NCBI RefSeq assembly: GCF_002895945.1 | Contig: NZ_NPZB01000002.1 | Location: 558,001-622,000, forward strand | Source of the DNA: Solilutibacter silvestris | GTDB lineage: Bacteria; Pseudomonadota; Gammaproteobacteria; Xanthomonadales; Xanthomonadaceae | Length of the DNA: 64,000 nt | Direction of reading: 5' to 3' | The notes under the pieces: model-generated | Seen by the model: only the letters and a program-made list of their open reading frames with translations | Database searches by the model: none | Told to the model about the DNA's origin: nothing | Shown here: positions 1 to 64,000 of the stretch, piece by piece | Layout: each line of letters starts with the position of its first letter | Position numbering within the stretch: position 1 is the first letter of the stretch | Translations under genes and position numbers: made by a program

Positions 1-876
1 TTGCCGGCAGCGAAGGTGACGGCGGAAATCGCGGCGACGCGTGGCGTGCCGATGGGACAGGATTGCGTGTCGCCGGCGCGGCACAGCGTGTTCTCGACGC
101 CGATCGAGTTGCTGCAATTCATCGCGAAGATGCGCGAACTGTCAGGCGGCAAACCAGCGGGATTCAAACTGGCGATCGGCCATCCCTGGGAATGGTTCGG
201 GATCGCCAAGGCGATGCACGAAACCGGCTTGCTGCCGGATTTCATCGTGGTCGATGGTGCGGAAGGCGGCACCGGCGCGGCACCGTCGGAGTTCGTCAAC
301 CACGTCGGCGTACCGATGCACGAAGCGTTGATGCTGGTGAACAACACGCTGATCGGCCTCGATCTGCGCGATCGCGTCCGCATCGGCGCGGCCGGCAAGA
401 TCACCAGCGGTTTCGATCTCGCCCACACCTTGGCGCTGGGCGCGGACTGGTGCAACGCTGCCCGCGCCTTCATGTTTTCGCTGGGCTGCATCCAGTCGCG
501 CAGCTGCCACAACGACAAATGCCCGACCGGCGTGGCGACGCAGGATCCTGCCCGTTGGAAGACGCTGGACGTGGAAGACAAGGCGCAACGCGTGCAGAAT
601 TTCCATGGCAATACGCTGAAGGCATTGCGCGACATGCTGTGCGCCGCCGGATTGAACCATCCGCGCGAACTCGGCCCCGAACATATCCTGCGCCGGGTCA
701 GTCCGATCGAGATCCGTGCGTTGTCGCAGCTGTACCCCCATCTGCAAGTCGGCGAATTGCTGGAGAATCGCGAGCGGAGCCATCAGGTGTTCCGCGCATT
801 CTGGGACACGGCGCGTAGCGACAGTTTTGCGCCACCGGCCCATGTCGCGGAATTGCGCAGTTCGAAATCATTCTGA
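1..876 (+). CDS. FMN-binding glutamate synthase-like protein, C-terminal part (5' end outside window)
   Basis: This is the C-terminal 291 residues of a protein of the glutamate synthase large-subunit (GltB central/FMN domain) family, open at the left edge, so the true start is not visible. Seen: a Gly-rich substrate/FMN loop VDGAEGGTGAAP at about residues 84-95 of the visible part, and three cysteines C163, C169 and C174. Their C-x5-C-x4-C spacing matches the 3Fe-4S ligands of glutamate synthases. It lacks the C-terminal GXGXG beta-helix domain of true GltB. It therefore belongs to the stand-alone 'FMN-binding glutamate synthase family' proteins common in proteobacteria, whose physiological reaction is not settled. 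It ends 11 bp before the convergent small gene at 887. Confidence 0.85.
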   Translation: MPAAKVTAEIAATRGVPMGQDCVSPARHSVFSTPIELLQFIAKMRELSGGKPAGFKLAIGHPWEWFGIAKAMHETGLLPDFIVVDGAEGGTGAAPSEFVNHVGVPMHEALMLVNNTLIGLDLRDRVRIGAAGKITSGFDLAHTLALGADWCNAARAFMFSLGCIQSRSCHNDKCPTGVATQDPARWKTLDVEDKAQRVQNFHGNTLKALRDMLCAAGLNHPRELGPEHILRRVSPIEIRALSQLYPHLQVGELLENRERSHQVFRAFWDTARSDSFAPPAHVAELRSSKSF

Positions 877-886
877 GGCGGGAAAC

Positions 887-1075
887 TCAAGCCATCTGCG
901 GCGCACGGAAACCGCAGCGCAGGAAGATCGTGCGTTCGCGTTCGTCCAGTTCATCGAACCCGAGCTCGCGGACACCGCCGGGGCGTTGGTCGTGGGTGAG
1001 GAATTCGTAGTCGGTGTAGTCGGGTTTGCGATCCGTGCGATTCCGGGGCTGGCGAAACGGAGCGAGCATGTCCAT
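887..1075 (-). CDS. Small hypothetical protein, 62 aa
   Basis: Unrecognised family. The protein is charged and soluble (DYTDYEFLTHDQ, ELGFDELDERERTIF) with no signal peptide or membrane segment. It is supported by a good ribosome binding site (AGGGAAG about six bases before the ATG on the minus strand), by amino-acid composition unlike a random GC-rich frame, and by its position filling the space between two real genes. A second in-frame ATG follows two codons later. It is convergent with the glutamate synthase-like gene and could share a transcript with the ArsC-family gene upstream on the same strand. No function is proposed. Confidence 0.6.
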   Translation of the reverse strand: MDMLAPFRQPRNRTDRKPDYTDYEFLTHDQRPGGVRELGFDELDERERTIFLRCGFRAPQMA

Positions 1076-1198
1076 GTGGTCTTCCCTGACGATGGCGCGG
1101 CCGGTCGTGACCGCACAGCCACGATAGGGCGACGGATCGCAGGAAACTTTCGGGAGGTGGCCGTCGCTGGCGTAGGAAAAGCCCGCGATCGAAGGCGA

Positions 1199-1558
1199 TC
1201 AGGCACCGTCGACCAGCTCCAGCGCGCGTTCCGGCGGCCGGCAGATCACCGCGCGCTCGCCGCGCACCAGGATCGGGCGTTCGATCAGCCGTGGCTGCGC
1301 CACCATCGCCGCGATGGCGATGTCATCGGGCAGGGTGGGATCGTCCAACCCGAGTCCGGCATATTCCGGCTCGCCCTTGCGCAGCAGCTCGCGGGCGGGA
1401 ATGGCGAGCTTGCCCACCAGGTCGCGCAAGGTGGCGTCGTCGGGTGGCGTCAGCAGGTATTCGACCACGCGCGGTTGCAGGCCGCGCTCGGCGAGCAGGG
1501 CGGCGGTGGCCCGGCATTTGGAGCAGGCATCGTTGTGATAGAGGGCGAGGTCGGGCAT
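1199..1558 (-). CDS. arsC: Arsenate reductase (glutaredoxin-dependent), ArsC family
   Basis: 119-aa thioredoxin-fold protein of the ArsC/Spx/YffB superfamily. The active-site pattern H8-x3-C12-x3-R16 is present (HNDACSKCR), and arginines fall at positions 60, 94 and 107. These are the residue numbers that bind oxyanion in the plasmid R773 ArsC, so arsenate reduction is plausible. An additional Cys15 gives a CxxC, which differs from the usual CSKS. No arsR, arsB or acr3 gene is nearby, so it is not part of a classical ars operon, and chromosomal orphan copies of this family may have another physiological substrate. The start is the ATG at 1558; no clear Shine-Dalgarno sequence was seen. Confidence 0.85.
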   Translation of the reverse strand: MPDLALYHNDACSKCRATAALLAERGLQPRVVEYLLTPPDDATLRDLVGKLAIPARELLRKGEPEYAGLGLDDPTLPDDIAIAAMVAQPRLIERPILVRGERAVICRPPERALELVDGA

Positions 1559-1616
1559 GGCAGCGTGCCGGGCGTGGGCACGCCATGATGCCCGGATCGG
1601 CGCCGGCGTTGTCCGC

Positions 1617-1838
1617 TCAGGATGGCTCGAACTGGCAGCCGAGCCGCGCCAGCATGTGCTTTTCGATCTCGCTCAGCTGCGATACCTCGAGTTCCCGGGC
1701 CTGGGTCGGGCGCATGTCGTAGGTGGTGAACACGTACTGGCGATGCCCGAAGGCGCAATAATCGCCGTCGCGGGTGCTGTAGGAAATCGGGGCGCCGCAG
1801 TTGCGGCAAAGCATCGTGGTTTCATCCTTGAACATCAT
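1617..1838 (-). CDS. Small putative zinc-ribbon protein, 73 aa
   Basis: Small protein with C11-x2-C14, C28 and H32 (CRNCG ... YCAFGH), a likely metal-binding site. The C-terminal half is helical and charged (ELEVSQLSEIEKHMLARLG). The frame stays open upstream into the kup region, but only the part from the paired ATGs at 1838/1835 has sensible composition, and kup is read divergently there. It lies just upstream of arsC on the same strand (59 bp gap). Family not recognised with certainty. Confidence 0.6.
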   Translation of the reverse strand: MMFKDETTMLCRNCGAPISYSTRDGDYCAFGHRQYVFTTYDMRPTQARELEVSQLSEIEKHMLARLGCQFEPS

Positions 1839-1997
1839 GTGCCTACGTCCTGTAGGGGCGTGCGTCCAATTCCGCGCACGAGCGGATGTTAGCACCGCCG
1901 AATCCGCCATTGCAGCGAACGCGTTCACAAAAAAGCCGCCTTTCGCCGCTGGCGCCATGCCATCATTCCTGAATCCGTCCGCTGGCCAGACTGACGC

Positions 1998-3941
1998 ATG
2001 AATCGTCCCATCGTCACGACTGCCGGTAGCGGTGCCGCAGCGCCGCTCCAGCCGGAGGGCCGCTACCGGATGCAGAAGAAAAGCCTGGCAGCGCTGTCGC
2101 TGGCCGCGCTCGGCGTGGTCTATGGCGACATCGGCACCAGCCCCTTGTACGCCTTCAAGGTCGCCGTGCAGGCGGGTTCCGGCGCGGGCCTTGGCCTTGC
2201 CGCGACCGCCATGGGCATCGCTTCGCTGGTGATCTGGTCGCTGGTCGTCATCGTCTCGATCAAGTACGCCATCCTGATCATGCGCGCCGACAACCACGGC
2301 GAGGGCGGCGTGGTCGCCATGCTGGCATTGCTGGGCGCGCGCGATGCGCAACCGGGCAGCCGTCGCGCCGCGTTGCTGGTGCTTGGGTTGTTCGGTGCCG
2401 CGTTGTTGTACGGCGATGGCGCGATCACGCCGGCAATTTCGGTGCTGAGCGCATTGGAGGGACTCAAGGCCGACGCGCCGATCCTGGGCGGCATCGTGAT
2501 TCCCGCCACCATCGTGATTCTCGTCGCGTTATTCCTGGTGCAGTCGAAGGGGACCGGGTTCATCGGCAGGATCTTCGGGCCGGTGATGATGTGCTGGTTC
2601 CTCGCCATCGGCGTGCTGGGTATCAAGGGCATCGCCGAACATCCGCAAGTGTTGGCGGCGCTGCTGCCGACCACCGCGATCGAGTTCCTGGCGCATGCAC
2701 CGATCCACGTCAGTTTCGGGGTGATGGGCGCGGTGTTCCTGGCGGTGACCGGCGGCGAAGCCATGTATGCCGACATGGGGCATTTCGGTCGCAGCGCGAT
2801 CCGTGCCGCGTGGTTCGTGATCGCGTTGCCGGCGCTGGTATTGAATTACCTCGGACAGGCCGGACTGGTCGCCGCGCATGCCGATGCGGCCGGTAATCCG
2901 TTCTTCGGTCTCGCACCGGGCTGGGCGCATTACCCGCTGGTGTTCTTCGCCACGGCGGCCACCGTGATCGCATCGCAGGCGATCATTTCCGGCGTGTTCT
3001 CGCTGACGCAGCAAGTGGTGCAACTGGGCTTCCTGCCGCGCATCCGCATCCTCCACACCGATCGCGACGAGAGCGGCCAGATCTACGTTCCGACCGCCAA
3101 CTGGCTGCTGGCGCTCGCTACCATCACGGCGGTGCTGGTGTTCCGTTCATCCGATGCGCTGGCTGGCGCCTACGGCATCGCGGTATCGGCGTTGATGGCG
3201 ATTTCCACTTTCCTGGCGACGCTGGTCGCGATCAAGTGGGGATACAACCGTGGCATGGTGCTCTTGGTGAACGGCGCATTCCTGCTGATCGACCTGTTTT
3301 TCTTCGCGGCCAATTCGCTCAAGCTGTTCGATGGCGGCTGGTTTCCGTTGCTGATCACCGTCGCAGTCGCGTTCCTGATGCTGACCTGGCACCGCGGACT
3401 CCAGCTGATCGAAGCGGCGCGCGCCGACCGCCGTGTCGACGAAGCGGATTTCATGGCGATGCTGGCGCAAAGCGGAATCTCGCGCTTCCCGGGGACGGCA
3501 GCATTCCTCTCCGCCTCGCGCACGGGCATTCCGCTGTCGCTGTCGACGCATCTCAAGCACGACAAGGCCTTGCAGGAGCATGTCCTGCTGGTGTCGGTGG
3601 TGACGGAGGAAGTTCCGTTCGTGGAACCGTCGCAACGCGCCGAGGTCAGCGATCTCTGCCCGAGTTTCCAGCGCGTCATCCTGAAATTCGGCTTCATGGA
3701 AAGCCTCGATATCCCGGCCGGCCTGGCGGCTGCGGCGACCTGCATTCCGCCCGAGCAATTGAGCCAGGTGAGTTATTACATCGGCCACGAAACCGTGATC
3801 GCAGATCCCGCCATCAAGGGCATGGCGCAGTGGCGCGAATCGATGTTCGTGTGGATGCAGCGGAATTCCGCGCCCACCGGTTCCTCGTTCGGGATCGCCA
3901 CCGATCAACTGGTGGAACTGGGCACCGAGATCAGGATCTGA
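1998..3941 (+). CDS. kup: Low-affinity potassium transporter Kup (KUP/HAK/KT family)
   Basis: 647-aa inner-membrane K+:H+ symporter. The family hallmark GVVYGDIGTSPLYAF lies at residues 39-53, followed by about twelve hydrophobic segments and a C-terminal cytoplasmic domain of roughly 150 residues. Length agrees with the family (E. coli Kup about 622 aa); the N-terminus has an extra, polar ~25 residues before the first membrane segment, so an internal ATG (Met25) is a possible alternative start. Divergent from the small zinc-ribbon gene. Its 3' end faces the stranded tRNA-Val terminator and attL of the integrated element. Confidence 0.95.
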   Translation: MNRPIVTTAGSGAAAPLQPEGRYRMQKKSLAALSLAALGVVYGDIGTSPLYAFKVAVQAGSGAGLGLAATAMGIASLVIWSLVVIVSIKYAILIMRADNHGEGGVVAMLALLGARDAQPGSRRAALLVLGLFGAALLYGDGAITPAISVLSALEGLKADAPILGGIVIPATIVILVALFLVQSKGTGFIGRIFGPVMMCWFLAIGVLGIKGIAEHPQVLAALLPTTAIEFLAHAPIHVSFGVMGAVFLAVTGGEAMYADMGHFGRSAIRAAWFVIALPALVLNYLGQAGLVAAHADAAGNPFFGLAPGWAHYPLVFFATAATVIASQAIISGVFSLTQQVVQLGFLPRIRILHTDRDESGQIYVPTANWLLALATITAVLVFRSSDALAGAYGIAVSALMAISTFLATLVAIKWGYNRGMVLLVNGAFLLIDLFFFAANSLKLFDGGWFPLLITVAVAFLMLTWHRGLQLIEAARADRRVDEADFMAMLAQSGISRFPGTAAFLSASRTGIPLSLSTHLKHDKALQEHVLLVSVVTEEVPFVEPSQRAEVSDLCPSFQRVILKFGFMESLDIPAGLAAAATCIPPEQLSQVSYYIGHETVIADPAIKGMAQWRESMFVWMQRNSAPTGSSFGIATDQLVELGTEIRI

Positions 3942-3984
3942 ACCTGCCGGATGCGAGGCGTGCTGTTACGGGGCTGTCGTGCAC

Positions 3985-4007
3985 AAAAAAGCCGGCTTGC
4001 GCCGGCT
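3985..4007 (-). terminator. Original tRNA-Val terminator, separated from its gene
   Basis: Perfect 7-bp inverted repeat AGCCGGC/GCCGGCT (3990-3996 and 4001-4007, 4-nt loop) followed on the minus strand by a T-run (the A6 at 3985-3990 on the plus strand). It lies immediately downstream of the 50-nt tRNA-Val 3' remnant at 4015-4064, so it was most likely the terminator of tRNA-Val before the element inserted. It cannot end kup transcripts as a typical intrinsic terminator, because the T-run is on the other strand. Confidence 0.8.
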
Positions 4008-4013
4008 CGTGTC

Positions 4014-4064
4014 CTGGTGGGCGGTGCAGGGATCGAACCTGCGACCCTTGCCGTGTGAAGGCAA
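4014..4064 (-). repeat. attL: 51-bp direct repeat, 3' part of tRNA-Val
   Basis: 51 bp identical to 13939-13989. It comprises the 3' 50 nt of tRNA-Val(CAC) on the minus strand, from the anticodon stem-loop through the T arm and acceptor 3' strand to CCA, plus one flanking base. Sequence diverges right after the anticodon stem (position 4065), so no complete tRNA exists here. This is the chromosomal side left behind when the element recombined into the tRNA gene. Confidence 0.95.
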
Positions 4065-4154
4065 AATTCACAATCCGCAGCCGTTCATTGGGGTTTTTAA
4101 GTAGCTGATTTTAATGGCCCTATATCCGCATTCGTCCACAATTGTGCGCTACAC

Positions 4155-4181
4155 TTTTCCGCGTCACGTCCGCGCGGAAAA
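4155..4181 (+). promoter_or_regulatory. Inverted repeat over the integrase ribosome-binding region
   Basis: TTTTCCGCG (4155-4163) and CGCGGAAAA (4173-4181) are a perfect 9-bp inverted repeat with a 9-nt loop, ending five bases before the integrase ATG at 4187. The right arm holds the only Shine-Dalgarno-like purines (GGAAAA), so the hairpin could limit integrase translation, or the DNA palindrome could be an operator. The same stretch (4156-4174) is closely repeated near attR, so it may instead be an integrase arm site. Confidence 0.5.
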
Positions 4182-4186
4182 ATCCC

Positions 4187-5356
4187 ATGCCCCACGAACT
4201 GCACAAATCCGGCGTTCGCACGTCACTTGCTGTCCGCAATGAGCCCTATTGGGGCGCACCCGTTGAGCGCGGCCTGTATGTGGGGTTCCGGCGTCTCGAA
4301 CATGGCGGGAACTGGGTAGCTCGCTATCGCGTTGACTTCGCCAAGCAGCAATACAAGGCACTCGGACCCGCCACGAAGTCATTCGACTATGACGCCGCGA
4401 AAAAGGACGCCCAAGCGTGGAAGAAGGCGGTTGACGCGGGCGTCAAGACCGGCGAGGTTGAAACAGTCGCGGACGCGTGCACCTGCTACGTCAAAGCCCT
4501 GCGCAAGGCCAAGCGCGAGAAAACCGCACGCGACGCCGAACGCCGATTTGAGCGCGTGATTGATAACGACGCGCTGGGGAAGATCAGACTCGACAAACTG
4601 AAAAAGCAACACATCGAAGCATGGCGCGAACGATTGGAGGAAGGGCGGCTCGCCCCGATACCGACAAAACGAGGCCGCCCCCCAGTGGCTAAACCACTGG
4701 CACCGGCTGGGTTTAAGCGCATGCTGACCGCCCTGAAGGCTGCGCTAAATCACGCTGTCGAGGAAGAATACGTCTCGCCGGACAAAGCGATGCAGTGGCG
4801 TGGAGTGAAGCCTGAAAAAGAGGCTGACGGACGGCGCGACTTGTACCTGTCAAAACCACAGCGCCGGGCATTGCTCGATGCTGCGCAAGGCAACGTGCGT
4901 GACTTGATTGAATGCGTGGCGCTTACCGGGTGCCGTCCAGGCGATCCTGCGGTTGCACTGCGGAAGGACTACGACGCGAGCAACAAGACAGTCACATTCC
5001 GAACGAAAGACCATGCACGCACGATCCCGCTATCCCCGGCCGCAGCCGCACTACTTGATCGGCTCGCAAAATCAAAGTTGCCTAACGCCTATCTTTTTAC
5101 CCAAGACAACGGCAAGCCGTGGGCATCCAAAGAATGGGCCGCGTTAACGCGCGCAGCAGCGACGGATGCAGGATTGCCGGATGGTGTCGTCCTATACACC
5201 TTGCGGCACTGCTGGATCACTGAGGCTATCACGGGCGGAATGGACGTCCTGACCGTCGCGCGGCTGGCCGGTACGTCACTGGCGATGATTCAAAAGCACT
5301 ACGGGCATCTCGTGAGTGGCACGCGCGACCAGTTGGCTGCAATCGCAATGCTTTAA
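4187..5356 (+). CDS. int: Tyrosine recombinase (phage integrase)
   Basis: 389-aa site-specific recombinase that would integrate and excise the element at tRNA-Val. Visible: an N-terminal DUF4102/arm-binding-like region, a core-binding domain about 90-200, and the catalytic domain about 210-385 with R250 (TGCRPGDPA), K274 in the beta-hairpin (RTKDHARTIPL), R340-H341 (YTLRHCW) and the nucleophile Y372 (MIQKHYGH). The first His of the HxxR box is Tyr337, and the later His/Trp box reads AGTS; both variants occur in phage integrases. The ATG at 4187 was chosen over an upstream TTG at 4142 because it gives the usual N-terminus. It lies next to attL, as expected for an integrase gene. Confidence 0.93.
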   Translation: MPHELHKSGVRTSLAVRNEPYWGAPVERGLYVGFRRLEHGGNWVARYRVDFAKQQYKALGPATKSFDYDAAKKDAQAWKKAVDAGVKTGEVETVADACTCYVKALRKAKREKTARDAERRFERVIDNDALGKIRLDKLKKQHIEAWRERLEEGRLAPIPTKRGRPPVAKPLAPAGFKRMLTALKAALNHAVEEEYVSPDKAMQWRGVKPEKEADGRRDLYLSKPQRRALLDAAQGNVRDLIECVALTGCRPGDPAVALRKDYDASNKTVTFRTKDHARTIPLSPAAAALLDRLAKSKLPNAYLFTQDNGKPWASKEWAALTRAAATDAGLPDGVVLYTLRHCWITEAITGGMDVLTVARLAGTSLAMIQKHYGHLVSGTRDQLAAIAML

Positions 5357-5360
5357 CCGC

Positions 5361-5384
5361 CGCCCGGTGCGGTAACACCGGGCG
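5361..5384 (+). terminator. GC-rich hairpin after the integrase gene
   Basis: Perfect 9-bp inverted repeat CGCCCGGTG/CACCGGGCG with a 6-nt loop, starting five bases after the integrase stop codon. There is no T-run after it, so it is a weak intrinsic-terminator candidate; it may protect the transcript end or attenuate read-through into the small genes that follow. Confidence 0.4.
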
Positions 5385-5415
5385 ACTTCCACAACCGTCT
5401 ACTAAGGAGACGACC

Positions 5416-5775
5416 ATGACAATGCAAATGTTCACACACTGGGGCCGCAGCATGGAAGGCCCGGAGCTTGACCTATGGGTTCAAGTCGGCCAGAGCGTCA
5501 CCGAACGTATTTCGCTGGACATACGCGAGCTTCCAGCACATCCGGAGCTAATCGAGCGGATGCCCGAGACGTTCCGCTATCGCATGCTATGGGAGGCGCG
5601 CGAGGTGGGGAAAGGCAACTTCACGCTAGACCCAAAGTTTCACGGGTATGACGCGCGCGAGGTGGGGAATGCAAGCGACGAACTGGAAATGCTGTCGAAC
5701 ATGCTGGCGGCGAAGGTGCGAGCAAGGGCGGGAAAGCGCCCACCACTGCGCGTCGTCGGCGCGCAAGGTGAATGA
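5416..5775 (+). CDS. Hypothetical phage-element protein, 119 aa
   Basis: Unrecognised. A strong Shine-Dalgarno AAGGAGA lies about six bases before the ATG, the best in the element. The sequence is soluble, acidic in the first two thirds and basic near the C-terminus (AKVRARAGKRPPLRVV). It contains the repeated phrase AREVGK/AREVGN, encoded by the near-identical DNA gcgcgaggtgggga at about 5596 and 5656. Overlaps the next gene by four bases (ATGA), which suggests translational coupling. No function proposed. Confidence 0.7.
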   Translation: MTMQMFTHWGRSMEGPELDLWVQVGQSVTERISLDIRELPAHPELIERMPETFRYRMLWEAREVGKGNFTLDPKFHGYDAREVGNASDELEMLSNMLAAKVRARAGKRPPLRVVGAQGE

Positions 5776-5978
5776 CCGTGGACCATATCGACCAAATGGC
5801 GCAATTGGTGGCTGCGCGAGCGAGAATGAAACTCGGGGAAAAGCCCAAGTTTCGCGTTGTCGATCCGTCCAGCGATTCGTTATCCAGTGAGGCGATGGCA
5901 TTGGCGCGTTTCTACGATCAGGCCACGCAAAGACAACGCAATGCGTTGGACGCGGTCATGGCGGCGCTCGATGACTAG
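5772..5978 (+). CDS. Hypothetical phage-element protein, 68 aa
   Basis: Unrecognised small helical protein, coupled to the preceding gene by a 4-bp ATGA overlap. Residues 18-31 (MKLGEKPKFRVVDP) resemble the C-terminal part of the upstream protein (AGKRPPLRVVG), so the pair may have arisen by duplication or interact. Followed by a weak terminator-like hairpin at 6001-6023, making int plus these two genes a possible short operon. Confidence 0.6.
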   Translation: MTVDHIDQMAQLVAARARMKLGEKPKFRVVDPSSDSLSSEAMALARFYDQATQRQRNALDAVMAALDD

Positions 5979-6479
5979 GCTTCCACTGCTGCACACAAGT
6001 CCCGCCAACCGGCAGGCTTTTTTGTTGCGCTTGAGGGATAACCTGTTGATTTAGTTGGGTGGCAGCTGGCTTGCTTGACTTTCAATTTGATAGCGCGAAA
6101 CTTAATCCGTGCATATGAATTCGTACGCACGGATAGCCGGTGACGACCGCACTGCGACATGCATCCTTTGGGATGGGGCCATGCCCTTCGCAGGAATAGT
6201 CATCGAATAAGAACCCTGAGGGTTGGCGATCAAGAAACCACCAACCCTAGGAAGTAGTAACACCGATAGCTACATGGTGATGCGCGAGGCAGGCCGAGTG
6301 CCGGAGTGCTAACAGCACTCCAACTGCGAGTAGAGCAATCCATGAGCTAATCCCAGTTGGAACGACCCAAAAATCGTCCGACCGTTCCGCGGGGTTGGTG
6401 CATAGCCCGCAGCGAAAGCTGCGAACGCTTGCGCCGACATTCGCGTGCCGGTGCAGGCCTTGCCAAAGGTTTTGCACAC
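5979..6479. other. 500-bp gene-free region with several inverted repeats
   Basis: No convincing gene on either strand. It holds a terminator-like hairpin at its left end, then a cluster of inverted repeats: AACCCT-G-AGGGTT around 6212-6224, AGGGTTGG/CCAACCCT (6219-6226 and 6241-6248), GGAGTGCT/AGCACTCC (6303-6310 and 6314-6321), and TCCAACTG/CAGTTGGA (6319-6326 and 6354-6361). Composition is less GC-rich than the flanks. It separates the integrase group from the genes starting with the HTH protein, the position where a phage control region is expected. It could be promoter/operator DNA or a structured RNA. Confidence 0.5.
6001..6023 (+). terminator. Imperfect hairpin with T-run
   Basis: CCCGCC and GGCAGG can pair with one C-A mismatch around an AACC loop, followed directly by C then six T. 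It lies 23 bases after the 68-aa gene. A modest intrinsic terminator for the integrase-side operon. Confidence 0.45.
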
Positions 6480-6719
6480 ATGGACAAACAACAACACACC
6501 GCACACGAGCGCGGCCCCCTGCTCGACAACTACACCGCTAACGAACTGCAACTCGCATGGCCCATCGCCAAAGCGGGCGCGCGCCTTGGCGTGTGTCGCA
6601 CAAAGGCTTACGAACTCGTTAACTCGGGGCGATTGAAGGCAGTCAACATCGCCGGGAAGCGTGTCATCCCGGAATCGGAACTGCAACGGCTTGTCTCCGA
6701 ATTGTTGGAGGCCGCATGA
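6480..6719 (+). CDS. AlpA/excisionase-like helix-turn-helix protein
   Basis: 79 aa. Residues about 27-75 form a MerR/AlpA-type winged HTH of the 'helix-turn-helix domain 17' kind: AWPIAKAGARLGVCRTKAYELVNSG, then a GRLKAVNIAGKRVIPESELQRL wing. Such proteins act as excisionases or as activators of integrase and replication genes in prophages and satellites. An upstream in-frame start (6357) would add 41 Arg/Ser-rich residues typical of non-coding frame, so the ATG at 6480, with AAAGG about ten bases before it, is preferred. Overlaps the next gene by ATGA. Confidence 0.75.
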   Translation: MDKQQHTAHERGPLLDNYTANELQLAWPIAKAGARLGVCRTKAYELVNSGRLKAVNIAGKRVIPESELQRLVSELLEAA

Positions 6720-7066
6720 GCCTCAATACCAACCAGACGCGTGTTTATAGCCTCAAACTCGCTGGCGATGAGGACCCAATTCTAAGGGTCGCACTTCCCA
6801 AAGACACACCGCGCAATTATCGGGCACCCCTGATGCTGTTGCGGTGGTATCAAGACCTTCAGGTCGAACTCGAAATGTGTTTTCCGGGTGAACCATCGGT
6901 CTACGATCATTTAAAAAAATCATTACTCGTCATGCTGCGAGTCGTACGCCACGAGGTTCATGGCTGGGCCCCCGAGAGCGTGCATGAGGAGGTATGCCGC
7001 AACGACTTGCTCGGTCGGTTAGACGGGGTCCTGGGGCGCGATGAAAGCGCGGAGGAGCAGTCATGA
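6716..7066 (+). CDS. Hypothetical phage-element protein, 116 aa
   Basis: Unrecognised soluble protein, translationally coupled to the HTH gene before it and to the tail-assembly gene after it by ATGA overlaps. It contains a helical centre (YRAPLMLLRWYQDLQVELEM, then KKSLLVMLRVVRHEV) and an acidic C-terminus. Its place in the cluster suggests the same transcript, but nothing in the sequence gives a function. Confidence 0.65.
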   Translation: MSLNTNQTRVYSLKLAGDEDPILRVALPKDTPRNYRAPLMLLRWYQDLQVELEMCFPGEPSVYDHLKKSLLVMLRVVRHEVHGWAPESVHEEVCRNDLLGRLDGVLGRDESAEEQS

Positions 7067-7847
7067 GCATGGCCTACCCATCCAACATTCTCGCGACCGC
7101 GCTTGCGCCCGCACCCGTCCTTGCGCCGAAGATCGAGGTTCAGCGGCTGCGCACGATTCGGCTCTATGGCAAGCTCGGGGCGCAATTCGGCCGCGTGCAT
7201 CATCTGGCGGTTGCCAATCCTGCGGAAGCCGTGCAGGCGTTGATTCACCTGCATCCGGGCTTCGAAAAGTTTCTCATGGAAGCCAAAGACAACGGCATGG
7301 GTTTCTCCGTGTTCGTTGGTACGCGAAATATCGGCGAAAAGTCCCTGCGGCACCCGTGCGGAAACGAGGATATCCGCATCGCGCCAGTGCTGTTGAACAG
7401 CAAGAATGGATGGACTCAAGTGTTGCTGGGGATAGTGCTTATCGCGGCAACTATTGTGCTGGACATCTGGACATCTGGACGTTGGGTGGATTTTCCGAGG
7501 CAACTTACGGCGCAGGCTACGTCTACGGCATTTCAATGATCGTCGGCGGTGTCACCCAGCTTCTATCCCCTCAGCCGAAGCTCAAGAAACCATCCGAGCG
7601 CGCAGACAACACCCCGAGCTACAACTTTTCCGGCCCCGTCAACACGTCCGCGCAAGGGCACCCCGTCCCGCTGTTGTACGGCGAGATGATCGTCGGTTCC
7701 GCTGTCGCATCGGCGGGCATCAATATCAAAGACAACGGCTACGCGCCGGTCAACAGCGCGCCAACTGGTGGCGGACGTGCATGGACTAGTGCGGACGGAA
7801 CGCTAAACACCGCTGGTGCCTACACGTATGGCGGGGGTGCCGCATGA
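7063..7847 (+). pseudogene. Tail assembly protein I-like gene (lambda gpI family), frameshifted
   Basis: Two frames together give one gpI-like protein. The first (7063 to about 7480) encodes the N-terminal ubiquitin-like part (IRLYGKLGAQFGRVHHLAV) and the start of the hydrophobic stretch (VLLGIVLIAATIVL). The second (about 7475 to 7847) continues with GAGYVYGISMIVGGVTQLLSP and the conserved end VPLLYGEMIVGSAVASAGI. In lambda, gpI is needed for tail-tip assembly but is not in the virion. The break sits exactly in a CTGGACAT tandem array; removing one 8-bp unit restores a continuous 258-aa reading frame. As read, the product is cut to 158 aa with an unrelated tail. This is the only tail gene in the element. 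Confidence 0.8.
7459..7480 (+). repeat. 8-bp tandem repeat causing a frameshift
   Basis: CTGGACAT occurs twice in tandem followed by a partial CTGGAC (7459-7466, 7467-7474, 7475-7480). One unit fewer would fuse the two halves of the gpI-like gene in frame, so this looks like a recent replication-slippage duplication. It could in principle revert. Confidence 0.85.
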
Positions 7848-7993
7848 CCGCGCCTTCGATGACTTCCACCGAGTCCAACCTATTCACGGCAATGGCCGGC
7901 GACCTGGTGTTGCGATTCGGCGACGTTCACGCCGGGCTTTATGAAGCCCTGAACCGCATGGCGCAAGAGCGTGCGAAGGTTGGTGATGCTTGA
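7844..7993 (+). CDS. Hypothetical phage-element protein, 49 aa
   Basis: A short open frame starting with ATG that overlaps the end of the gpI-like gene (ATGA) and runs to TGA at 7991. The protein begins MTAPSMTSTESNLFTAM and contains GDLVLRFGDVHAGLYEALNRM. The overlaps at both ends, with the next gene's TTG start inside its stop (TTGA), and filling of an otherwise empty 140 bp support it. No family recognised. Confidence 0.5.
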   Translation: MTAPSMTSTESNLFTAMAGDLVLRFGDVHAGLYEALNRMAQERAKVGDA

Positions 7994-8574
7994 ATGTCTC
8001 CGAGATTTACGCGGCACTGGCCGCGATCGATGCCGCACTCGACGCCGGACGCATCACGCTAGAGGACTATCGCGGCATGCTCGCGGATCGCCTGCTTGAG
8101 CTCGTCCGCGCGGCGGACAAGTCCCCCGAAGGGCGCGCAATGCTCGTAGAACAGCGCAAGCGCGCAATGTTGGCGATCAATGGCAAGGACGAAAGCCTGA
8201 AAGACTTGGACGTTGACTATGCCGACCGCGCCTATGGCTGCATGGTTGTGTTAGTTATCGACCAAGTGCAGGCCGGTCGTAAAGCGCAAGGGCGCGGTCG
8301 CTACGAGCACCAAGAGCACGAATTCGCACGGGCGCGACTCGCATCGATTTGTGCGGCCACGGATTTGGCTTGCGTCCTGCTTGAAGCCTACGCATGGCCC
8401 GGCGATGACGTGTCCACCGCCGACACTTTCAACCATCGCGAGGCATGGGATCGCGCAAGCAAGGCTGGCATTAAGGCGCGTGAGTTGCAAAGCCGCATCG
8501 GCGCAAAAGTGACTCCGCGAGTCGATCAATCATTTGTTCCGCGTCATGTCACCGGAAATGGCGGTGCTTCTTGA
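7990..8574 (+). CDS. Hypothetical phage-element protein, 194 aa
   Basis: Unrecognised, largely helical soluble protein (IYAALAAIDAALDAGRITLEDYRGMLADRLLELV at the N-terminus). The start is taken as TTG at 7990, overlapping the stop of the 49-aa gene. The next gene also starts with TTG inside this gene's stop region (TTGA), giving a chain of coupled translation into the primase-helicase. This position suggests a replication-related or regulatory role, but no motif proves it. Confidence 0.65.
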   Translation: MNVSEIYAALAAIDAALDAGRITLEDYRGMLADRLLELVRAADKSPEGRAMLVEQRKRAMLAINGKDESLKDLDVDYADRAYGCMVVLVIDQVQAGRKAQGRGRYEHQEHEFARARLASICAATDLACVLLEAYAWPGDDVSTADTFNHREAWDRASKAGIKARELQSRIGAKVTPRVDQSFVPRHVTGNGGAS

Positions 8575-9824
8575 GGCCCGTCGATAAGTTTCTAGCCGCG
8601 CTTCCTGGGCGCTATCGGGGGAATGGTCACGGCAAGTGGAGGTCTGCTTGTCCTGCGCACGGGGGTGACAATCCGGGCGCGCTGGCAATTGCCGAGGGCG
8701 AGAACGGATCTGTTCTGCTTCATTGCCATGCGCATGGGTGCGATGCGGCCGCGATTGCCGAAGCCTTGGGGCTCAACCTGACAGACTTGTTCCCGGAGGA
8801 TACCAAGCGGTCGAGTGCAGGGCGTGGCCGCGAGCAATTCAAGTACCACAACAAGGCAGAGAGGCCGCCCGCCGCCGACGTGACGCAAGAGGGGCAACCC
8901 AAGCGCCGGCTGTTCACGCTGACGCGCTACGGCGAAATCGTGCGCAAACCGACTCAATGGCTGATTCAGGGCTATTTGGTGCAGGACACGACGGCCGGCC
9001 TGATTGCAGCGCCAGGATCGTGCAAATCGTTCATGGCGATCGATTGGGCCTGCCGCGTGGCAACGGGTACGCCATGGAACGGGCGTGCAGTGAAGCAAGG
9101 CGCAGTGTTCTATCTCGCGGGTGAAGGTCATGCCGGTCTGTCCAAGCGCGTTGAGGGCTGGGAAATCGCCAACGGGGTAGATATGAAGTTCGCGCCTTTG
9201 TTCATCTCTAGCGGCATGCCCTTTCTTTGTGACTCGGACAACATCGAGCAAACGATTGAAACGATCGAGGAAGCGGCTGACGCCGTTTTTTTTCAGGCAG
9301 GGGTTGAACCTGCACTAGTCGTCATCGACACGGTGGCGCGCGCCATGAACGGTGCCAACGAAAACGCAACCGAGGACATGGGGCAATTCGTCAATGCCAT
9401 GGACGAGATACGCAAGCGATGGGCCTGCACGGTGCTTTCGGTTCACCACACGGGACTAAGTGAAGGCGGGCGCGCGCGCGGATCAAGCGCCTATGCCGCC
9501 GCATTGGACAGCGATTTTTTCTTGACGAGTGCGGGTGAAGTGGTCCATTTGAAGGCAGGTGAAAAGCACAAAGACTGGTCCACCCCCCGGTCCATCACCC
9601 TAACGAAGGTCGAAGTTGAAACGTCGGTTATTGGTGAGGATGGGAAGCAGGAAACGACCTTGGTGCTGCACGATGCTGCGGGTGCAGTTATGGCGTCTGC
9701 ACTGCAAACGCAGCGGGAAAAGGCCTTGGAGTTGCGGGCGCGCGGCCTTTCACATCGAATCATCGCCGACACCGTTGGAGCATCCAAAACCACAGTACAG
9801 CGATGGCTCAAAGATGCCGCGTAA
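8571..9824 (+). CDS. Primase-helicase-like replication protein (zinc finger + RepA-type ATPase + C-terminal HTH)
   Basis: 417 aa, TTG start. The N-terminus carries a primase-type zinc site (C27, H30, C52, C57 in ACPAHGG ... HCHAHGC). Residues about 130-330 are a RecA-fold RepA/AAA_25 ATPase with a P-loop at 147-153 (APGSCKS) and Walker B VVIDT around D253, followed by VLSVHHTG. The P-loop has Cys where Gly normally precedes the Lys, an unusual but tolerable variant. The C-terminal 40 residues form an HTH (LRARGLSHRIIADTVGASKTTVQRWL) that may bind DNA. It probably starts replication of the excised element; the adjacent TGGTCCA iteron-like cluster, part of it inside this gene, is the likely target. 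Confidence 0.8.
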   Translation: MRPVDKFLAALPGRYRGNGHGKWRSACPAHGGDNPGALAIAEGENGSVLLHCHAHGCDAAAIAEALGLNLTDLFPEDTKRSSAGRGREQFKYHNKAERPPAADVTQEGQPKRRLFTLTRYGEIVRKPTQWLIQGYLVQDTTAGLIAAPGSCKSFMAIDWACRVATGTPWNGRAVKQGAVFYLAGEGHAGLSKRVEGWEIANGVDMKFAPLFISSGMPFLCDSDNIEQTIETIEEAADAVFFQAGVEPALVVIDTVARAMNGANENATEDMGQFVNAMDEIRKRWACTVLSVHHTGLSEGGRARGSSAYAAALDSDFFLTSAGEVVHLKAGEKHKDWSTPRSITLTKVEVETSVIGEDGKQETTLVLHDAAGAVMASALQTQREKALELRARGLSHRIIADTVGASKTTVQRWLKDAA

Positions 9825-9924
9825 CCAGGTGGTCCATTCGGGGGTACTACGTACCCCCCGAAAAGTGGTCCACCCCACATGGTCCACGGACCACTCACAC
9901 ATGGACCGCACTGGTCCATGGACC
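9541..9924. repeat. TGGTCCA iteron-like cluster (candidate replication origin)
   Basis: GGTCCA occurs on the plus strand at 9542, 9577, 9589, 9831, 9867, 9881 and 9913, and on the minus strand at 9902 and 9919; six of the plus copies are TGGTCCA. Two arrangements are repeated: TGGTCCACCCC followed by a second GGTCCA occurs inside the gene (9576-9594) and after it (9866-9886). The last copies form a perfect palindrome GGTCCATGGACC (9913-9924) and an inverted pair TGGTCC/GGACCA (9880-9893). Chance would give well under one such 6-mer here. Location at the 3' end of the replication gene fits an origin bound by that protein. Confidence 0.65.
9840..9858. repeat. Perfect inverted repeat within the iteron-like cluster
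   Basis: GGGGGTAC (9840-9847), a TAC loop, then GTACCCCC (9851-9858). It lies 15 bases after the primase-helicase stop codon and between two TGGTCCA copies. No T-run follows, so it is more likely a protein-binding or strand-exchange site than a terminator. Confidence 0.55.
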
Positions 9925-9949
9925 GCTACAAATTCCAAGGAACAAACCC

Positions 9950-10141
9950 ATGAAGCAATGCATCGCCTGCGGGCGAACCCTGAAACCCCACCGACACGGC
10001 AAGCGCAACCATTGCAGCGGACGGTGTGCTGCATTCGCCCAGCGGCAGCGATTCGTGGCGGTGCGCGAAGCCCGGCGAGAAGCGTATTCCTCGCGTGGAG
10101 GGGGCGCGGAGGCCCGCGATTCCGCACCCCGCGACCCGTAA
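9950..10141 (+). CDS. Small CxxC zinc-binding-like protein, 63 aa
   Basis: The protein starts MKQCIACGRTLKP and has C4-x2-C7 and C22-x3-C26 with His21, a likely zinc knuckle, then a basic Arg-rich tail (FAQRQRFVAVREARREAY). AAGG stands ten bases before the ATG at 9950. An upstream extension in the same frame would cross the TGGTCCA cluster and is not protein-like. Probably nucleic-acid binding; exact role unknown. It closes the replication module. Confidence 0.6.
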   Translation: MKQCIACGRTLKPHRHGKRNHCSGRCAAFAQRQRFVAVREARREAYSSRGGGAEARDSAPRDP

Positions 10142-10318
10142 AAAAGGACATCTAAATCAATGAGTTACAGAATCAGAGGCAGCCCAAAGCCGTGACCCTT
10201 GCCATTGAAAGGCAGGGAATGGGAAATTAAATCCTTATAAATCAAATAGTTATCAATGAAATACGTCCCGTACGGACAGCCGCGCGGAAATGTACCACCA
10301 CCACCCAAGGAACCCCAA

Positions 10319-10876
10319 ATGTCCGACCCAACCCCCGAACAAATCGAAATCGAACGCCTGCGCACCCACAACGCCGCCCTTTTGGACGAGTTGAAGGGTC
10401 TGAAAGCCGACAACAAGCGCCTGGGCGACGAGCTAACGACCGCGCACGGCGAACGTGATGCAGCACTAGCCCAGGTCGAAAGCTTCGCCGTAGGCGATCC
10501 GGTGAAGCGCATGCTGGATGACGTAAGCCCGTGCCCTGACTTGATGAAGCATCTACTCGACCGTGAGGGTTACACGTTCGCCCGCGAGAATGGCGCAATC
10601 GTCATGCGCGACCGCGATAGCAACATCCCGAAGATCATGGACGGAACGACTGAACGTGACATGGCGTTCACCGCCGCTGACCTTTGGGCGGTGCTGGGCG
10701 AGCCGCATAAGTTGCTCGAACAACGAAGCGAGGTCGCGCGCGAGTTTGCATTTACGTTCAAAGCGCCCGCAGTGAATGGCGGTGGCGCTGGCCCATCGCA
10801 CGGGCGCGTTACGTATCCGCCAGCACCAACGCCTGCACCGACACCTACCGCGTCCCCGGCGTTGGGCATTCGCTGA
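10319..10876 (+). CDS. Coiled-coil protein upstream of capsid gene (scaffold candidate)
   Basis: 185 aa. Residues about 8-52 are a clear coiled coil (QIEIERLRTHNAALLDELKGLKADNKRL, heptads with Leu/Ile), the middle is globular, and the C-terminus is a Pro/Ala/Thr-rich tail (PPAPTPAPTPTASP). The ATG at 10319 follows AAGGA; an in-frame ATG at 10256 would add 21 residues. Position directly before the major capsid gene, acidic composition and the coiled coil fit a scaffolding or capsid-assembly protein, but no family was recognised. Confidence 0.6.
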   Translation: MSDPTPEQIEIERLRTHNAALLDELKGLKADNKRLGDELTTAHGERDAALAQVESFAVGDPVKRMLDDVSPCPDLMKHLLDREGYTFARENGAIVMRDRDSNIPKIMDGTTERDMAFTAADLWAVLGEPHKLLEQRSEVAREFAFTFKAPAVNGGGAGPSHGRVTYPPAPTPAPTPTASPALGIR

Positions 10877-10883
10877 ACGAACG

Positions 10884-10923
10884 CCACGCCCGCGCGATTG
10901 ACAAAACGCGGGCGTGGTATAAT
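10884..10923 (+). promoter_or_regulatory. Promoter-like sequence embedded in a palindrome, before the capsid gene
   Basis: A perfect 11-bp inverted repeat CCACGCCCGCG (10884-10894) and CGCGGGCGTGG (10907-10917) has TTGACA (10898-10903) in its loop, and TATAAT (10918-10923) directly follows its right arm. Both hexamers are consensus, but the spacer is only 14 bp, which by itself should make a weak sigma-70 promoter. The palindrome could be an operator for a phage or helper regulator that remodels the promoter. It is the most obvious start for the capsid-terminase transcript. Confidence 0.55.
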
Positions 10924-10937
10924 TCACCTGTCGCAAA

Positions 10938-11037
10938 CCTTGTGGGTTCGCGCAACCGCAACACGCCCTTGTGGGGCATCCGCGCCAGGCAGTAGCCGCG
11001 CCGCGTTCGATCCAATCCATCCCCACAAGGAATCTTT
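10938..11037 (+). promoter_or_regulatory. Capsid gene leader with SD-sequestering repeats
   Basis: The capsid Shine-Dalgarno lies in CCCCACAAGG (11021-11030), seven bases before the ATG. A perfect complement CCTTGTGGGG occurs upstream at 10967-10976, and a second partial one (CCTTGTGGG) at 10938-10946. Either could pair with the ribosome binding site, so the leader may switch between two structures and limit capsid translation until needed. Confidence 0.45.
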
Positions 11038-12033
11038 ATGCCTACTACCGCCACGCGGATCGCGGACGTTATCGTCCCCGATGAATTTACCGACTACATC
11101 ATCCAGAACACCGCCGTGAAATCGGCGCTTGTCGAGTCTGGCTTGTGTGTCCGCAATACCGCCATCGATGCCGAACTGATGGCCGGCTCCGATCAATTCA
11201 CCATCCCGCACTGGAATGACCTGCCCGACGACGAGGCGGACATTATTTCGGATGACCCCGACGTGCTTTCGCAGCCGCACAAGGTGAACGCGGGCAAACA
11301 GGTTGTGCGCAAGAGCTTCCTGCACAATTCGTGGTCAACCATGAACCTTGCAAGCGAACTGTCCGGCAGCGATCCGCGTGCCCGCATTTCGACCCGTGCC
11401 ACTGCCTATTGGACGCGCCAGCTTCAACGCCGCCTTGTCGCCAGCTTGAACGGCATCCTTGCCGACAACGTGGCGAACGCCTCCGGCGACATGGTGAAGG
11501 ACATTTCTGGTGGCGCGGGTGCCGCCGCCGTGTTCGCGGCTCCCGCCGTCATCGATGCAGCCGGCACGTTGGGCGATTCGATGCGCGACGTGGTGGCGAT
11601 TGCCATGCATTCCGACACGTACAAGGTTGCGCTGAAGAACGACATGATCCAGGTGTTGCAGCAGAGCGATGGCGGTTTCATCCATGTGTACCGTGGCCTG
11701 CAGGTTGTGGTCGATGACGGCCTGCCCGTGTCGGCTGGCGTCTACACCACCGCGCTGTTTGGTGCGGGCGCTGTTGCCTACGGCGTCTCCGCGCCGCGCA
11801 TCGCGCTTGGCACCGAAATCGAACGCCGATGGGCGGCAGGTAACGGCGGCGGCATGGATATCCTGCATTCGCGCGTCAACCTTGCCGTGCATCCCAGTGG
11901 CTTTGCGTGGAAGGGCGCGACCATGGCCGGTGCCAGCCCGTCCCTTGCGGAACTTGCACTCCCGGCGAACTGGGGACGCGTGTTCGACCGCAAGAACGTG
12001 AAGCTGGCGTTCCTGAAGCACAAGATCGCCTAA
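11038..12033 (+). CDS. Phage major capsid protein
   Basis: 331 aa, of the Gp13-like/P22-coat-like group of HK97-fold major capsid proteins. Recognisable features are the N-terminal ATRIADVIVPDEFTDYIIQNTAVKSALVESG, the SSD-type acidic stretch (DLPDDEADIISDDPD), ARISTRATAYWTRQLQRRLVASLNG, VVAIAMHSDTYKVALKNDMI, and the repeated VVVDDGLPV/HPSGFAWKG end. Length is normal for the group. Good Shine-Dalgarno AAGGA. It would build the shell of a procapsid; no head protease is encoded nearby, which suits capsids of this type that do not need proteolytic maturation. Confidence 0.85.
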   Translation: MPTTATRIADVIVPDEFTDYIIQNTAVKSALVESGLCVRNTAIDAELMAGSDQFTIPHWNDLPDDEADIISDDPDVLSQPHKVNAGKQVVRKSFLHNSWSTMNLASELSGSDPRARISTRATAYWTRQLQRRLVASLNGILADNVANASGDMVKDISGGAGAAAVFAAPAVIDAAGTLGDSMRDVVAIAMHSDTYKVALKNDMIQVLQQSDGGFIHVYRGLQVVVDDGLPVSAGVYTTALFGAGAVAYGVSAPRIALGTEIERRWAAGNGGGMDILHSRVNLAVHPSGFAWKGATMAGASPSLAELALPANWGRVFDRKNVKLAFLKHKIA

Positions 12034-12065
12034 CGGATAGGGGCGCTGTCGTCGCGGATGGATTC

Positions 12066-12512
12066 ATGGGTTCCATCATCGGCGGCAGTGCCCCGTTTTC
12101 ATACATGGCACGAGCGAACCGCGTTGCAATCGACCGCAAGCCCCCGCGAGGTGCGGAGGACAAAGTGCGGGCATGGGCTAGCGAAGGCACCAACGTGAAG
12201 GGCATCGCCCGAAGCCTTGGCGTATCGCTGGAAACCTTCAATGTCTGGATGGATCGTCACCAATCGCTGCGGGATGCGTTCGAGGAAGGGCGGGAGACAG
12301 AGCGAAAAATGCTCCATTCGGCGCTATACCAGCTCGCCGTAGGCGGCGACAAGATCGCGGCCATGTTCCTGTTGAAGTCACGCCACGGATACCGCGAGGG
12401 CGACCAATCGGAGCAGGCAAACCGGGTGAACGTCACCTTCAACCTGCCCGGCGCGATGCCGTTGGATCAATTCAAGAAAGGGCGGGTGATCGAACATGAT
12501 CCAGACGCTTGA
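12066..12512 (+). CDS. Phage terminase small subunit-like protein
   Basis: 148 aa. Residues about 32-65 form an HTH (KVRAWASEGTNVKGIARSLGVSLETFNVWMDRH), followed by an oligomerisation helix and the typical ending GGDKIAAMFLLKSRHGYREGD seen in many small terminases. It recognises the packaging (pac/cos) site and delivers DNA to the large subunit. Overlaps the large terminase gene by 17 bp. The start could also be ATG 12105 (13 residues shorter); the first ATG after the capsid stop was used. Confidence 0.75.
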   Translation: MGSIIGGSAPFSYMARANRVAIDRKPPRGAEDKVRAWASEGTNVKGIARSLGVSLETFNVWMDRHQSLRDAFEEGRETERKMLHSALYQLAVGGDKIAAMFLLKSRHGYREGDQSEQANRVNVTFNLPGAMPLDQFKKGRVIEHDPDA

Positions 12513-13857
12513 ACTAAACGAATTTCAGCAAGCCGCCATGGCCGTACCGGAGGAACTCGACCTGTTCCTGGGCGGTGGCCGTGGTGGCGGCAAGAGCTAT
12601 GCACTCGCGCTGTTGTGCTTACGTCATGCCGAACAATACGGCAGTGATGCGCGAATGCTTTACATCCGCCGCACGTACAAGGGGCTGGCGGACTTTGAAC
12701 TTGTCTGCCGTGACCTATTCGGCAAGGTGTACGGCACCGCTGCACGCTACAACGCGGCGGAACACGTGTGGCGCTTTCCGAATGGCGCGTATCTCGAACT
12801 GGGCCAGCTTGAAAGTCACGCGGACTATGCGAAATATCAAGGCCGCAGTTTCACCATGTTGCAGGTGGACGAGGCCGGACAATTCCCCGATCCGGGCCTG
12901 TTGGACGTGCTGCGGTCGAACCTGCGCGGCCCGAAGGGGCTACCCATCCGCATGACAGTTGCGGCAAACCCCGGCGGTGCTGGGCATCATTGGCTGGCAC
13001 AACGTTACGTGTTTCGCGCAGCGCCGTGGTCGGCATTCAATGAACCCAAGAGCAAACGCGAATGGGTCTATGCGCCATCCACGTTCGCTGGGAATCACTT
13101 CATCGACCGCGAGCAATACGCCGATCAGTTGGAGTCCGCATGTCCCGACGATCCCGAATTGTTGAAGGCATGGACGGACGGAGACTGGGCGGTCAATCGC
13201 GGCGCTTACTTCGCCGGGTGTCTGGATGAAAACCGCAACGCGGTGGAGCCGTGGGACGAAATTCCCGAAGGCTGGGACGCATACCTTGCGCACGACTTTG
13301 GCAGCGCGGCCCCGAGCGCCACGTATGTGTTTGCGCAGTCACCCGGCGACGAAGTGGGCGGGGTGTTTTACCCGCGCAATAGCCTGGTCATCGTGGACGA
13401 GCTGGCGACGTACAAGGCGGGCAATCACAACCTTGGGCTGGGCTGGACGGTGCCCGTGCTGGCCGATGCAATCAAGGCTATGTGCAAGCGATGGAGCATC
13501 CGCCCTGCGGGCGTGGCGGACGATGCGTGCTTTGCGCGGACGGGACACGGTGCGGGTTCCATCGCGGACGAATTCAGGCAGGCGGGCGTGGCCTTCCATC
13601 CGGCGCGCAAGGCCGACCGCATGAGCGGCTGGAATCGGATGCGGCGTTTGCTCGCGGCAGCGGGCGACCCCGACCGGGCAGGCTTGTACGTAGCGCGGAC
13701 ATGCACGTATTTCTGGGCGACCGTGCCGTATCTCCCGCGCGATCCCAAACGCATCGAGGACATGGATAGCACCGGCCCGGATCATGGTGCCGATGCGGTG
13801 CGCTACGGATGCCTGCGGCAATCGTGGCATGCAGAGGTTAGGCCGCTGCATCTTTGA
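12496..13857 (+). CDS. Phage terminase large subunit
   Basis: 453-aa DNA-packaging motor with both enzymatic domains. The ATPase has Walker A GGRGGGKS (27-34), Walker B MLQVDEA (D125, E126) and coupling motif AANPGG (156-161). The RNase H-like nuclease has acidic residues D267 (HDFGSA), D342/D343 (ADDACF) and D433 (HGADAVRYG). Length is normal and the gene appears intact. In most phages a portal gene follows; here the gene ends 81 bp before attR and nothing follows. An intact terminase with its own small subunit means the element could package its own DNA specifically, if a portal is supplied from elsewhere. Confidence 0.92.
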   Translation: MIQTLELNEFQQAAMAVPEELDLFLGGGRGGGKSYALALLCLRHAEQYGSDARMLYIRRTYKGLADFELVCRDLFGKVYGTAARYNAAEHVWRFPNGAYLELGQLESHADYAKYQGRSFTMLQVDEAGQFPDPGLLDVLRSNLRGPKGLPIRMTVAANPGGAGHHWLAQRYVFRAAPWSAFNEPKSKREWVYAPSTFAGNHFIDREQYADQLESACPDDPELLKAWTDGDWAVNRGAYFAGCLDENRNAVEPWDEIPEGWDAYLAHDFGSAAPSATYVFAQSPGDEVGGVFYPRNSLVIVDELATYKAGNHNLGLGWTVPVLADAIKAMCKRWSIRPAGVADDACFARTGHGAGSIADEFRQAGVAFHPARKADRMSGWNRMRRLLAAAGDPDRAGLYVARTCTYFWATVPYLPRDPKRIEDMDSTGPDHGADAVRYGCLRQSWHAEVRPLHL

Positions 13858-13862
13858 AAAAC

Positions 13863-13882
13863 TTTCCGCGTGACTGTCCGCG
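13863..13882 (+). repeat. Arm-site-like repeat near attR (partner at 4156-4174)
   Basis: TTTCCGCGTGACTGTCCGCG here matches TTTCCGCGTCACGTCCGCG at 4156-4174 with one substitution and one inserted base, in the same orientation. Each copy itself contains TCCGCG twice. One lies 91 bp inside attL and the other 56 bp inside attR, so in the excised circle they flank the core, as lambda-type integrase arm sites do. Confidence 0.5.
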
Positions 13883-13902
13883 TGAGTTTTTGCGGCAGCG
13901 TA

Positions 13903-13933
13903 TAAAAAAGAAAAACCCCTGAAAAATCAGGGG
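13903..13933 (-). terminator. Replacement tRNA-Val terminator supplied by the element
   Basis: Perfect 7-bp inverted repeat CCCCTGA/TCAGGGG (13916-13922 and 13927-13933, AAAA loop on the plus strand), followed on the minus strand by TTTTTCTTTTTT. It sits six bases beyond the tRNA-Val CCA end, inside the element, and takes over from the original terminator now stranded at 3985-4007. Confidence 0.85.
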
Positions 13934-13938
13934 CTTAT

Positions 13939-13989
13939 CTGGTGGGCGGTGCAGGGATCGAACCTGCGACCCTTGCCGTGTGAAGGCAA
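13939..13989 (-). repeat. attR: 51-bp direct repeat within tRNA-Val
   Basis: Identical to 4014-4064. Here the repeat is joined to the tRNA 5' half, so the element-derived 3' part rebuilds a functional tRNA-Val gene. The crossover must lie within these 51 bp, probably in the anticodon stem-loop, the most common site for tyrosine integrases in tRNA genes. Confidence 0.95.
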
Positions 13990-14014
13990 TGCTCTACCGC
14001 TGAGCTAACCGCCC
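13940..14014 (-). tRNA. tRNA-Val (anticodon CAC)
   Basis: 75 nt including an encoded CCA. The acceptor stem GGGCGGT pairs with ACCGCCC; the D arm is TAGCTCAGCGGTAGAG-like; the anticodon stem TTGCC/GGCAA holds the loop TTCACAC (anticodon CAC, reads GUG); the T arm is GCAGG-TTCGATC-CCTGC. Its 3' 50 nt duplicate attL, so this copy is part host and part element but complete. Confidence 0.97.
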
Positions 14015-14025
14015 GGGAGCCGCCC

Positions 14026-14054
14026 AGTATAACGAGCAGTCACGGATTTGTCAG
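14026..14054 (-). promoter_or_regulatory. Promoter of tRNA-Val
   Basis: Minus-strand -35 CTGACA (14049-14054) and -10 TATACT (14026-14031) with an ideal 17-bp spacer, placing the start about five bases before the tRNA 5' end at 14014. It belongs to the chromosome, outside the element. Confidence 0.75.
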
Positions 14055-14073
14055 CCCGGGAGGCCACTTCTTC

Positions 14074-14346
14074 TCAGAACCGCTCCTTCAGCACCCGGTT
14101 GATTTCCTGCTCGACCATGCCCTTCATCGGCGCGAGGAAGATCCCGAGTTTGGCGAGGATCTCGACTTCGCCAGGCAGCAGGCGGATGCTGCCATCGACG
14201 CCGCTGCGGCTGAAATGCAGGGCGTCATCCTGCCAGCGCGTCTCCACCGCGAGCTTGCGTTGCAGTGATTCCACGAGTTCCGTCAACGCGTTGCGGGCGT
14301 CGTCCTGATTGAGGGAGTGGGCGTGGCGGATGTGGATGTTGGCCAT
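14074..14346 (-). CDS. Polyhydroxyalkanoic acid system family protein
   Basis: 90 aa starting MANIHIRHAHSLNQDDARNALTEL, with RWQDDALHFSRSGVDGSIRLLPGEVEILAKLG and a C-terminal KGMVEQEINRVLKERF. This matches the short 'PHA system' (PHA granule-region) family, in which a SRPBCC-like beta sheet is followed by a helix; the biochemical role is unclear. The ATG at 14346 is preferred to a TTG five codons upstream because family members begin near here. No phaC or phaP gene is visible nearby, so a PHA role cannot be inferred. Just downstream of the exported SIS-domain gene (18 bp), possibly co-transcribed. Confidence 0.7.
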   Translation of the reverse strand: MANIHIRHAHSLNQDDARNALTELVESLQRKLAVETRWQDDALHFSRSGVDGSIRLLPGEVEILAKLGIFLAPMKGMVEQEINRVLKERF

Positions 14347-14364
14347 GGCGATGTCCGTCAAAGA

Positions 14365-16446
14365 TCAGCCATCGTAACCGCCAAGATACGCATCGAGCCG
14401 TCTGCTGCGCAGCAGGGCGGCGGCTTCATCCAGGGAAAACGCACGTTGCAGGCGCAGGCCTTCGAGGATGCGCACGATCGCCAGTTCCACTTCCGGGCTC
14501 GATGCCAGTGCGGGATTCTTGCCGCGTTGTTCGATCACGTCGAACAGCACGGCGTTGGCCTGGGCATAAGTGAGCGGCGGGGTCGCGCCATGCGCCTGTT
14601 TCCATTTTCCGCTGGCCAGCACCGTGTTGACGTGCGATTGGATCAGGAAGGTCGCGCGGCCGATCAGCTTGAGGTTGCCGGGTTGTACCGCGGTCATGGT
14701 GTTGCCGACGACGCGACCGAGCTTGGCCATGATGGCGGTGGAATGGGCGTTGAGCAGCATCTTCAGCGCGATGATGCGATCAAGTTCCAGCGGGTCGTGG
14801 CGGATCGGCAACACGACATCGAGCAATGCTGGTCGCGGCGATCCTGCACGCAACGCTGCGACTGTCCGTTGCAGCAATGGTGCATCGCCGACGTGGATAA
14901 TGTCGATGGAGGCGCCATTCGTGGTGAATGTCCGCAGCCAGCGCATGCTGGAAGTGTCCGGCGTTTCCGCGCCGAGCAGGATCATCGCGCCATGGTCGCC
15001 TTGCGCCGGGCCGACCGCTTGCAGGTTGCGCGGCGAGAACGACAGGTCGTAAAGCGTTTGCTGTTCGGCGCCGGCATTGGCGAGACTGCGCGCCGCTGCA
15101 GCTTTCAGCCAGGCATCGTCGATCTGCGTCGCGAACGGTTGTGCATACAACGCGGGATCAAGGCCATGGAAGAACCGATGCAGCAGCAATCGCCACGCGG
15201 AATCGGCATCGTCCACTGGCGCCCACACCTGGATCCACGAGCGGCGTTCCTTGGCATCGACGCGATCCAGCGGCGCAAGGCGGAAGGTCGGTGCGCGTTC
15301 GGTGACATCGACGAATACCGGCATCAGGGCGTGACCGGCCAGATAGGTGGTGTGGTGGCCGCTGGCGTAGGTGGCGGATTCGCGATCGGTCCATGCCGCC
15401 AGTCGTGGCGCGGTGGCGGCGACGGTGTGTTGCAACGTGGAGAATTCGCGCAGGCGCGCGGCGATCGTCGCGCGTCCGTCGAAACCGAGTGCGCGCAATT
15501 CCGTTTTCGACAGCACGGGTGCGAGCAGGTGGTGGATCGCGTCCTCCATCACCACGCCCAGCGCGTACAGGCTGGTGGTGGTCGCCTGCATGCGCGTCGA
15601 TCCGGTGATCGCCTGCGGGCCCGTGGCAAGGTTGACCTTGGTGATGCCCGACGCCTCGATCACTTCGCGGCTGCGGGTGAACGGCAGCAGCACGGTGTCG
15701 GGATTGTTGTAGACGAACCAGGTTTTGCCGGGGCGACCACCGTTGAGTTCGGCGCCAGCCTTGGCGGTGCCGATCACCGCCGAGGTTTCGCCGCCTTCGG
15801 TCACCGCGAACACCACGTCGTCGCGGCGGATGCCGTTGTCCTGCAATTGCAGGCGACCGATCAGTTGCAGGTCCTCGAAACCTTCCAGCGAGGCGATCAA
15901 TGCGCGATCGCCGCCGGTGATTTCGCCGCGCACGTGATCGCCGATGCCGGGCAGCGCCTTGTCGATCTTGCGCCACGACGGAGTTTTCGCCGCGCGTTCC
16001 CAGAACGGTCGCCACAGGCTGCTTTCCAGCGTTTCCGCCAGCCGACCGGTCGATCCGGTGCCGTAGAAATACACGCGATGGCCATGACGCAATGCATCCT
16101 GCATTGCCTTCGAGGCGTTCTCGAGTTGACGCAGGCGCGCGGGATCGGCGGCGACGGCATCCATCGTGCGCGTCACGTCGCGATCGACCGCGAACAATTC
16201 GCGCAGGCCGGCCGTGGTGTCGCTGGCGATCCTGCGGCTCAGATCCATCGTCTGCGGATGGCGCTGTTCGGTGAGCAGGGTGTGCAGTTGGAACTGGCGC
16301 TTGTTCGCCACGTAATCCAGCGATTGCGCGGAGGGGGTGATGGCGAGCAGGTGGAGGACATCGCCATCGTTCGCCTGCCTGCCTTGCGCGATGCCGGTGA
16401 CGCAGGTGAGCAGGGCGCAAGCAATGAAGACGATGGCTCTGGGCAT
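14365..16446 (-). CDS. Exported SIS-domain protein, MurQ-like
   Basis: 693 aa with a signal peptide (MPRAIVFIACALLTCVTGIAQG) and two sugar-phosphate-binding (SIS) regions. The first has GHRVYFYGTGSTGRLAETLESS (about 122-143) and later VVFAVTEGGETSAVIGTAKAGAE and GPQAITGSTRMQATT. The second, near 566-597, has NAHSTAIMAKLGRVVGNTMTAVQPGNLKLIGRA, which is the N-acetylmuramate-6-phosphate etherase (MurQ) signature region. Cytoplasmic MurQ is about 300 aa and has no signal peptide, so this double-length exported form is unusual. The substrate is unknown; a muropeptide or other phosphosugar in the periplasm is possible. The start at 16446 is set by the signal peptide. Confidence 0.75.
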   Translation of the reverse strand: MPRAIVFIACALLTCVTGIAQGRQANDGDVLHLLAITPSAQSLDYVANKRQFQLHTLLTEQRHPQTMDLSRRIASDTTAGLRELFAVDRDVTRTMDAVAADPARLRQLENASKAMQDALRHGHRVYFYGTGSTGRLAETLESSLWRPFWERAAKTPSWRKIDKALPGIGDHVRGEITGGDRALIASLEGFEDLQLIGRLQLQDNGIRRDDVVFAVTEGGETSAVIGTAKAGAELNGGRPGKTWFVYNNPDTVLLPFTRSREVIEASGITKVNLATGPQAITGSTRMQATTTSLYALGVVMEDAIHHLLAPVLSKTELRALGFDGRATIAARLREFSTLQHTVAATAPRLAAWTDRESATYASGHHTTYLAGHALMPVFVDVTERAPTFRLAPLDRVDAKERRSWIQVWAPVDDADSAWRLLLHRFFHGLDPALYAQPFATQIDDAWLKAAAARSLANAGAEQQTLYDLSFSPRNLQAVGPAQGDHGAMILLGAETPDTSSMRWLRTFTTNGASIDIIHVGDAPLLQRTVAALRAGSPRPALLDVVLPIRHDPLELDRIIALKMLLNAHSTAIMAKLGRVVGNTMTAVQPGNLKLIGRATFLIQSHVNTVLASGKWKQAHGATPPLTYAQANAVLFDVIEQRGKNPALASSPEVELAIVRILEGLRLQRAFSLDEAAALLRSRRLDAYLGGYDG

Positions 16447-16556
16447 GGCAGGCTCCGGACGATTGCGCAGATGGTGCCACGCGTGCCGCCATGATCGGAT
16501 CGCCATGCATGTTGCAGTGCAATGGGCAGCGGTTTCTATGGTTAAATCGGTGCATC

Positions 16557-17303
16557 GTGAATGCCTTCGCCCTCCGTTTCCCCGACCACACCCACGCCGA
16601 TCTCGCGCTTGCGCCGGGAGCGACCGGCCTGGGTCTCGATCCCGATCAGGAACGCGGCCTGCGGGTGGCGCCGTTGGGCGAACCTGCATTGATCGAACTG
16701 GTGGTCGACCAGCGCGGCGTGTGGATGAACGTGATGCCCGACACCTGGGGTGTCCACGTCAACGGCCGCCCGATCCGCAAGCTGGCGATGCTGCACGCCG
16801 GCGACAGCTTGCATGTGGAGGGTCGCGAAATGGTGCTGGCCAGTGCGGCGTCGGCGCAGCCGGTCGCCGGCTCCGCGCGCCCGCGTGGCTGCGATGTGAT
16901 TCCGGTGCTGCGTGGTCAGGGCGGCGCATTCCACGGTCAGGCGGTTCCGGTGGGTGATCCTGCCAACGGCGCCACGCCATTGGTCGGGGCGACGGTGGAC
17001 ATGCAGGATGCCGATGTGCGCGTGTCCAGTTTCGATCCGATGGTGCCGCTGCAGGTCAACGGGATGACGGTAACGTCGGCGTGGCTGCGCATCGGCGACC
17101 AGCTGGTGTTGCCGAACGGCCAGCGCTTCCTGTTCGAAGGCCCGGAATTGCGCGCGGATGCCATCGAAACCAGTGTCCGCGCACCGATGCCCAAGGCGAC
17201 GCCGGAAGACGACACTCCCAAGCGCATGCGCATGCCGTGGTTGCTGATCGCGGCGGCGGCGATCGCCATCGTGTTGCTGGCGCTGTTCTGGTTCGGAGTT
17301 TGA
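16557..17303 (+). CDS. FHA-like domain protein with C-terminal membrane anchor
   Basis: About 248 aa from a GTG start ([26 protein letters not shown]). Two forkhead-associated-like beta modules are suggested by paired phrases: [25 protein letters not shown] (about 65-90), and [30 protein letters not shown] (about 165-195). Both have the HVNG...GD pattern of FHA folds. The last 20 residues ([22 protein letters not shown]) form a transmembrane anchor, so the FHA part would face the cytoplasm as a tail-anchored protein. It precedes serC by one base and is probably co-transcribed with the serC-aroA operon. The canonical FHA phosphothreonine-binding Arg/Ser residues were not confirmed. Confidence 0.65.
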
Positions 17304-17304
17304 G

Positions 17305-18393
17305 ATGGCGCGTGTCCTGAACTTCAGCGCCGGACCGGCGGTGATGCCGGAAGTGGTGTTGCGGCAGGCACAGGAGGAAATGCTCGATTGGCGCGGCACC
17401 GGCGCCTGTGTCGCCGAGCTCAGCCATCGCGGCGCACCGTTCATGGCGCTGGCGTCAGAAGTCGAAGCCGATGTGCGCAACTTGCTCGCCGTGCCGGAAT
17501 CGCACGCCGTGCTGTTCCTTGCCGGCGGTGCGACCACGTTGCAGGCCCTGTTGCCGCTGAATATCGCCAAGCAGGGCCAGCGCGCCGACTATCTCGTCAC
17601 CGGCCATTGGGCGAAGGTGGCGATGAAACAGGCGGCGCCCGCTGCGGACGTGCATGTGGTGGCCAGTGGCGAAGCCGGGCAGTTCCGTTCGATCCCGCCG
17701 CGCAGCGAATGGCAGCGTTCGCCCGATGCCGCGTATTTCCATGTCACCGCCAACGAAACCATCCACGGCGTCGAATTGCCGGATGACATCGACGCTGGCA
17801 CCAGCGCGCCACTGATCGCCGATTTCAGCTCCAACATCGCCTCGCGCCCGTCGGATCTGTCGCGCTATGCGATGGTCTATGCCGGTGCGCAGAAGAACCT
17901 CGGGCCGTCGGGGATCACTCTCGCCATCATCCGCAAGGACTTGCTGGAACGCCGCGGCCAACCGCGCGCGGACATCCTCACCTGGGCCTCGCACGCGGCG
18001 CAGGGTTCGATGCTCAACACCCCGCCGACTTGGAACTGGTACCTGCTCGGCCTGTGCGTGCGCTGGATGATCGAGCAAGGCGGCACTGCGGAATTCGCCC
18101 GTCGAAATGGCGAAAAATCGGCGCTGGTGTACGCCGCGATCGACGACTCGGAAGGTTTCTACCGCAACGATGTCGTGACATCGGCGCGCTCACGCATGAA
18201 TATACCGTTCGTGCTGCATGACGCCGCGCTGGATGCGGCTTTCCTCGCCGAATCGCAGGCTGCGGGCCTGATCGGGCTCAAGGGCCACAAGGCCATCGGT
18301 GGAATGCGTGCATCGCTCTACAACGCCATGCCGGTCGACGGCGTGCGCGTGCTCGTCGACTTCATGCACGATTTCCGGAAACGCCATGGCTGA
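17305..18393 (+). CDS. serC: Phosphoserine aminotransferase
   Basis: 362 aa, the usual length. PLP-dependent class V aminotransferase that converts 3-phosphohydroxypyruvate and glutamate to phosphoserine, and also acts in pyridoxal phosphate synthesis. Visible: the N-terminal [35 protein letters not shown] for the phosphate loop, FSSNIASRP (the PLP Asp is in LIADFSSN), and [16 protein letters not shown], whose Lys is the PLP-binding residue. First of four tightly overlapping genes with pheA, hisC and aroA, the standard Xanthomonadaceae order. Confidence 0.97.
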
Positions 18394-19480
18394 CCAACCT
18401 TCACCCGCCGATCTCGCCGCGTTGCGTGCGCGGATCGATGGCATCGACTCCAATATCGAGGAACTCATCCTCGAGCGCGCGCGCTTCGCCCGGCAGGTCG
18501 GGCAGGCGAAGGGCGATCTCGCCGCGGCGGTCGACTATTACCGTCCGGAACGCGAAGCACAGGTGCTGCGTCGCGTGATCGATCGCAACGCAGGGCCGCT
18601 CAGCGATGAAGTGCTGGTGCGCCTGTTCCGCGAAATCATGTCGGCCTGCCTGGCCCAACAGGAACCGCTGAAAGTCGGTTACCTCGGGCCCGAAGGCACG
18701 TTCTCGCAGCAGGCAGTGCACAAGCATTTCGGACATTCCGTGCGCGGCTTGCCGCTGGCCAGCATCGAGGAAGTGTTCCAGGAAGTGGATGCCGGGCATG
18801 CCGATTTCGGCGTGGTTCCGGTCGAGAATTCCGGGCAGGGCACCATCCAGTCGACGCTCGACATGTTCCTGACCTCGCCGTTGGCGATCTGCGGTGAAGT
18901 CGAACTGCGCGTGCACCAGCACCTGTTGTCGCGCACCGGGCGGATCGAGGACATCGAACGCGTGTATTCGCATCCGTTGTCGCTGGCGCAATGCCGCGGT
19001 TGGTTGCGCCAGCATCTGCCGAACGCCGAACGCATTCCGGTATCCAGCAATGCCGAGGCGGCACGCCGCGCGCGCAATGCCGATGATGCCGCGGCGATCG
19101 CCGGCGAATCCGCGGGCATGGTCTACCAGCTCAAATCGATCGCCGGATCGATCGAGGATCGCGACGACAACACCACGCGCTTCCTGGTGATCGGCCGTTC
19201 GCTGTTCCCGCCGTCCGGCAACGATCGCACTTCGCTGCTGGTGTTCATCCACGATCGTCCCGGCGCGCTCTACGGCATCCTCGAGCCGCTGGCGCGCCAC
19301 GGCATCAGCATGAACCGCATCGAATCGCGGCCGTCGCATTCGCGGTTGTGGGAGTACGCCTTCTTCATCGACGTCAGCGGCCATCGCGACGAATCGCCGT
19401 TGAAGGATGCACTCGCGGAGATCAACAGCACCGCCGGTGATGTGCGGGTGCTGGGTTCGTATCCCGTCGCGGTGCTTTGA
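18386..19480 (+). CDS. pheA: Bifunctional chorismate mutase/prephenate dehydratase
   Basis: 364-aa P-protein that makes phenylpyruvate from chorismate. Order: AroQ-type chorismate mutase (about 8-90, [30 protein letters not shown]), prephenate dehydratase (about 95-270, [13 protein letters not shown] ... [17 protein letters not shown] ... [11 protein letters not shown]) and a C-terminal ACT domain (about 280-360, [27 protein letters not shown]). The ESRP motif of the ACT domain binds phenylalanine for feedback inhibition. Start ATG 18386 overlaps serC by 8 bp, indicating coupled translation. Confidence 0.97.
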
Positions 19481-19482
19481 TC

Positions 19483-20586
19483 ATGTTGGAACACCGAGTC
19501 CAGCCGGCCATCCGCGGCCTGCGCGCCTATGATCCCGGCCACGACATGGTGGCGTTGCGACGCGCGGCTGATGCCGCGTTGGTTGAACTTGGTTCCAACG
19601 AAAATCCCTACGGCCCGAGCCCACTCGCGCGCGATGCAGTTGTGAAGCATCTCGACGAACTCGCGTTGTATCCCGATCCGCGCGGCGGTGATCTCAAGCG
19701 CGCGCTGGCACAGCGGCATGGCGTGGCGGTCGAGCAGATCGTGCTCGGCGACGGATCGCACGAACTGCTGATGCAGCTGGCACAGGTGTTCGCCGGGCCG
19801 GACGCGGGCGTGGTGGCGTCGCAATACGGATTCGCGGTGTACTCGATTGCGGCTGCTGCGGTTGGCGCGCCGTTCCGCGCCGCACCGGCATTGGCGATGG
19901 ATCACGCGATGGCGGCCGGCCACGATCTCGACGCGATTGTTGCGGCGGTCGATGCCAACACGCATCTGGTCTATCTCGCCAATCCCAATAATCCCACCGG
20001 CACCTGGTGTGGCATCGACGCGATCGAGCGATTCCTCGCACGCATACCCGATGACGTCATCGTTGCCATCGACGAGGCCTACGCCGAATTCGTCGATGCG
20101 CCGGAGTGGGCGTCGGCGATCGCGCTGGTGGCGCGGCATTCCAATCTGATCGTGTTGCGCACCTTCAGCAAGGCGCATGGATTGGCGGGATTGCGCGTCG
20201 GCTACGGCATCGCGCAGCCGGAATTGATCGGCTGGCTGGAGCGTGTACGCGAGAGTTTCAACGTGAACTTGCTGGGTCTTGCCGCGGCGGAAGCCTCGCT
20301 CGGCGATCCCGCGCATGTCGGCGAAGGCGTGCGCAAGAACAAGATCGAACGCGAGCGCTTGGCGGATGCATTGCGTTCGCGCGGCCTGTTCGTGTTTCCC
20401 TCGCAGACCAATTTCCTGCTGGTGCGATTTGGTGAAGATGCCGCGCGCATCGATGAAGCCTTGCGTACACGCGGCATCGTACCGCGGCCGATGGGCGGCT
20501 ACGGCTTGCCCGACTGCCTGCGCATCACCATTGGCACCGCGGACCAGAACGCGACGCTGCTCGCCGCGCTGGATGCGCTGCGATGA
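19483..20586 (+). CDS. hisC: Histidinol-phosphate aminotransferase (aromatic-operon type)
   Basis: 367 aa, PLP fold type I aminotransferase. Seen: LGSNENPYGPSPLARDAV, YPDPRGGDLKRALAQ, YLANPNNPTGTW (PLP Asn and Pro loop), DEAYAEF, and FSKAHGLAGLRVGYG with the PLP Lys. Its place between pheA and aroA, away from a his operon, suggests it may mainly transaminate phenylpyruvate or prephenate, since HisC-family enzymes act on aromatic keto acids; this is an inference. The start is the ATG at 19483; a TTG two codons earlier (19477) overlaps the pheA stop and is an alternative. Confidence 0.93.
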   Translation: MLEHRVQPAIRGLRAYDPGHDMVALRRAADAALVELGSNENPYGPSPLARDAVVKHLDELALYPDPRGGDLKRALAQRHGVAVEQIVLGDGSHELLMQLAQVFAGPDAGVVASQYGFAVYSIAAAAVGAPFRAAPALAMDHAMAAGHDLDAIVAAVDANTHLVYLANPNNPTGTWCGIDAIERFLARIPDDVIVAIDEAYAEFVDAPEWASAIALVARHSNLIVLRTFSKAHGLAGLRVGYGIAQPELIGWLERVRESFNVNLLGLAAAEASLGDPAHVGEGVRKNKIERERLADALRSRGLFVFPSQTNFLLVRFGEDAARIDEALRTRGIVPRPMGGYGLPDCLRITIGTADQNATLLAALDALR

Positions 20587-21884
20587 GCGCGTGGATCGCA
20601 TCGAAAGGCCAACCGCTGCATGGGCGATTGGCGATTCCCGGCGACAAGTCGGTGTCGCATCGCGCCATCATGCTGGCAGCGTTGGCGGAAGGGCGTTCGC
20701 ATATCCATGGCTTCCTAGAAGGTGGCGATACCCGCGCGACCGCCGCGATTTTCCAGCAACTTGGCGTACGTATCGAAGCGCCGGAACCGTCGTTGCGCAT
20801 CGTCGATGGCGTTGGTTTGCATGGCCTGAAGGCGAGCGCGTCCGATCTCGACTGCGGCAATGCCGGCACCGCGATGCGCCTGCTCTCCGGCCTGTTCGCC
20901 GCGCAAGCATTCGCGAGCACGCTGGTTGGCGATGAATCGCTGACGAAGCGGCCGATGCGTCGCGTGATCGAGCCGTTGCGGATGATGGGCGCGCAGATCG
21001 AAGCAGCCGAAGGCGATGTTCCGCCGTTGCGGGTTTCGCCCGCATCCACCTTGCGAGGCATCGATTACGCGTTGCCGGTTGCCAGCGCGCAGGTGAAATC
21101 GGCGCTGCTGCTGGCCGGCCTCTATGCCGACGGCACCACACGAATCACCGAGCCGCACCCGACCCGTGATTACAGCGAACGCATGCTGCAGGCCTTCGGC
21201 TGGCCGATTCGTTTCGGCGAAGGTTGGGCGGAAGTGGAGGGCGGTCATCGCCTGATCGCCACCGACATCCACGTGCCCGCCGATTTTTCCTCTGCGGCAT
21301 TCGCGCTGGTCGCCGCCTGCGTCATTCCCGGTTCCGACTTGGTGCTGCAACAGGTGGGGATGAATCCGCGTCGCACCGGCCTGCTGCGCGTACTCGCGAT
21401 GATGGGCGCCGATATCCGCGCCGACGATGCCAAGGGCAACGATGGCGAACCGGTCGCCGATCTATACGTGCGTGCAACGACCTTGCGCGGCATCGATGTG
21501 CCGGTCGACTGCGTGCCCGACATGATCGATGAATTCCCGGTGTTATTCATCGCCGCCGCATTGGCCGATGGCATCACCCGCGTGCGCGGCGCCGCCGAAC
21601 TGCGCGTCAAGGAATCCGACCGCATCGCCGCGATGGCCAATGGCTTGCGCGCACTTGGCATCCGCGTCGATGAAACTCCGGACGGCGCCGACATCCACGG
21701 CGGCAGCTTGCACGGCGGCGTCATCGAAAGCCATGGCGACCATCGCATCGCGATGGCATTCGCGGTGGCGGCGCAACGCGCGTCCGCCGATGTGGAGATC
21801 CGCGACACCGCCAACGTCGCGACGTCCTATCCGGGCTTCGCGGCCTCGACGCGTTCCATTGGGTTCGACCTGCGCGGCGATTGA
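20583..21884 (+). CDS. aroA: 3-phosphoshikimate 1-carboxyvinyltransferase (EPSP synthase)
   Basis: 433 aa. It transfers enolpyruvate to shikimate-3-phosphate, the step before chorismate. Motifs: PGDKSVSHRAIMLAALAEG (19-37), LDCGNAGTAMRLLSGL (active-site loop near 90), the TRDYSERML loop, and LRVKESDRIAAMANGLRALG with ESHGDHRIAMAFAVA near the C-terminus. Overlaps hisC by four bases (ATGA). It supplies the chorismate that pheA in the same operon uses. Confidence 0.96.
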   Translation: MSAWIASKGQPLHGRLAIPGDKSVSHRAIMLAALAEGRSHIHGFLEGGDTRATAAIFQQLGVRIEAPEPSLRIVDGVGLHGLKASASDLDCGNAGTAMRLLSGLFAAQAFASTLVGDESLTKRPMRRVIEPLRMMGAQIEAAEGDVPPLRVSPASTLRGIDYALPVASAQVKSALLLAGLYADGTTRITEPHPTRDYSERMLQAFGWPIRFGEGWAEVEGGHRLIATDIHVPADFSSAAFALVAACVIPGSDLVLQQVGMNPRRTGLLRVLAMMGADIRADDAKGNDGEPVADLYVRATTLRGIDVPVDCVPDMIDEFPVLFIAAALADGITRVRGAAELRVKESDRIAAMANGLRALGIRVDETPDGADIHGGSLHGGVIESHGDHRIAMAFAVAAQRASADVEIRDTANVATSYPGFAASTRSIGFDLRGD

Positions 21885-21911
21885 TCGGCGCGCATCACCT
21901 CGGCAACAAGA

Positions 21912-22583
21912 TCACTGCGACAACTTGAACTCGATCGGCACGGTGGCGTTGCTGGCGACCGGCGTGCCATGCGCCAGCGCAGGTTTGAAGCGCCAGCGCC
22001 GCACGCTCTGCAAGGCTGCGCGGTCGAGGTCGCGATCACCGCTTGATTCCACCAGGCTGCTGTCGGTCGGCACCCCCTCGGCGTCGATTTCCACTTTCAC
22101 ACGGACGCGGCCTTCGCGCGACATCTGCATCGCAGTGCGCGGATAGTTTGGTGCCGGCTGGCTGATCGGCACGGCCGCCGAAGTCGCGCCGTTCGTCGTG
22201 CCCGCGCCGTGGGCTGCCGTCGGAGCATTGGCGATCGCGCTGTCGTCACTCGGCGGTGGTGCTTTCGGCGCCGGTGGCGGCTTCGGTGGTTCCAGCAGGC
22301 GCGGCTGGTCGCCGGACGACGGAGCACCGCTATCGGCTGGCGTATCGGTGATCGATCCGCCGGGCGTCGGTGTCGGCAGCGGCGTGTATTCCTGCCCCGG
22401 TTCGCTCTTCGCCACCGGTTCGACGGTGAAGAACTGCTTGCGGGTCTGGCCCCACATCAGCAGGAACAACACGAAGCCGACGCCGAGCGCGGCGAGCAGC
22501 CATGGTGTGTTGCCGCGGCGGGCGAAGGCGGACAGGCGTTGGAATGCGGCGGAAGCGCGGATCTTCTGGATGAATTCGGGCAT
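21912..22583 (-). CDS. TonB-like energy transducer protein
   Basis: 223 aa. A cytoplasmic N-terminus of about 28 residues is followed by one membrane segment (PWLLAALGVGFVLFLLMWG, about 28-46), a Pro-rich periplasmic linker (LLEPPKPPPAPKAPPPSDD) and a C-terminal TonB domain (about 145-220: PNYPRTAMQMSREGRVRVKVEID ... LDRAALQSVRRWRFKPA). This is the TonB C-terminal fold with its conserved YP and RWRF-type phrases. Xanthomonadaceae carry several tonB paralogues, and no exbB/exbD lies beside this one, so it may be a specialised or auxiliary copy. Divergent from serS, convergent with aroA. Confidence 0.85.
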   Translation of the reverse strand: MPEFIQKIRASAAFQRLSAFARRGNTPWLLAALGVGFVLFLLMWGQTRKQFFTVEPVAKSEPGQEYTPLPTPTPGGSITDTPADSGAPSSGDQPRLLEPPKPPPAPKAPPPSDDSAIANAPTAAHGAGTTNGATSAAVPISQPAPNYPRTAMQMSREGRVRVKVEIDAEGVPTDSSLVESSGDRDLDRAALQSVRRWRFKPALAHGTPVASNATVPIEFKLSQ

Positions 22584-22649
22584 GCGTGGGGGAGGAGGCG
22601 GCCGAACCCCGATTCTGGCACGGATGCGGGGCGCTGCTCTGGGCGATAA

Positions 22650-23957
<1,308 letters not shown>

Positions 23958-24047
23958 TGGCGGAGAGAGTGGGATTCGAACCCACGGAAGGTTTAACCCT
24001 TCGCCGGTTTTCAAGACCGGTGCCTTAAACCACTCGGCCATCTCTCC
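23958..24047 (-). tRNA. tRNA-Ser (anticodon UGA)
   Basis: 90 nt including CCA, with the long variable arm of class II tRNAs (CGAAGGGTTAAACCTTC). The anticodon stem CCGGT/ACCGG encloses CTTGAAA, giving anticodon TGA for UCA codons. T arm GTGGG-TTCGAAT-CCCAC. The 3' end touches the serS stop codon, so serS transcription runs straight into the antisense of its own substrate tRNA. Confidence 0.97.
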
Positions 24048-24362
24048 TGTACGTTAATTCTCGCATGACTCGCTATGTGGGTTCGACAAATCGGCAGGGA
24101 CTGTCGATTTGGACAGCCGCAGGCTGTCCGCGTAGCGGTGAGGGCCATGGGTGAGAAACCGTGCTTGCGCGCCATGGTGCGCGCGGTTTCGAACGCCCGA
24201 GCGCTGCACGCGAGGGCCGGCAAGCCCGAATCAATCTCACCGCTTCCGCCAAATCGGTGGGCCGCCATGTCGGATTTCCCCGACGCCTGATCGCGGAATT
24301 TGACGGTTTCCACAGTTTGGCAGACGCGCTAACCTGTCCCCGTCGAAATGAGGGAGGGCCGC
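24048..24362. other. 315-bp intergenic region upstream of tRNA-Ser and the response regulator
   Basis: No convincing gene. A perfect 8-bp hairpin GGACAGCC-GCA-GGCTGTCC lies at 24111-24129 with no T-run. A 71-codon open frame at 24075-24290 has a composition typical of random GC-rich sequence and was not accepted. The region must hold the tRNA-Ser promoter (minus) and the regulator promoter (plus), but no clear consensus hexamers were found. Confidence 0.4.
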
Positions 24363-25010
24363 ATGACGATTCGTGTCTATCTGGTGGACGACCACGCCCT
24401 GGTGCGTGCCGGCATGAAAATGATCCTGGCCGGCGAGGTCGATATCGAAGTGGTGGGCGAAGCCGAGACCGGCGAAACCGCACTTGATCAGGTGCGCCAG
24501 CTCAAGCCCGACGTGGTGCTGTGCGACATCCATCTTCCCGGGTTGAGCGGGCTGGAAGTCACCGAACGCATCACCCGCAGCCTGCCCGAGACCAAGGTCA
24601 TCGCGGTCTCGGTGCTGGAAGATGGCCCGATGCCGAAGCGCCTGCTCGATGCCGGTGCCAGCGGTTACGTCGGCAAGGGCGGCGACGCCTCGGAATTGAT
24701 CCGTGCCGTGCGCGATGTCGCGCGCGGCAAGCGTTTCCTCGCCAATGGCATCGCCCAGGCGATCGCATTGTCGTCGGTGAGCGGTGGCGGATCGCCGTTC
24801 GATGAGCTCTCGGGTCGCGAACTCGAAGTGTCGTTGCTGCTGATGCGCGGGCTGCGCCAGGAAGAAATCGCCAAGCGATTGTCGTTGAGCGCGAAGACCG
24901 TCAACACGCACAAGTCGCGGGCGTTCGAGAAACTCGGGATCCGCGACAACGTCGCGCTCGCGCGTCTTGCCACTCAGTACGGCATGGTCGATATCGCCGA
25001 CGCGGTTTGA
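24363..25010 (+). CDS. uvrY: LuxR/NarL-family response regulator, GacA/UvrY type
   Basis: 215 aa. Receiver domain with acidic pair D9/D10, phosphorylated D55 (VVLCDIHLPG), S83 and K105. A C-terminal LuxR HTH (about 145-205) contains LSGRELEVSLLLMRGLRQEEIAKRLSLSAKTVNTHKSRAFEKLGIRD. The sequence and length fit the GacA/UvrY/LetA group, whose partner is a BarA/GacS-type hybrid kinase usually encoded elsewhere, and which controls carbon storage and virulence through small RNAs and CsrA. Strong Shine-Dalgarno GAGGGAGG. The symbol is by similarity of type; an E. coli-style orthology test was not possible. Confidence 0.85.
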   Translation: MTIRVYLVDDHALVRAGMKMILAGEVDIEVVGEAETGETALDQVRQLKPDVVLCDIHLPGLSGLEVTERITRSLPETKVIAVSVLEDGPMPKRLLDAGASGYVGKGGDASELIRAVRDVARGKRFLANGIAQAIALSSVSGGGSPFDELSGRELEVSLLLMRGLRQEEIAKRLSLSAKTVNTHKSRAFEKLGIRDNVALARLATQYGMVDIADAV

Positions 25011-25026
25011 CAACGATTCGCAGAAC

Positions 25027-25057
25027 AAAAAAACGCCGGCATGACCGGCGTTTTTTT
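25027..25057. terminator. Bidirectional terminator between uvrY and rne
   Basis: Perfect 13-bp inverted repeat: A7 CGCCGG and CCGGCG T7 with a 5-nt loop. The GC-rich core has A- and T-runs on both sides, so it can stop transcription from both convergent genes (uvrY ends at 25010, rne at 25077). Confidence 0.93.
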
Positions 25058-25076
25058 CATTTCAGGCGATGCTGTT

Positions 25077-28000
25077 TCAGGCGTCGTGGGCGCGCTCGAT
25101 CTCGTCACCTGACAGATGCGGGACGACAGCGTGGTCCGCTTCCGGCACGTGAGCTTCCTGGCTGGCGAGTTCAATCGCAGACTCTTCAGCCGGCGCTTCT
25201 TCGATGGCTTCCGGTTCCTGCGTCTGCACAGGTTCCGGTTTCGCGACCTGCGGTTGGGGCGCAGCGGCTGGCGCAGCCGGACGCGGCATGCGCATCGAAT
25301 CGACCAGGGACACCGCGATGGCGGCCGACAACGGCATCGCCTGGTTGGTTTCGCGCGGTGGCGTGTTCGCGAACATCATCGACGGGCCTGCAGCTGCGGG
25401 AGCAGCGGCAGCCGGCGCGGGAGGTGTCGTCGCCAGTTCAGGAGCCACTTCGGTGGGCTGTGTTTCCACAAGCGGCTCGGGCGTTGCGGTGCGCTGCGTC
25501 GCTGCGACAGCGCTTTCCACGGCGCGTTCCACTACGACAGGCGCCTGCTCCGCAACAGCTTGCGGTTGCGGCGCGCGCACCGGTGCGGGCTTCGCGACAG
25601 CAGCGGCATCCTCACCGAGATCGTCGAACTCGAATTCCGGCTGGTGACCGTTGCCGATGGTGCTCACGGCGGCTTCGTCGTCGCCGATGTCGTCGAACAC
25701 GTCATCGCCGCCAGCTTCGCCTTCGACGCCGCCCTTGCGACGGCGACGACCACCACGGCGGCCGCGGCGACGCTTCGGCTTGTCATCGTCTTCCGGCGTG
25801 GTATCGGTGTCGATTTCCACGCCTTCGACCGTCGCGGCATCGCTGGCCGGCTTCACGGTGTCCGATTGCTCCGAGGCAACATTGACTGCCGTGGGGGCAG
25901 CTTCCGGTGCGGCATCCTGCGTCACGACGACTGTCGTCGCGACCGCTGCCTCCGCCGCGGCATCCAGGCGCTCGATGTTGCCATCAGCCCCTGCATCAAC
26001 TGCCGCACCTTCGCCACGTCCACGACGATTGCGGCTGCGACGGCGGTTATTGTTGCTGCGCGGTTCGCGTTCGCCCGCAGTCTGTGCCGGTTGTTCGTTC
26101 GCGGTCGTGACATCGGCGGCAGCCACCTGTTCCTGCTGCTGTGCGCGCGGAGCCTGCTGTTGCTGCGCCGGCTTGTTGCCCGGCTGTTTCTGGTTGCCTT
26201 GCGGGGCGTTTTGCTTGCCTTGATTCTCGCCACGTTCGCGTGGCTGGCGCTGCCCGTTGTTCTGGCCGCGTTGCTGGCCATCGCGCGGACGACGATCGTC
26301 GCGGTCACGCTTGTTGCCGCCACGATCATTGCGCGTTGCCTGCGTTTGCGCAGGCGCGGGAGCAGGCGCTACAGCCGGTGCCTCGTCGCCGCCGACCAAT
26401 GCGCTGACGATGCGGCCGAGCAGGCCCTTGCGCTTGACGGGTGCGGGCGCAGCCACTGGAGCGGGCGGCGGCACCGGCGCGGGTGCGGGCACAGGTGCTT
26501 CGGGACGAATCGGTGCCGGCTGTGCAGGCTTGACCGCCTTGACCATCGGCTCCGGGATATTGAGATGCGACTTGCTCAAGGCATGCGTCGGCACCTTGCG
26601 CGGCGTACCGCGGTGGTAGCTGGGCTTGCTGGTTTCTTCGCCGAGTTCGTTCTCGCGGATGCGCGTGACTTCGTAGTGCGGCGTGTGCATCTGCTCGTCG
26701 GCGACGATCACCATCGGCGCACCATGGCGCTGTTCGATCTCGCTCAGCGCACGGCGCTTCTCGTTCAACAGGTAGTTGGCGATTTCGACCGGCGCCTGCA
26801 CCAGCACTTGTCCGGTGTTGTCCTTCATCGCGTGTTCTTCGGCGAGACGCAGGATCGACAATGACAGCGATTCGACGCTGCGCATGCGGCCGTGGCCTTC
26901 GCAACGCGGACAGACGATCTGGCTGGCTTCGCCCAGCGACGGACGCAGGCGCTGGCGGCTCATCTCCATCAAGCCGAACTTGGAGATGCGGCCAAGCTGC
27001 ACGCGCGCGCGATCGGAGCGCAGGGCGTTCTGCAGGCGGTTCTCCACCTCGCGCTGGTGCTTGCTCGATTCCATGTCGATGAAATCGATCACCACCAGGC
27101 CGCCGAGATCGCGCAGGCGCAACTGGCGCGCCACTTCCTCGGCCGCTTCCATGTTGGTGTGGAACGCCGTTTCCTCGATGTCGCCGCCCTTGGTCGCGCG
27201 CGCCGAGTTGACGTCGACCGCGGTCAAGGCTTCGGTCTGGTCGATCACCAAGGCGCCGCCGGAGGGCAGGCGCACTTCGCGCTCGTAGGCGCTCTCGATC
27301 TGCGATTCGATCTGGAAGCGGTTGAACAGTGGCGTGTCGTCGGTGTACGGCTTCAGCTTGCGCAGCGACTGCGGCATCACCTGCTCGACGAATTCAAGCG
27401 CTTCGGCGTACATCTCCGGCGTGTCCACCAGGATTTCGCCGATGTCGGGGCGCATGTAGTCGCGCAGGGCGCGGATGATCAGGCGCGATTCCTGGTAGAT
27501 CAGGAACGGCGCCGGCTTACTCAGCGCGGCTTCGGCGATCGCCTTCCATGCCGACAGCAGGTAATCGAGATCCCACTGCAGTTCTTCGGCATCGCGACCG
27601 ACGCCGGCGGTGCGGATGATCACGCCCATGCCATCGGGAATCGCGAGTGCATCCATCGCGCGCTTCAGTTCGGCGCGATCATCGCCTTCGATGCGGCGCG
27701 ACACGCCACCCGCGCTCGGCGAGTTCGGCATCAGCACCATGTAACGGCCGGCCAGCGAAATGAAGGTGGTCAGCGCGGCGCCCTTGTTGCCGCGTTCGTC
27801 CTTTTCGATCTGGACGACGACTTCCTGGCCTTCGCGCACCAGTTCGCGGATGTTGCTGCTGCGATGGTCGGTGCCGGGCTGGAAGTAGTCGCGCGAGATT
27901 TCCTTCAGCGGCAGGAAGCCATGGCGTTCCGCGCCGTATTCGACGAACGCCGCTTCCAGCGACGGCTCGACACGGGTGATCTTGCCCTTGTAGATGTTGG

Positions 28001-28115
28001 ACTTTTTCTGTTCTTTCGAGGGTTGCTCGATGTCGATGTCGTAGAGGTTCTGTCCATCGACGATGGCGACGCGGAGTTCTTCCGCCTGCGTCGCGTTGAT
28101 CAGCATGCGCTTCAT
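25077..28115 (-). CDS. rne: Ribonuclease E
   Basis: 1012-aa endoribonuclease and degradosome scaffold, essential for mRNA decay and rRNA/tRNA processing. The N-terminal half is typical: S1 domain about 37-120, DNase I-like catalytic site with D301 and N303 ([16 protein letters not shown]) and D344 (LVVIDFID), and the Zn-link C402-x2-C405 (VCPRCEG). The C-terminal half (about 520-1012) is low-complexity, with Pro/Ala, Gln/Asn-Arg ([16 protein letters not shown]) and Arg-rich RNA-binding blocks ([16 protein letters not shown]), as expected for the disordered scaffold. Start ATG 28115 gives the conserved [23 protein letters not shown] 368-bp leader separates it from divergent rluC. Confidence 0.97.
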
Positions 28116-28483
28116 GAGTGGTGTTCCCTGCGCTCTACGGCGCGGAACACCGGGGCATCGTGCCTCTGGAGACCGCTGGCCGCGCATCGCTGCGCGGGCC
28201 TTGGAGTATTCCAGCGCTACAACACCACGGCGGACCGCGGGAGCGCTTTGATGTTCTGGTTGTGGGTGCCGGCCGCATCGCTTCCGGGGAAACGACGCCA
28301 CGCGACGAATGTGCAGCACGGACGCGAACGCCCGACGATCGAGTTCGCTGCCGCCCAGCCGGTTAACATGACCGCCCCGCGGACGGTGATGCCGGTTGCG
28401 CGGTTTCGCTGCGGCGGGCTTTCGACCCGAGAGTGCAACGAAATCAGGAACTTGTCCCGTCCATAGAGTGTAACAGATCGAAC
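28116..28483. other. 368-bp divergent region between rne and rluC
   Basis: No gene seen. It should contain the rne 5' leader on the minus strand; in E. coli a long, structured rne leader mediates autoregulation by RNase E cleavage, and the length here allows the same. A weak minus-strand promoter candidate is TGAATT (28490-28495) with TACACT (28467-28472), 17-bp spacer, which would overlap the first codons of rluC. No clear plus-strand promoter was found. Confidence 0.4.
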
Positions 28484-29449
28484 ATGGCCAATTCAGGATC
28501 ACCAGCTTCCAGTCCCGGGGTCCGCATGGTCCGCGTTCCCGAGGATCGCGATGGCCAGCGGCTGGACAATTTCCTGCTGGGCCAGCTCAAGGGCGCGCCC
28601 AAGTCATTGATCTACAAGATCGTTCGCTCCGGGCAGGTGCGGGTGAACGGTGGCCGCGGCAAGCCCGAACGCAAGCTGGTGGCCGGCGATGAAGTCCGCA
28701 TTCCGCCAGTACGGTTGGGTGAACCCGAGGAATCCGCGCCGCCGCCCAGGGGCCTGCTGGAGGCGCTGGACGCCGCCATCGTCTTCGAGGACAGCCGCCT
28801 GCTCGCCCTGAACAAGCCGTCCGGGCTGGCCAGTCACGGCGGCAGCGGCATCCGCCATGGCGCGATCGAATCACTGCGCGCCCTGCGGCCAAATGAATCG
28901 CTGGAGCTGGTCCATCGCCTCGATCGCGACACCTCGGGCCTGTTGATCGTGGCGAAGAAGCGCTCGGCCTTGCGCGAACTCCAGGCACTGATGCGCGAGG
29001 ATCACGGCGCCGGCATCGACAAGCGCTACCTGACCCTGTTGGCCGGGCGGATGCCGAACGGCACGATGGATGTGGATGCCCCGCTGCTGATCGGCTTGCG
29101 CCAGGGCGGCGAACGCCACGTGCAGGTGAACGATGGCGGCAAGGAATCACGGAGCCACTTCAAGCTGTTGCAGCGTGTCGGCGGACACTCATATTGCGAA
29201 GTGAAGATCGACACCGGCCGCACCCACCAGATCCGCGTGCATGCCCAACACATCGGTCATCCGGTGGCGGGCGACGACAAGTACGGCGATGGCGAGGTCA
29301 ACAAGCGCTTGCGCGACCAGGCCGGATTGCGTCGGTTGTTCCTGCACGCGGCATCGCTGCGTTTCGCGCTGGATGGCGGCCGTGAGGACTACGTGCTGGA
29401 TGCGCCGCTGGCGCCGGATTTGCGCGAGGTGCTGGACAAGCTGGGTTAG
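28484..29449 (+). CDS. rluC: 23S rRNA pseudouridine synthase, RluC/RluD type
   Basis: 321 aa. N-terminal S4 RNA-binding domain (about 18-75: [34 protein letters not shown]), then the RluA-type catalytic domain with HRLDRDTSG, whose Asp147 is the catalytic residue, and the later [24 protein letters not shown] motif. It makes pseudouridines in 23S rRNA; position next to rne, as in E. coli, supports RluC. The ATG at 28484 was chosen; an upstream frame to 28433 is not conserved-looking. Confidence 0.93.
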
Positions 29450-29450
29450 T

Positions 29451-29792
29451 TCATTCCGCCAACGCATCGGCCTTCGCCGCGCAGATGAAGTCGTTCTCGC
29501 TCAAGCCGCCGACATCATGGGTGGAATAGCGCACCACGCAGCGGTTGTAGTGCACCGACAGGTCGGGATGGTGGTCCTCGCGATGGGCGATATGGGCGAG
29601 GGCGTTCACGAAGGCCATCGTCCGGTAGTAATCCTCGAACTGGAAGGTCTTGTTGATGGCATGGCCGTCCTCGACCAGCTCCCAGCCCGGCACCTGCGGC
29701 AACAGGTCGCGGACGTCCGCTTCGCTCAAGCGGTGGGAGGCGCCCACGCGTGCGCAGCAATGGGCCTGAACCAAAGGAATCATGTCGGACAT
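29451..29792 (-). CDS. phhB: 4a-hydroxytetrahydrobiopterin dehydratase (pterin-4a-carbinolamine dehydratase)
   Basis: 113 aa, the normal size. It recycles the pterin cofactor of phenylalanine hydroxylase by dehydrating 4a-carbinolamine. The active-site histidines lie in [34 protein letters not shown]. The phhA hydroxylase is not in the window. Its stop codon lies directly after the rluC stop, so the two genes are convergent with no gap. A second ATG at 29783 is an alternative start. Confidence 0.92.
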
Positions 29793-29845
29793 GGCAACTC
29801 CTGCAGGCGGCTCGGGTCGGACGCCGGGACGGCTAGAATACCGGG

Positions 29846-30469
29846 ATGATTGATATCTCCGAAACCGCGCAGGCGTACTTCCGCAAGCTGATCGAACGCG
29901 AGGACATCGCCGGCCTCGGCGTGAAGCTGTCCGCAGTGCATGCCGGCACCCCACGCGCCGACGTGCGCCTGGAGTTCGCCGCGCCTGGTGACCTCTCCGG
30001 CGATGAATGGGCGGTGGACTGCCAGGGCTTCACCTTGTGGATCGAGGCCATCAGCGTCGAGGCGCTGGATGGCGCCACCATCGATTACGTGACGCAGGCC
30101 ACCGGCGGACAGTTGCAGATCCGCGCACCGAAAGTGAAGGGCGAAGCGCCGGGCGAAGGTGCCTCGCTGGCGCAGCGCGTGCATTACGTGGTGGAGAACG
30201 AAATCAATCCGCAGCTGGCGTCGCATCGCGGCCATGTGCAGGTGGAACAGGTTGATGCCGCAGGCGTGGTGACGCTGCGTTTCGGCGGCGGCTGCCACGG
30301 TTGCGGCATGGCCGATGTCACCCTGAAGCAGGGCATCGAGAAAACCTTGCTGGAACGCGTGCCCGGCGTGACTGCGGTGCGTGATGCCACCGATCACGAG
30401 ACGGGCGAAGAGCCGTACTACCAACGGGAGCAGGCTCAACAAGAGCAGGCCCAGCAGGACCGCGGCTGA
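29846..30469 (+). CDS. nfuA: Fe-S cluster carrier protein NfuA
   Basis: 207 aa. An N-terminal degenerate A-type (IscA-like) domain (about 1-95) is fused to a C-terminal Nfu domain with the C150-x2-C153 motif ([14 protein letters not shown]) that binds a 4Fe-4S cluster at the dimer interface. It delivers clusters to apo-enzymes, especially under iron or oxygen stress. Length exceeds E. coli NfuA (191 aa) by a Gln/Glu-rich tail ([13 protein letters not shown]). Followed after 3 bp by the membrane repetitive protein gene. Confidence 0.95.
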
Positions 30470-30472
30470 CCC

Positions 30473-32107
30473 ATGTTCGGGCCCGATGATCTCGCAGCAG
30501 CCCTGCGCAGTCGTCGCCGCAGTCTCCGCTCCATTCGCCCGCAATCCGAATCGCCATTCCTGACCAGTTGGCGGGCATGGCTGCACGCCGCGCCGACGAA
30601 AGCGGCATCTCCCGGATATTCCGAATCCACATTGCGCGATGTGCTGGTCACGCGCGCGCCGCCCAAGCGTCCGCCCGCATCGCGCATGCAGCTGACGCGC
30701 TGGCAGAGTTTCCGCAGCATGTTCCGCCAGAGTTGGGATGGAGAAAGCGACGGCAATCGCCGCCTGCGCATCGGTTCGGCGATCGCCAGCCTCGTCATCA
30801 ATCTGTTCTTCGCGGCGATGCTGCTGTGGTTGATGTACCTGCGCTTCATGGCGCGACCGACCCACGAAGAAGACCTGGCGATCCAGGTGCAGTTGATCGG
30901 ACAAGGCGCGCCCGAAGAGGAAGGCGGTGGCACGCCGCAGCCGCAACCGGAAATCACCACCGCGCGTGCAACGCAACATCCGACACAAGCGAAGGCGTCC
31001 GCATCTGCTGCGCCGCAAAGCGCATCGGTCGAACAGGTGCACACTCAATCACAGACGGAATCCGTGGCGACGATGGCGATGCAGGCGCCACAAACGCCGG
31101 CGCATCCCGCGCCGTCGGAACCGTTGCCACCGTCGACGCCGATCCTGGTGGCGAAGCCGACCGAAGCCGTGCCCAAGTTCACCCAGCCGCCGCAGAAAAT
31201 GCCGACGCTGCCGACACCGGTTGCGGTGCAGCCGCAGGAATTGCATGCGCAGGCGTTGCCGACGCCGCCGGAACCGGAACCGCTCGCGCAGGCATCGTTG
31301 CCGAACGTGCAGGCGCAAGTCACAGCGATGCCGACGCTGTCGGCGAAAGCCGTCAAGCCGATCAACCTGCCGCCGGCGCCGACCGCAGCTTCGGGCGCGT
31401 CATCCGCTGCGCCGTCTTCGGCGCAGGCCGCATCGACGGCGGGATCGAACTCGCCGTTGCGCGGAACATCCGCGACCACCGGCGCGCCTTCGACAACGGT
31501 CGGCAATGGCAGCGGTATCAACACTGGTCGTGGCGTTGGTGCCGGGACGCAGGCGAAAACCGGCGGTCCGCCGACGCCACTGAAGGGTGATGATTGGGGT
31601 GCATCGAGCCGTAATGTTGCGGGGCAGCCACATGGCGCGATCAACGGAAACCGCGGTGGCGGCACCAGTGGGCAGTACGACACTTCGGGTGTGGCGAAGT
31701 ACGGTGCGGATCAGTTCACCGCGCGCATCAAGGACCCCTACAAGGAAGGGTCGTGGGTGAAGCGCCAGGTGCGCAAGGACGACGCGACGATCTTCGAACC
31801 GTATTGGGTGCCGCACGAAAACCTGCTCGAGGAGTGGGTGCGCAAAGGCATCAAGGAAATCGAGATTCCACTCGGCAGCGATGGCAAGCGCGTCATCAAG
31901 TGCCAGATTTCGATCCTGCAACTTGGTGGTGGTTGCGGCATCGCCGGCGGCATCAATGGCGTCAAGGACAATCCGGCGCGGGCGCGCAAACCGCCGGCGG
32001 TGCCGTTCAAGTCGAAGTATTTCGATGATCCGTCGGCGCTCGGTGCGCCGGAGAAGGGCGCCGAAGTTGAAACGCCTGCGCAGGGCGGAAGTTCAAGCAA
32101 GCCGTAG
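30473..32107 (+). CDS. Transmembrane repetitive protein (TonB-like architecture, function unknown)
   Basis: 544 aa. An Arg-rich cytoplasmic N-terminus (about 1-100), one membrane segment (IGSAIASLVINLFFAAMLLWLMYL, about 100-123), a long Pro/Ala/Gln/Ser/Thr linker (about 150-400), then a folded C-terminal part (about 400-520: YGADQFTARIKDPYKEGSWVKRQVRKDD ... VIKCQISILQLGGGCGIAGG). The architecture resembles TonB/TolA spanning proteins, but the TonB C-terminal signature is missing. Similar 'transmembrane repetitive proteins' are annotated in Xanthomonas without a known role. Probably co-transcribed with nfuA. Confidence 0.75.
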   Translation: MFGPDDLAAALRSRRRSLRSIRPQSESPFLTSWRAWLHAAPTKAASPGYSESTLRDVLVTRAPPKRPPASRMQLTRWQSFRSMFRQSWDGESDGNRRLRIGSAIASLVINLFFAAMLLWLMYLRFMARPTHEEDLAIQVQLIGQGAPEEEGGGTPQPQPEITTARATQHPTQAKASASAAPQSASVEQVHTQSQTESVATMAMQAPQTPAHPAPSEPLPPSTPILVAKPTEAVPKFTQPPQKMPTLPTPVAVQPQELHAQALPTPPEPEPLAQASLPNVQAQVTAMPTLSAKAVKPINLPPAPTAASGASSAAPSSAQAASTAGSNSPLRGTSATTGAPSTTVGNGSGINTGRGVGAGTQAKTGGPPTPLKGDDWGASSRNVAGQPHGAINGNRGGGTSGQYDTSGVAKYGADQFTARIKDPYKEGSWVKRQVRKDDATIFEPYWVPHENLLEEWVRKGIKEIEIPLGSDGKRVIKCQISILQLGGGCGIAGGINGVKDNPARARKPPAVPFKSKYFDDPSALGAPEKGAEVETPAQGGSSSKP

Positions 32108-32196
32108 GGCACGAGCAGGCTGCGGGGCGCGGCCGGGCGTTGTGGCTCTTCGCGTAAAAGCAACAACACACACGCCAGCCAGCGCGTGCGAAGCGA

Positions 32197-32664
32197 TCAG
32201 TGCGCGGTGGCGAGATCGCCGAGGTCGCCCTTCTGCTCGGCAAAGTACGCCGCAACGTCAGCGATGTCCTGATCGCTCAGCGTCTTCGCCTGCGCACCCA
32301 TGATCGAATGCTGGCGCTCGCCGTCGCGATACATCTGCAACGAATGTTCCAGGTAGTCGGCGTACTGGCCGGCCAGGCGCGGCGGGATGTTCTCCGGCGC
32401 CACGTTCGCGGTGACCGGCGCGTTGCCGGTCGGACCATGGCAGGACGCGCATGCCGCCTGGCCGCGTGCCTTGTCGCCGTTTTCCGCCAGCAGCTTGCCA
32501 TGTTCGGCATTGCCGGCCGGCATGCTCGCCATTGAATTCGGTGCGGTCTGGCGCGCTTCGCCTTCGGCCTTGGCTTCCTCGTGGGCCTTTTCGCCACCGC
32601 CCGAGCAAGCGGACAGAATGACGGCGAGCACGGCGACGGCGGCGATCTTGGAACGGTTCGTCAT
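32197..32664 (-). CDS. c-type cytochrome, lipoprotein
   Basis: 155 aa. A signal peptide ends in a lipobox (AVILSAC, C20), so it is membrane-anchored in the periplasm. One haem site CASCH (72-76) and a downstream Met (SIMGAQA, about 122) as likely sixth ligand give a cytochrome c4/c553-like domain, ending with DIADVAAYFAEQKG. Nine bases after the next cytochrome gene on the same strand, with which it forms a pair similar to two-domain cytochromes c4 split in two. Likely an electron carrier to a terminal oxidase. Confidence 0.88.
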   Translation of the reverse strand: MTNRSKIAAVAVLAVILSACSGGGEKAHEEAKAEGEARQTAPNSMASMPAGNAEHGKLLAENGDKARGQAACASCHGPTGNAPVTANVAPENIPPRLAGQYADYLEHSLQMYRDGERQHSIMGAQAKTLSDQDIADVAAYFAEQKGDLGDLATAH

Positions 32665-32672
32665 CGGGGTGC

Positions 32673-33017
32673 TCACTTCGTTTTCAGGCTGCTGAGGTAG
32701 GCGGCGAGGTTGGCCAGATCCTGATCGGAGAAACTCTGGGCCTGCGCCTGCATGGTCGGGTGCTTGCGCTTGCCGGCCTTGTACTCCATCAGCGCGTTGT
32801 GCAGATACTGCTCGGATTGCCCGGCGATCTTCGGCACGTGGTAACTCGGATAGGCATTCTTGTAGCCGGTGATGCCATGGCAACCCTGGCAGGTATAGGC
32901 GAGATCCTTGCCTTGCGCGGCGTCGCCCTTTGCGGCGGGGGCATCGGCGGCCTGGCCCAGCGCGGGCAGGATCAGCAGGGCAGCGATGGCGGCGTTCATC
33001 AACAACGGCATTCGCAT
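32673..33017 (-). CDS. c-type cytochrome, periplasmic
   Basis: 114 aa with a cleavable signal peptide (MRMPLLMNAAIAALLILPALGQAADA) and one haem motif CQGCH (43-47), followed by YPSYHVPKIAGQSEQYLHNAL and HPTMQAQAQSFSDQDLANLAAYLSSL, a cytochrome c4-type half. The start at 33017 is set by the signal peptide; the upstream open frame to 33197 has no such logic. First gene of the two-cytochrome operon. Confidence 0.88.
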   Translation of the reverse strand: MRMPLLMNAAIAALLILPALGQAADAPAAKGDAAQGKDLAYTCQGCHGITGYKNAYPSYHVPKIAGQSEQYLHNALMEYKAGKRKHPTMQAQAQSFSDQDLANLAAYLSSLKTK

Positions 33018-33211
33018 CAGCGGGTTCCGGGTTCGTGCGGCGCGGGGCCGCGTGACAAGCAATCGGCGCAGTATATCGTGCCCGTTCATCAAGACGCAGG
33101 CACACCGGAACCGATCAGGTTCGCGCGGGTCGGAAGTCATGGTGACCTCCGGCAGGTGAGCGTCATCCCGGGGTGTTATATCTTGCTCATACACCAATAC
33201 AGGGTCTGCTC

Positions 33212-34378
33212 ATGTCGATTCCACCGCGTTCCCGCCTGACCGCTCCGCTGCTGCGGACGGCCTTGGCTTCCGCATGCGTGGTCCTGTTGATGGCGCCTGT
33301 TGCCGGCTGCAAGAAGCAGGGCGACGGCAATGCGCAGGCCGCATCCAAGGATGGCAAAGGCGGCAAGGACGGCAAGGACGGCAAGGACGGCAAGGACGGC
33401 AAGCCCAACGAAGCCGTGTCGGTGGAAGTGACGCCGGTGGCGGTGCGCGAAATGACCGCGAGCTTCAGCGGCACCGCACCGCTGGAGGCGCGTGGCGAAT
33501 CGCAGGTGGTGGCCAAGACCTCGGGCATCGCCGAACGCGTGATGGCGGAAGAAGGCCAGCATGTGCGCGCGGGCCAGGTGCTGGTGCAGATCGATTCCGC
33601 CCAGCAGGCATTGCGCGTGCAACAGATGAGTGCGCAGGCGGAAAAGCTCTCGCGCAACCTCGCGCGGTCGGAACAATTGGCGCAGCAGAAGATGATCAGC
33701 GCCAACGATGTCGAACAGTTGCGTTACGACCTGCAGAACATGCGCGCGCAGCTCAACCTGGCGAAGCTGGATCTGTCCTATACCCGCGTGACTGCACCGA
33801 TTTCCGGCGTGGTCGCCCAGCGCATGATCAAGCCAGGCAACCTGGTGCAGATCAGCACGCCGATCTTCCGCATCGTCGAGAACGATCGGCTGGAAGCCAC
33901 GCTCAACGTGCCGGAACGCAATCTCGAAGCCATCAAGAACGGCCTGCCGGTGACGATGACGGTGGATGCGGTGCCGGGCAAGAGTTTCGACGGCCGCGTC
34001 GCGCGCATTTCGCCGGTGGTCGATTCCGGCAGCGGTACCTTCCGCGTGATCTGCGCGTTCGATGGCGGTGGCGTGTTGCAGCCGGGCATGTTCGGGCGCA
34101 TCGCGGTGGTGTTCGATCGTCGCGCCGACGCGCTGGCGATTCCGCGCATCGCCATGCTCGAGGACGACAACCAGGCGGCGGTGTTCACCGTGCGTGATGG
34201 CAAGGCCGTGCGCGTGCCGGTGAAGACCGGTTATGTCGAGGGCGAGTGGGTGGAAGTGCTGTCCGGACTCAAGATCGGTGATCCGGTGGTGACCGCGGGC
34301 AAGGCGGCGCTGCGCGATGGCGTGGCGGTGCAGGTGATCAACGGCAAGGCGCCGGCGCAGGTCGCGAAGACGCCATGA
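33212..34378 (+). CDS. RND efflux periplasmic adaptor (membrane fusion protein)
   Basis: 388 aa lipoprotein adaptor linking the RND permeases to an outer-membrane channel. Signal peptide with lipobox (VAGC, about 30-33), a Gly-Lys-Asp repeat linker, lipoyl/barrel-sandwich halves around a short alpha hairpin (MSAQAEKLSRNLARSEQLAQQKMISANDVEQLRYDLQNMRAQLNLAKLDLSYTRVTAPISGVV), a beta-barrel domain and a membrane-proximal domain. The start at 33212 fits the signal peptide. Coupled to the first permease by an ATGA overlap. No outer-membrane factor or regulator gene is adjacent, so TolC must be encoded elsewhere. Confidence 0.92.
   Translation: MSIPPRSRLTAPLLRTALASACVVLLMAPVAGCKKQGDGNAQAASKDGKGGKDGKDGKDGKDGKPNEAVSVEVTPVAVREMTASFSGTAPLEARGESQVVAKTSGIAERVMAEEGQHVRAGQVLVQIDSAQQALRVQQMSAQAEKLSRNLARSEQLAQQKMISANDVEQLRYDLQNMRAQLNLAKLDLSYTRVTAPISGVVAQRMIKPGNLVQISTPIFRIVENDRLEATLNVPERNLEAIKNGLPVTMTVDAVPGKSFDGRVARISPVVDSGSGTFRVICAFDGGGVLQPGMFGRIAVVFDRRADALAIPRIAMLEDDNQAAVFTVRDGKAVRVPVKTGYVEGEWVEVLSGLKIGDPVVTAGKAALRDGVAVQVINGKAPAQVAKTP
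33362..33403 (+). repeat. 9-bp tandem repeat encoding Gly-Lys-Asp
   Basis: GGCAAGGAC occurs four times in tandem plus a partial fifth copy, within the adaptor gene just after the lipidated cysteine. It encodes GKD units in a flexible collagen-like spacer between the membrane anchor and the folded adaptor. In-frame unit gain or loss would change only linker length. Confidence 0.9.
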
Positions 34379-37300
34379 GCCACGCCGCCGACGGACACGA
34401 GGACCGCGATGCGCAGGCGTCGGGTGGGTTGATCGCGCTGGCGACGCGTCGCCGCGTCACCGTGGCGATGTTCTGGGTGACGATGTTCCTGTTCGGCCTG
34501 ATCGCGCTGGCGGCGCTCAAGGTCAACCTGCTGCCCGACCTCAGCTATCCGACGCTGACCGTGCGCACCGATTACACCGGCGCCGCACCGTCGGAAGTGG
34601 AAACCCTGATCAGCCAGCCGTCGGAAGAAGCGCTGGGCGTGGTCAAGGGCCTGCGCAAGATGAAGTCGACGTCGCGCACTGGCCAGAGTGACGTGGTGCT
34701 GGAGTTCGCCTGGGGCACCAACATGGACCAGGCCAGCCTGGAAGTGCGCGACAAGATGGATGCGCTGCAACTGCCGCTGGACGCCAAGCGTCCGGTGCTG
34801 CTGCGCTTCAATCCTTCGACGCAGCCGATCGTGCGCATCGCGCTGGCACCGAAAACGGCGCGCCCCGGCGCGGATGGCGTCGACACCCAGTTGGTGGGCC
34901 TGCGTCGCTACGCCGACGACGATCTCAAGAAGAAACTGGAAACGGTCGCGGGCGTTGCCGCGGTGAAGGTCGCGGGTGGCCTCGAAGACCAGGTGCAGGT
35001 CGACATCGACCAGCGCAAGCTCGCGCAGCTCGGCATCACCGTTGATTCGGTGATCCAGCGTTTGCAGCAGGAGAACATCAATGTCTCCGGCGGACGCCTG
35101 GAAGAAGGCAGCCAGCGCTATCTGGTGCGCACCGTCAACCAGTTCCCGAATATCGACACCATCCGCAATCTGTTGCTGACGGTGCAGAGTGGATCGGGCG
35201 CGTCCAACGACGCAGCCCTGCGCATGTCGCGCCTCGCGGCGAGCAGCGGTTCGGCGGAAATGATCGCGGCGGCATCGGCGGCGCAAAGCGGTGGTGGCGG
35301 CACCGTGCCGATCCGTCTCGGCGATGTTGCAACCGTGCGCCAGGGCTTCAAGGAACGCGAAGCGATCATCCGCATGGAAGGTCGCGAAGCGGTCGAGTTG
35401 GCGATCTACAAGGAAGGCGACGCCAATACCGTGGCGACCGCCGACGCCTTGCAGAAGCGCCTCGAATCGATCAAGGACGACCTGCCCAAGGACATGGACC
35501 TGCAGATCGTCGACGATCAGTCGATCTTCATCCGCAACGCCATCCATGACGTGAAGATGGACGCGGTGATCGGTGGCATGCTCGCCATCCTCATCATCTT
35601 CCTGTTCCTGCGCGATGGCTGGAGCACGTTCGTGATTTCGCTGTCGCTGCCGGTCTCGATCGTCTCGACATTCTTCTTCATGGATCGCCTGGGACTCAGC
35701 CTCAACGTGATGTCGCTGGGCGGTCTCGCGCTGGCCACCGGCCTCGTGGTGGATGACTCGATCGTGGTGCTGGAATCGATCGCCAAGGCGCGCGATCGTG
35801 GGCTCGGCATCGTCCAGGCGGCGATCGCCGGCACCCGCGAGGTCGGCATGGCGGTCGTCGCATCGACGCTCACCACGATTGCCGTGTTCCTGCCGCTGGT
35901 GTTCGTGCAGGGCATCGCCGGCCAGTTGTTCCGCGACCAGGCATTGACCGTGGCGATCGCGGTGGCGACGTCGCTGGTGGTGTCGATGACGCTGATCCCG
36001 ATGCTGTCGTCGATCCGCGGCCGCAACATCGACAGTTTCCAGGAAGAACCGCCGCATCCGCGCTGGGTGCCGCAGAAGGGTTGGCAGAAACCGCTTGCGC
36101 TCATCGGTCACGGTATCGGCTGGGTGTTTCGTGGGGTCAGCTATGGCATTGCGTGGGTGGTGATGCGGATCTGGAACATGCTCTCCGCGGTGATCGGCCC
36201 GGTGATGCGCAAGGCCAGCGATCTGGCGATGGCGCCTTATGGTCGCGCCGAACGCGGATATCTGCACCTGTTGCCGGCGGCCTTGCAGCGTCCCGTGCTG
36301 GTGATCGTGTTGGCGACGGCGGCATTCGTCGGTGCGCTGTTGCTGGTGCCGATGCTCGGTGCCGACCTGATCCCGCAGTTGGCGCAGGATCGCGTCGAGA
36401 TGACGGTGAAGTTGCCGCCGGGTACGCCGCTGCGCATCACCGACGATGTGCTGCACCAGTTGGCGGTCGAACACGCGCAGGAACCCGGCGTGCGCCTGCG
36501 TTACGGCGTCAGCGGCACCGGCACGCGCCTTGACGCCAGCCCGACCGAGAGTGGCGAGAACATCGGCAAGCTCAGCATCGTGATGGCCAAGAGCGGCGAC
36601 ACCAAGGCCGAAGCGGCCGCAGTGGATGCATTCCGCAAGAGCATGGCCAACCATCCTGGTGCGCAGACCGATTTCGCGCGACCGGAATTGTTCTCGTTCG
36701 CGCCGCCGCTGGAAATCGAGGTGCGCAGCGACAACCTCGACACCTTGAAGAAGGCGGGGCAGAAACTGGCGACGAAGTTGCGCAACAACCCGCACTACAC
36801 CGACGTCAAGTCGAGCGTGGAGCAGGGCTTCCCGGAAATCCAGATCCACTTCGACGCCGATCGCGCTGCCGCGCTGGGCCTGACCACGCGCCAAATCGCC
36901 GACGTGGTGGTGAACAAGGTCGCCGGCAACGTTGCGACGCGCTACAGCTTCCGCGATCGCAAGATCGACGTGATGGTGCGTGCCAATGCAGCCGATCGCG
37001 GTTCGGTGGACGCGATCCGCAACATCATCGTCAATCCCGGCAGCGGTGCGCCGGTGACGCTGGCCGCGGTCGCCGACGTGGTGCAGACCACCGGCCCCAG
37101 CGAAATCCATCGTGCCGACCAACGTCGCGTCGCCATCGTCTCCGCCAACCTGTCCGGCATCGACCTCGGCGGCGCGGTGAAGGAAGTGCAGCAATTGGTG
37201 GCCGACGATCCGCTCGGCGCCGATGTCGGCATGCACATCGGCGGGCAGGGCGAGGAACTCGGCGATTCCATCAAATCGTTGCTGTTCGCGTTCGGACTGG

Positions 37301-37833
37301 CGGTGTTCCTGGTTTATCTGGTGATGGCCTCACAGTTCGAATCGCTGCTGCATCCCTTCGTCATCCTCTTCACCATTCCGTTGGCGATGGTCGGTGCGGT
37401 GCTCGCGCTGTTCCTGTCGCGATCGCCGGTGTCGGTGGTGGTGTTCATCGGCCTGATCCTGCTGGTCGGACTGGTGGTGAAGAACGCGATCATCCTGATC
37501 GACAAGGTCAACCAGTTGCGCGAGGAAGGATTGCCCAAGCGCGAAGCGTTGATCGAAGGCGCGCGTTCACGCCTGCGTCCGATCATGATGACCACGCTGT
37601 GCACGTTGTTCGGATTCCTGCCGCTGGCGCTGGCCTTCGGCGAAGGCGCGGAAGTGCGCAGCCCGATGGCGATCACCGTGATCGGCGGCTTGCTCGTCTC
37701 CACCTTGCTGACGCTGGTGGTGATCCCGGTGGTCTACGATCGCCTCGATCGCCACGACGATGGCTACTACCGCGAACGCGGGCGACGCAAGCATGAAGCG
37801 CTCGATGTCGCTCCCGACACAGAGATGGTCTGA
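34375..37833 (+). CDS. RND efflux permease subunit (first of two)
   Basis: 1152 aa inner-membrane proton-driven exporter of the HAE1 type. N-terminal TM1 (VAMFWVTMFLFGLIALAAL), then the porter domain (DLSYPTLTVRTDYTGAAPSEVETLI), TM2-6 with the proton-relay pair D460-D461 (TGLVVDDSIVVLE), a second porter/docking half and TM7-12 (FVILFTIPLAMVGAVLALFLSRSPVSVVVFIGLILLVGLVVKNAIIL). About 100 residues longer than AcrB, mostly from an insertion of roughly 80 residues around 550-630 between the two halves. Overlaps the adaptor by four bases; the second permease starts nine bases later. Confidence 0.93.
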   Translation: MSHAADGHEDRDAQASGGLIALATRRRVTVAMFWVTMFLFGLIALAALKVNLLPDLSYPTLTVRTDYTGAAPSEVETLISQPSEEALGVVKGLRKMKSTSRTGQSDVVLEFAWGTNMDQASLEVRDKMDALQLPLDAKRPVLLRFNPSTQPIVRIALAPKTARPGADGVDTQLVGLRRYADDDLKKKLETVAGVAAVKVAGGLEDQVQVDIDQRKLAQLGITVDSVIQRLQQENINVSGGRLEEGSQRYLVRTVNQFPNIDTIRNLLLTVQSGSGASNDAALRMSRLAASSGSAEMIAAASAAQSGGGGTVPIRLGDVATVRQGFKEREAIIRMEGREAVELAIYKEGDANTVATADALQKRLESIKDDLPKDMDLQIVDDQSIFIRNAIHDVKMDAVIGGMLAILIIFLFLRDGWSTFVISLSLPVSIVSTFFFMDRLGLSLNVMSLGGLALATGLVVDDSIVVLESIAKARDRGLGIVQAAIAGTREVGMAVVASTLTTIAVFLPLVFVQGIAGQLFRDQALTVAIAVATSLVVSMTLIPMLSSIRGRNIDSFQEEPPHPRWVPQKGWQKPLALIGHGIGWVFRGVSYGIAWVVMRIWNMLSAVIGPVMRKASDLAMAPYGRAERGYLHLLPAALQRPVLVIVLATAAFVGALLLVPMLGADLIPQLAQDRVEMTVKLPPGTPLRITDDVLHQLAVEHAQEPGVRLRYGVSGTGTRLDASPTESGENIGKLSIVMAKSGDTKAEAAAVDAFRKSMANHPGAQTDFARPELFSFAPPLEIEVRSDNLDTLKKAGQKLATKLRNNPHYTDVKSSVEQGFPEIQIHFDADRAAALGLTTRQIADVVVNKVAGNVATRYSFRDRKIDVMVRANAADRGSVDAIRNIIVNPGSGAPVTLAAVADVVQTTGPSEIHRADQRRVAIVSANLSGIDLGGAVKEVQQLVADDPLGADVGMHIGGQGEELGDSIKSLLFAFGLAVFLVYLVMASQFESLLHPFVILFTIPLAMVGAVLALFLSRSPVSVVVFIGLILLVGLVVKNAIILIDKVNQLREEGLPKREALIEGARSRLRPIMMTTLCTLFGFLPLALAFGEGAEVRSPMAITVIGGLLVSTLLTLVVIPVVYDRLDRHDDGYYRERGRRKHEALDVAPDTEMV

Positions 37834-37842
37834 GGCCGCACG

Positions 37843-40800
37843 ATGACGCTGCTCGACGAACTCAACACCAAGGGCCCGGCCAGCACGGCGTGGTCGAAAT
37901 GGCTCGCCGAACTCAGCATCAGGCGCCCCGTCAGCACGATCATGTTGTTCGTGTCGCTGGTGGTGGTCGGATTGATCGCCGCGGTGCGCCTGCCGCTGGA
38001 ATCGATGCCGGAAATGACCGCGCCGTTCCTGTTCGTGCAGTTGCCGTATCCGGGATCGACGCCGGAGGAAGTGGAGCGCAACGTGCTGCGTCCCGCCGAG
38101 GAGGCGTTGGGCACGATGAGCGGGATCAAGTCGATCAGCGGTCGCGCCAATGCCGATGGCGCCCAGTTGATGGTGTGGTTCACCGACTGGGGTCGCGATG
38201 TGGCGGTCGCCTCCGCCGATGCACGGCAACGCCTGGACGCATCGCGCGACCAGTTGCCCGACGATTTCCAGCGCTATTTCATCTGGCGCTGGTCGACCAG
38301 CGACCAGTCGGCGATGACGATCCGCCTGACCAGCAAGGACGGCGACCTGCGCACGCAGGCAGATCGCATCGATCGCGAATTCAAGAGCCAGCTGGAACGC
38401 TTGCCCGGCGTGGCGCGCGTCGAGGTGGATGGCGTCCCCGTGCAGGAAGTGGAGATCGCGCTGCATCCCGATCGCCTGACTGCGGCAGGCGTCGCCCTGA
38501 ATGAACTGGTCAGCCGCATGCAGTCGGCGAACTTCGCGGTGTCGGCCGGCGAAATCGAGGACAGCGGCATGCGCCTGCGCGTGCAGCCGATCGGCGAACT
38601 GCGCAACCTGCAGCAACTGCGCGACATGCCGGTCAATTCGAAGGGCATCCGGCTTGGCGATATCGCCGACATCGCACTCAAGCCCAAGCGCATGGACTAC
38701 GCGCGCATCATCGACGGGCGCCCTGCGGTCGCCATCGACATCTACAAGGAACGCACCGCCAACCTGGTGGACATGAGCCGGGTGGTGCGCACCAAGCTCG
38801 ACGCGATCAAGGCGTCCGGCAGTGCGCGCGGCATCGACATGGAAGTAGTGGACGACGCCGGGCAGGGCGTGATCAGCTCGCTGACCGCGTTGGCGGAAGC
38901 GGGGGCGATTGGTCTTGCCTTGTCGGTCGCGGTGCTGTTCTTCTTCCTGCGCCACTGGCCATCGACGCTGATGGTGACGCTGGCGATCCCGATCTGTTTC
39001 ATCATGACGCTCGGCTTCATGTATTTCGCCGGCGTCTCCCTCAACGTGCTGTCGATGATGGGATTGCTGCTGGCGATCGGCATGCTGGTGGACAATGCGG
39101 TGGTGGTGGTGGAGTCGATCTACCAGGAACGCGAGCGGCACCCGAACAACCCGCGTTACGCCTCGATCATCGGCACCAAGCACGTGGCCATCGCGCTGAC
39201 CGCCGGCACGCTGTGCCATTGCATCGTGTTCCTGCCCAACATGTTCGGCACCCGCAACATGCTGACCATCCAGCTGTCGCAGATCGCCATCACCATCACC
39301 GTATCGCTGCTGGCGTCGTGGCTGGTCGCGGTGAGCCTGATCCCGATGCTGTCGGCACGCATGAAGACGCCGCCGGCGGTGGCATCGCACAAGGGCATCA
39401 TTCCCCGCATGCAGGCGCGCTATGCCCGCTTCCTGCGCTGGACGCTGGAACATCGCGGTGCCAGTGTCGCCGGCATCGCGCTGGTGGTCGCCATCAGCCT
39501 GGTGCCGATGGTGCTGTCGAAGAAAAGCATGATGGACGCGCAGGATCCCGACCGCGTCGACATCTTCTACCAATGGAACGGCGCCTACACCAAGGACCAG
39601 ATGGGCGAGGAAGTCGCCAAGGTCGAGCGCTACATCAACGCCAATCGCCAGCGCTTCCATGTGAAGCAATTGAATTCGCGCTGGGGCGAACAGGGCTGGG
39701 CACGTACCACGATCCGCATCGACACCAAGGATCCGAAGCTGGTCAGCAAGGTCGAGGAGGACGTGCGCAAGGACATTCCGAAATCGGCGCGCGCCCGCAT
39801 CGGCATCGGCAACCAGCAGCAGGACACCGGCAACGAGGGCGTCAGCGTCAACCTGCTCGGCGATTCCGGCCAATCGCTTAAGGATCTCGCCAATGACCTG
39901 CTGCCGGCGTTGTCGCGCCAGCCCGAGTTGCGCGACGTCCGCATCGATTCCGGCGACCAGAACAGCGAGCTGACCATCAGTGTCGATCGCGTGCGCGCCG
40001 CGGCCTACGGTTTCAGTTCCAGCGATGTCGCCAAGTACGTCGGCATGGCCTTGCGTGGCTCCAACCTTCGCGAATTCCAGCGCGACCAGAAGCAGATCCC
40101 GGTGGTGGTGCGTTTTGCCGGCGCCGAACAATCGCGGATCGAGGATTTGCAGGGTTTCATGGTGCAGTCGTCGGACGGGCGGCAGATCCCGTTGATGGCG
40201 ATGGTCGACGCGCGCGTCACGCCGTCGGCCAACCAGATCCAGCGCAGCGATCGCCAGACCTCGTTGAAGATCCAGGCCAACGTCACCCCCGGCAGCACCG
40301 GCGAGCAGGCGCACGCGGCGATCGAGCGCGTGCTCAAGGCGACATCGTTCCCGCCGGGCTACAGCTATACCTTCAAGAGCGGCAACGGCTTCCAGGGTGG
40401 CGACGAGATGATGCAGCAGATGCTGTTCAATCTCCTGATCGCGGTGATCATGATCTACATCGTGATGGCGGCGGTGTTCGAATCGCTGCTGTTCCCGGCG
40501 GCGATCATGAGCGGCGTGGTGTTCTCGATCTTCGGGGTGTTCTGGGCGATGTTCCTCACCGGGACCACGTTCAACATCATGGCCTTCATCGGCATCCTGG
40601 TGCTGATGGGCGTGGTGGTGAACAACGGCATCGTGATGATCGAGCACATCAACAACCTGCGACGATCCGGGTTGAGTCGCACCGATGCGTTGGTCGAGGG
40701 CAGCCGCGAGCGCTTGCGTCCGATCCTGATGACGATGGGCACGGCGATCCTGGCGATGATCCCGATCGCGGTGTCGAACACGCAGATCGCGGGCGACGGA

Positions 40801-40992
40801 CCTCCATACAACCCGATGGCGCGCGCGATCGCCGGTGGCCTGGCGTTCTCGACGCTGGTCAGCCTGCTGTTCCTGCCGACCATCTATGCCATTCTCGATG
40901 ACTGGCGCGCCGCGACCTCGCGGACCTGGAAGCGGGCACGGATGTGGCGGCGTGGCGCGTCAAGCCAAGGAGTTGCCGCGGCAAGCGAGTAA
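37843..40992 (+). CDS. RND efflux permease subunit (second of two)
   Basis: 1049 aa, the usual RND size. TM1 (ISIRRPVSTIMLFVSLVVVGLIAAV), porter domain (LPYPGSTPEEVERNVLRPAEEAL), TM4 with D417-N418 (GMLVDNAVVVVES) and the C-terminal TM block (FNIMAFIGILVLMGVVVNNGIVMIEHINNLRR). The Asp-Asp proton-relay pair of the first permease is Asp-Asn here. Two unequal permeases in one operon recall MdtB/MdtC-type heteromers, where one subunit mainly translocates protons. The substrate is not deducible. Confidence 0.92.
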   Translation: MTLLDELNTKGPASTAWSKWLAELSIRRPVSTIMLFVSLVVVGLIAAVRLPLESMPEMTAPFLFVQLPYPGSTPEEVERNVLRPAEEALGTMSGIKSISGRANADGAQLMVWFTDWGRDVAVASADARQRLDASRDQLPDDFQRYFIWRWSTSDQSAMTIRLTSKDGDLRTQADRIDREFKSQLERLPGVARVEVDGVPVQEVEIALHPDRLTAAGVALNELVSRMQSANFAVSAGEIEDSGMRLRVQPIGELRNLQQLRDMPVNSKGIRLGDIADIALKPKRMDYARIIDGRPAVAIDIYKERTANLVDMSRVVRTKLDAIKASGSARGIDMEVVDDAGQGVISSLTALAEAGAIGLALSVAVLFFFLRHWPSTLMVTLAIPICFIMTLGFMYFAGVSLNVLSMMGLLLAIGMLVDNAVVVVESIYQERERHPNNPRYASIIGTKHVAIALTAGTLCHCIVFLPNMFGTRNMLTIQLSQIAITITVSLLASWLVAVSLIPMLSARMKTPPAVASHKGIIPRMQARYARFLRWTLEHRGASVAGIALVVAISLVPMVLSKKSMMDAQDPDRVDIFYQWNGAYTKDQMGEEVAKVERYINANRQRFHVKQLNSRWGEQGWARTTIRIDTKDPKLVSKVEEDVRKDIPKSARARIGIGNQQQDTGNEGVSVNLLGDSGQSLKDLANDLLPALSRQPELRDVRIDSGDQNSELTISVDRVRAAAYGFSSSDVAKYVGMALRGSNLREFQRDQKQIPVVVRFAGAEQSRIEDLQGFMVQSSDGRQIPLMAMVDARVTPSANQIQRSDRQTSLKIQANVTPGSTGEQAHAAIERVLKATSFPPGYSYTFKSGNGFQGGDEMMQQMLFNLLIAVIMIYIVMAAVFESLLFPAAIMSGVVFSIFGVFWAMFLTGTTFNIMAFIGILVLMGVVVNNGIVMIEHINNLRRSGLSRTDALVEGSRERLRPILMTMGTAILAMIPIAVSNTQIAGDGPPYNPMARAIAGGLAFSTLVSLLFLPTIYAILDDWRAATSRTWKRARMWRRGASSQGVAAASE

Positions 40993-41044
40993 GCCGGGCG
41001 CTTCAGGCGATCACGTGCCGCCCCCGTTCGCGATCCAGCCCTGT

Positions 41045-41120
41045 GGCCAAGGCATGGCCATCGCCAGTCTGTTCTGGGGATCATGGTTGATCCCGCTCGG
41101 CATCCTCGTGCTGCGTTCGG
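41045..41120 (+). pseudogene. Possible remnant of a DUF4386-type membrane protein
   Basis: Translation of this strand reads GMAIASLFWGSWLIPLGILVLRSA, which resembles the conserved last membrane segment of DUF4386-family proteins (LFWGLWLIPLG-type). Nothing recognisable of the rest of such a gene is left between the RND operon and the GFA gene. It may be the 3' tail of a deleted gene, or a coincidence. Confidence 0.3.
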
Positions 41121-41134
41121 CCAGCGGTGAAGGC

Positions 41135-41482
41135 CTAGAACGATTTTCCGTCGACCGCCACGCGCGGCAGCGCAGCGATATCCACGTCATCAGGGCAGGC
41201 GCGAACGTTGATCGCGGCGATCTCGCTGCCATCGGGCATGTTGCCGTAGGCGAATGCCTGCACGCCGCAGGTCTTGCAGAACTGGTGGCGGATCTTGTGC
41301 TTGTAGAACTGGTATTCCTGCAACGCGTCGCTGCCTGATGTCAGGTGGAACTGCGCGCGTGGCACGAACCACAGCAGGAAGCCCTTGCGCTGGCAATGCG
41401 AGCAATTGCATTCCATTGCCTTGTCGGGCGCACCTTCAACCTCGAAGGTCACGGCACCACAGTGACAGCTGCCCTTGGTCAT
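41135..41482 (-). CDS. GFA family (glutathione-dependent formaldehyde-activating-like) zinc protein
   Basis: 115 aa, the whole length of a Gfa/CENP-V domain. Zinc cysteines C6, C8, C25, C27, C30, C69 and C72 (GSCHCGAV, CNCSHCQRKG, QFCKTCG) are all present. Most family members are not true formaldehyde-activating enzymes, so 'GFA family' is the safe name. Stands alone between the RND operon (convergent) and the TraB-like gene (same strand, upstream at 41523). Confidence 0.9.
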   Translation of the reverse strand: MTKGSCHCGAVTFEVEGAPDKAMECNCSHCQRKGFLLWFVPRAQFHLTSGSDALQEYQFYKHKIRHQFCKTCGVQAFAYGNMPDGSEIAAINVRACPDDVDIAALPRVAVDGKSF

Positions 41483-41522
41483 CTCTTGCGCTCCGTTCGA
41501 TAGAAGCGCAAGCGTAGCCGAC

Positions 41523-42737
41523 TCACCCCACCAAATGCCGCGCCCCGTTCGCGATCGCGATCCACTCACCGGCGATCGTGCCAAAGTTGGTCAGCATGAA
41601 CACGAGGATCACCCGGCACACGCGGTTGCGATACCAGCCGCGCAGGCTTTGCGCATCGTCGCGCAAGGCCATGAAGTCGGAGTAGGTCGGGCGCACCAGT
41701 CGCACCTGCACCAAGGCCGCGAATACGCCGGAACTCAGTCCCGGCGGACGGAACGGCTTCAGCGGCGCCATGATCGTTGCCGCCAGCGTCGCCAGCGGAT
41801 GCGCCAGCGCAATGATGCCGCCGAGCGCCGTGAGGCCGGCAGTCCACGCGATCCACTGGATCACCAGTTGCCGGCCGAACGCGGCGCCGCCGTGCATGAA
41901 GCCCCAGGTGAAACCGCCGAGGATCAGCAGCGTCAGCGCGATCGAGAACCACGGGATGCGCTTCTTCTTGTTGCTCGCTGACAGTTCTTCGATCAATGCG
42001 GCCGGATCGCGCGCATCGTTGGCGAGATAGTTGGCGATGCCTTTCAGGTGCCCGGCGCCGACCACCGCAAGGACACGCTTCGATGCGACGGCGGTTTCGC
42101 GCAAGCGCGCCGCCATGTACTGGTCGCGTTCGTCGATCAATGCCGAATACAGCGCCGGCGAACCGCTGGCGAATTCGCCGAAGCTCGACTCCAGCATGTC
42201 GCCTTCCTTCAGGCCTTCGATCTGGTCGGGCGAGACTTCCTCGTCCACGAACAATGACACGGCGATGCCCGATCCGATCTTCATCCGTTGCCAGAAGCCG
42301 AGCTTGTGCATCGCGCGGCGGAAGGTCTGGCCGACATCGCGGTCGATCAGGTTCATCGCCAGGCCGCGGGCGGTCGCTTCGTTGGCGGCGGCTTTCAGTT
42401 CCGCGCCCGGCTCGATGCCGAGCTGTTCGGCGAGGCGACGCTGGTAAGCGGCAAGCCCGAGATTCGCGGCAAACATCGCCAGCTTGCGATCCTTGATCAC
42501 CTTGACCAGATCGAGCTTCGCCAACGCGTCGGGATCGTTCATCGCCTTGTAGCGTTGCTCGTCCAGCTCGACCGCCACGGCATCGAATTCGCCGCTGTCG
42601 ACCGCCGCGCGAACGGCATCGACGCTGGTGCGCGACACATGCGCGGTACCGAGCAGTGTGTAGTGGACGCCGTCGCGTTCGATTTCGGCATGCGGCTGGT
42701 CGCGCCAATCGATGCCGGGAGATGTGTGGTCAGTCAT
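41523..42737 (-). CDS. TraB/PrgY-family membrane protein
   Basis: 404 aa. The N-terminal two thirds are a TraB/TIKI-like domain: LLGTAHVSRTSVDAVRAAV with GTAHVS near 30-35, FDAVAVELDEQRYKAM, and VVGAGHLKGIANYL with GxGH near 225. Both conserved Gly-His motifs that form the putative metal site are visible. Then come three or four membrane segments (WFSIALTLLILGGFTWGFMHG, LVIQWIAWTAGLTALGGIIALAHPLATLAATIM, VILVFMLTNFGTIAGEW). Related proteins inactivate peptide pheromones in Gram-positive bacteria; the role in proteobacteria is unknown. Nine bases downstream of aguB. Confidence 0.85.
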   Translation of the reverse strand: MTDHTSPGIDWRDQPHAEIERDGVHYTLLGTAHVSRTSVDAVRAAVDSGEFDAVAVELDEQRYKAMNDPDALAKLDLVKVIKDRKLAMFAANLGLAAYQRRLAEQLGIEPGAELKAAANEATARGLAMNLIDRDVGQTFRRAMHKLGFWQRMKIGSGIAVSLFVDEEVSPDQIEGLKEGDMLESSFGEFASGSPALYSALIDERDQYMAARLRETAVASKRVLAVVGAGHLKGIANYLANDARDPAALIEELSASNKKKRIPWFSIALTLLILGGFTWGFMHGGAAFGRQLVIQWIAWTAGLTALGGIIALAHPLATLAATIMAPLKPFRPPGLSSGVFAALVQVRLVRPTYSDFMALRDDAQSLRGWYRNRVCRVILVFMLTNFGTIAGEWIAIANGARHLVG

Positions 42738-42746
42738 TCGTGCAGC

Positions 42747-43646
42747 TCAGTCGCGATAGCGTTTCAACAAATCACCGTAGGCATCGATGCGGCGGTCGCG
42801 CAGGAACGGCCAGATGCGCCGCACGTGCTCGCTGCGTTGCATGTCGACTTCGGCGATCAGCAAGGTCGGATCGGTGCCGGCTTCGGCGATGAATTCACCC
42901 TGCGGCCCGAGGATGTGGCTGTTGCCCCAGAACTGGATGCCCGATGCGCCGATCGGCGAGGGTTCGTGGCCGACGCGATTGCAACTCAGCACCGGCAAGC
43001 CGTTGGCGACGGCGTGGCCGCGATGCGACAACACCCAGGCATCGCGCTGCCGCGTCTTCTCGGCATCGTCGTCATTCGGGTCCCAGCCGATTGCGGTGGG
43101 ATACAGCAGCAGGTCGGCGCCGGCCAGCGCCATCAGGCGCGCGGCTTCCGGATACCACTGGTCCCAGCACACCAGCACGCCGAGGCGTCCCACCGAGGTA
43201 TTGACCGGTTCGAAGCCGAGATCGCCTGGCGTGAAGTAGAACTTCTCGTAGAAACCCGGATCATCGGGAATGTGCATCTTGCGGTACTTGCCCGCGGTCG
43301 AACCGTCGGCATCGAAGACCACCGCAGTGTTGTGATACAGGCCGGTGGCGCGTTTCTCGAACAGCGAACTCACCAGCACCACGCCATGTTGCTTGGCCAG
43401 CTTGCCGAGACGCTCGGTGCTCGGGCCGGGAATCGGTTCGGCGAGATCGAACTCGTCCACCGATTCGTGCTGGCAGAAGTAGGCACCGTTGTGCAATTCC
43501 TGCAGAAGCACCAGTCGAGCGCCCTGGCGCGCGGCTTCGGCGACGCGATCCTCGATGATGGCGAGATTGGCCTCGGCATTGCCACGGCCCTGATCGGTGA
43601 TGGCCCGCTCCTGGACCAGCGCGACGGGGAGTATCTGGTTCTTCAT
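42747..43646 (-). CDS. aguB: N-carbamoylputrescine amidase
   Basis: 299 aa carbon-nitrogen hydrolase (nitrilase superfamily) with the catalytic triad E50 (LLQELHNG), K123 (YRKMHIPD) and C160 (LVCWDQWYPEAARL). The phrase HNGAYFCQ and the length fit AguB. It hydrolyses N-carbamoylputrescine to putrescine, CO2 and ammonia, the step after AguA, whose gene lies just upstream. Confidence 0.95.
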   Translation of the reverse strand: MKNQILPVALVQERAITDQGRGNAEANLAIIEDRVAEAARQGARLVLLQELHNGAYFCQHESVDEFDLAEPIPGPSTERLGKLAKQHGVVLVSSLFEKRATGLYHNTAVVFDADGSTAGKYRKMHIPDDPGFYEKFYFTPGDLGFEPVNTSVGRLGVLVCWDQWYPEAARLMALAGADLLLYPTAIGWDPNDDDAEKTRQRDAWVLSHRGHAVANGLPVLSCNRVGHEPSPIGASGIQFWGNSHILGPQGEFIAEAGTDPTLLIAEVDMQRSEHVRRIWPFLRDRRIDAYGDLLKRYRD

Positions 43647-43685
43647 GCCGGCATTGTAGGGCTTGATATGGATGAAGCCGTCATC

Positions 43686-44735
43686 TCACGCGGCCAGCAA
43701 TCCTTCCGGCAATTGCATGGTCAGGCAGTGCAGGCTGCCGTTCTGCCAGATGATCGATCGGCAATCCACCTGCACGATCTCGCGACCCGGAAACGCCTGC
43801 GCCAACACTTCGGCGGCGCGTGCATCGGCGACGTCGCCATAACTCGGCATCAACACCGCGCCATTGACGATCAGGAAGTTGGCATAGCTCGCGGCGAGAC
43901 GGCGTTGCTGTCCGTCGCCATCGGTGTCGAGGATCGGCTGCGCCCACGGCAGCGGAAACAAGCGATACGGCTTGCCATCGCGAGTGCGCAACGCGGCGAT
44001 CTCGTCCGCCATCGCCTTCAGTCCGGCATAGTGCGAATCGCTTGCGTCGTCGCAGGCCTGGAACACGATGGCGTCATCCGGCGCGAAGCGCGCCAGCGTA
44101 TCGATGTGGGCGTCGGTGTCGTCGCCTTCCAGCTGGCCATGATCGAGCCACAGCACGCGATCCTGATGCAGCCAGCCGGACAGTTTCGCCGTGAGTTCCT
44201 CGCGGCTTGCGTCGGGATGGCGCAGGCGCAGGCATTCCCAGGTCGTCAGCAGCGTGCCGGCGCCGTCGGTTTCGATCGCGCCGCCTTCCAGCGCGAACGG
44301 GATTTCATCGCGGATCGCATGCGCGAACAACCGTTGCGAATCGAGTTCGCGTACCAGCCGATCGTCGGCGCTGGCCTCGAACTTGCCGCCCCAGCCGGTG
44401 AAGCGGAAATCGAGCAGGGTGAAGCGTTCGCCGTCGCGCAAAGTGATCGGGCCGCTATCCCGCAGCCAGGTGTCGTCGTAATGCGCGGTGACGAAATGCA
44501 CGCGCGCCATGTCGATGCGGTTGCTGCGCAGGCGCGCCTCGGCATAGGCCTCGACATCGTCGTCGCCGACGATCACCAGCGCCGGCTGGAAGCGGGTAAT
44601 CGCTGCGACCAGCTTGATGTAGGTGTCCTCGACTTCCGCGAGGCGTGGCGCCCAGTCGGTGTCGGCGGTCGGCCACGCAATCAGGATCGCCGATTGGGAC
44701 TCCCATTCGGCGGGGAAACGCACTGCATTCGTCAT
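43686..44735 (-). CDS. aguA: Agmatine deiminase
   Basis: 349 aa, a guanidino-group-modifying enzyme (PPAD family). It begins RFPAEWESQSAILIAWP and has TAHYDDTWLRDSGPI, LEGGAIETDGAGTLLTT, VLWLDHGQLEGDDTDAHIDTLARF and the C-terminal active-site cysteine in NGSLHCLTMQLP. It makes N-carbamoylputrescine from agmatine; with aguB it forms the arginine decarboxylase route to putrescine. The ATG at 44735 gives the standard N-terminus; a TTG three codons upstream is less likely. Confidence 0.95.
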   Translation of the reverse strand: MTNAVRFPAEWESQSAILIAWPTADTDWAPRLAEVEDTYIKLVAAITRFQPALVIVGDDDVEAYAEARLRSNRIDMARVHFVTAHYDDTWLRDSGPITLRDGERFTLLDFRFTGWGGKFEASADDRLVRELDSQRLFAHAIRDEIPFALEGGAIETDGAGTLLTTWECLRLRHPDASREELTAKLSGWLHQDRVLWLDHGQLEGDDTDAHIDTLARFAPDDAIVFQACDDASDSHYAGLKAMADEIAALRTRDGKPYRLFPLPWAQPILDTDGDGQQRRLAASYANFLIVNGAVLMPSYGDVADARAAEVLAQAFPGREIVQVDCRSIIWQNGSLHCLTMQLPEGLLAA

Positions 44736-44740
44736 AATGG

Positions 44741-45079
44741 TCAACGCACGGCGGGTTTGGGACCGACTTCGTCCGCGCTGGCCTTGTTCACCACCACGTC
44801 GAGCACGCGCTCGCGTTGGAAATACACGGTGAACTGCGGATACACCCAGCGGTTGATGGTCGGCCAGTCGCGTTTCTGGCCGCCGCGCGGATCCAGTTTC
44901 GATTGCGGCGCGCCGAAGCGCTGTTGCACCTGCGCCATGGTCTGGCCGCGCGCGGGATGCGCGATCGACGCTTCCTGCTTCACGCGATCGACCAGCAAGG
45001 TGTCGCCACCGCGGGCATGGGCGACGGGGGCGAGGACGATGAACGAAACGGCGACGGCGGCGAGAACGATCTGGCGCAT
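44741..45079 (-). CDS. Hypothetical exported protein, 112 aa
   Basis: Signal peptide MRQIVLAAVAVSFIVLAPVAHARG, then a short domain with GQTMAQVQQRFGAPQSKLDPRGGQKRDWPTINRWVYPQFTVYFQRERVLDVVVNK. The MxxVxxRFGxP ... ITRWxYPxFTVYFE-type pattern resembles the small SmpA/OmlA-like (BamE-like) fold of envelope proteins that are often annotated as hypothetical in Xanthomonadaceae. It ends five bases before the aguA start and may share its transcript, though a functional link is not evident. Confidence 0.75.
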   Translation of the reverse strand: MRQIVLAAVAVSFIVLAPVAHARGGDTLLVDRVKQEASIAHPARGQTMAQVQQRFGAPQSKLDPRGGQKRDWPTINRWVYPQFTVYFQRERVLDVVVNKASADEVGPKPAVR

Positions 45080-45159
45080 CGGGGGATTCCGGGTCGGGGG
45101 GATGAACTGGATTCTAGCGACGGCCACTGCCGCAATGGCAAGCGGCAGCGCGCAAACAA

Positions 45160-45185
45160 AAAGGCCGCCCCGAGGAGCGGCCTTT
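45160..45185 (-). terminator. Terminator of rpmJ
   Basis: AAAGGCCGC (45160-45168) and GCGGCCTTT (45177-45185) with an 8-nt loop; on the minus strand the stem runs into TTTTTG. It lies 26 bases after the rpmJ stop. Confidence 0.8.
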
Positions 45186-45211
45186 CATGCCGGCACGTAG
45201 CCGGACACGGA

Positions 45212-45337
45212 TCAGCGCTGGCGCGCCTTGAACCGTGGGTTGGACTTGCAAATCACGAAGACCTTGCCGCGACGGCGGACGACCTTGCAGTCGCGGTGAC
45301 GGGCCTTCGCCGACTTCAGTGAGGACAGAACCTTCAT
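45212..45337 (-). CDS. rpmJ: 50S ribosomal protein L36 (non-zinc type)
   Basis: 41 aa beginning [20 protein letters not shown] and ending NPRFKARQR. It has only two cysteines and lacks the four-residue CCHC zinc set of classical L36, so it is the zinc-independent ('C-minus', ykgO-like) type that Xanthomonadaceae use. It stands alone outside the S10/spc/alpha operons, flanked by its own promoter and terminator. Confidence 0.95.
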
Positions 45338-45371
45338 GACACGTAACTCGGCTGGATTGAAACAGCCCAAC

Positions 45372-45401
45372 ATTCTAGCGGACGGGTTTGCGTTCGGTCA
45401 A
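45372..45401 (-). promoter_or_regulatory. Promoter upstream of rpmJ
   Basis: Minus-strand TTGACC (45396-45401) and TAGAAT (45372-45377) with an 18-bp spacer, a good sigma-70 match, about 35 bases before the rpmJ ATG. It lies in the 137-bp divergent space between rpmJ and cmk. Confidence 0.55.
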
Positions 45402-45474
45402 GTCGGGAAACGGATGATCCAAGGCGGCTGCGCCGGCATGGCATCATGCATCGTCCAGGCTGCCCATTTTCCCC

Positions 45475-46176
45475 ATGTCTTCGCACACTGTCGTGCCGGT
45501 TCTCACCATCGATGGGCCCTCCGGCTCCGGCAAGGGCACCATCAGCCGCAATGTCGCGCTGCATCTGGGCTGGCACTACCTCGATTCCGGCGCTCTTTAT
45601 CGCGCCACCGGGCTGGCCGCGGCCTGGGAATCCATTGATCTCTCGGATGAGGACGCCGTGGCCGATTGCGCCCGTCGCGCCAGCATCCGCTTCCAGCCGA
45701 TGCCTTTGACCGAGAGCGGTGCCGATGGCGGCGAGCCGCGGGTGATCGTCAACGGGGTGGATGCCACCGACGACCTGCGCACCGAAACCGCGGGCGGGGC
45801 GGCCTCGGCGATCGCCGCGCTGCCGGCGGTGCGGGCTGCTTTGGTCGATCTGCAGAAGAGCTTCCGCCGACTCCCGGGGCTGGTCGCCGATGGCCGCGAC
45901 ATGGGCACGGTGATCTTCCCCGATGCCAGTCCCAAGGTGTTCCTGACCGCCAGCGCCGATGAACGGGCGCGCAGGCGCTATAAGCAGTTGAAGGATAAGG
46001 GCGTTTCCGTTACACTGAACGGTCTGCTGGGCGAGATTCTCGCCCGTGACGAGCGTGACGCCAACCGGGCGGTCGCGCCGCTGGTACCCGCTGCGGATGC
46101 TGTCGTCATCGACACCACCGGATTGGGCATCGAAGCGGTGGTGCGACGCGTGCTGGATCTGCTTCCCGCGCGTTGA
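45475..46176 (+). CDS. cmk: Cytidylate kinase
   Basis: 233 aa. It phosphorylates CMP and dCMP with ATP. P-loop GPSGSGKGT (14-22), the CMP-binding NMP region with an insert typical of type I kinases, [13 protein letters not shown] and the lid [10 protein letters not shown]. Followed by rpsA after 159 bp, the same order as in E. coli (cmk-rpsA-ihfB). Confidence 0.97.
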
Positions 46177-46335
46177 TGGCTGTCTTCCCGACCAGCAGAA
46201 CCAACTCCGCCGATCCTCGGCGGTTCATCCACCACCACCTTTTCCGGCCAAAGGGCAATCCCGCCCGCGCCGACAACGGGTGGGCCCGACGCAATCGTGA
46301 ACGCGTCGCGGCCCGGACATCAACCAGAGATCAAC

Positions 46336-48021
46336 ATGACTGAATCATTTGCCGAGCTGTTCGAACAGAGCCAGACCAACCTTGCCAAGCTGAAGCCAGG
46401 CGCCATCGTCAAGGGCATCGTCGTCGACGTGCGCAACGACGTTGTGGTGATCAACGCCGGCCTCAAGTCCGAGGGCATCGTCCCGATCGAACAGTTCCGC
46501 AACGACGCCGGTGAAATCGACGTCGCCATCGGCGACGAAGTGAAGGTGGCGCTCGACTCCATCGAGAATGGCTTCGGCGAAACCGTGCTGTCGCGCGAGA
46601 AGGCCAAGCGTTCCATGGTGTGGGACGAACTGGAGGAAGCGTTGCAGAACGACGCCACCATCGTCGGCCGCATCAATGGCAAGGTGAAGGGCGGTTTCAC
46701 CGTCGACATCAAGGACGTCCGCGCATTCCTGCCGGGTTCGTTGGTGGATGTGCGCCCGGTGCGCGATCCCAACTACCTGGAAGGCAAGGAACTCGAGTTC
46801 AAGCTGATCAAGCTCGATCGCAAGCGCAACAACGTGGTCGTCTCCCGCCGTGCGGTGGTCGAGAACGAGCATTCGGAAGAGCGCGAGCAGTTGCTCGAGA
46901 AGCTGGTCGAAGGCGCCAAGCTGAAGGGCGTCGTCAAGAACCTCACCGACTACGGCGCATTCGTCGACCTCGGTGGCATCGATGGCCTGCTGCACATCAC
47001 CGACATGGCCTGGAAGCGCGTGCGCCATCCGTCCGAAGTGGTGGAAGTCGGCCAGGAACTCGACGTCCGCGTGCTCAAGTACGACCGCGAGCGCAACCGC
47101 GTGTCGCTGGGCCTCAAGCAGCTGGGCGAGGATCCGTGGGACAACGTCGCCCGTCGTTATCCGCCGAACACCCGCGCCTTCGGCAAGGTCTCGAACGTCA
47201 CCGAATACGGCGCGTTCGTCGAGATCGAGCCGGGCGTCGAAGGCCTGGTCCACGTCTCCGAAATGGATTGGACCAACAAGAACGTCAATCCGTCCAAGGT
47301 CGTGCAGGTCGGTGACGAAGTGCAGGTGATGGTGCTCGACGTCGATGAAGAGCGTCGCCGCATCTCGCTGGGCATGAAGCAGGTCAGTTCCAATCCGTGG
47401 GAAACCTTCGCGGCGATCCACAAGAAGAACGACAAGGTCTCGGGCCAGATCAAGTCGATCACCGACTTCGGCGTGTTCATCGGCCTGGACGGCGGCATCG
47501 ACGGCCTGATCCACCTCTCCGACATCAGCTGGAGCTCCACCGGCGAAGACCTCGCCCGCAACTTCAAGAAGGGCGACACCCTGGAAGCGGTGGTGCTGGC
47601 GGTCGATCCGGAGCGCGAGCGCATCTCGCTGGGCATCAAGCAGATGGAACAGGACCCGATGGGTGGTTACGTGGCCACCAACAGCCGCGGCTCCATCGTC
47701 AAGGGCGTGGTGAAGGAAGTCGACGCCAAGGGCGCGATCATCGAGCTGGCCGACGGCGTGGAAGGCTACCTGGCCGCCCGCGACATCGCCGCCGAGCGCG
47801 TGGACGACGCCTCGCAGAAGCTCAAGGTCGGCGATGAAGTCGAAGCCAAGATCATCGGCAACGATCGCAAGAGCCGCCAGATGCAGTTGTCGATCAAGGC
47901 CAAGGATCAGGACGAGATGCACGAGACCCTGGCCGAGTACAACCGGTCGACGAGCGATGCGGCGAGCGGCACCACCCAGTTGGGCGCGCTGTTGCGCGAA
48001 CAGCTCGGACGTTCCGAGTAA
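46336..48021 (+). CDS. rpsA: 30S ribosomal protein S1
   Basis: 561 aa with six S1 RNA-binding repeats, as in E. coli (557 aa). Repeats begin near residues 21, 107, 190 ([25 protein letters not shown]), 275 ([26 protein letters not shown]), 360 ([26 protein letters not shown]) and 450. It recruits mRNA with structured or weak leaders. The 159-bp leader contains a hairpin CCGCCGA-TCC-TCGGCGG near 46208-46224, and S1 represses its own translation in E. coli through its leader. Start ATG 46336 ([12 protein letters not shown]). Confidence 0.98.
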
Positions 48022-48042
48022 GAAGCAACTTCAGGGATGACG

Positions 48043-48067
48043 CGGGCCGGCGCATGTCGCCGGCCCG
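48043..48067 (+). terminator. Strong hairpin between rpsA and ihfB
   Basis: Perfect 10-bp GC-rich inverted repeat CGGGCCGGCG/CGCCGGCCCG with a CATGT loop, 22 bases after the rpsA stop. The following TGGTTCTTG is only moderately T-rich, so it may act as a partial terminator or a processing/protection signal that sets the rpsA:ihfB ratio. Confidence 0.5.
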
Positions 48068-48117
48068 TGGTTCTTGCGGCGGGGGCCGCATCGTCATTGG
48101 ATAGGGAAAAGTGGGGG

Positions 48118-48420
48118 ATGACGAAGTCCGAACTGATCGAAATCCTGGCGAGCCAGCAGCCGCATCTGAAAGAGGATGACGTCGAGCTGGGTGTGCGCCT
48201 GATGCTCGACCTGATGGCGTCGTCGTTGGCGACGCACGAGCGGATCGAGATCCGCGGCTTTGGCAGTTTTTCCGTGCATTACCGTCCGCCGCGGACTGGA
48301 CGCAATCCGCGTACCGGCGAAGCGGTGGAACTTCCGGCGCGCCATGTGCCGCATTTCCGTCCCGGCAAGGAACTGCGCGAGCGTGTCAGCGCGGTGGAAC
48401 CGAAGCCGGAAGAAGATTGA
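48118..48420 (+). CDS. ihfB: Integration host factor beta subunit
   Basis: 100 aa DNA-bending protein of the HU/IHF family ([33 protein letters not shown]). The DNA-binding arm is [49 protein letters not shown]. It pairs with IhfA to bend DNA in replication, recombination and transcription. Tyrosine-integrase elements such as the one at 4014-13989 often depend on IHF. The ATG at 48118 with GGGGGA upstream is the family start. Confidence 0.97.
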
Positions 48421-48491
48421 TTCATCGCGGCGATCGGCCGTGATGCGTGGGGCTGGGTTAGAGTGACCCGTCCCGTTTGCATGGGAACACC

Positions 48492-49676
48492 ATGTTCGAA
48501 TTCCTGGATGAATGGCTGTGGGTCGCGATCTTCGTGCCAGTGGCGGCGGTGGTCGGCTGGATCCTTGGTCGGCGTGGTGGCGCACGGCTGCATGACAGCC
48601 AGGTCAGCCGTCTCTCCACCACCTATTTCCGCGGCTTGAACTACCTGTTGACAGAACAGGCGGACAAGGCGATCGAGCTGTTCCTGCATGTCGCCGAACT
48701 CGACAAGGACACCTTCGAGACGCAGGTGGCGATCGGCCACCTGTTCCGTCGTCGCGGCGAAGTCGATCGCGCCATCCGCATGCACCAGGGCCTGGTGGAA
48801 CGCAAGGATCTCAGCGACCAGCAACGCGTCCAGGCGCTGCTCGCGCTGGGCGAGGATTACATGCGCTCGGGCCTGCTCGATCGCGCCGAAACCGTGTTCA
48901 CCGAACTGGCGGCGCTCGACCAGCGTGCACCGCTCGCACTCAAGCACCTGATCGGCATCTACCAGTCGGAACGCGACTGGGGCAAGGCGATCGAGAACGC
49001 GCAACGCTACGAAACCGTCACCGGCGAGCCGATGGGCAAACTGATCGCGCAGTTCGAGTGCGAGTTGGCCGAGCGTCATCGCTCGGCGGGCGATGCCAGT
49101 GCGGCCCTGCAGGCGGTGACCCGCGCCTACGAGGCGGATCCCACCTGCTGTCGTGCCGGGATGATCGAAGGGCGCATCGCCAGTGAACGCGGCGATGATG
49201 CCGCTGCCATCCGGGCGTGGGAACGTGCAGCGCGCCACGATCCCGATTTCCTCCCGGTCATCCTGCCGCCGTTGCTGGAAAACTACGAACGCACGGGCGA
49301 TGTGCCGGGTGCGCGCGGCTTCCTCGGCGAGATGAGCGAACACTATCGCGGCGTGGCGCCGGTACTGGCACTGACGCGACTGGTCGAACGCGAGGATGGC
49401 ATCGCCGCAGCGCGCGACTATCTGGCGCAGCAGTTGCGCGATCGTCCGTCGGTGCGCGGCGAAGCGGCGCTGATCGACCTGACACTCGCCGATGATGCAG
49501 CCGACAACGAGGCGACGCTGCACAGCCTGCGCCAGATCACCGACCAGCTGCTGGTGCGCAACCCCAGCTACCGCTGCACCCGTTGCGGTTTCGGCGCGCG
49601 CTCGCATCATTGGCAATGCCCGAGCTGCAAGGAGTGGGCGACGGTGAAACCCCTGCTCAACTACGCCGTGGTCTGA
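48492..49676 (+). CDS. lapB: Lipopolysaccharide assembly protein LapB (YciM)
   Basis: 394 aa. An N-terminal membrane anchor (WLWVAIFVPVAAVVGWILGRRGG, about 8-30) is followed by tetratricopeptide repeats (about 65-350) and a C-terminal rubredoxin-like metal site CTRCG ... WQCPSCK. LapB controls LpxC turnover with FtsH and so balances LPS and phospholipid synthesis. The ATG at 48492 is preferred over an upstream TTG. Shares one base with the next gene (TGATG). Conserved Xanthomonadaceae order ihfB-lapB-WecA-like gene. Confidence 0.95.
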   Translation: MFEFLDEWLWVAIFVPVAAVVGWILGRRGGARLHDSQVSRLSTTYFRGLNYLLTEQADKAIELFLHVAELDKDTFETQVAIGHLFRRRGEVDRAIRMHQGLVERKDLSDQQRVQALLALGEDYMRSGLLDRAETVFTELAALDQRAPLALKHLIGIYQSERDWGKAIENAQRYETVTGEPMGKLIAQFECELAERHRSAGDASAALQAVTRAYEADPTCCRAGMIEGRIASERGDDAAAIRAWERAARHDPDFLPVILPPLLENYERTGDVPGARGFLGEMSEHYRGVAPVLALTRLVEREDGIAAARDYLAQQLRDRPSVRGEAALIDLTLADDAADNEATLHSLRQITDQLLVRNPSYRCTRCGFGARSHHWQCPSCKEWATVKPLLNYAVV

Positions 49677-50674
49677 TGCCGCCGTTCGGTTGGCTGCTGT
49701 GCCTGATCGCCGCGCTGGCTGGAACCGGCTGGGCGCTGCGTTACGCGCACCGCGCGCAAGTGTTCGATCATCCGGAAGAACGCAGCAATCACGCGCAACC
49801 GACGCCGCGTGGCGGCGGCATCGCGATGGTCGCGGTAATGGCCGGTGTTTTGATGTGGCTGGCATCTGTGCGTCCCAGCGATCGCCTGGTCTTGCTGGCG
49901 ATGCTGGGCGGGTTGCTGCTGGTCGCCGGGATCGGCTGGCTCGACGACCATCGACCGCTGTCGGCACGCCTGCGCCTTGCGGTGCATGTACTCGCGGCGG
50001 TGTTGGTGGCCATCGCTGCAGCGTGTTCCGGTTGGCCGGCATGGAGCTTGGTGCTGGCGCTGGTGGCGATCCCGGTGCTGGTCAATATCTGGAACTTCAT
50101 GGACGGCACCAATGGCATCGCCGCGACCCAGGCGATGGTGTGGGGATTTGCGTTACTGCTGTGGACGCCGGTCGCACTGGCGGGAAACGTCGGTTTGGCG
50201 CTGGCGATGGCCTGCCTCGGCTTCCTGCCGTTCAATTTCCCGCGGGCGCGCATCTTCATGGGCGATGTCGGCAGCGGCGCGTTGGGATTCCTGATCGCAG
50301 GCAGTGGCCTGTTGCTGGCGCGGGAGCAGGGGGCTCCCGCGCTGGGTTGCCTGTGCGTGCTGGCGCCGTTCCTGGTCGATGCCGGCCTGACTCTGCTGCG
50401 GCGAATATGGCGGCGCGAACGCTGGTGGCAGGCCCATTCACAACATGCATACCAGCGGTTGGCGCGCATCTGGGGATCGCATGCGAAAGTGAACGGGATC
50501 TATCTGATGCTGGCCAGTGTTGGAGCGATTCTGGGCTGGGCGTTAAGATTCCGGGAAACCACCGTCACGATTTCGTTGATATTGCTGTGGTATATCGGAA
50601 TGGCAGCGCTTTGGGGAAGCGTTCAGTACGGCAGGCAATTTTCAAAGGGAGTGGGTTTTGACAGCGTTGCGTGA
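49676..50674 (+). CDS. Undecaprenyl-phosphate sugar-1-phosphate transferase (WecA/MraY-like)
   Basis: 332 aa polytopic inner-membrane enzyme. It has about ten hydrophobic segments and the family catalytic motifs: DHPEERSNHAQPTPRGGGIA, GWLDDHRPLSARLRL with the DDxx pair near 90, NIWNFMDGTNGIAATQA and ARIFMGDVGSGALGFLIAGSG. These match polyprenyl-phosphate N-acetylhexosamine-1-phosphate transferases that start O-antigen or other glycan synthesis. The sugar is not certain. Starts in the lapB stop codon and overlaps the next gene by 17 bp. Confidence 0.88.
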   Translation: MPPFGWLLCLIAALAGTGWALRYAHRAQVFDHPEERSNHAQPTPRGGGIAMVAVMAGVLMWLASVRPSDRLVLLAMLGGLLLVAGIGWLDDHRPLSARLRLAVHVLAAVLVAIAAACSGWPAWSLVLALVAIPVLVNIWNFMDGTNGIAATQAMVWGFALLLWTPVALAGNVGLALAMACLGFLPFNFPRARIFMGDVGSGALGFLIAGSGLLLAREQGAPALGCLCVLAPFLVDAGLTLLRRIWRRERWWQAHSQHAYQRLARIWGSHAKVNGIYLMLASVGAILGWALRFRETTVTISLILLWYIGMAALWGSVQYGRQFSKGVGFDSVA

Positions 50675-52574
50675 TCGGCTGAATGCATGGTTGCCGAGGG
50701 GAATGATCGTTGCCCACGATCTCGCGATCGTGTGGCTGACCTGGGTCGGACTGCACCTGATCCGTTACGGCATGCCGTCCTCCGGGCCAATGCCTTCCGG
50801 CGCGGGATTCTGGTCGACGGAAACCACGCTCGTCGTGCTGGCGCAGGGACTGGTGTTCTGGCAGGTCGGTCTCTATCGCGGCCTGTGGCGCTTCGCCAGC
50901 ACCCCGGATCTGTGGAACATTCTGAAAGCTGCGGTGGCCGGAATCGTGGTCATCACCGTTGCCCTGTTCGTCTACAACCGCCTGGTCGGGGTGCCACGCA
51001 GCGTCCTCGTCCTCTATCCCTTTGTCCTGGCCGGCCTGCTCGGTGCGCCGCGCCTGATCTACCGTGCGTGGAAGGACGCCGGCGAGCAGCGGCAATTGTC
51101 CGCGACCGCCACCCGCGTCCTCATCCTCGGTGCCGGGCGTGCCGGCGAGCAACTGGTCCGCGACCTGCGCCGCACCAGCGCCTACCATCCGGTCGGTTTT
51201 CTTGACGATTCCCCGCAACTGCGCGGCGGCAAGCTGCATGGCATCCCGGTGCTTGGCACCATCAACCAGGCCGCCGACATCGCCCGCAAGACCGCGGCGC
51301 GCCTGCTGATCATCGCCGTGCCCTCGCTGGATGCGACCTCGATGCAGCGGATCATCACCGTCTGCGAGCGCAGCGGGTTGCCGTTCCGCATGGTGCCGCG
51401 CCTGAAGGACGTGCTGGAAGGGCGCGCGCTGCCGGGCCAGCTGAAAGAAGTGGACATCGATGACCTGCTCGGCCGCGAACCGGTGGTGTCCGACTGGCGC
51501 GCGATCCGCGAATGGCTGGGCGCGCGTTCGGTGCTGGTGACTGGCGCCGGCGGCTCGATCGGCTCGGAACTGTGCCGCCAGTGCGCACGCCAAGGGGCCA
51601 AGCGCATCACCTTGCTGGAATTCGACGAATTGTCGCTGATGCGCATCCACGCCGAGTTGCAGCGCGATTTCAATTCGATCGAACTGATCCAGATCCTCGG
51701 CGATTGCGGCGATCCCGCTGTGGCGCGTCGCGCGCTCGAATTGTCGGACGCCGACGCGGTGTTCCATGCCGCCGCCTACAAGCAGGTGCCGGTCCTGGAA
51801 TCGCAGTTGCGCGAGGCCATCCGCAACAATGCCTTGGCCACGCAGACGATGGCCGCAGCCAGCGCCGAGGCCGGCGCCAGTACTTTCATCCTCATTTCCA
51901 CCGACAAGGCGGTCGATCCGGTGAACGTGCTGGGCGCCAGCAAGCGTCTCGCCGAAATGCTGTGCCAAGGGTTTGCCGAAAGTTCACGCACCCACTACAT
52001 CACCGTGCGCTTCGGCAATGTGCTCGATTCCGCCGGCAGCGTGGTGCCGTTGTTCCGCGACCAGATCAATAGCGGTGGCCCGGTCACCGTCACCGATCCC
52101 CAGGTCACGCGCTATTTCATGACGATTCCGGAAGCCTGCCTGCTGATCCTGCAGGCCGGGGCGATCGGTTCGCACGAAGCCATCTACACGCTGGACATGG
52201 GCAGCCCGGTGGCGATCCGCCAGCTCGCCGAGCAGATGATCCGCCTCGCCGGCAAGCAGCCCGGGCGCGACATCGCCATCGTCTATACCGGGTTGCGGCC
52301 CGGCGAGAAATTGCACGAAACGCTGTTCCATTCCGAGGAGCAGTACCGCATGACCGCGCATCCCAAGATCCTGCAAGGCACCGCGCGTCCGGTGGATGCG
52401 GCGATGCTGGAACAACGCAGCGCCGCCATCCGCAAGGCCTGCGAAGCCTACGATCTCGACACCCTGATCCAACTGCTGCGCGACACCGTGCCCGAGTTCG
52501 CGCCCGAAGCCGCCGATGGCGACGCCGACAACGCAGTCGTGGTGAAATTCCCTTCCCGCGCCAGTCGCCGCTGA
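50658..52574 (+). CDS. Nucleotide-sugar dehydratase/epimerase, FlaA1/WbpM/CapD family
   Basis: 638 aa from a TTG start. Four N-terminal membrane segments (about 10-120), a first Rossmann domain (VLILGAGRAGEQLVRDLRR, about 150), and a second SDR domain starting VLVTGAGGSIGSELCRQCARQ (about 292). The catalytic region is LISTDKAVDPVNVLGASKRLAEML with K429. Where classical SDRs have Tyr and WbpM/FlaA1 have Met, this protein has Leu425. Such enzymes make UDP-4-keto-6-deoxy-HexNAc for QuiNAc, FucNAc or bacillosamine. Neighbouring WecA-like and galU genes support surface polysaccharide synthesis. Confidence 0.88.
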   Translation: MTALRDRLNAWLPRGMIVAHDLAIVWLTWVGLHLIRYGMPSSGPMPSGAGFWSTETTLVVLAQGLVFWQVGLYRGLWRFASTPDLWNILKAAVAGIVVITVALFVYNRLVGVPRSVLVLYPFVLAGLLGAPRLIYRAWKDAGEQRQLSATATRVLILGAGRAGEQLVRDLRRTSAYHPVGFLDDSPQLRGGKLHGIPVLGTINQAADIARKTAARLLIIAVPSLDATSMQRIITVCERSGLPFRMVPRLKDVLEGRALPGQLKEVDIDDLLGREPVVSDWRAIREWLGARSVLVTGAGGSIGSELCRQCARQGAKRITLLEFDELSLMRIHAELQRDFNSIELIQILGDCGDPAVARRALELSDADAVFHAAAYKQVPVLESQLREAIRNNALATQTMAAASAEAGASTFILISTDKAVDPVNVLGASKRLAEMLCQGFAESSRTHYITVRFGNVLDSAGSVVPLFRDQINSGGPVTVTDPQVTRYFMTIPEACLLILQAGAIGSHEAIYTLDMGSPVAIRQLAEQMIRLAGKQPGRDIAIVYTGLRPGEKLHETLFHSEEQYRMTAHPKILQGTARPVDAAMLEQRSAAIRKACEAYDLDTLIQLLRDTVPEFAPEAADGDADNAVVVKFPSRASRR

Positions 52575-52586
52575 ACGATACAACGC

Positions 52587-53477
52587 ATGCGCATCCGTAC
52601 CGCCGTGTTCCCGGTCGCCGGCCTTGGCACCCGCTTCCTGCCCGCGACCAAGACCGTTCCCAAGGAAATGCTGCCGATCGTCGACCGCCCGCTGATCCAG
52701 TACGCGGTGGATGAAGCGGTCGAAGCCGGCTGCGACACCCTGGTATTCGTCACCAATCGCTACAAGCACTCGGTCGCCGATTATTTCGACAAGGCCTACG
52801 AGCTCGAGCAGAAGCTGGAGAAGGCCGGCAAGCACGAGCAGCTCGAACTGATCCGCAACGTGCTGCCGCCACACGTGCGCGCGGTGTTCGTCACCCAGGC
52901 CGAAGCGCTGGGGTTGGGCCATGCAGTGCTGTGCGCGAAACCCGTGGTCGGCGACGCGCCGTTCGCGGTGTTGTTGCCGGACGATTTGATCTGGAGTCGC
53001 GGGCCGGGCGCATTGCGGCAAATGGCCGATCACGCTGAAGCGAGCGGTTCCAGCGTGATCGCGGTGCAGGATGTCGCGCGCGATCAAACCGGAAGCTACG
53101 GCATCGTCGATGCCCCGGCGTTTTCCGGGCGGGCCGGGCGCATCGATGCCATCGTCGAGAAACCGGAACCGGCGGATGCGCCGAGCACGCTCGCGGTGGT
53201 CGGTCGCTACATCCTCAATCCGCGCATCTTCGATTTGCTGGAAAGCACGCAAAGCGGCGCCGGCGGCGAGATCCAGCTCACCGATGCCATCGCGCGACTG
53301 TTGCCGGAGCAGGAAGTCGACGCCTTCCGTTTCCACGGCACGCGTTTCGACTGCGGCACCCATCTCGGCTTGATCGAAGCCACCGTGCGTTACGCGCTCG
53401 ACCACAAGATCCTGAGCGCGCCGGCGGCGCAGATGATGCAGGATGCGCTGGACGAAATGGGCGTGATCGAGACTTGA
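52587..53477 (+). CDS. galU: UTP-glucose-1-phosphate uridylyltransferase
   Basis: 296 aa. It makes UDP-glucose for LPS, xanthan-like exopolysaccharide and osmoprotectant glucans. The nucleotide-binding signature PVAGLGTRFLPATKTVPKEMLPIVDRPLIQYAVDEA lies at about 9-45, with GLGHAVLCAK, LLPDDLI, VEKPEPADAPSTLAVVGRYIL and GGEIQLTDAIARL downstream. Twelve bases after the FlaA1-like gene and likely co-transcribed. Confidence 0.97.
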   Translation: MRIRTAVFPVAGLGTRFLPATKTVPKEMLPIVDRPLIQYAVDEAVEAGCDTLVFVTNRYKHSVADYFDKAYELEQKLEKAGKHEQLELIRNVLPPHVRAVFVTQAEALGLGHAVLCAKPVVGDAPFAVLLPDDLIWSRGPGALRQMADHAEASGSSVIAVQDVARDQTGSYGIVDAPAFSGRAGRIDAIVEKPEPADAPSTLAVVGRYILNPRIFDLLESTQSGAGGEIQLTDAIARLLPEQEVDAFRFHGTRFDCGTHLGLIEATVRYALDHKILSAPAAQMMQDALDEMGVIET

Positions 53478-53518
53478 GGCAATCTGCCCATGCAGTAGTG
53501 GAAAGGGGAGTTACCGTG

Positions 53519-54244
53519 ATGTCTGCAACCGCGAAACTTGCACTGGCATTGTCGCTGGCATTGACCTGTGTACCAGCCAGTGCCGAGGTTTATCGCTTCA
53601 CGATTGCGCGCAAGGCGCCTGCAGCATCCGATGTGCCGAAGACGACGCCGATCGGCGAGCTGGTGGTCAACGGCGCGCTGCACTTGCCGGCATATGCGAT
53701 CACTGTCGTCGATGGCATTGATGGCTGGACAACGGCGAAGCCGGAGTCGATGAAGGTCGATGGCGCGAAACTCACCGCGACACAGGCTGCACGTCTGGCC
53801 GCGTATGCCACGCCATCGGGTTGGATGCTGGTACCGCGCGACTGGAAATTGCTGAAGGGTGGCGTCGGCGCCGATGGGTCGACCGCGATCAGTTTCGTTC
53901 CGTCGTCAGGCAACGGACATCTTGATTTTTACGATGCCAGTGCTTGCCGCGGATGCGCGGAAACGCCCGCCAGCCTGTTCTTCCCGGAAGCGCGCGCGGA
54001 TGCGCAGCGTGACGAGTATCCCGTGTACGAGCGCAGTGCCACGCCACTGAAACTCACGCGCCATGGCAAGCATCGGATGCTGTATCGCACCGTTGTGGAT
54101 GGCCAACCCATCGATGGGATCGCCTATTACGACAGTGCCAGCGATCTGCCGTATCGCAACCATGAAGTGAGTCTGCCGGCAGCGCAGCGCGATCTCGCCA
54201 CACCGATGTTGAACTGGTATGTGCCGAGATCGAAAGAAGAGTGA
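53519..54244 (+). CDS. Hypothetical exported protein (DUF4850-like)
   Basis: 241 aa with a signal peptide (MSATAKLALALSLALTCVPASAEV). The body reads IGELVVNGALHLPAYAITVVDGIDGWTTAKP ... SGWMLVPRDWKLLKGGVGADGSTAISFVPSSGNGHLDFYDASACRGCAETPASLFFP. The overall pattern, including the paired C-x2-C (ACRGCAE), resembles DUF4850-type exported proteins from Xanthomonadaceae; the name is tentative. Good Shine-Dalgarno AAAGGGGAG before the GTG/ATG pair (53516/53519). Convergent with recQ. Confidence 0.65.
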   Translation: MSATAKLALALSLALTCVPASAEVYRFTIARKAPAASDVPKTTPIGELVVNGALHLPAYAITVVDGIDGWTTAKPESMKVDGAKLTATQAARLAAYATPSGWMLVPRDWKLLKGGVGADGSTAISFVPSSGNGHLDFYDASACRGCAETPASLFFPEARADAQRDEYPVYERSATPLKLTRHGKHRMLYRTVVDGQPIDGIAYYDSASDLPYRNHEVSLPAAQRDLATPMLNWYVPRSKEE

Positions 54245-54305
54245 ACGCCTGACATGAGTCGTCGCCGGGCGGCTGCTCATCGGGAATATTCCGCAAGACC
54301 GGCGG

Positions 54306-56117
54306 CTAGCCGGCCGCGGACAACACTTCCAGCAGCGCATCACCATAACGCGCCAGCTTGGCCGCACCGACGCCGTTGACTTGCGCCAAGGCGTTGAGGT
54401 CCGCCGGTGCGTGCACGGCGATCTCGCGCAGGGTGGCATCGTGGAAAATCACGTAGGCCGGAATGTTCTGGCTGCGCGCGCTGTCGCCGCGCCAGGCGCG
54501 CAATGCATCGAAGCGCTGTTGCGCGTCGTCCGCAAGAATCGCGGGCGCCGACGCGCCGGTGCGGTTGCTGCGCTCGCGTCGTGCCGCCTTGCGTGGCGCA
54601 TCCACACGCAGCGAGAGCGTGGTTTCGCCGCGCAGCAATGGTCCGCTGGAGGCGCCCAGGCGCAGGCTGCCGTGGCCGTCGAGATCACTTTCCAGCAAGC
54701 CCGCGGCCATCAACTGGCGAAAGACGCTGCGCCATTGGCGCGCGTCGAGATCCTGGCCGATGCCGTGGGTGGAAAGCGTGTCGTGGCCGAGCTGGCGCAC
54801 CCGCGCGTTGTCGCTTCCGCGCAGGACGTCGATGACGTGGCCAGCGCCGAAACGTTGGCCAGTGCGATACACGCAGGACAACGCCTTGCGCGCGATTTCG
54901 GTGCCGTCGATGCTGGCGGCGGGTGACAGGCAGTTGTCGCAATTGCCGCACGGTTGCGGGTAATGCTCGCCAAAGTAGGCCAGCAGCGATTGGCGGCGAC
55001 AGGCCGTCGATTCGCAATAGCCGAGCAGCGCATCCAGCTTGCGATGTTCCACCCGCTTGCGTTCATCGGGGGCATCGGAATTCTCGATCATCCGTTGCAG
55101 CAATGCCGCGTCGCCCATGCCGAAGCACAACCAGGCCTCGCTGGGGTCGCCATCACGGCCGGCGCGCCCGGTTTCCTGGTAGTAGCCCTCCATCGATTTC
55201 GGCAGGTCCATGTGCGCGACGAAACGCACGTCGGGTTTGTCGATGCCCATGCCGAAGGCGATCGTCGCCACCATCACCACGCCGTCCTCGCGCAGGAAGC
55301 GCCGCTGGTGTTCGGCGCGCATCTCCGCCGCCAGACCGGCGTGGTAAGGCAGGGCGTCGATGCCTTGTTCGCGCAATGCTTCGGCGGTCGCTTCGACCTT
55401 GCGTCGCGACATGCAATAGACGATGCCGCTGGCGCCACGATGGCGATCAATCACCTCCATCAGTTGGCGCGGGCCGCCATCCTTGGCTTCGACCGCATAG
55501 CGGATGTTGGGGCGATCGAACGAACTGACGAAATGGCGAGCGTCTTGCAGTTGCAGGCGTTCGGCGATCTCGCGCTGGGTCGGCGCGTCGGCGGTGGCGG
55601 TCAGCGCGATCCGCGGCACTTGTGGCCAGCGTTCGTGCAACACGGTGAGCTGGCGATACTCCGGACGGAAATCGTGGCCCCATTGCGAGACGCAATGCGC
55701 CTCGTCGATGGCGAACAGCGCGACCTGCGCCTGATCGAGCAGCGCGAGGAACCGCGGAGTGAGCAGGCGTTCCGGCGCGACGTAGAGCAGATCGAGATCG
55801 CCGGCGAGCAAGGCCTGCTCGACGCCCATCGCATCGTTCGACGACAGCGTCGAGTTGAGGAAGGTCGCGCGCACGCCGAGCTGGCGCAACGCATCCACCT
55901 GGTCCTGCATCAGCGCGATCAATGGCGACACCACGATCGCCGTGCCCGCGCGCAGCAGCGCCGGCAGCTGATAGCACAACGACTTGCCGCCACCGGTCGG
56001 CATCAACACCAGCGCGTCACCACCAGCGGTGACGCGGTTGACGATCGCCTCCTGCTCGCCGCGGAACGCCGCGTGGCCAAAAACGTCACGCAGCAGGGGC
56101 AGGGCGGAATCCGACAT
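54306..56117 (-). CDS. recQ: ATP-dependent DNA helicase RecQ
   Basis: 603 aa, 3'-5' helicase of recombination and fork repair. Motif [19 protein letters not shown] (about 38-55), motif [22 protein letters not shown] (the DEAH box plus aromatic loop), motif [11 protein letters not shown], a zinc site (ACRRQ ... PCGNCDNC), a winged-helix RQC region and a C-terminal HRDC domain (about 520-600, [33 protein letters not shown]). All domains of the E. coli protein are present. Confidence 0.97.
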
Positions 56118-56158
56118 CGGTGACTAGCCTAACAACAATCCGGTGCAGCCTCGTCGTT

Positions 56159-57367
56159 TTACAGCGCCTCGAAAATCCCCGCCGCGCCCATGCCGGTGCC
56201 GATGCACATCGTCACCATGCCGTACTTCTGCTTGTGGCGACGCAGGCCATGGACGATCGTTGCAGTACGAATCGCGCCAGTCGCACCCAGCGGATGGCCG
56301 AGCGCGATCGCGCCGCCGAGCGGATTGACCTTGGACGGATCGAGTCCGCAGTCGCGGATCACCGCCAGCGATTGCGCAGCGAAGGCTTCGTTGAGTTCGA
56401 TCCAGTCAAGCTGGTCCTGGGTAATGCCGGCTTGCGCCAGCGCCTTCGGGATCGCCGCGATCGGGCCGATGCCCATCACTTCCGGACGCACGCCGGCGAC
56501 CGAGAAGCTGACGAAACGTGCGAGCGGGGTGAGGCCGTATTGCTTGATCGCCGCTTCCGACGCCAGCAGCACGCCGGCCGCGCCATCGCTCATCTGCGAG
56601 GAATTGCCGGCCGTCACCGAGCCGCCGAACATGCCGTTGCGGAACACCGGACGCAATTTCGCCAGGCCTTCCAGCGTGGTGTCGGCGCGCGGGCCTTCAT
56701 CGGTATCGACGATGCGGTCGCGGGTGAGGATGCGATCCGCGGCGAGATCGGGCATGTGGCTGACGATGTCGTAGGGCGTGATCTCCTGCTTGAACTCGCC
56801 AGCGGCGATCGCCTTCAACGCCTTCTGGTGCGAGGCGACGGCGAACGCGTCCTGGTCCTCGCGCGAGATCTTCCATTCCTCGGCGACCTTCTCGGCGGTG
56901 ATGCCCATGCCGTAGGCGATCGCGACGTTTTCCTCCTTTGCGAACACTTGCGGCGACAGCGCGACCTTGTTGCCCATCATCGGCACCATGCTCATGCTCT
57001 CGGTGCCGCCAGCCAGCATCAGGTCGGCGTTGCCGAGGCGGATCTCGTTCGCGGCGAGTGCCACGGCCTGCAGGCCCGACGAGCAGAAACGATTGACGGT
57101 TTGCGCCGCCACGGTGTTCGGCAATCCCGCCAGCAGCACGCCGATGCGCGCCACGTTCATGCCTTGCTCGCCTTCCGGCATCGCGCAGCCGATGATGGCG
57201 TCGTCGATGCGCGAGAGATCGATGCCCGGCGCCTGCGCGACTACCGCTTTCAATACATGCGCGAGCATGTCGTCGGGACGGGTGTTGCGGAACATGCCCT
57301 TGGGCGCCTTGCCGACCGGCGTGCGGGTGGCGGCGACGATGTAGGCGTCTTGAACTTGCTTGGTCAT
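56159..57367 (-). CDS. fadA: Acetyl-CoA C-acyltransferase (3-ketoacyl-CoA thiolase)
   Basis: 402 aa, last step of fatty-acid beta-oxidation. Nucleophile C95 (VNRFCSSGLQAVALAANEI), the C-terminal GGAIALGHPLGATGAIRT histidine loop and the second cysteine in MVTMCIGTGMGAAGIFE are all present. Downstream partner of the fadB-type gene (23-bp gap); together they form the alpha4-beta4-like trifunctional complex in relatives. Confidence 0.96.
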   Translation of the reverse strand: MTKQVQDAYIVAATRTPVGKAPKGMFRNTRPDDMLAHVLKAVVAQAPGIDLSRIDDAIIGCAMPEGEQGMNVARIGVLLAGLPNTVAAQTVNRFCSSGLQAVALAANEIRLGNADLMLAGGTESMSMVPMMGNKVALSPQVFAKEENVAIAYGMGITAEKVAEEWKISREDQDAFAVASHQKALKAIAAGEFKQEITPYDIVSHMPDLAADRILTRDRIVDTDEGPRADTTLEGLAKLRPVFRNGMFGGSVTAGNSSQMSDGAAGVLLASEAAIKQYGLTPLARFVSFSVAGVRPEVMGIGPIAAIPKALAQAGITQDQLDWIELNEAFAAQSLAVIRDCGLDPSKVNPLGGAIALGHPLGATGAIRTATIVHGLRRHKQKYGMVTMCIGTGMGAAGIFEAL

Positions 57368-57390
57368 TGTCTTGTCCTTGTCGTCGCAGG

Positions 57391-59766
57391 TCAGTTGCGG
57401 AGCGGCTTGCCGTTCTTGAGCATGTATTCGATGCGCGCCTGCGTCTTCGGCTGTTGCGCCAGTTCGACGAAGTGCTTGCGTTCGAGGCGGATCAGCCAGT
57501 CCTCGTCGACCACGCTGTTGCGGTCGACTTCGCCGCCGCAGAGGATGGTGGCGATGCGGGTGGCGATTTCCTCGTCATACGGGCTGATGAAACGACCCTC
57601 TGCCATGTTCACCAGCATCATCCGGAACGTGGCGATGCCGACATCGCCGGCGACGCGGATGTTGCGCGCGGACAGCGGCGGACGATAACCGGCATCGGCC
57701 AATGCGGCCGCTTCGGTTTTCGCGATGTGCAGCAATTCGTAGGCATTCATCACCACGCGATCATTCGCGCGCATCAGCCCGAGTTCCTTGGCTTCCATCG
57801 CCGAGGTCGAGACCTTGGCCATCGCCACCGTCTCGAACACCTTCTTCAGTTCGGCGAAGACATCACCGTTGGCGCCGGCCGCCTGCGAGGCACGCACCGC
57901 GAACTCCTTCAGGCCACCACCGGCCGGCAGCAAGCCGACGCCGGCTTCCACCAGCCCGATGTAGCTTTCGAGATGCGCCACGGTCTTGGCACTGTGCATT
58001 TGGAATTCGCAACCACCGCCGAGCGCGAGCCCGCGCACCGCCGCGACCACCGGCACCAGCGAATACTTGATCGCCTGGCTGGTGGCCTGGAAATTGGCGA
58101 CCATCGCCTCGAACGCATCGACCTTGCCTGCCTGCAGCAAGCCGAGCGCACCGGCGAGATTGGCGCCGGCGGAGAACGGTTCCTTCGCCTGCCAGATCAC
58201 CATGCCCTTGAAGTCTTTTTCGGCGCGGCGGATCGCGTCCTGCACGCCGTCGAGCACGGCATCGTTCACCGTGTGCAACTTGGTCTTGAAGCTGAGCACG
58301 GCGATGTCGGCATCGTCGCTGTCGCGCCACAGGCGCACGCCGTCGTTCTCCCACACCGTTTCGCCGGTGGGGAAGCGTTCGCCCAGCATCGGATCGGGGA
58401 AACGCTGGCGCTTGTACACCGGCAGCGCCGAACGCGGCACGTCGCGATCCAGCGTCGGGCTGTAGCTGCCATCGGCGGCATACACGCCATCACGCTGCAA
58501 CACCCACTCGGGCAGCGGCGCATTGCTCATCGCCTTGCCTGCGGCGATATCGTCGGCGACCCATTGCGCGACTTGCTTCCAGCCTGCGGCCTGCCAGGTT
58601 TCGAACGGGCCGAGCGACCAGCCGTAACCCCAGCGGATCGCTTGATCGACGTCGCGCGCGGTTTCGGCGATGTCCTTGAGGTGATAGGCGCTGTAATGGA
58701 ACAGATCGCGGAAGCACGCCCACAGGAACTGTGCCTGCGGATGATCGCTCGCCCGCAGTGCTGCAAACTTCTTCGCCTGATCGCGTTCCTTGAGGATTTC
58801 GATCACCGCCGGATCCGCCGCCATGTTCGATGGCACGTAATCCTGCTTGGCCAGATCGACGACGAGGATGTCCTTGCCGGCCTTGCGGAAGATGCCGGCG
58901 CCGGTCTTCTGGCCCAGCGCGCCTTTTTCGATCAGCGCCTTCAACCATGCCGGTGGCGCGAAATACTGGTGCCACGGATCGTTCGGCAGCGTGTCCGCCA
59001 TGGTCTGGATCACGTGTGCCATGGTATCGAGCCCGACCACGTCGGCGGTGCGATAGGTCGCCGATTTCGGGCGGCCGACCAGCGGGCCGGTCAACGCATC
59101 GACGGTGTCGAAGCCGAGCTTGAACTGCGCGGTGTGATGCATCGTCGCCAGGATCGAGAACACGCCGATGCGGTTGCCGATGAAGTTCGGGGTGTCGCGT
59201 GCGATCACCACGCCCTTGCCGAGATAGGTGGTGAGGAAGGTTTCAAGACTTTCGACCACCCACGCTTCGGTGTGCTTGGTCGGAATCAACTCGGCCAGGT
59301 GCATGTAACGCGGCGGATTGAAGAAGTGCACACCGCAGAAGCGATGGCGCATTTCTTCCGGCAGCACGTCGCTCAAGGTGTTGATGCCGAGGCCCGAGGT
59401 ATTCGATGCCAGCACCGCGTGTGCCGGCACGAATGGTGCGATCTTCTTGTAAAGATCCTGCTTCCAGTCCATGCGTTCGGCGATTGCTTCGATGATCAGG
59501 TCGCAGCTCTTGAGCTGATCGAGTCCCGTTTCATAGTTCGCGGCGACGATCGCCTCGGCTAGCGACTTGCTGGCGAGCGGCGCCGGCGACAACTTGGCGA
59601 GGTTGGCGATCGCCTTCTGCACGACGCCATTCTTGTCACCGTCCTTCGCCGGGAGGTCGAACAGCACGGTATCGACACCGGCGTTGACCAGCTGCGCGGC
59701 GATTTGCGCGCCCATGACGCCCGCGCCGAGCACGGCGACGCGACGGACGAGTAGGGGATTCGACAT
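57391..59766 (-). CDS. fadB: 3-hydroxyacyl-CoA dehydrogenase/enoyl-CoA hydratase, FadN-like domain order
   Basis: 791 aa multifunctional beta-oxidation enzyme. Here the NAD-binding 3-hydroxyacyl-CoA dehydrogenase comes first (VAVLGAGVMGAQIAAQLVNAG at 9-29, NTSGLGINTLSD, HRFCGVHFFNPPRYMHLAELI, GKGVVIARDTPNFIGNRIG). The enoyl-CoA hydratase domain comes near the C-terminal half (about 500-720: VVAAVRGLALGGGCEFQMHSAKTVAHLESYIGLVEAGVGLLPAGGG). E. coli FadB has the opposite order, so this resembles Bacillus FadN; the symbol fadB follows its pairing with fadA. Start ATG 59766. Transcribed with a TetR gene upstream. Confidence 0.93.
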   Translation of the reverse strand: MSNPLLVRRVAVLGAGVMGAQIAAQLVNAGVDTVLFDLPAKDGDKNGVVQKAIANLAKLSPAPLASKSLAEAIVAANYETGLDQLKSCDLIIEAIAERMDWKQDLYKKIAPFVPAHAVLASNTSGLGINTLSDVLPEEMRHRFCGVHFFNPPRYMHLAELIPTKHTEAWVVESLETFLTTYLGKGVVIARDTPNFIGNRIGVFSILATMHHTAQFKLGFDTVDALTGPLVGRPKSATYRTADVVGLDTMAHVIQTMADTLPNDPWHQYFAPPAWLKALIEKGALGQKTGAGIFRKAGKDILVVDLAKQDYVPSNMAADPAVIEILKERDQAKKFAALRASDHPQAQFLWACFRDLFHYSAYHLKDIAETARDVDQAIRWGYGWSLGPFETWQAAGWKQVAQWVADDIAAGKAMSNAPLPEWVLQRDGVYAADGSYSPTLDRDVPRSALPVYKRQRFPDPMLGERFPTGETVWENDGVRLWRDSDDADIAVLSFKTKLHTVNDAVLDGVQDAIRRAEKDFKGMVIWQAKEPFSAGANLAGALGLLQAGKVDAFEAMVANFQATSQAIKYSLVPVVAAVRGLALGGGCEFQMHSAKTVAHLESYIGLVEAGVGLLPAGGGLKEFAVRASQAAGANGDVFAELKKVFETVAMAKVSTSAMEAKELGLMRANDRVVMNAYELLHIAKTEAAALADAGYRPPLSARNIRVAGDVGIATFRMMLVNMAEGRFISPYDEEIATRIATILCGGEVDRNSVVDEDWLIRLERKHFVELAQQPKTQARIEYMLKNGKPLRN

Positions 59767-59835
59767 CGGAACACTCCTTGGGATGATAAGAAGCGGCAGC
59801 GCATCGCCCTGCCGGAAACGCATGGAAAGATGGGG

Positions 59836-60450
59836 TCAGGCGCGCAGGCCGGCGGCAGCGAATTCGATCAGGTGCCGCGCGGCATCCTGCAGGTGTTCCT
59901 TTTCGGAACGATGATTCGGCCGGCGAATCAGGCCGAAGTCGGCCATGGCATAGGTCAGTGCGCCGGCGACGAAATCCAGCCGCCAGTACAGCTCGTCCTT
60001 GGGCAGCTTGGGCAGGCAGTGCGCCAGTTCCTGGGAAAACCCGCGCAGGACGTGGCCGTAACGGCTGGAAATGAAATCGCGCAGGCCGGCGTTCTGCTCG
60101 GCGTAGGCGCGGGCGAGGATGCGCACGAAGGCGGCGCCCTGGCGGTCCTGGGCCATCGCCAGCGGTGGTTCGATGAAGGCAGCCAGCACTGCTTCCAGTT
60201 CACCCGGATGCTCGCGGCGGGCGCGTTCGAGCTGGGCGAGGCGGGCTGCGCTCATCTCGTCCATGCGCCGGCGAAACACCTCGTTGACTAGGTTTTCCTT
60301 GCTGCCGAAGTGGTAATTGACGGCGGCGATGTTGACGTCCGCCATGCCGGTGACTTCGCGCAACGAGGTGCCGGCGAACCCGTTCAGCGCGAATAGCGTC
60401 TCAGCGGCATTGAGAATTCGATCCTTGGTGTTGAACTGGGTTCCCGTCAT
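59836..60450 (-). CDS. TetR-family regulator of the fad operon (PsrA/FadR-like)
   Basis: 204 aa. The N-terminal TetR HTH (about 8-55) reads TKDRILNAAETLFALNGFAGTSLREVTGMADVNIAAVNYHFGSKENLVNEVF, the pattern of the PsrA/CerR-type subgroup. The C-terminal ligand domain ends LIEFAAAGLRA. Position 69 bp upstream of fadB on the same strand suggests it senses acyl-CoA or fatty acid and controls this operon and itself. The ATG at 60450 is used; a TTG seven codons upstream is less likely. A palindrome just upstream is a candidate operator. Confidence 0.85.
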   Translation of the reverse strand: MTGTQFNTKDRILNAAETLFALNGFAGTSLREVTGMADVNIAAVNYHFGSKENLVNEVFRRRMDEMSAARLAQLERARREHPGELEAVLAAFIEPPLAMAQDRQGAAFVRILARAYAEQNAGLRDFISSRYGHVLRGFSQELAHCLPKLPKDELYWRLDFVAGALTYAMADFGLIRRPNHRSEKEHLQDAARHLIEFAAAGLRA

Positions 60451-60460
60451 GGCAACACTC

Positions 60461-60473
60461 GATTGAAACAATC
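60461..60473. promoter_or_regulatory. Candidate TetR operator
   Basis: GATTG-AAA-CAATC, a perfect short palindrome, begins 11 bases before the start codon of the TetR gene. TetR-family repressors commonly bind such sites to control themselves. No second copy was noticed upstream of fadB. Confidence 0.4.
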
Positions 60474-60647
60474 ACTTGAATGTGCCGCAAAGATTGAACG
60501 CCGTCAATGCCTGCAAGTGCAAGAAGGTGTCAAGAAAGTTAGACTGTTGTCGGGGAAACTTTCCTAAGTCCGCGTATGCGTGCGGATTTTTCATGCTAGC
60601 CTCGGCCGGGCTCGAATCCGGCCTTCCATTTTTCGGAGAATCGTGAT

Positions 60648-61073
60648 ATGGCGCTGGAGCGCACCCTTTCCATCATCAAGCCTGATGCCGTTGCCAAGAA
60701 CGTCATCGGCGAGATCTACACCCGTTTCGAAAAAGCCGGCCTCAAGGTCGTCGCCTCGAAGATGAAGCAGTTGTCGAAGCAGGAAGCCGAAGGTTTCTAC
60801 GCCGTGCATCGCGAGCGTCCGTTCTTCGCCGCACTGGTCAACTTCATGATTTCCGGCCCGGTGATGATCCAGGCGCTGGAAGGCGACAACGCGGTGACGA
60901 AGAATCGTGACCTGATGGGCGCGACCAATCCGAAGGAAGCGGCGGCCGGCACCATTCGCGCCGACTTCGCCGATTCGATCGACGCCAACGCCGTGCACGG
61001 TTCCGATTCGCTGGAGAACGCCGCGATCGAGATCGCGTATTTCTTCCCGGCGACCGACGTCTACGCACGATAA
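60648..61073 (+). CDS. ndk: Nucleoside diphosphate kinase
   Basis: 141 aa. It transfers gamma-phosphate between NTPs and NDPs through a phospho-histidine. Nucleophile H117 ([12 protein letters not shown]), N-terminal [15 protein letters not shown] and the K-x-R active-site region VYARE-like C-terminus are present. Two hairpins with T-rich tails stand upstream (CCGC...GCGG then ATTTTT near 60570-60593; GGCCGG...CCGGCC at 60605-60624 then a T-rich tail), which may terminate upstream transcripts or form the ndk leader. First of the ndk-rlmN-pilF-rodZ order. Confidence 0.98.
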
Positions 61074-61095
61074 GTCAGGAGAGGGAGGGCAGCAG

Positions 61096-62313
61096 ATGCA
61101 AGTGGTGACGGAAAATCCGGTTGATGCAAAGGTGGAGTCTGCCGATTCCGCGGTGCGCCTGCCGTCCGTCGATGTCCGCAAGCAGAACCTGCTCGAACTC
61201 GACCGCGAGGGGCTGGAGCGCTTCTTCGTCGAAGTCCTCGACGAGAAGCGCTTTCGCGCCCACCAGGTGATGAAGTGGGTGCACCATCGCCACGTCACCA
61301 CCTTCGATGAAATGACCGACCTCGGCAAGGTGCTGCGCGCGAAACTCGAGCAGCACGCCGAGATCATCGTTCCCAACATCCTGCTCGACAAACCGTCGGT
61401 CGACGGCACCCACAAGTGGCTGCTCGGCATGGATGGCGGCAACGCCATCGAGGCGGTCTACATTCCCGACAAGGGCCGCGGCACGCTGTGCGTGTCGTCG
61501 CAGGTCGGTTGCGCGTTGAACTGCACGTTCTGCTCGACCGCGACCCAGGGCTTCAACCGCAATCTCTCCACCGCCGAAATCATCGGCCAGGTGTGGGTGG
61601 CGGCGCGCCATCTCGGCAACGTCCCGCATCGCGAGCGTCGCCTCACCAACGTGGTGATGATGGGGATGGGCGAACCGCTGATGAATTTCGACAACGTCGT
61701 GCGCGCGATGAGCGTGATGCGCGACGACCTCGGCTATGGCCTCGCCAACAAGCGGGTGACGCTGTCGACCGCGGGACTGGTGCCGATGATCGATCGCCTC
61801 GCCGTCGAGAGCGACGTCTCGCTGGCGGTGTCGCTGCATGCGCCGTTCGACGCATTGCGCAGCGAGCTGGTGCCACTCAACAAGAAATACGATATCGAAA
61901 CGCTGATGGACGCCTGCGTGCGCTATGCACTGCGCAAGAAGGGCGAATCGGTGACGTTCGAATACACGCTGATGCGCGGCGTCAACGACCAACCCGAGCA
62001 TGCGCGCGCGCTGGCGCGGTTGATGCACGAATTCGACCGCCGCGTGCAGATGAAGGACGCGGCCAAGGTCAACCTGATTCCGTTCAACCCGTTCCCGGGC
62101 ACGCGCTATGCACGCTCGGATGCCGATGACATCCGTGCGTTCCAGAAGATATTGAACAATTCCGGGCTGGTCGCGCCGCTGCGACGCACGCGCGGCGACG
62201 ACATCGACGCCGCCTGTGGCCAGTTGAAGGGGCAAGTGCTCGATCGCACCCGCCGCCAGGCCGAACACAAGAAGCGGCTGGAAGCGCAGGGAGGCTTCGA
62301 TGCGGTGGCGTGA
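61096..62313 (+). CDS. rlmN: Dual-specificity RNA methyltransferase RlmN
   Basis: 405 aa radical-SAM enzyme that methylates C2 of A2503 in 23S rRNA and of A37 in certain tRNAs. The 4Fe-4S cluster cysteines are C139, C143 and C146 ([14 protein letters not shown]). [48 protein letters not shown] and [13 protein letters not shown] follow. The C-terminal [18 protein letters not shown] contains the methyl-carrying Cys. Overlaps pilF by 14 bp. Confidence 0.97.
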
Positions 62314-63109
62314 GGGCGCATTGTTTGTTGCAACGATCGCGCTGGCACTGCTCGTCGGTTGCGATCGCTTGACCTTCGTCAAGCCGAACATGAAGAAGTC
62401 GAAGTTCGAAGACGTGCGCAGCGTACCCGACGTCCGCGACAGCGCCAGCGACCGGCAGCGGATGGCGGCATCGGATGGACTGCAGCTCGCCGGCAATCGC
62501 TTGCAGGGCGGCGATCTCGATGGCGCCGAGAAGAGTGCCAGGCATGTGCTCGAATCCGATCGCGGCAACACCACCGCGATGACCATCCTTGCCCTGGTGG
62601 AACAACGCCGCGGCCATGTCGCGGATGCCGGTACATGGTTCAAGCGGGCAGCCGAACAAGGCAACTCCGGCCCGGCTGAATGGGGTAATTACGGCACGTG
62701 GCTGTGCGAGGCCAACCAGCCGGCGGAATCGTTGCAATGGCTCGATCGTTCGCTGGCCTATCCCGATGCGATCGACCTCGCCGGGATGCGCGCGAACGCC
62801 GGCAAGTGCGCATTGCGCGCCGGCCAGACCGAGCGTGCCGAGCGCGACCTGCGCGCCGCGCTGGACCTCGCGCCGGCCAATGCGGTCGCACTGGATGGCA
62901 TGGCGCAACTGATGTTCGTGCGCGGCCGCATGCTGGAAGCGCGCGCCTTCAACGAGCGTCGTCTCGCCGCCGCCCCGGCGACGGCCGAAACGCTGGCGCG
63001 CGCCGCCGAGATCGAAACCCACCTGGGCGACCAGGTCGCGGCAAGTCGTTATCGCCAACGGATGGCGCAGGAATTCCCCAACGTCACTCCCAACGCCAAG
63101 GGACATTGA
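62300..63109 (+). CDS. pilF: Type IV pilus biogenesis/stability protein PilF (PilW), TPR lipoprotein
   Basis: 269 aa. Signal peptide with lipobox LLVGC (C21), then about six tetratricopeptide repeats (from about 55: [49 protein letters not shown]). PilF-type lipoproteins help the PilQ secretin assemble in the outer membrane. The order rlmN-pilF-rodZ(-ispG) is the same as in Pseudomonas and Xanthomonas. A Met at the second TPR was not considered a start because the lipobox would be lost. Confidence 0.9.
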
Positions 63110-63112
63110 GCG

Positions 63113-63958
63113 ATGCAAGACGAACAATTCCAGTTTGAGGCAAGCATGACGGCGACCGCGGAACACGGGACGCTGCTGCGCATCGCACGCAAGGCGCAGG
63201 GCATGACCCTCGAAGAGGCGGCGCAACGCACGCGCATTCCCGCGCGCACCCTCGATGCGCTCGAATCGGGCGAGTGGGAACGCGCCGGTGCCGGCGTGTT
63301 CGTGCGCGGACAACTGCGCAGCTATGGCCGCTTGCTTGGCGTCGACACGTCCAGCTGGATGGAGCAGGCGCCGGCGGTGGAACCGCCGAAGCTGGTCAGC
63401 CACCAGCGCACGCCGATGGCACAGCGCTTCGCCGATGAGATCGGCCGCAAGCTGGTCTATGTCGTGATCACCCTGACCATCGCGATTCCGGTCTGGCTGA
63501 TGGCGACCCGTTCTCCGGTCACCGCCTTGCCGGGCGAAACCGCCAGTCTCGAAATGCCGAAGAATGCCGTGCCGGCCACGACGCAGCCCGCTGCATCGGT
63601 GCAGACGGCGCAGGCGCAACCTGCGACGCAACCACAGCAGGCGGTGGCGATGGCATCGATGGCACCGGTGCCGGGGCAGGCCGGCGTTCCCGCCACTGCG
63701 CTCAGCATCCGTTTCGATGGCCAGAGCTGGATGCAGGCGTACGCGCCTGACGGCAGCGTGATCGAAAAAGGATTGGTCAAGGGCGGCGAATCCCGCAGTT
63801 TCGCTTCCGGTCAGCTGGGCCGCATTACTCTCGGCAACGCCAGTCAGGTGCATGTCGAGCATGCCGGTCAGGCCGTCGATCTGGCGCCCTACATCCGGTC
63901 GGATGTGGCGCGCTTTGCGGTATCCTCTGACGGCACGCCGGGTGCGGTATCCAACTGA
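63113..63958 (+). CDS. rodZ: RodZ-like helix-turn-helix membrane protein
   Basis: 281 aa. Cytoplasmic HTH at about 15-80 (GTLLRIARKAQGMTLEEAAQRTRIPARTLDALESGEW), one membrane segment (LVYVVITLTIAIPVWLMA, about 114-131), a Pro/Gln/Ala-rich linker and a C-terminal periplasmic DUF4115 beta domain (about 195-281, LSIRFDGQSWMQAYAPDGSVIEKGLVKGGESRSFA). It links MreB to the elongasome and so helps set rod shape. Three bases after pilF. The window ends 42 bp after the stop; ispG is expected next but lies outside. Confidence 0.9.
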   Translation: MQDEQFQFEASMTATAEHGTLLRIARKAQGMTLEEAAQRTRIPARTLDALESGEWERAGAGVFVRGQLRSYGRLLGVDTSSWMEQAPAVEPPKLVSHQRTPMAQRFADEIGRKLVYVVITLTIAIPVWLMATRSPVTALPGETASLEMPKNAVPATTQPAASVQTAQAQPATQPQQAVAMASMAPVPGQAGVPATALSIRFDGQSWMQAYAPDGSVIEKGLVKGGESRSFASGQLGRITLGNASQVHVEHAGQAVDLAPYIRSDVARFAVSSDGTPGAVSN

Positions 63959-64000
63959 CGGTACCAACCGAAGCTTGCGTAATTCCGCAGACAAACCGAT

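What the first reader, a model, noticed from the sequence alone, without database searches (positions are those of the whole stretch)
4014..13989. Compact tRNA-Val element with capsid and terminase genes but no portal, tail or lysis genes
Seen: int, AlpA-like HTH, primase-helicase, scaffold candidate, capsid, TerS and TerL, all intact and in one direction, bounded by 51-bp att repeats. Known: capsid-forming phage-inducible islands encode int, alpA, pri-rep, capsid and terminase and take tails from a helper phage. Inference: this may be a satellite of that kind in a Xanthomonadaceae host, but with a still smaller head set (no portal, protease or connector) and an unusual order in which both terminase genes follow the capsid. 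It would have to obtain a portal from the helper as well. The alternative is a prophage that lost its tail and portal genes.
Basis: partly seen in the sequence, partly recalled or inferred. Interest (0 to 1): 0.85.

Follow-up and report, generated by a model that had tools for sequence, protein, structure and literature searches.

The report
Phage satellite with portal-less head genes
A ten-thousand-base mobile element carries genes for a virus shell and a DNA-packing motor but not the doorway ring (portal) between them, so it probably takes that ring and the tail from a passing virus; relatives with the same gap occur in very different bacteria.

Summary
The element is real: 4014-13989, 51-bp perfect att repeats, inserted between tRNA-Val and that gene's own terminator. 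It encodes integrase, AlpA-like protein, primase-helicase, scaffold, major capsid protein (MCP), TerS and TerL; no portal was found. Correction: it also carries a lambda gpI-type tail-assembly gene, frameshifted here. It is not a lone deleted prophage. Related TerL (52-80%) and MCP (53-67%) genes sit in 7.8-13.5 kb integrated or circular elements, in Proteobacteria and Acidobacteria; best-ranked annotated phages reach about 33% and 41%. On a 34-row tree 23 satellite MCPs separate from 11 phage MCPs (100/100). Relatives' MCP and TerL are under purifying selection (dN/dS 0.05-0.15). A portal profile matched 0 of 37 satellite loci. The capsid is SPP1-type: SPP1 needs only portal, scaffold and MCP for packaging-competent procapsids and has no protease, so one essential head protein is missing. 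Best explanation: a satellite that builds its own shell and motor on a helper phage's portal, then takes its neck and tail. That mechanism is inferred. It fails the published cf-PICI definition. I found no published description in my limited searches. Verdict: new variant of a known kind.

The parts
3989..4008 (-). native tRNA-Val terminator hairpin, displaced to the far side of the element
   Evidence: terminator scan; contiguous with tRNA-Val in congener L036
4014..4064 (.). distal att repeat (3' part of tRNA-Val)
   Evidence: 51-bp perfect repeat
4142..5356 (+). tyrosine integrase (ATG start possible at 4187)
   Evidence: PF00589 2.2e-9, phrog_1 8e-47
5416..5775 (+). unknown 119-aa protein
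   Evidence: ORF; no family
5772..5978 (+). unknown 68-aa protein
   Evidence: ORF; no family
6480..6719 (+). AlpA-like helix-turn-helix regulator/excisionase
   Evidence: HTH_17 6e-9, phrog_66 2.5e-3
6716..7066 (+). unknown 116-aa protein
   Evidence: no family; no phage match
7063..7539 (+). lambda gpI-like tail-assembly protein, first part
   Evidence: phrog_32 1.3e-28, Lambda_tail_I 2.7e-4 (below Pfam's cut-off)
7461..7480 (+). tandem 8-bp repeat at the frameshift of the tail-assembly gene
   Evidence: relatives with the gene in one frame, 202 and 205 aa
7480..7847 (+). second part of the tail-assembly gene, in another frame
   Evidence: phrog_32 positions 113-201, 1.1e-29
7844..7993 (+). 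unknown 49-aa protein
   Evidence: no family
7990..8574 (+). unknown 194-aa protein
   Evidence: no family, no phage match; low-confidence helical model
8571..9824 (+). primase-helicase (AAA_25) with C-terminal HTH
   Evidence: PF13481 1e-36, phrog_906 1e-45
9803..10141 (+). small cysteine-rich protein, weak HNH-family match; start may be 9951
   Evidence: phrog_1271 1e-5
10319..10876 (+). head scaffolding protein candidate (long coiled coil, GGGA motif; C-terminal FGLR-type motif in most relatives)
   Evidence: phrog_206 1.3e-3, weak; family alignment; hhalign to phage scaffolds; model
11038..12033 (+). major capsid protein, SPP1 gp13 type
   Evidence: phrog_247 5e-89; PDB 4an5 E 6.5e-66; tree
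12051..12512 (+). small terminase subunit (ATG start possible at 12066)
   Evidence: phrog_309 1e-14
12496..13857 (+). large terminase subunit, conserved ATPase and nuclease residues
   Evidence: PF04466 2e-10, phrog_2 7e-28; alignment A3
13913..13936 (-). terminator-like hairpin of the element, just downstream of tRNA-Val
13939..13989 (.). proximal att repeat inside tRNA-Val
13940..14014 (-). tRNA-Val(CAC), intact, target site

Best explanation
The element is an integrated phage satellite of a widespread family. Steps that the sequence shows: integration into the 3' end of tRNA-Val, and genes for an integrase, an AlpA-like regulator, a primase-helicase, an SPP1-type capsid protein with a scaffold candidate beside it, and both terminase subunits. 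Steps that are inferred: when a tailed phage (head of the SPP1/Nipunavirus kind, perhaps with a lambda-like tail tip) infects or is induced, the element excises and replicates with its own primase-helicase. Its scaffold and capsid protein polymerise on the helper's portal ring. Its TerS-TerL motor docks on that portal and packs satellite DNA. The helper's neck and tail then complete the particle. The portal would thus be the hand-over point between satellite head and helper tail.
For: Relatives with TerL and/or scaffold+MCP and no portal: 13 TerL loci from genome contigs (L014 and L018 are remnants or fragments), one more family genome with scaffold, MCP, TerS, TerL (G239) and one with MCP fragments (G148), and IMG/VR loci. 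Seven genome loci including the window share the order int ... primase-helicase, scaffold, MCP, TerS, TerL. Att repeats bound 9 of 13 loci tested, 8.9-13.5 kb. 5 of 16 contigs tested close into circles of 7.8-9.8 kb. Portal, MuF and major-tail profiles matched 0 of 37 satellite loci, while the 4 phages from which the portal profile was built all matched it. MCP tree: 23 satellites on one side of a 100/100 branch, 11 phages on the other, 0 of 500 shuffles as low. dN/dS 0.046-0.149 in 10 pairs of relatives. The MCP profile hits SPP1 gp13. The scaffold family matches the phage scaffold profile at 92.7% probability against under 1% for 4 controls. SPP1: gp6+gp11+gp13 are 'sufficient and necessary' for packaging-competent procapsids, and gp11+gp13 alone assemble normal and smaller procapsids (PMC6316719, passages).
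Against: No particle, excision or packaging was observed for this copy. Its nearest MCP relative is only 66% identical, none of the ten dN/dS pairs includes it, and its tail-assembly gene is frameshifted. The scaffold call is the weakest: PHROG E only 1.3e-3, and a profile of three phage scaffolds matched 0 of 37 satellite loci at E 0.001. No portal of four families was found anywhere in the host's 2.85-Mb genome, so a resident helper, if any, has another portal type. The family is sparse: MCP in 3 of 297 family genomes, its own included; TerL in 3 of 369 class genomes at E 1e-60, its own included, the other two only 41-43% identical. Some relatives have TerS-TerL but no capsid, or capsid but no terminase, so the modules need not always work together. 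Five proteins of the window have no family, though none exceeds 194 aa.
Confidence: 0.68

Rival explanations
1. Satellite, but the capsid protein and scaffold act as redirectors: they co-assemble with helper capsid protein to make small heads, as SaPIbov5 Ccm does with phi12, rather than forming a whole satellite shell.
For: SaPIbov5 Ccm is a capsid-protein homologue that shifts helper heads to small isometric ones and cannot form capsids alone (PMC8569155, passages). Some relatives carry scaffold+MCP without terminase (L069, L074).
Against: The element encodes its own scaffold candidate and both terminase subunits, a complete head-building and packaging set apart from the portal. Best-ranked annotated phage MCPs are only about 41% identical. 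MCP and TerL occur together in 20 of the 31 satellites of the TerL tree (L017, with an MCP remnant, counted among the 20).
Confidence: 0.15
2. Prophage that lost portal, neck, tail and lysis genes; a remnant on its way out.
For: The tail-assembly gene is frameshifted; only one copy in the host and no close relative; a gpI gene is otherwise a phage gene.
Against: The same gap recurs in satellites of two phyla with purifying selection, in closed circles and in att-bounded elements. No annotated phage record at 60% identity or more to this TerL or MCP. Integrase, att sites and all head and packaging genes are open.
Confidence: 0.04
3. The element makes no infectious particle itself. The packaging and tail-assembly genes are kept as anti-phage interference (for example Tai-like tail-assembly inhibition, or decoy capsids).
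For: [quoted passage not shown] A gpI-like gene recurs in this family.
Against: TerL with invariant ATPase and nuclease residues, circular forms and integration at tRNA genes point to transfer. The Tai paper's text has no mention of Lambda_tail_I or 'tail assembly protein', and homology between Tai and gpI was not tested.
Confidence: 0.08

Closest known systems
Capsid-forming PICI (cf-PICI)
   Same: Integrase, AlpA-like regulator, primase, own MCP, TerS and TerL, small size, tails presumably from a helper
   Different: [quoted passage not shown] none of the first three was found in the window. The capsid here is SPP1-type with a separate scaffold candidate.
SPP1-type phage head module (SPP1; Nipunavirus DoCa3)
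   Same: Scaffold next to MCP (phrog_206 + phrog_247), no protease, TerS/TerL
   Different: In DoCa3 TerL, portal and MuF precede the scaffold and MCP. In the satellite portal and MuF are absent and the terminase follows the MCP. Edwardsiella phage eiAU has the same phage gene order and a tail-I gene among the closest to the window's, but its MCP, scaffold and TerL gave no blastp match to satellite ORFs.
SaPIbov5 (Ccm)
   Same: A satellite that carries a capsid-protein homologue and uses the helper's portal
   Different: SaPIbov5 uses helper capsid protein for the shell (PMC8569155, passages); here a scaffold candidate and both terminase subunits are also encoded
MulchRoom / MiniFlayer satellites
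   Same: Satellites with their own capsid, scaffold and terminase
   Different: They encode a portal and a head-tail adaptor (PMC10690885, passages)
PLE11 chimeric tails
   Same: Satellites that add their own tail-assembly proteins to helper tails; relatives here encode gpI, neck or tape-measure genes
   Different: PLE uses helper capsid protein; its own tail parts are TMP, tail chaperone and baseplate hub rather than gpI (PMC12987554, passages)

Membership tests
Phage satellite (general) | Small integrative element with its own integrase, att sites and replication gene | tested here: met
Phage satellite (general) | Lacks a complete virion gene set (no portal, tail tube, tape measure or lysis genes) | tested here: met
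   only a gpI-like tail-assembly gene among tail genes
Phage satellite (general) | Mobilised by a helper phage | not testable with these tools
   needs induction or infection
cf-PICI | Own major capsid protein, TerS and TerL | tested here: met
cf-PICI | Integrase, AlpA, primase | tested here: met
cf-PICI | Own portal protein | tested here: not met
   no PHROG/Pfam portal match in the ORFs scanned; local profile 0 of 37 satellite loci; largest unassigned ORF of the gene set 194 aa
cf-PICI | Head maturation protease | tested here: not met
   no match in the ORFs scanned
cf-PICI | Head-tail connectors | tested here: not met
   none in the window; an adaptor in relative L066, Neck1 genes in L065, L083, L020
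cf-PICI | HNH endonuclease for packaging | tested here: inconclusive
   112-aa ORF with weak HNH-family match, E 1e-5
SPP1-type head module | gp13-type MCP | tested here: met
   PDB 4an5 E 6.5e-66
SPP1-type head module | Separate scaffold protein | tested here: met
   weak phrog_206 match, hhalign 92.7%, coiled-coil model; against: phage-scaffold profile 0 of 37 at E 0.001. That it is uncleaved is not tested
SPP1-type head module | gp6-type portal | tested here: not met
   PF05133 0 of 13 host genomes, own included

The most novel reading that the evidence does not exclude
An unnamed, widespread satellite family keeps every essential SPP1-type head and packaging part except the portal, and uses the helper's portal ring as the nucleus of its own shell and the dock of its own motor. 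Head, neck and tail parts are swapped among members as cassettes, and in some members the late tail and packaging genes are written with in-frame TAG codons, so that they could be read only in a cell where a helper has changed the code.
Probability: 0.4. Interest if true: 0.88.

Novelty: new variant of a known kind. Interest (0 to 1): 0.78.

Why it matters
The portal is generally taken as the nucleus of tailed-phage head assembly. A satellite family that encodes the other essential head parts but leaves out exactly that one would show that a foreign portal can seed a shell of another virus and dock another virus's motor. That makes portal-capsid and portal-terminase specificity directly testable in a natural system. 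It also shifts the known boundary between what a capsid-forming satellite makes and what it steals. It suggests that tools which require a portal, protease or connector would miss such elements.

Tried and rejected
Rejected: lone deleted prophage (recurrent architecture, clade, selection, circles). Rejected: a hidden portal in the unknown window ORFs (largest 194 aa; Nipunavirus and eiAU portals are 518 and 486 aa by the coordinates). Rejected: resident helper with a portal of the four families searched in the host genome (0 hits); other portal families were not searched.

Led nowhere: single-sequence MCP pattern scan of genome contigs (38 stretches matched a pattern, 0 relatives; the patterns are narrow). 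Structure model of the 194-aa ORF (pLDDT 58, not used). Foldseek of the scaffold model in viral structures (no match at E 0.001; best an eiAU protein of 222 aa, E 0.02, the same length as eiAU's annotated scaffold; that they are the same protein was not checked). Profile of TerL against the PDB (none). Scaffold profile against the PDB (only chance-level coiled coils and the like). The TerL tree has long phage branches and a tool warning; only the mixing of capsid-plus and capsid-minus members is used from it.

Not in the 37-locus profile count: L014 (TerL only), L021-L025 and L028 (TAG-bearing loci), L031 (MCP fragments), sub-loci L001-L005, and the phage or unassigned loci L029, L056, L075-L077, L079, L080, L082, L087, L090 and onward. 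Several of the 37 are contig fragments; 14 are complete (nine att-bounded, five circular).
Full report
OBSERVATION. The window holds a 9.98-kb element bounded by a perfect 51-bp repeat (4014-4064, 13939-13989). The right copy lies in an intact tRNA-Val(CAC) gene on the minus strand. In congener G236 the same tRNA-Val is followed within a few bases by a GC-rich hairpin terminator; in the window that terminator is at 3989-4008, on the far side of the element. The element brings a terminator-like hairpin of its own next to the tRNA (13913-13936). DNA like the tRNA-Val region was found in 17 of 17 genus genomes. Among 20 loci from them, which reach about 1.5 kb to either side, TerL was found only in the window's own and the integrase in none. 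I read the empty site base by base in G236 only. So this is a real insertion.

GENES. Integrase, AlpA-like HTH, AAA_25 primase-helicase, scaffold candidate (phrog_206, E 1.3e-3, weak), MCP (phrog_247, E 5e-89), TerS and TerL are present and open. Relatives L008 and L070 have it in one frame (202 and 205 aa), so the window's copy is broken. Five proteins without any family are 49 to 194 aa; a sixth, of 112 aa, has a weak HNH match. The phage portals seen here are 485 aa or longer.

RELATIVES. A TerL scan of 84,980 species genomes gave 13 relatives at 64-80% identity, titled Pseudomonas (2), Stutzerimonas, Luteimonas, Moraxella, Roseomonas, Burkholderiaceae, Burkholderiales, Caulobacteraceae, Rhodanobacter and the acidobacteria Terriglobus (2) and dw_441 (several are metagenome bins, and dw_441 covers 191 residues only). 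Against this, the best-ranked of 50,697 phage records reach about 33% for TerL and 41% for MCP, and none reaches 60%; the plasmid collection gives about 33% for TerL. IMG/VR contigs with phage portals or MuF genes come nearer: up to 42% for TerL (L086) and 46% for MCP (L076). A scan of IMG/VR with an alignment of 12 satellite MCPs gave 22 relatives: 14 at 55-67%, all on contigs of at most 11.1 kb, and 8 at 35-46%, which include clear phages with MuF, portal or adaptor genes. Seven genome loci including the window (L006, L008, L009, L016, L011, L030) share int ... primase-helicase, scaffold, MCP, TerS, TerL. Terriglobus L013 and L015 have MCP, TerS, TerL, then scaffold, primase and integrase. 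In Roseomonas L017 a transposase-like gene adjoins a short MCP remnant. Att repeats bound 9 of 13 loci tested, 8.9-13.5 kb apart; five of the nine are 16-22 bp long, so those ends are less sure. 5 of 16 contigs tested close into circles of 7.8-9.8 kb (L063, L069, L071, L074, L088), L063 and L088 by overlaps of 98.6 and 99.2% identity. Of the circles, L063 and L071 hold scaffold, MCP, TerS and TerL; L069 and L074 lack terminase; L088 lacks MCP. In L063 TerL runs on to the integrase across a stretch that reads like a tRNA end (by eye).

NO PORTAL. Profiles for portal, MuF, adaptor Ad1, head closure, tail terminator, major tail protein, tape measure and phage scaffold, built from 1 to 4 phages each, were run on all stop-to-stop ORFs of 60 aa or more of 37 satellite loci and 4 phages. 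Portal matched 4 of 4 phages (its own sources) and 0 of 37 satellites; the only satellite match of any profile was Ad1 in L066. Two limits: the tape-measure profile missed tape-measure-like genes found by other means in L019 and L085, so these small profiles miss distant members; and the phage-scaffold profile matched 3 of 4 phages and 0 of 37 satellites. PHROG scans of the large unassigned genes in relatives gave primases, helicases, recombinases, a transposase, HNH proteins, weak methyltransferase and terminase matches, unknown families or no hit, and a tape-measure-like protein in L019, but no portal. In the host genomes the portal families phrog_145, PF04860, PF05136 and PF05133 matched 1 of 14, 3 of 13, 1 of 13 and 0 of 13. 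The window's own genome had none. One hit is a partial resident SPP1-like prophage in Moraxella oculi (L056; tape measure, MCP at 25%, scaffold-like gene, MuF, portal piece), a candidate helper for satellite L011.

FUNCTIONAL CONSTRAINT. On a 34-row MCP tree the 23 satellite MCPs are one side of a branch with 100/100 support and the 11 phage MCPs the other; 0 of 500 shuffles were as low. Only one of the 11 is an annotated phage (DoCa3); the rest are IMG/VR contigs and the Moraxella prophage, and several have long branches. dN/dS was 0.046-0.149 in ten pairs of MCP or TerL genes of relatives (simple counting method, some pairs with high dS, the window in none of them). TerL keeps the Walker A stretch, DE, and the D267, D342/D343, D429, D433 positions in 17 of 17 sequences (their catalytic role is recalled).

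MECHANISM. The MCP profile hits SPP1 gp13 in the PDB (4an5, E 6.5e-66), and the scaffold family matches a profile of three phage scaffolds (92.7% against 0.04-0.5% for MuF, Ad1, portal and TMP controls). In 19 scaffolds the GGGA-like motif and an FGLR-type C-terminus recur, and the window's scaffold is modelled as a 64-residue helix followed by a small alpha/beta domain and a loose tail (mean pLDDT 84). In SPP1, gp6 (portal), gp11 and gp13 are 'sufficient and necessary' for packaging-competent procapsids, gp11+gp13 alone form normal and smaller procapsids, and MuF gp7 is dispensable (PMC6316719, passages). SPP1 has no internal protease (PMC6813328, passages). Thus the element lacks one essential head protein, the portal, plus neck and tail. 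That the helper's portal fills the gap is inference. Tail-type clue: the gpI gene is closest to those of eiAU (51.6%), Stenotrophomonas phages and Burkholderia KS9 (54%) among the rows listed. eiAU has the phage gene order TerS-TerL-portal-head morphogenesis-scaffold-MCP and a gpI-type gene, but its MCP, scaffold and TerL gave no blastp match to satellite ORFs. This hints at the helper's kind of tail and does not identify it.

MODULARITY. Within the TerL tree 20 capsid-plus and 11 capsid-minus satellites are mixed: fewest changes 5, at least 3 forced by starred branches (long branches, tool warning). tblastn found no MCP or scaffold in the 11 capsid-minus loci (some are contig fragments), and no TerL in the circular capsid-plus elements L069 and L074. 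Single members add an Ad1 adaptor (L066), Neck1 (L065, L083, L020), gpI (window, L008, L065, L070, L083), or a tape measure (L019, L085). Satellite-encoded tape measures and chimeric tails are published for PLE11, with putative tmp genes in cf-PICIs (PMC12987554, passages).

COMPARISON. cf-PICIs are described as encoding MCP, protease, portal, connectors, terminases and HNH (PMC10690885, passages; the original cf-PICI paper and the satellite census were not held). MulchRoom and MiniFlayer have a portal (same source). SaPIbov5 has a capsid homologue that cannot form capsids alone (PMC8569155, passages). In seven paper searches on satellites (open-licence papers only, capped listings and abstract starts seen; two more were on SPP1 and recoding) I found no description of a capsid+scaffold+terminase satellite without a portal. 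Absence from that library is weak evidence of novelty. VEIMEs and tycheposons, known to me only by mention in these papers and recall, were not compared in detail.

VERDICT. Satellite identity is very likely; own shell on a borrowed portal is the most likely mechanism but untested. New variant of a known kind; interest 0.78. On checking I lowered the probability of the most novel reading from 0.45 to 0.40, because part of the TAG count turned out to hold by construction (see Noticed in passing) and because of the scaffold-profile miss.

Noticed in passing
L028:5338-8283, L025:2-2239, L159:404-3472, L021:426-1184, TerL of L021-L025 and L028 (IMG/VR contigs): Related satellites whose tape-measure, tail-I and TerL frames hold in-frame TAG. 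In frames bounded by tblastn matches (TerL of six contigs, L159 tape measure) there are 17 TAG and no TGA or TAA in 3398 codons; in the L028, L025, L021 and L022 tape-measure and tail-I frames 18 TAG, where TGA and TAA are absent by construction (close relatives counted). Read with TAG as glutamine they match phrog_24 (E 1e-124) and phrog_32 (E 3e-57). TerL differences are mostly at third codon positions. Integrase and two other L028 ORFs are open without TAG, but were called under the standard code, so early-late contrast is not a fair test. No suppressor tRNA on six of these contigs. TAG looks like a sense codon in these late genes.
   Followed up: partly
L069 and L074 (IMG/VR): Closed circles of 7.84 and 7.90 kb with scaffold and MCP but no terminase; L074 has a resolvase and L069 a member of the same cluster plus a Rep_1-type replication protein: possible capsid-bearing satellite plasmids.
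   Followed up: partly
L019:6488-8374 and L085:10006-13200 (IMG/VR): Terminase-bearing, capsid-less satellites that encode tape-measure-like proteins (phrog_28 E 1.6e-9; phrog_24 E 3e-34).
   Followed up: partly
L066:1677-2123; L065:8082-8531; L083:4269-4661; L020:8334-8729: Satellites carrying single neck genes: head-tail adaptor Ad1 (L066) or Neck1 (the others).
   Followed up: partly
L056 (Moraxella oculi contig): Partial resident SPP1-like prophage (portal piece, MuF, scaffold-like gene, MCP, tape measure) in the genome that also holds satellite L011; a candidate helper.
   Followed up: partly
L058 (G289:C114), 1082-2182: In a congener a partial 49-bp tRNA-Val copy lies next to a 366-aa protein that reads by eye like a tyrosine integrase, suggesting another element uses the same tRNA-Val.
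   Followed up: no
L010_9, L083_6, L088_1 (about 233 aa); L061, L062, L089 (about 250 aa): Two families of unknown proteins near the terminase in capsid-less satellites; might act on helper head assembly. No family match for the members scanned: L010_9, L083_6 and L061.
   Followed up: no
window 10188-10220: A stretch resembling part of the tRNA-Val 3' region (cgtgacccttgccattgaaaggca) lies inside the element just upstream of the scaffold; seen by eye.
   Followed up: no
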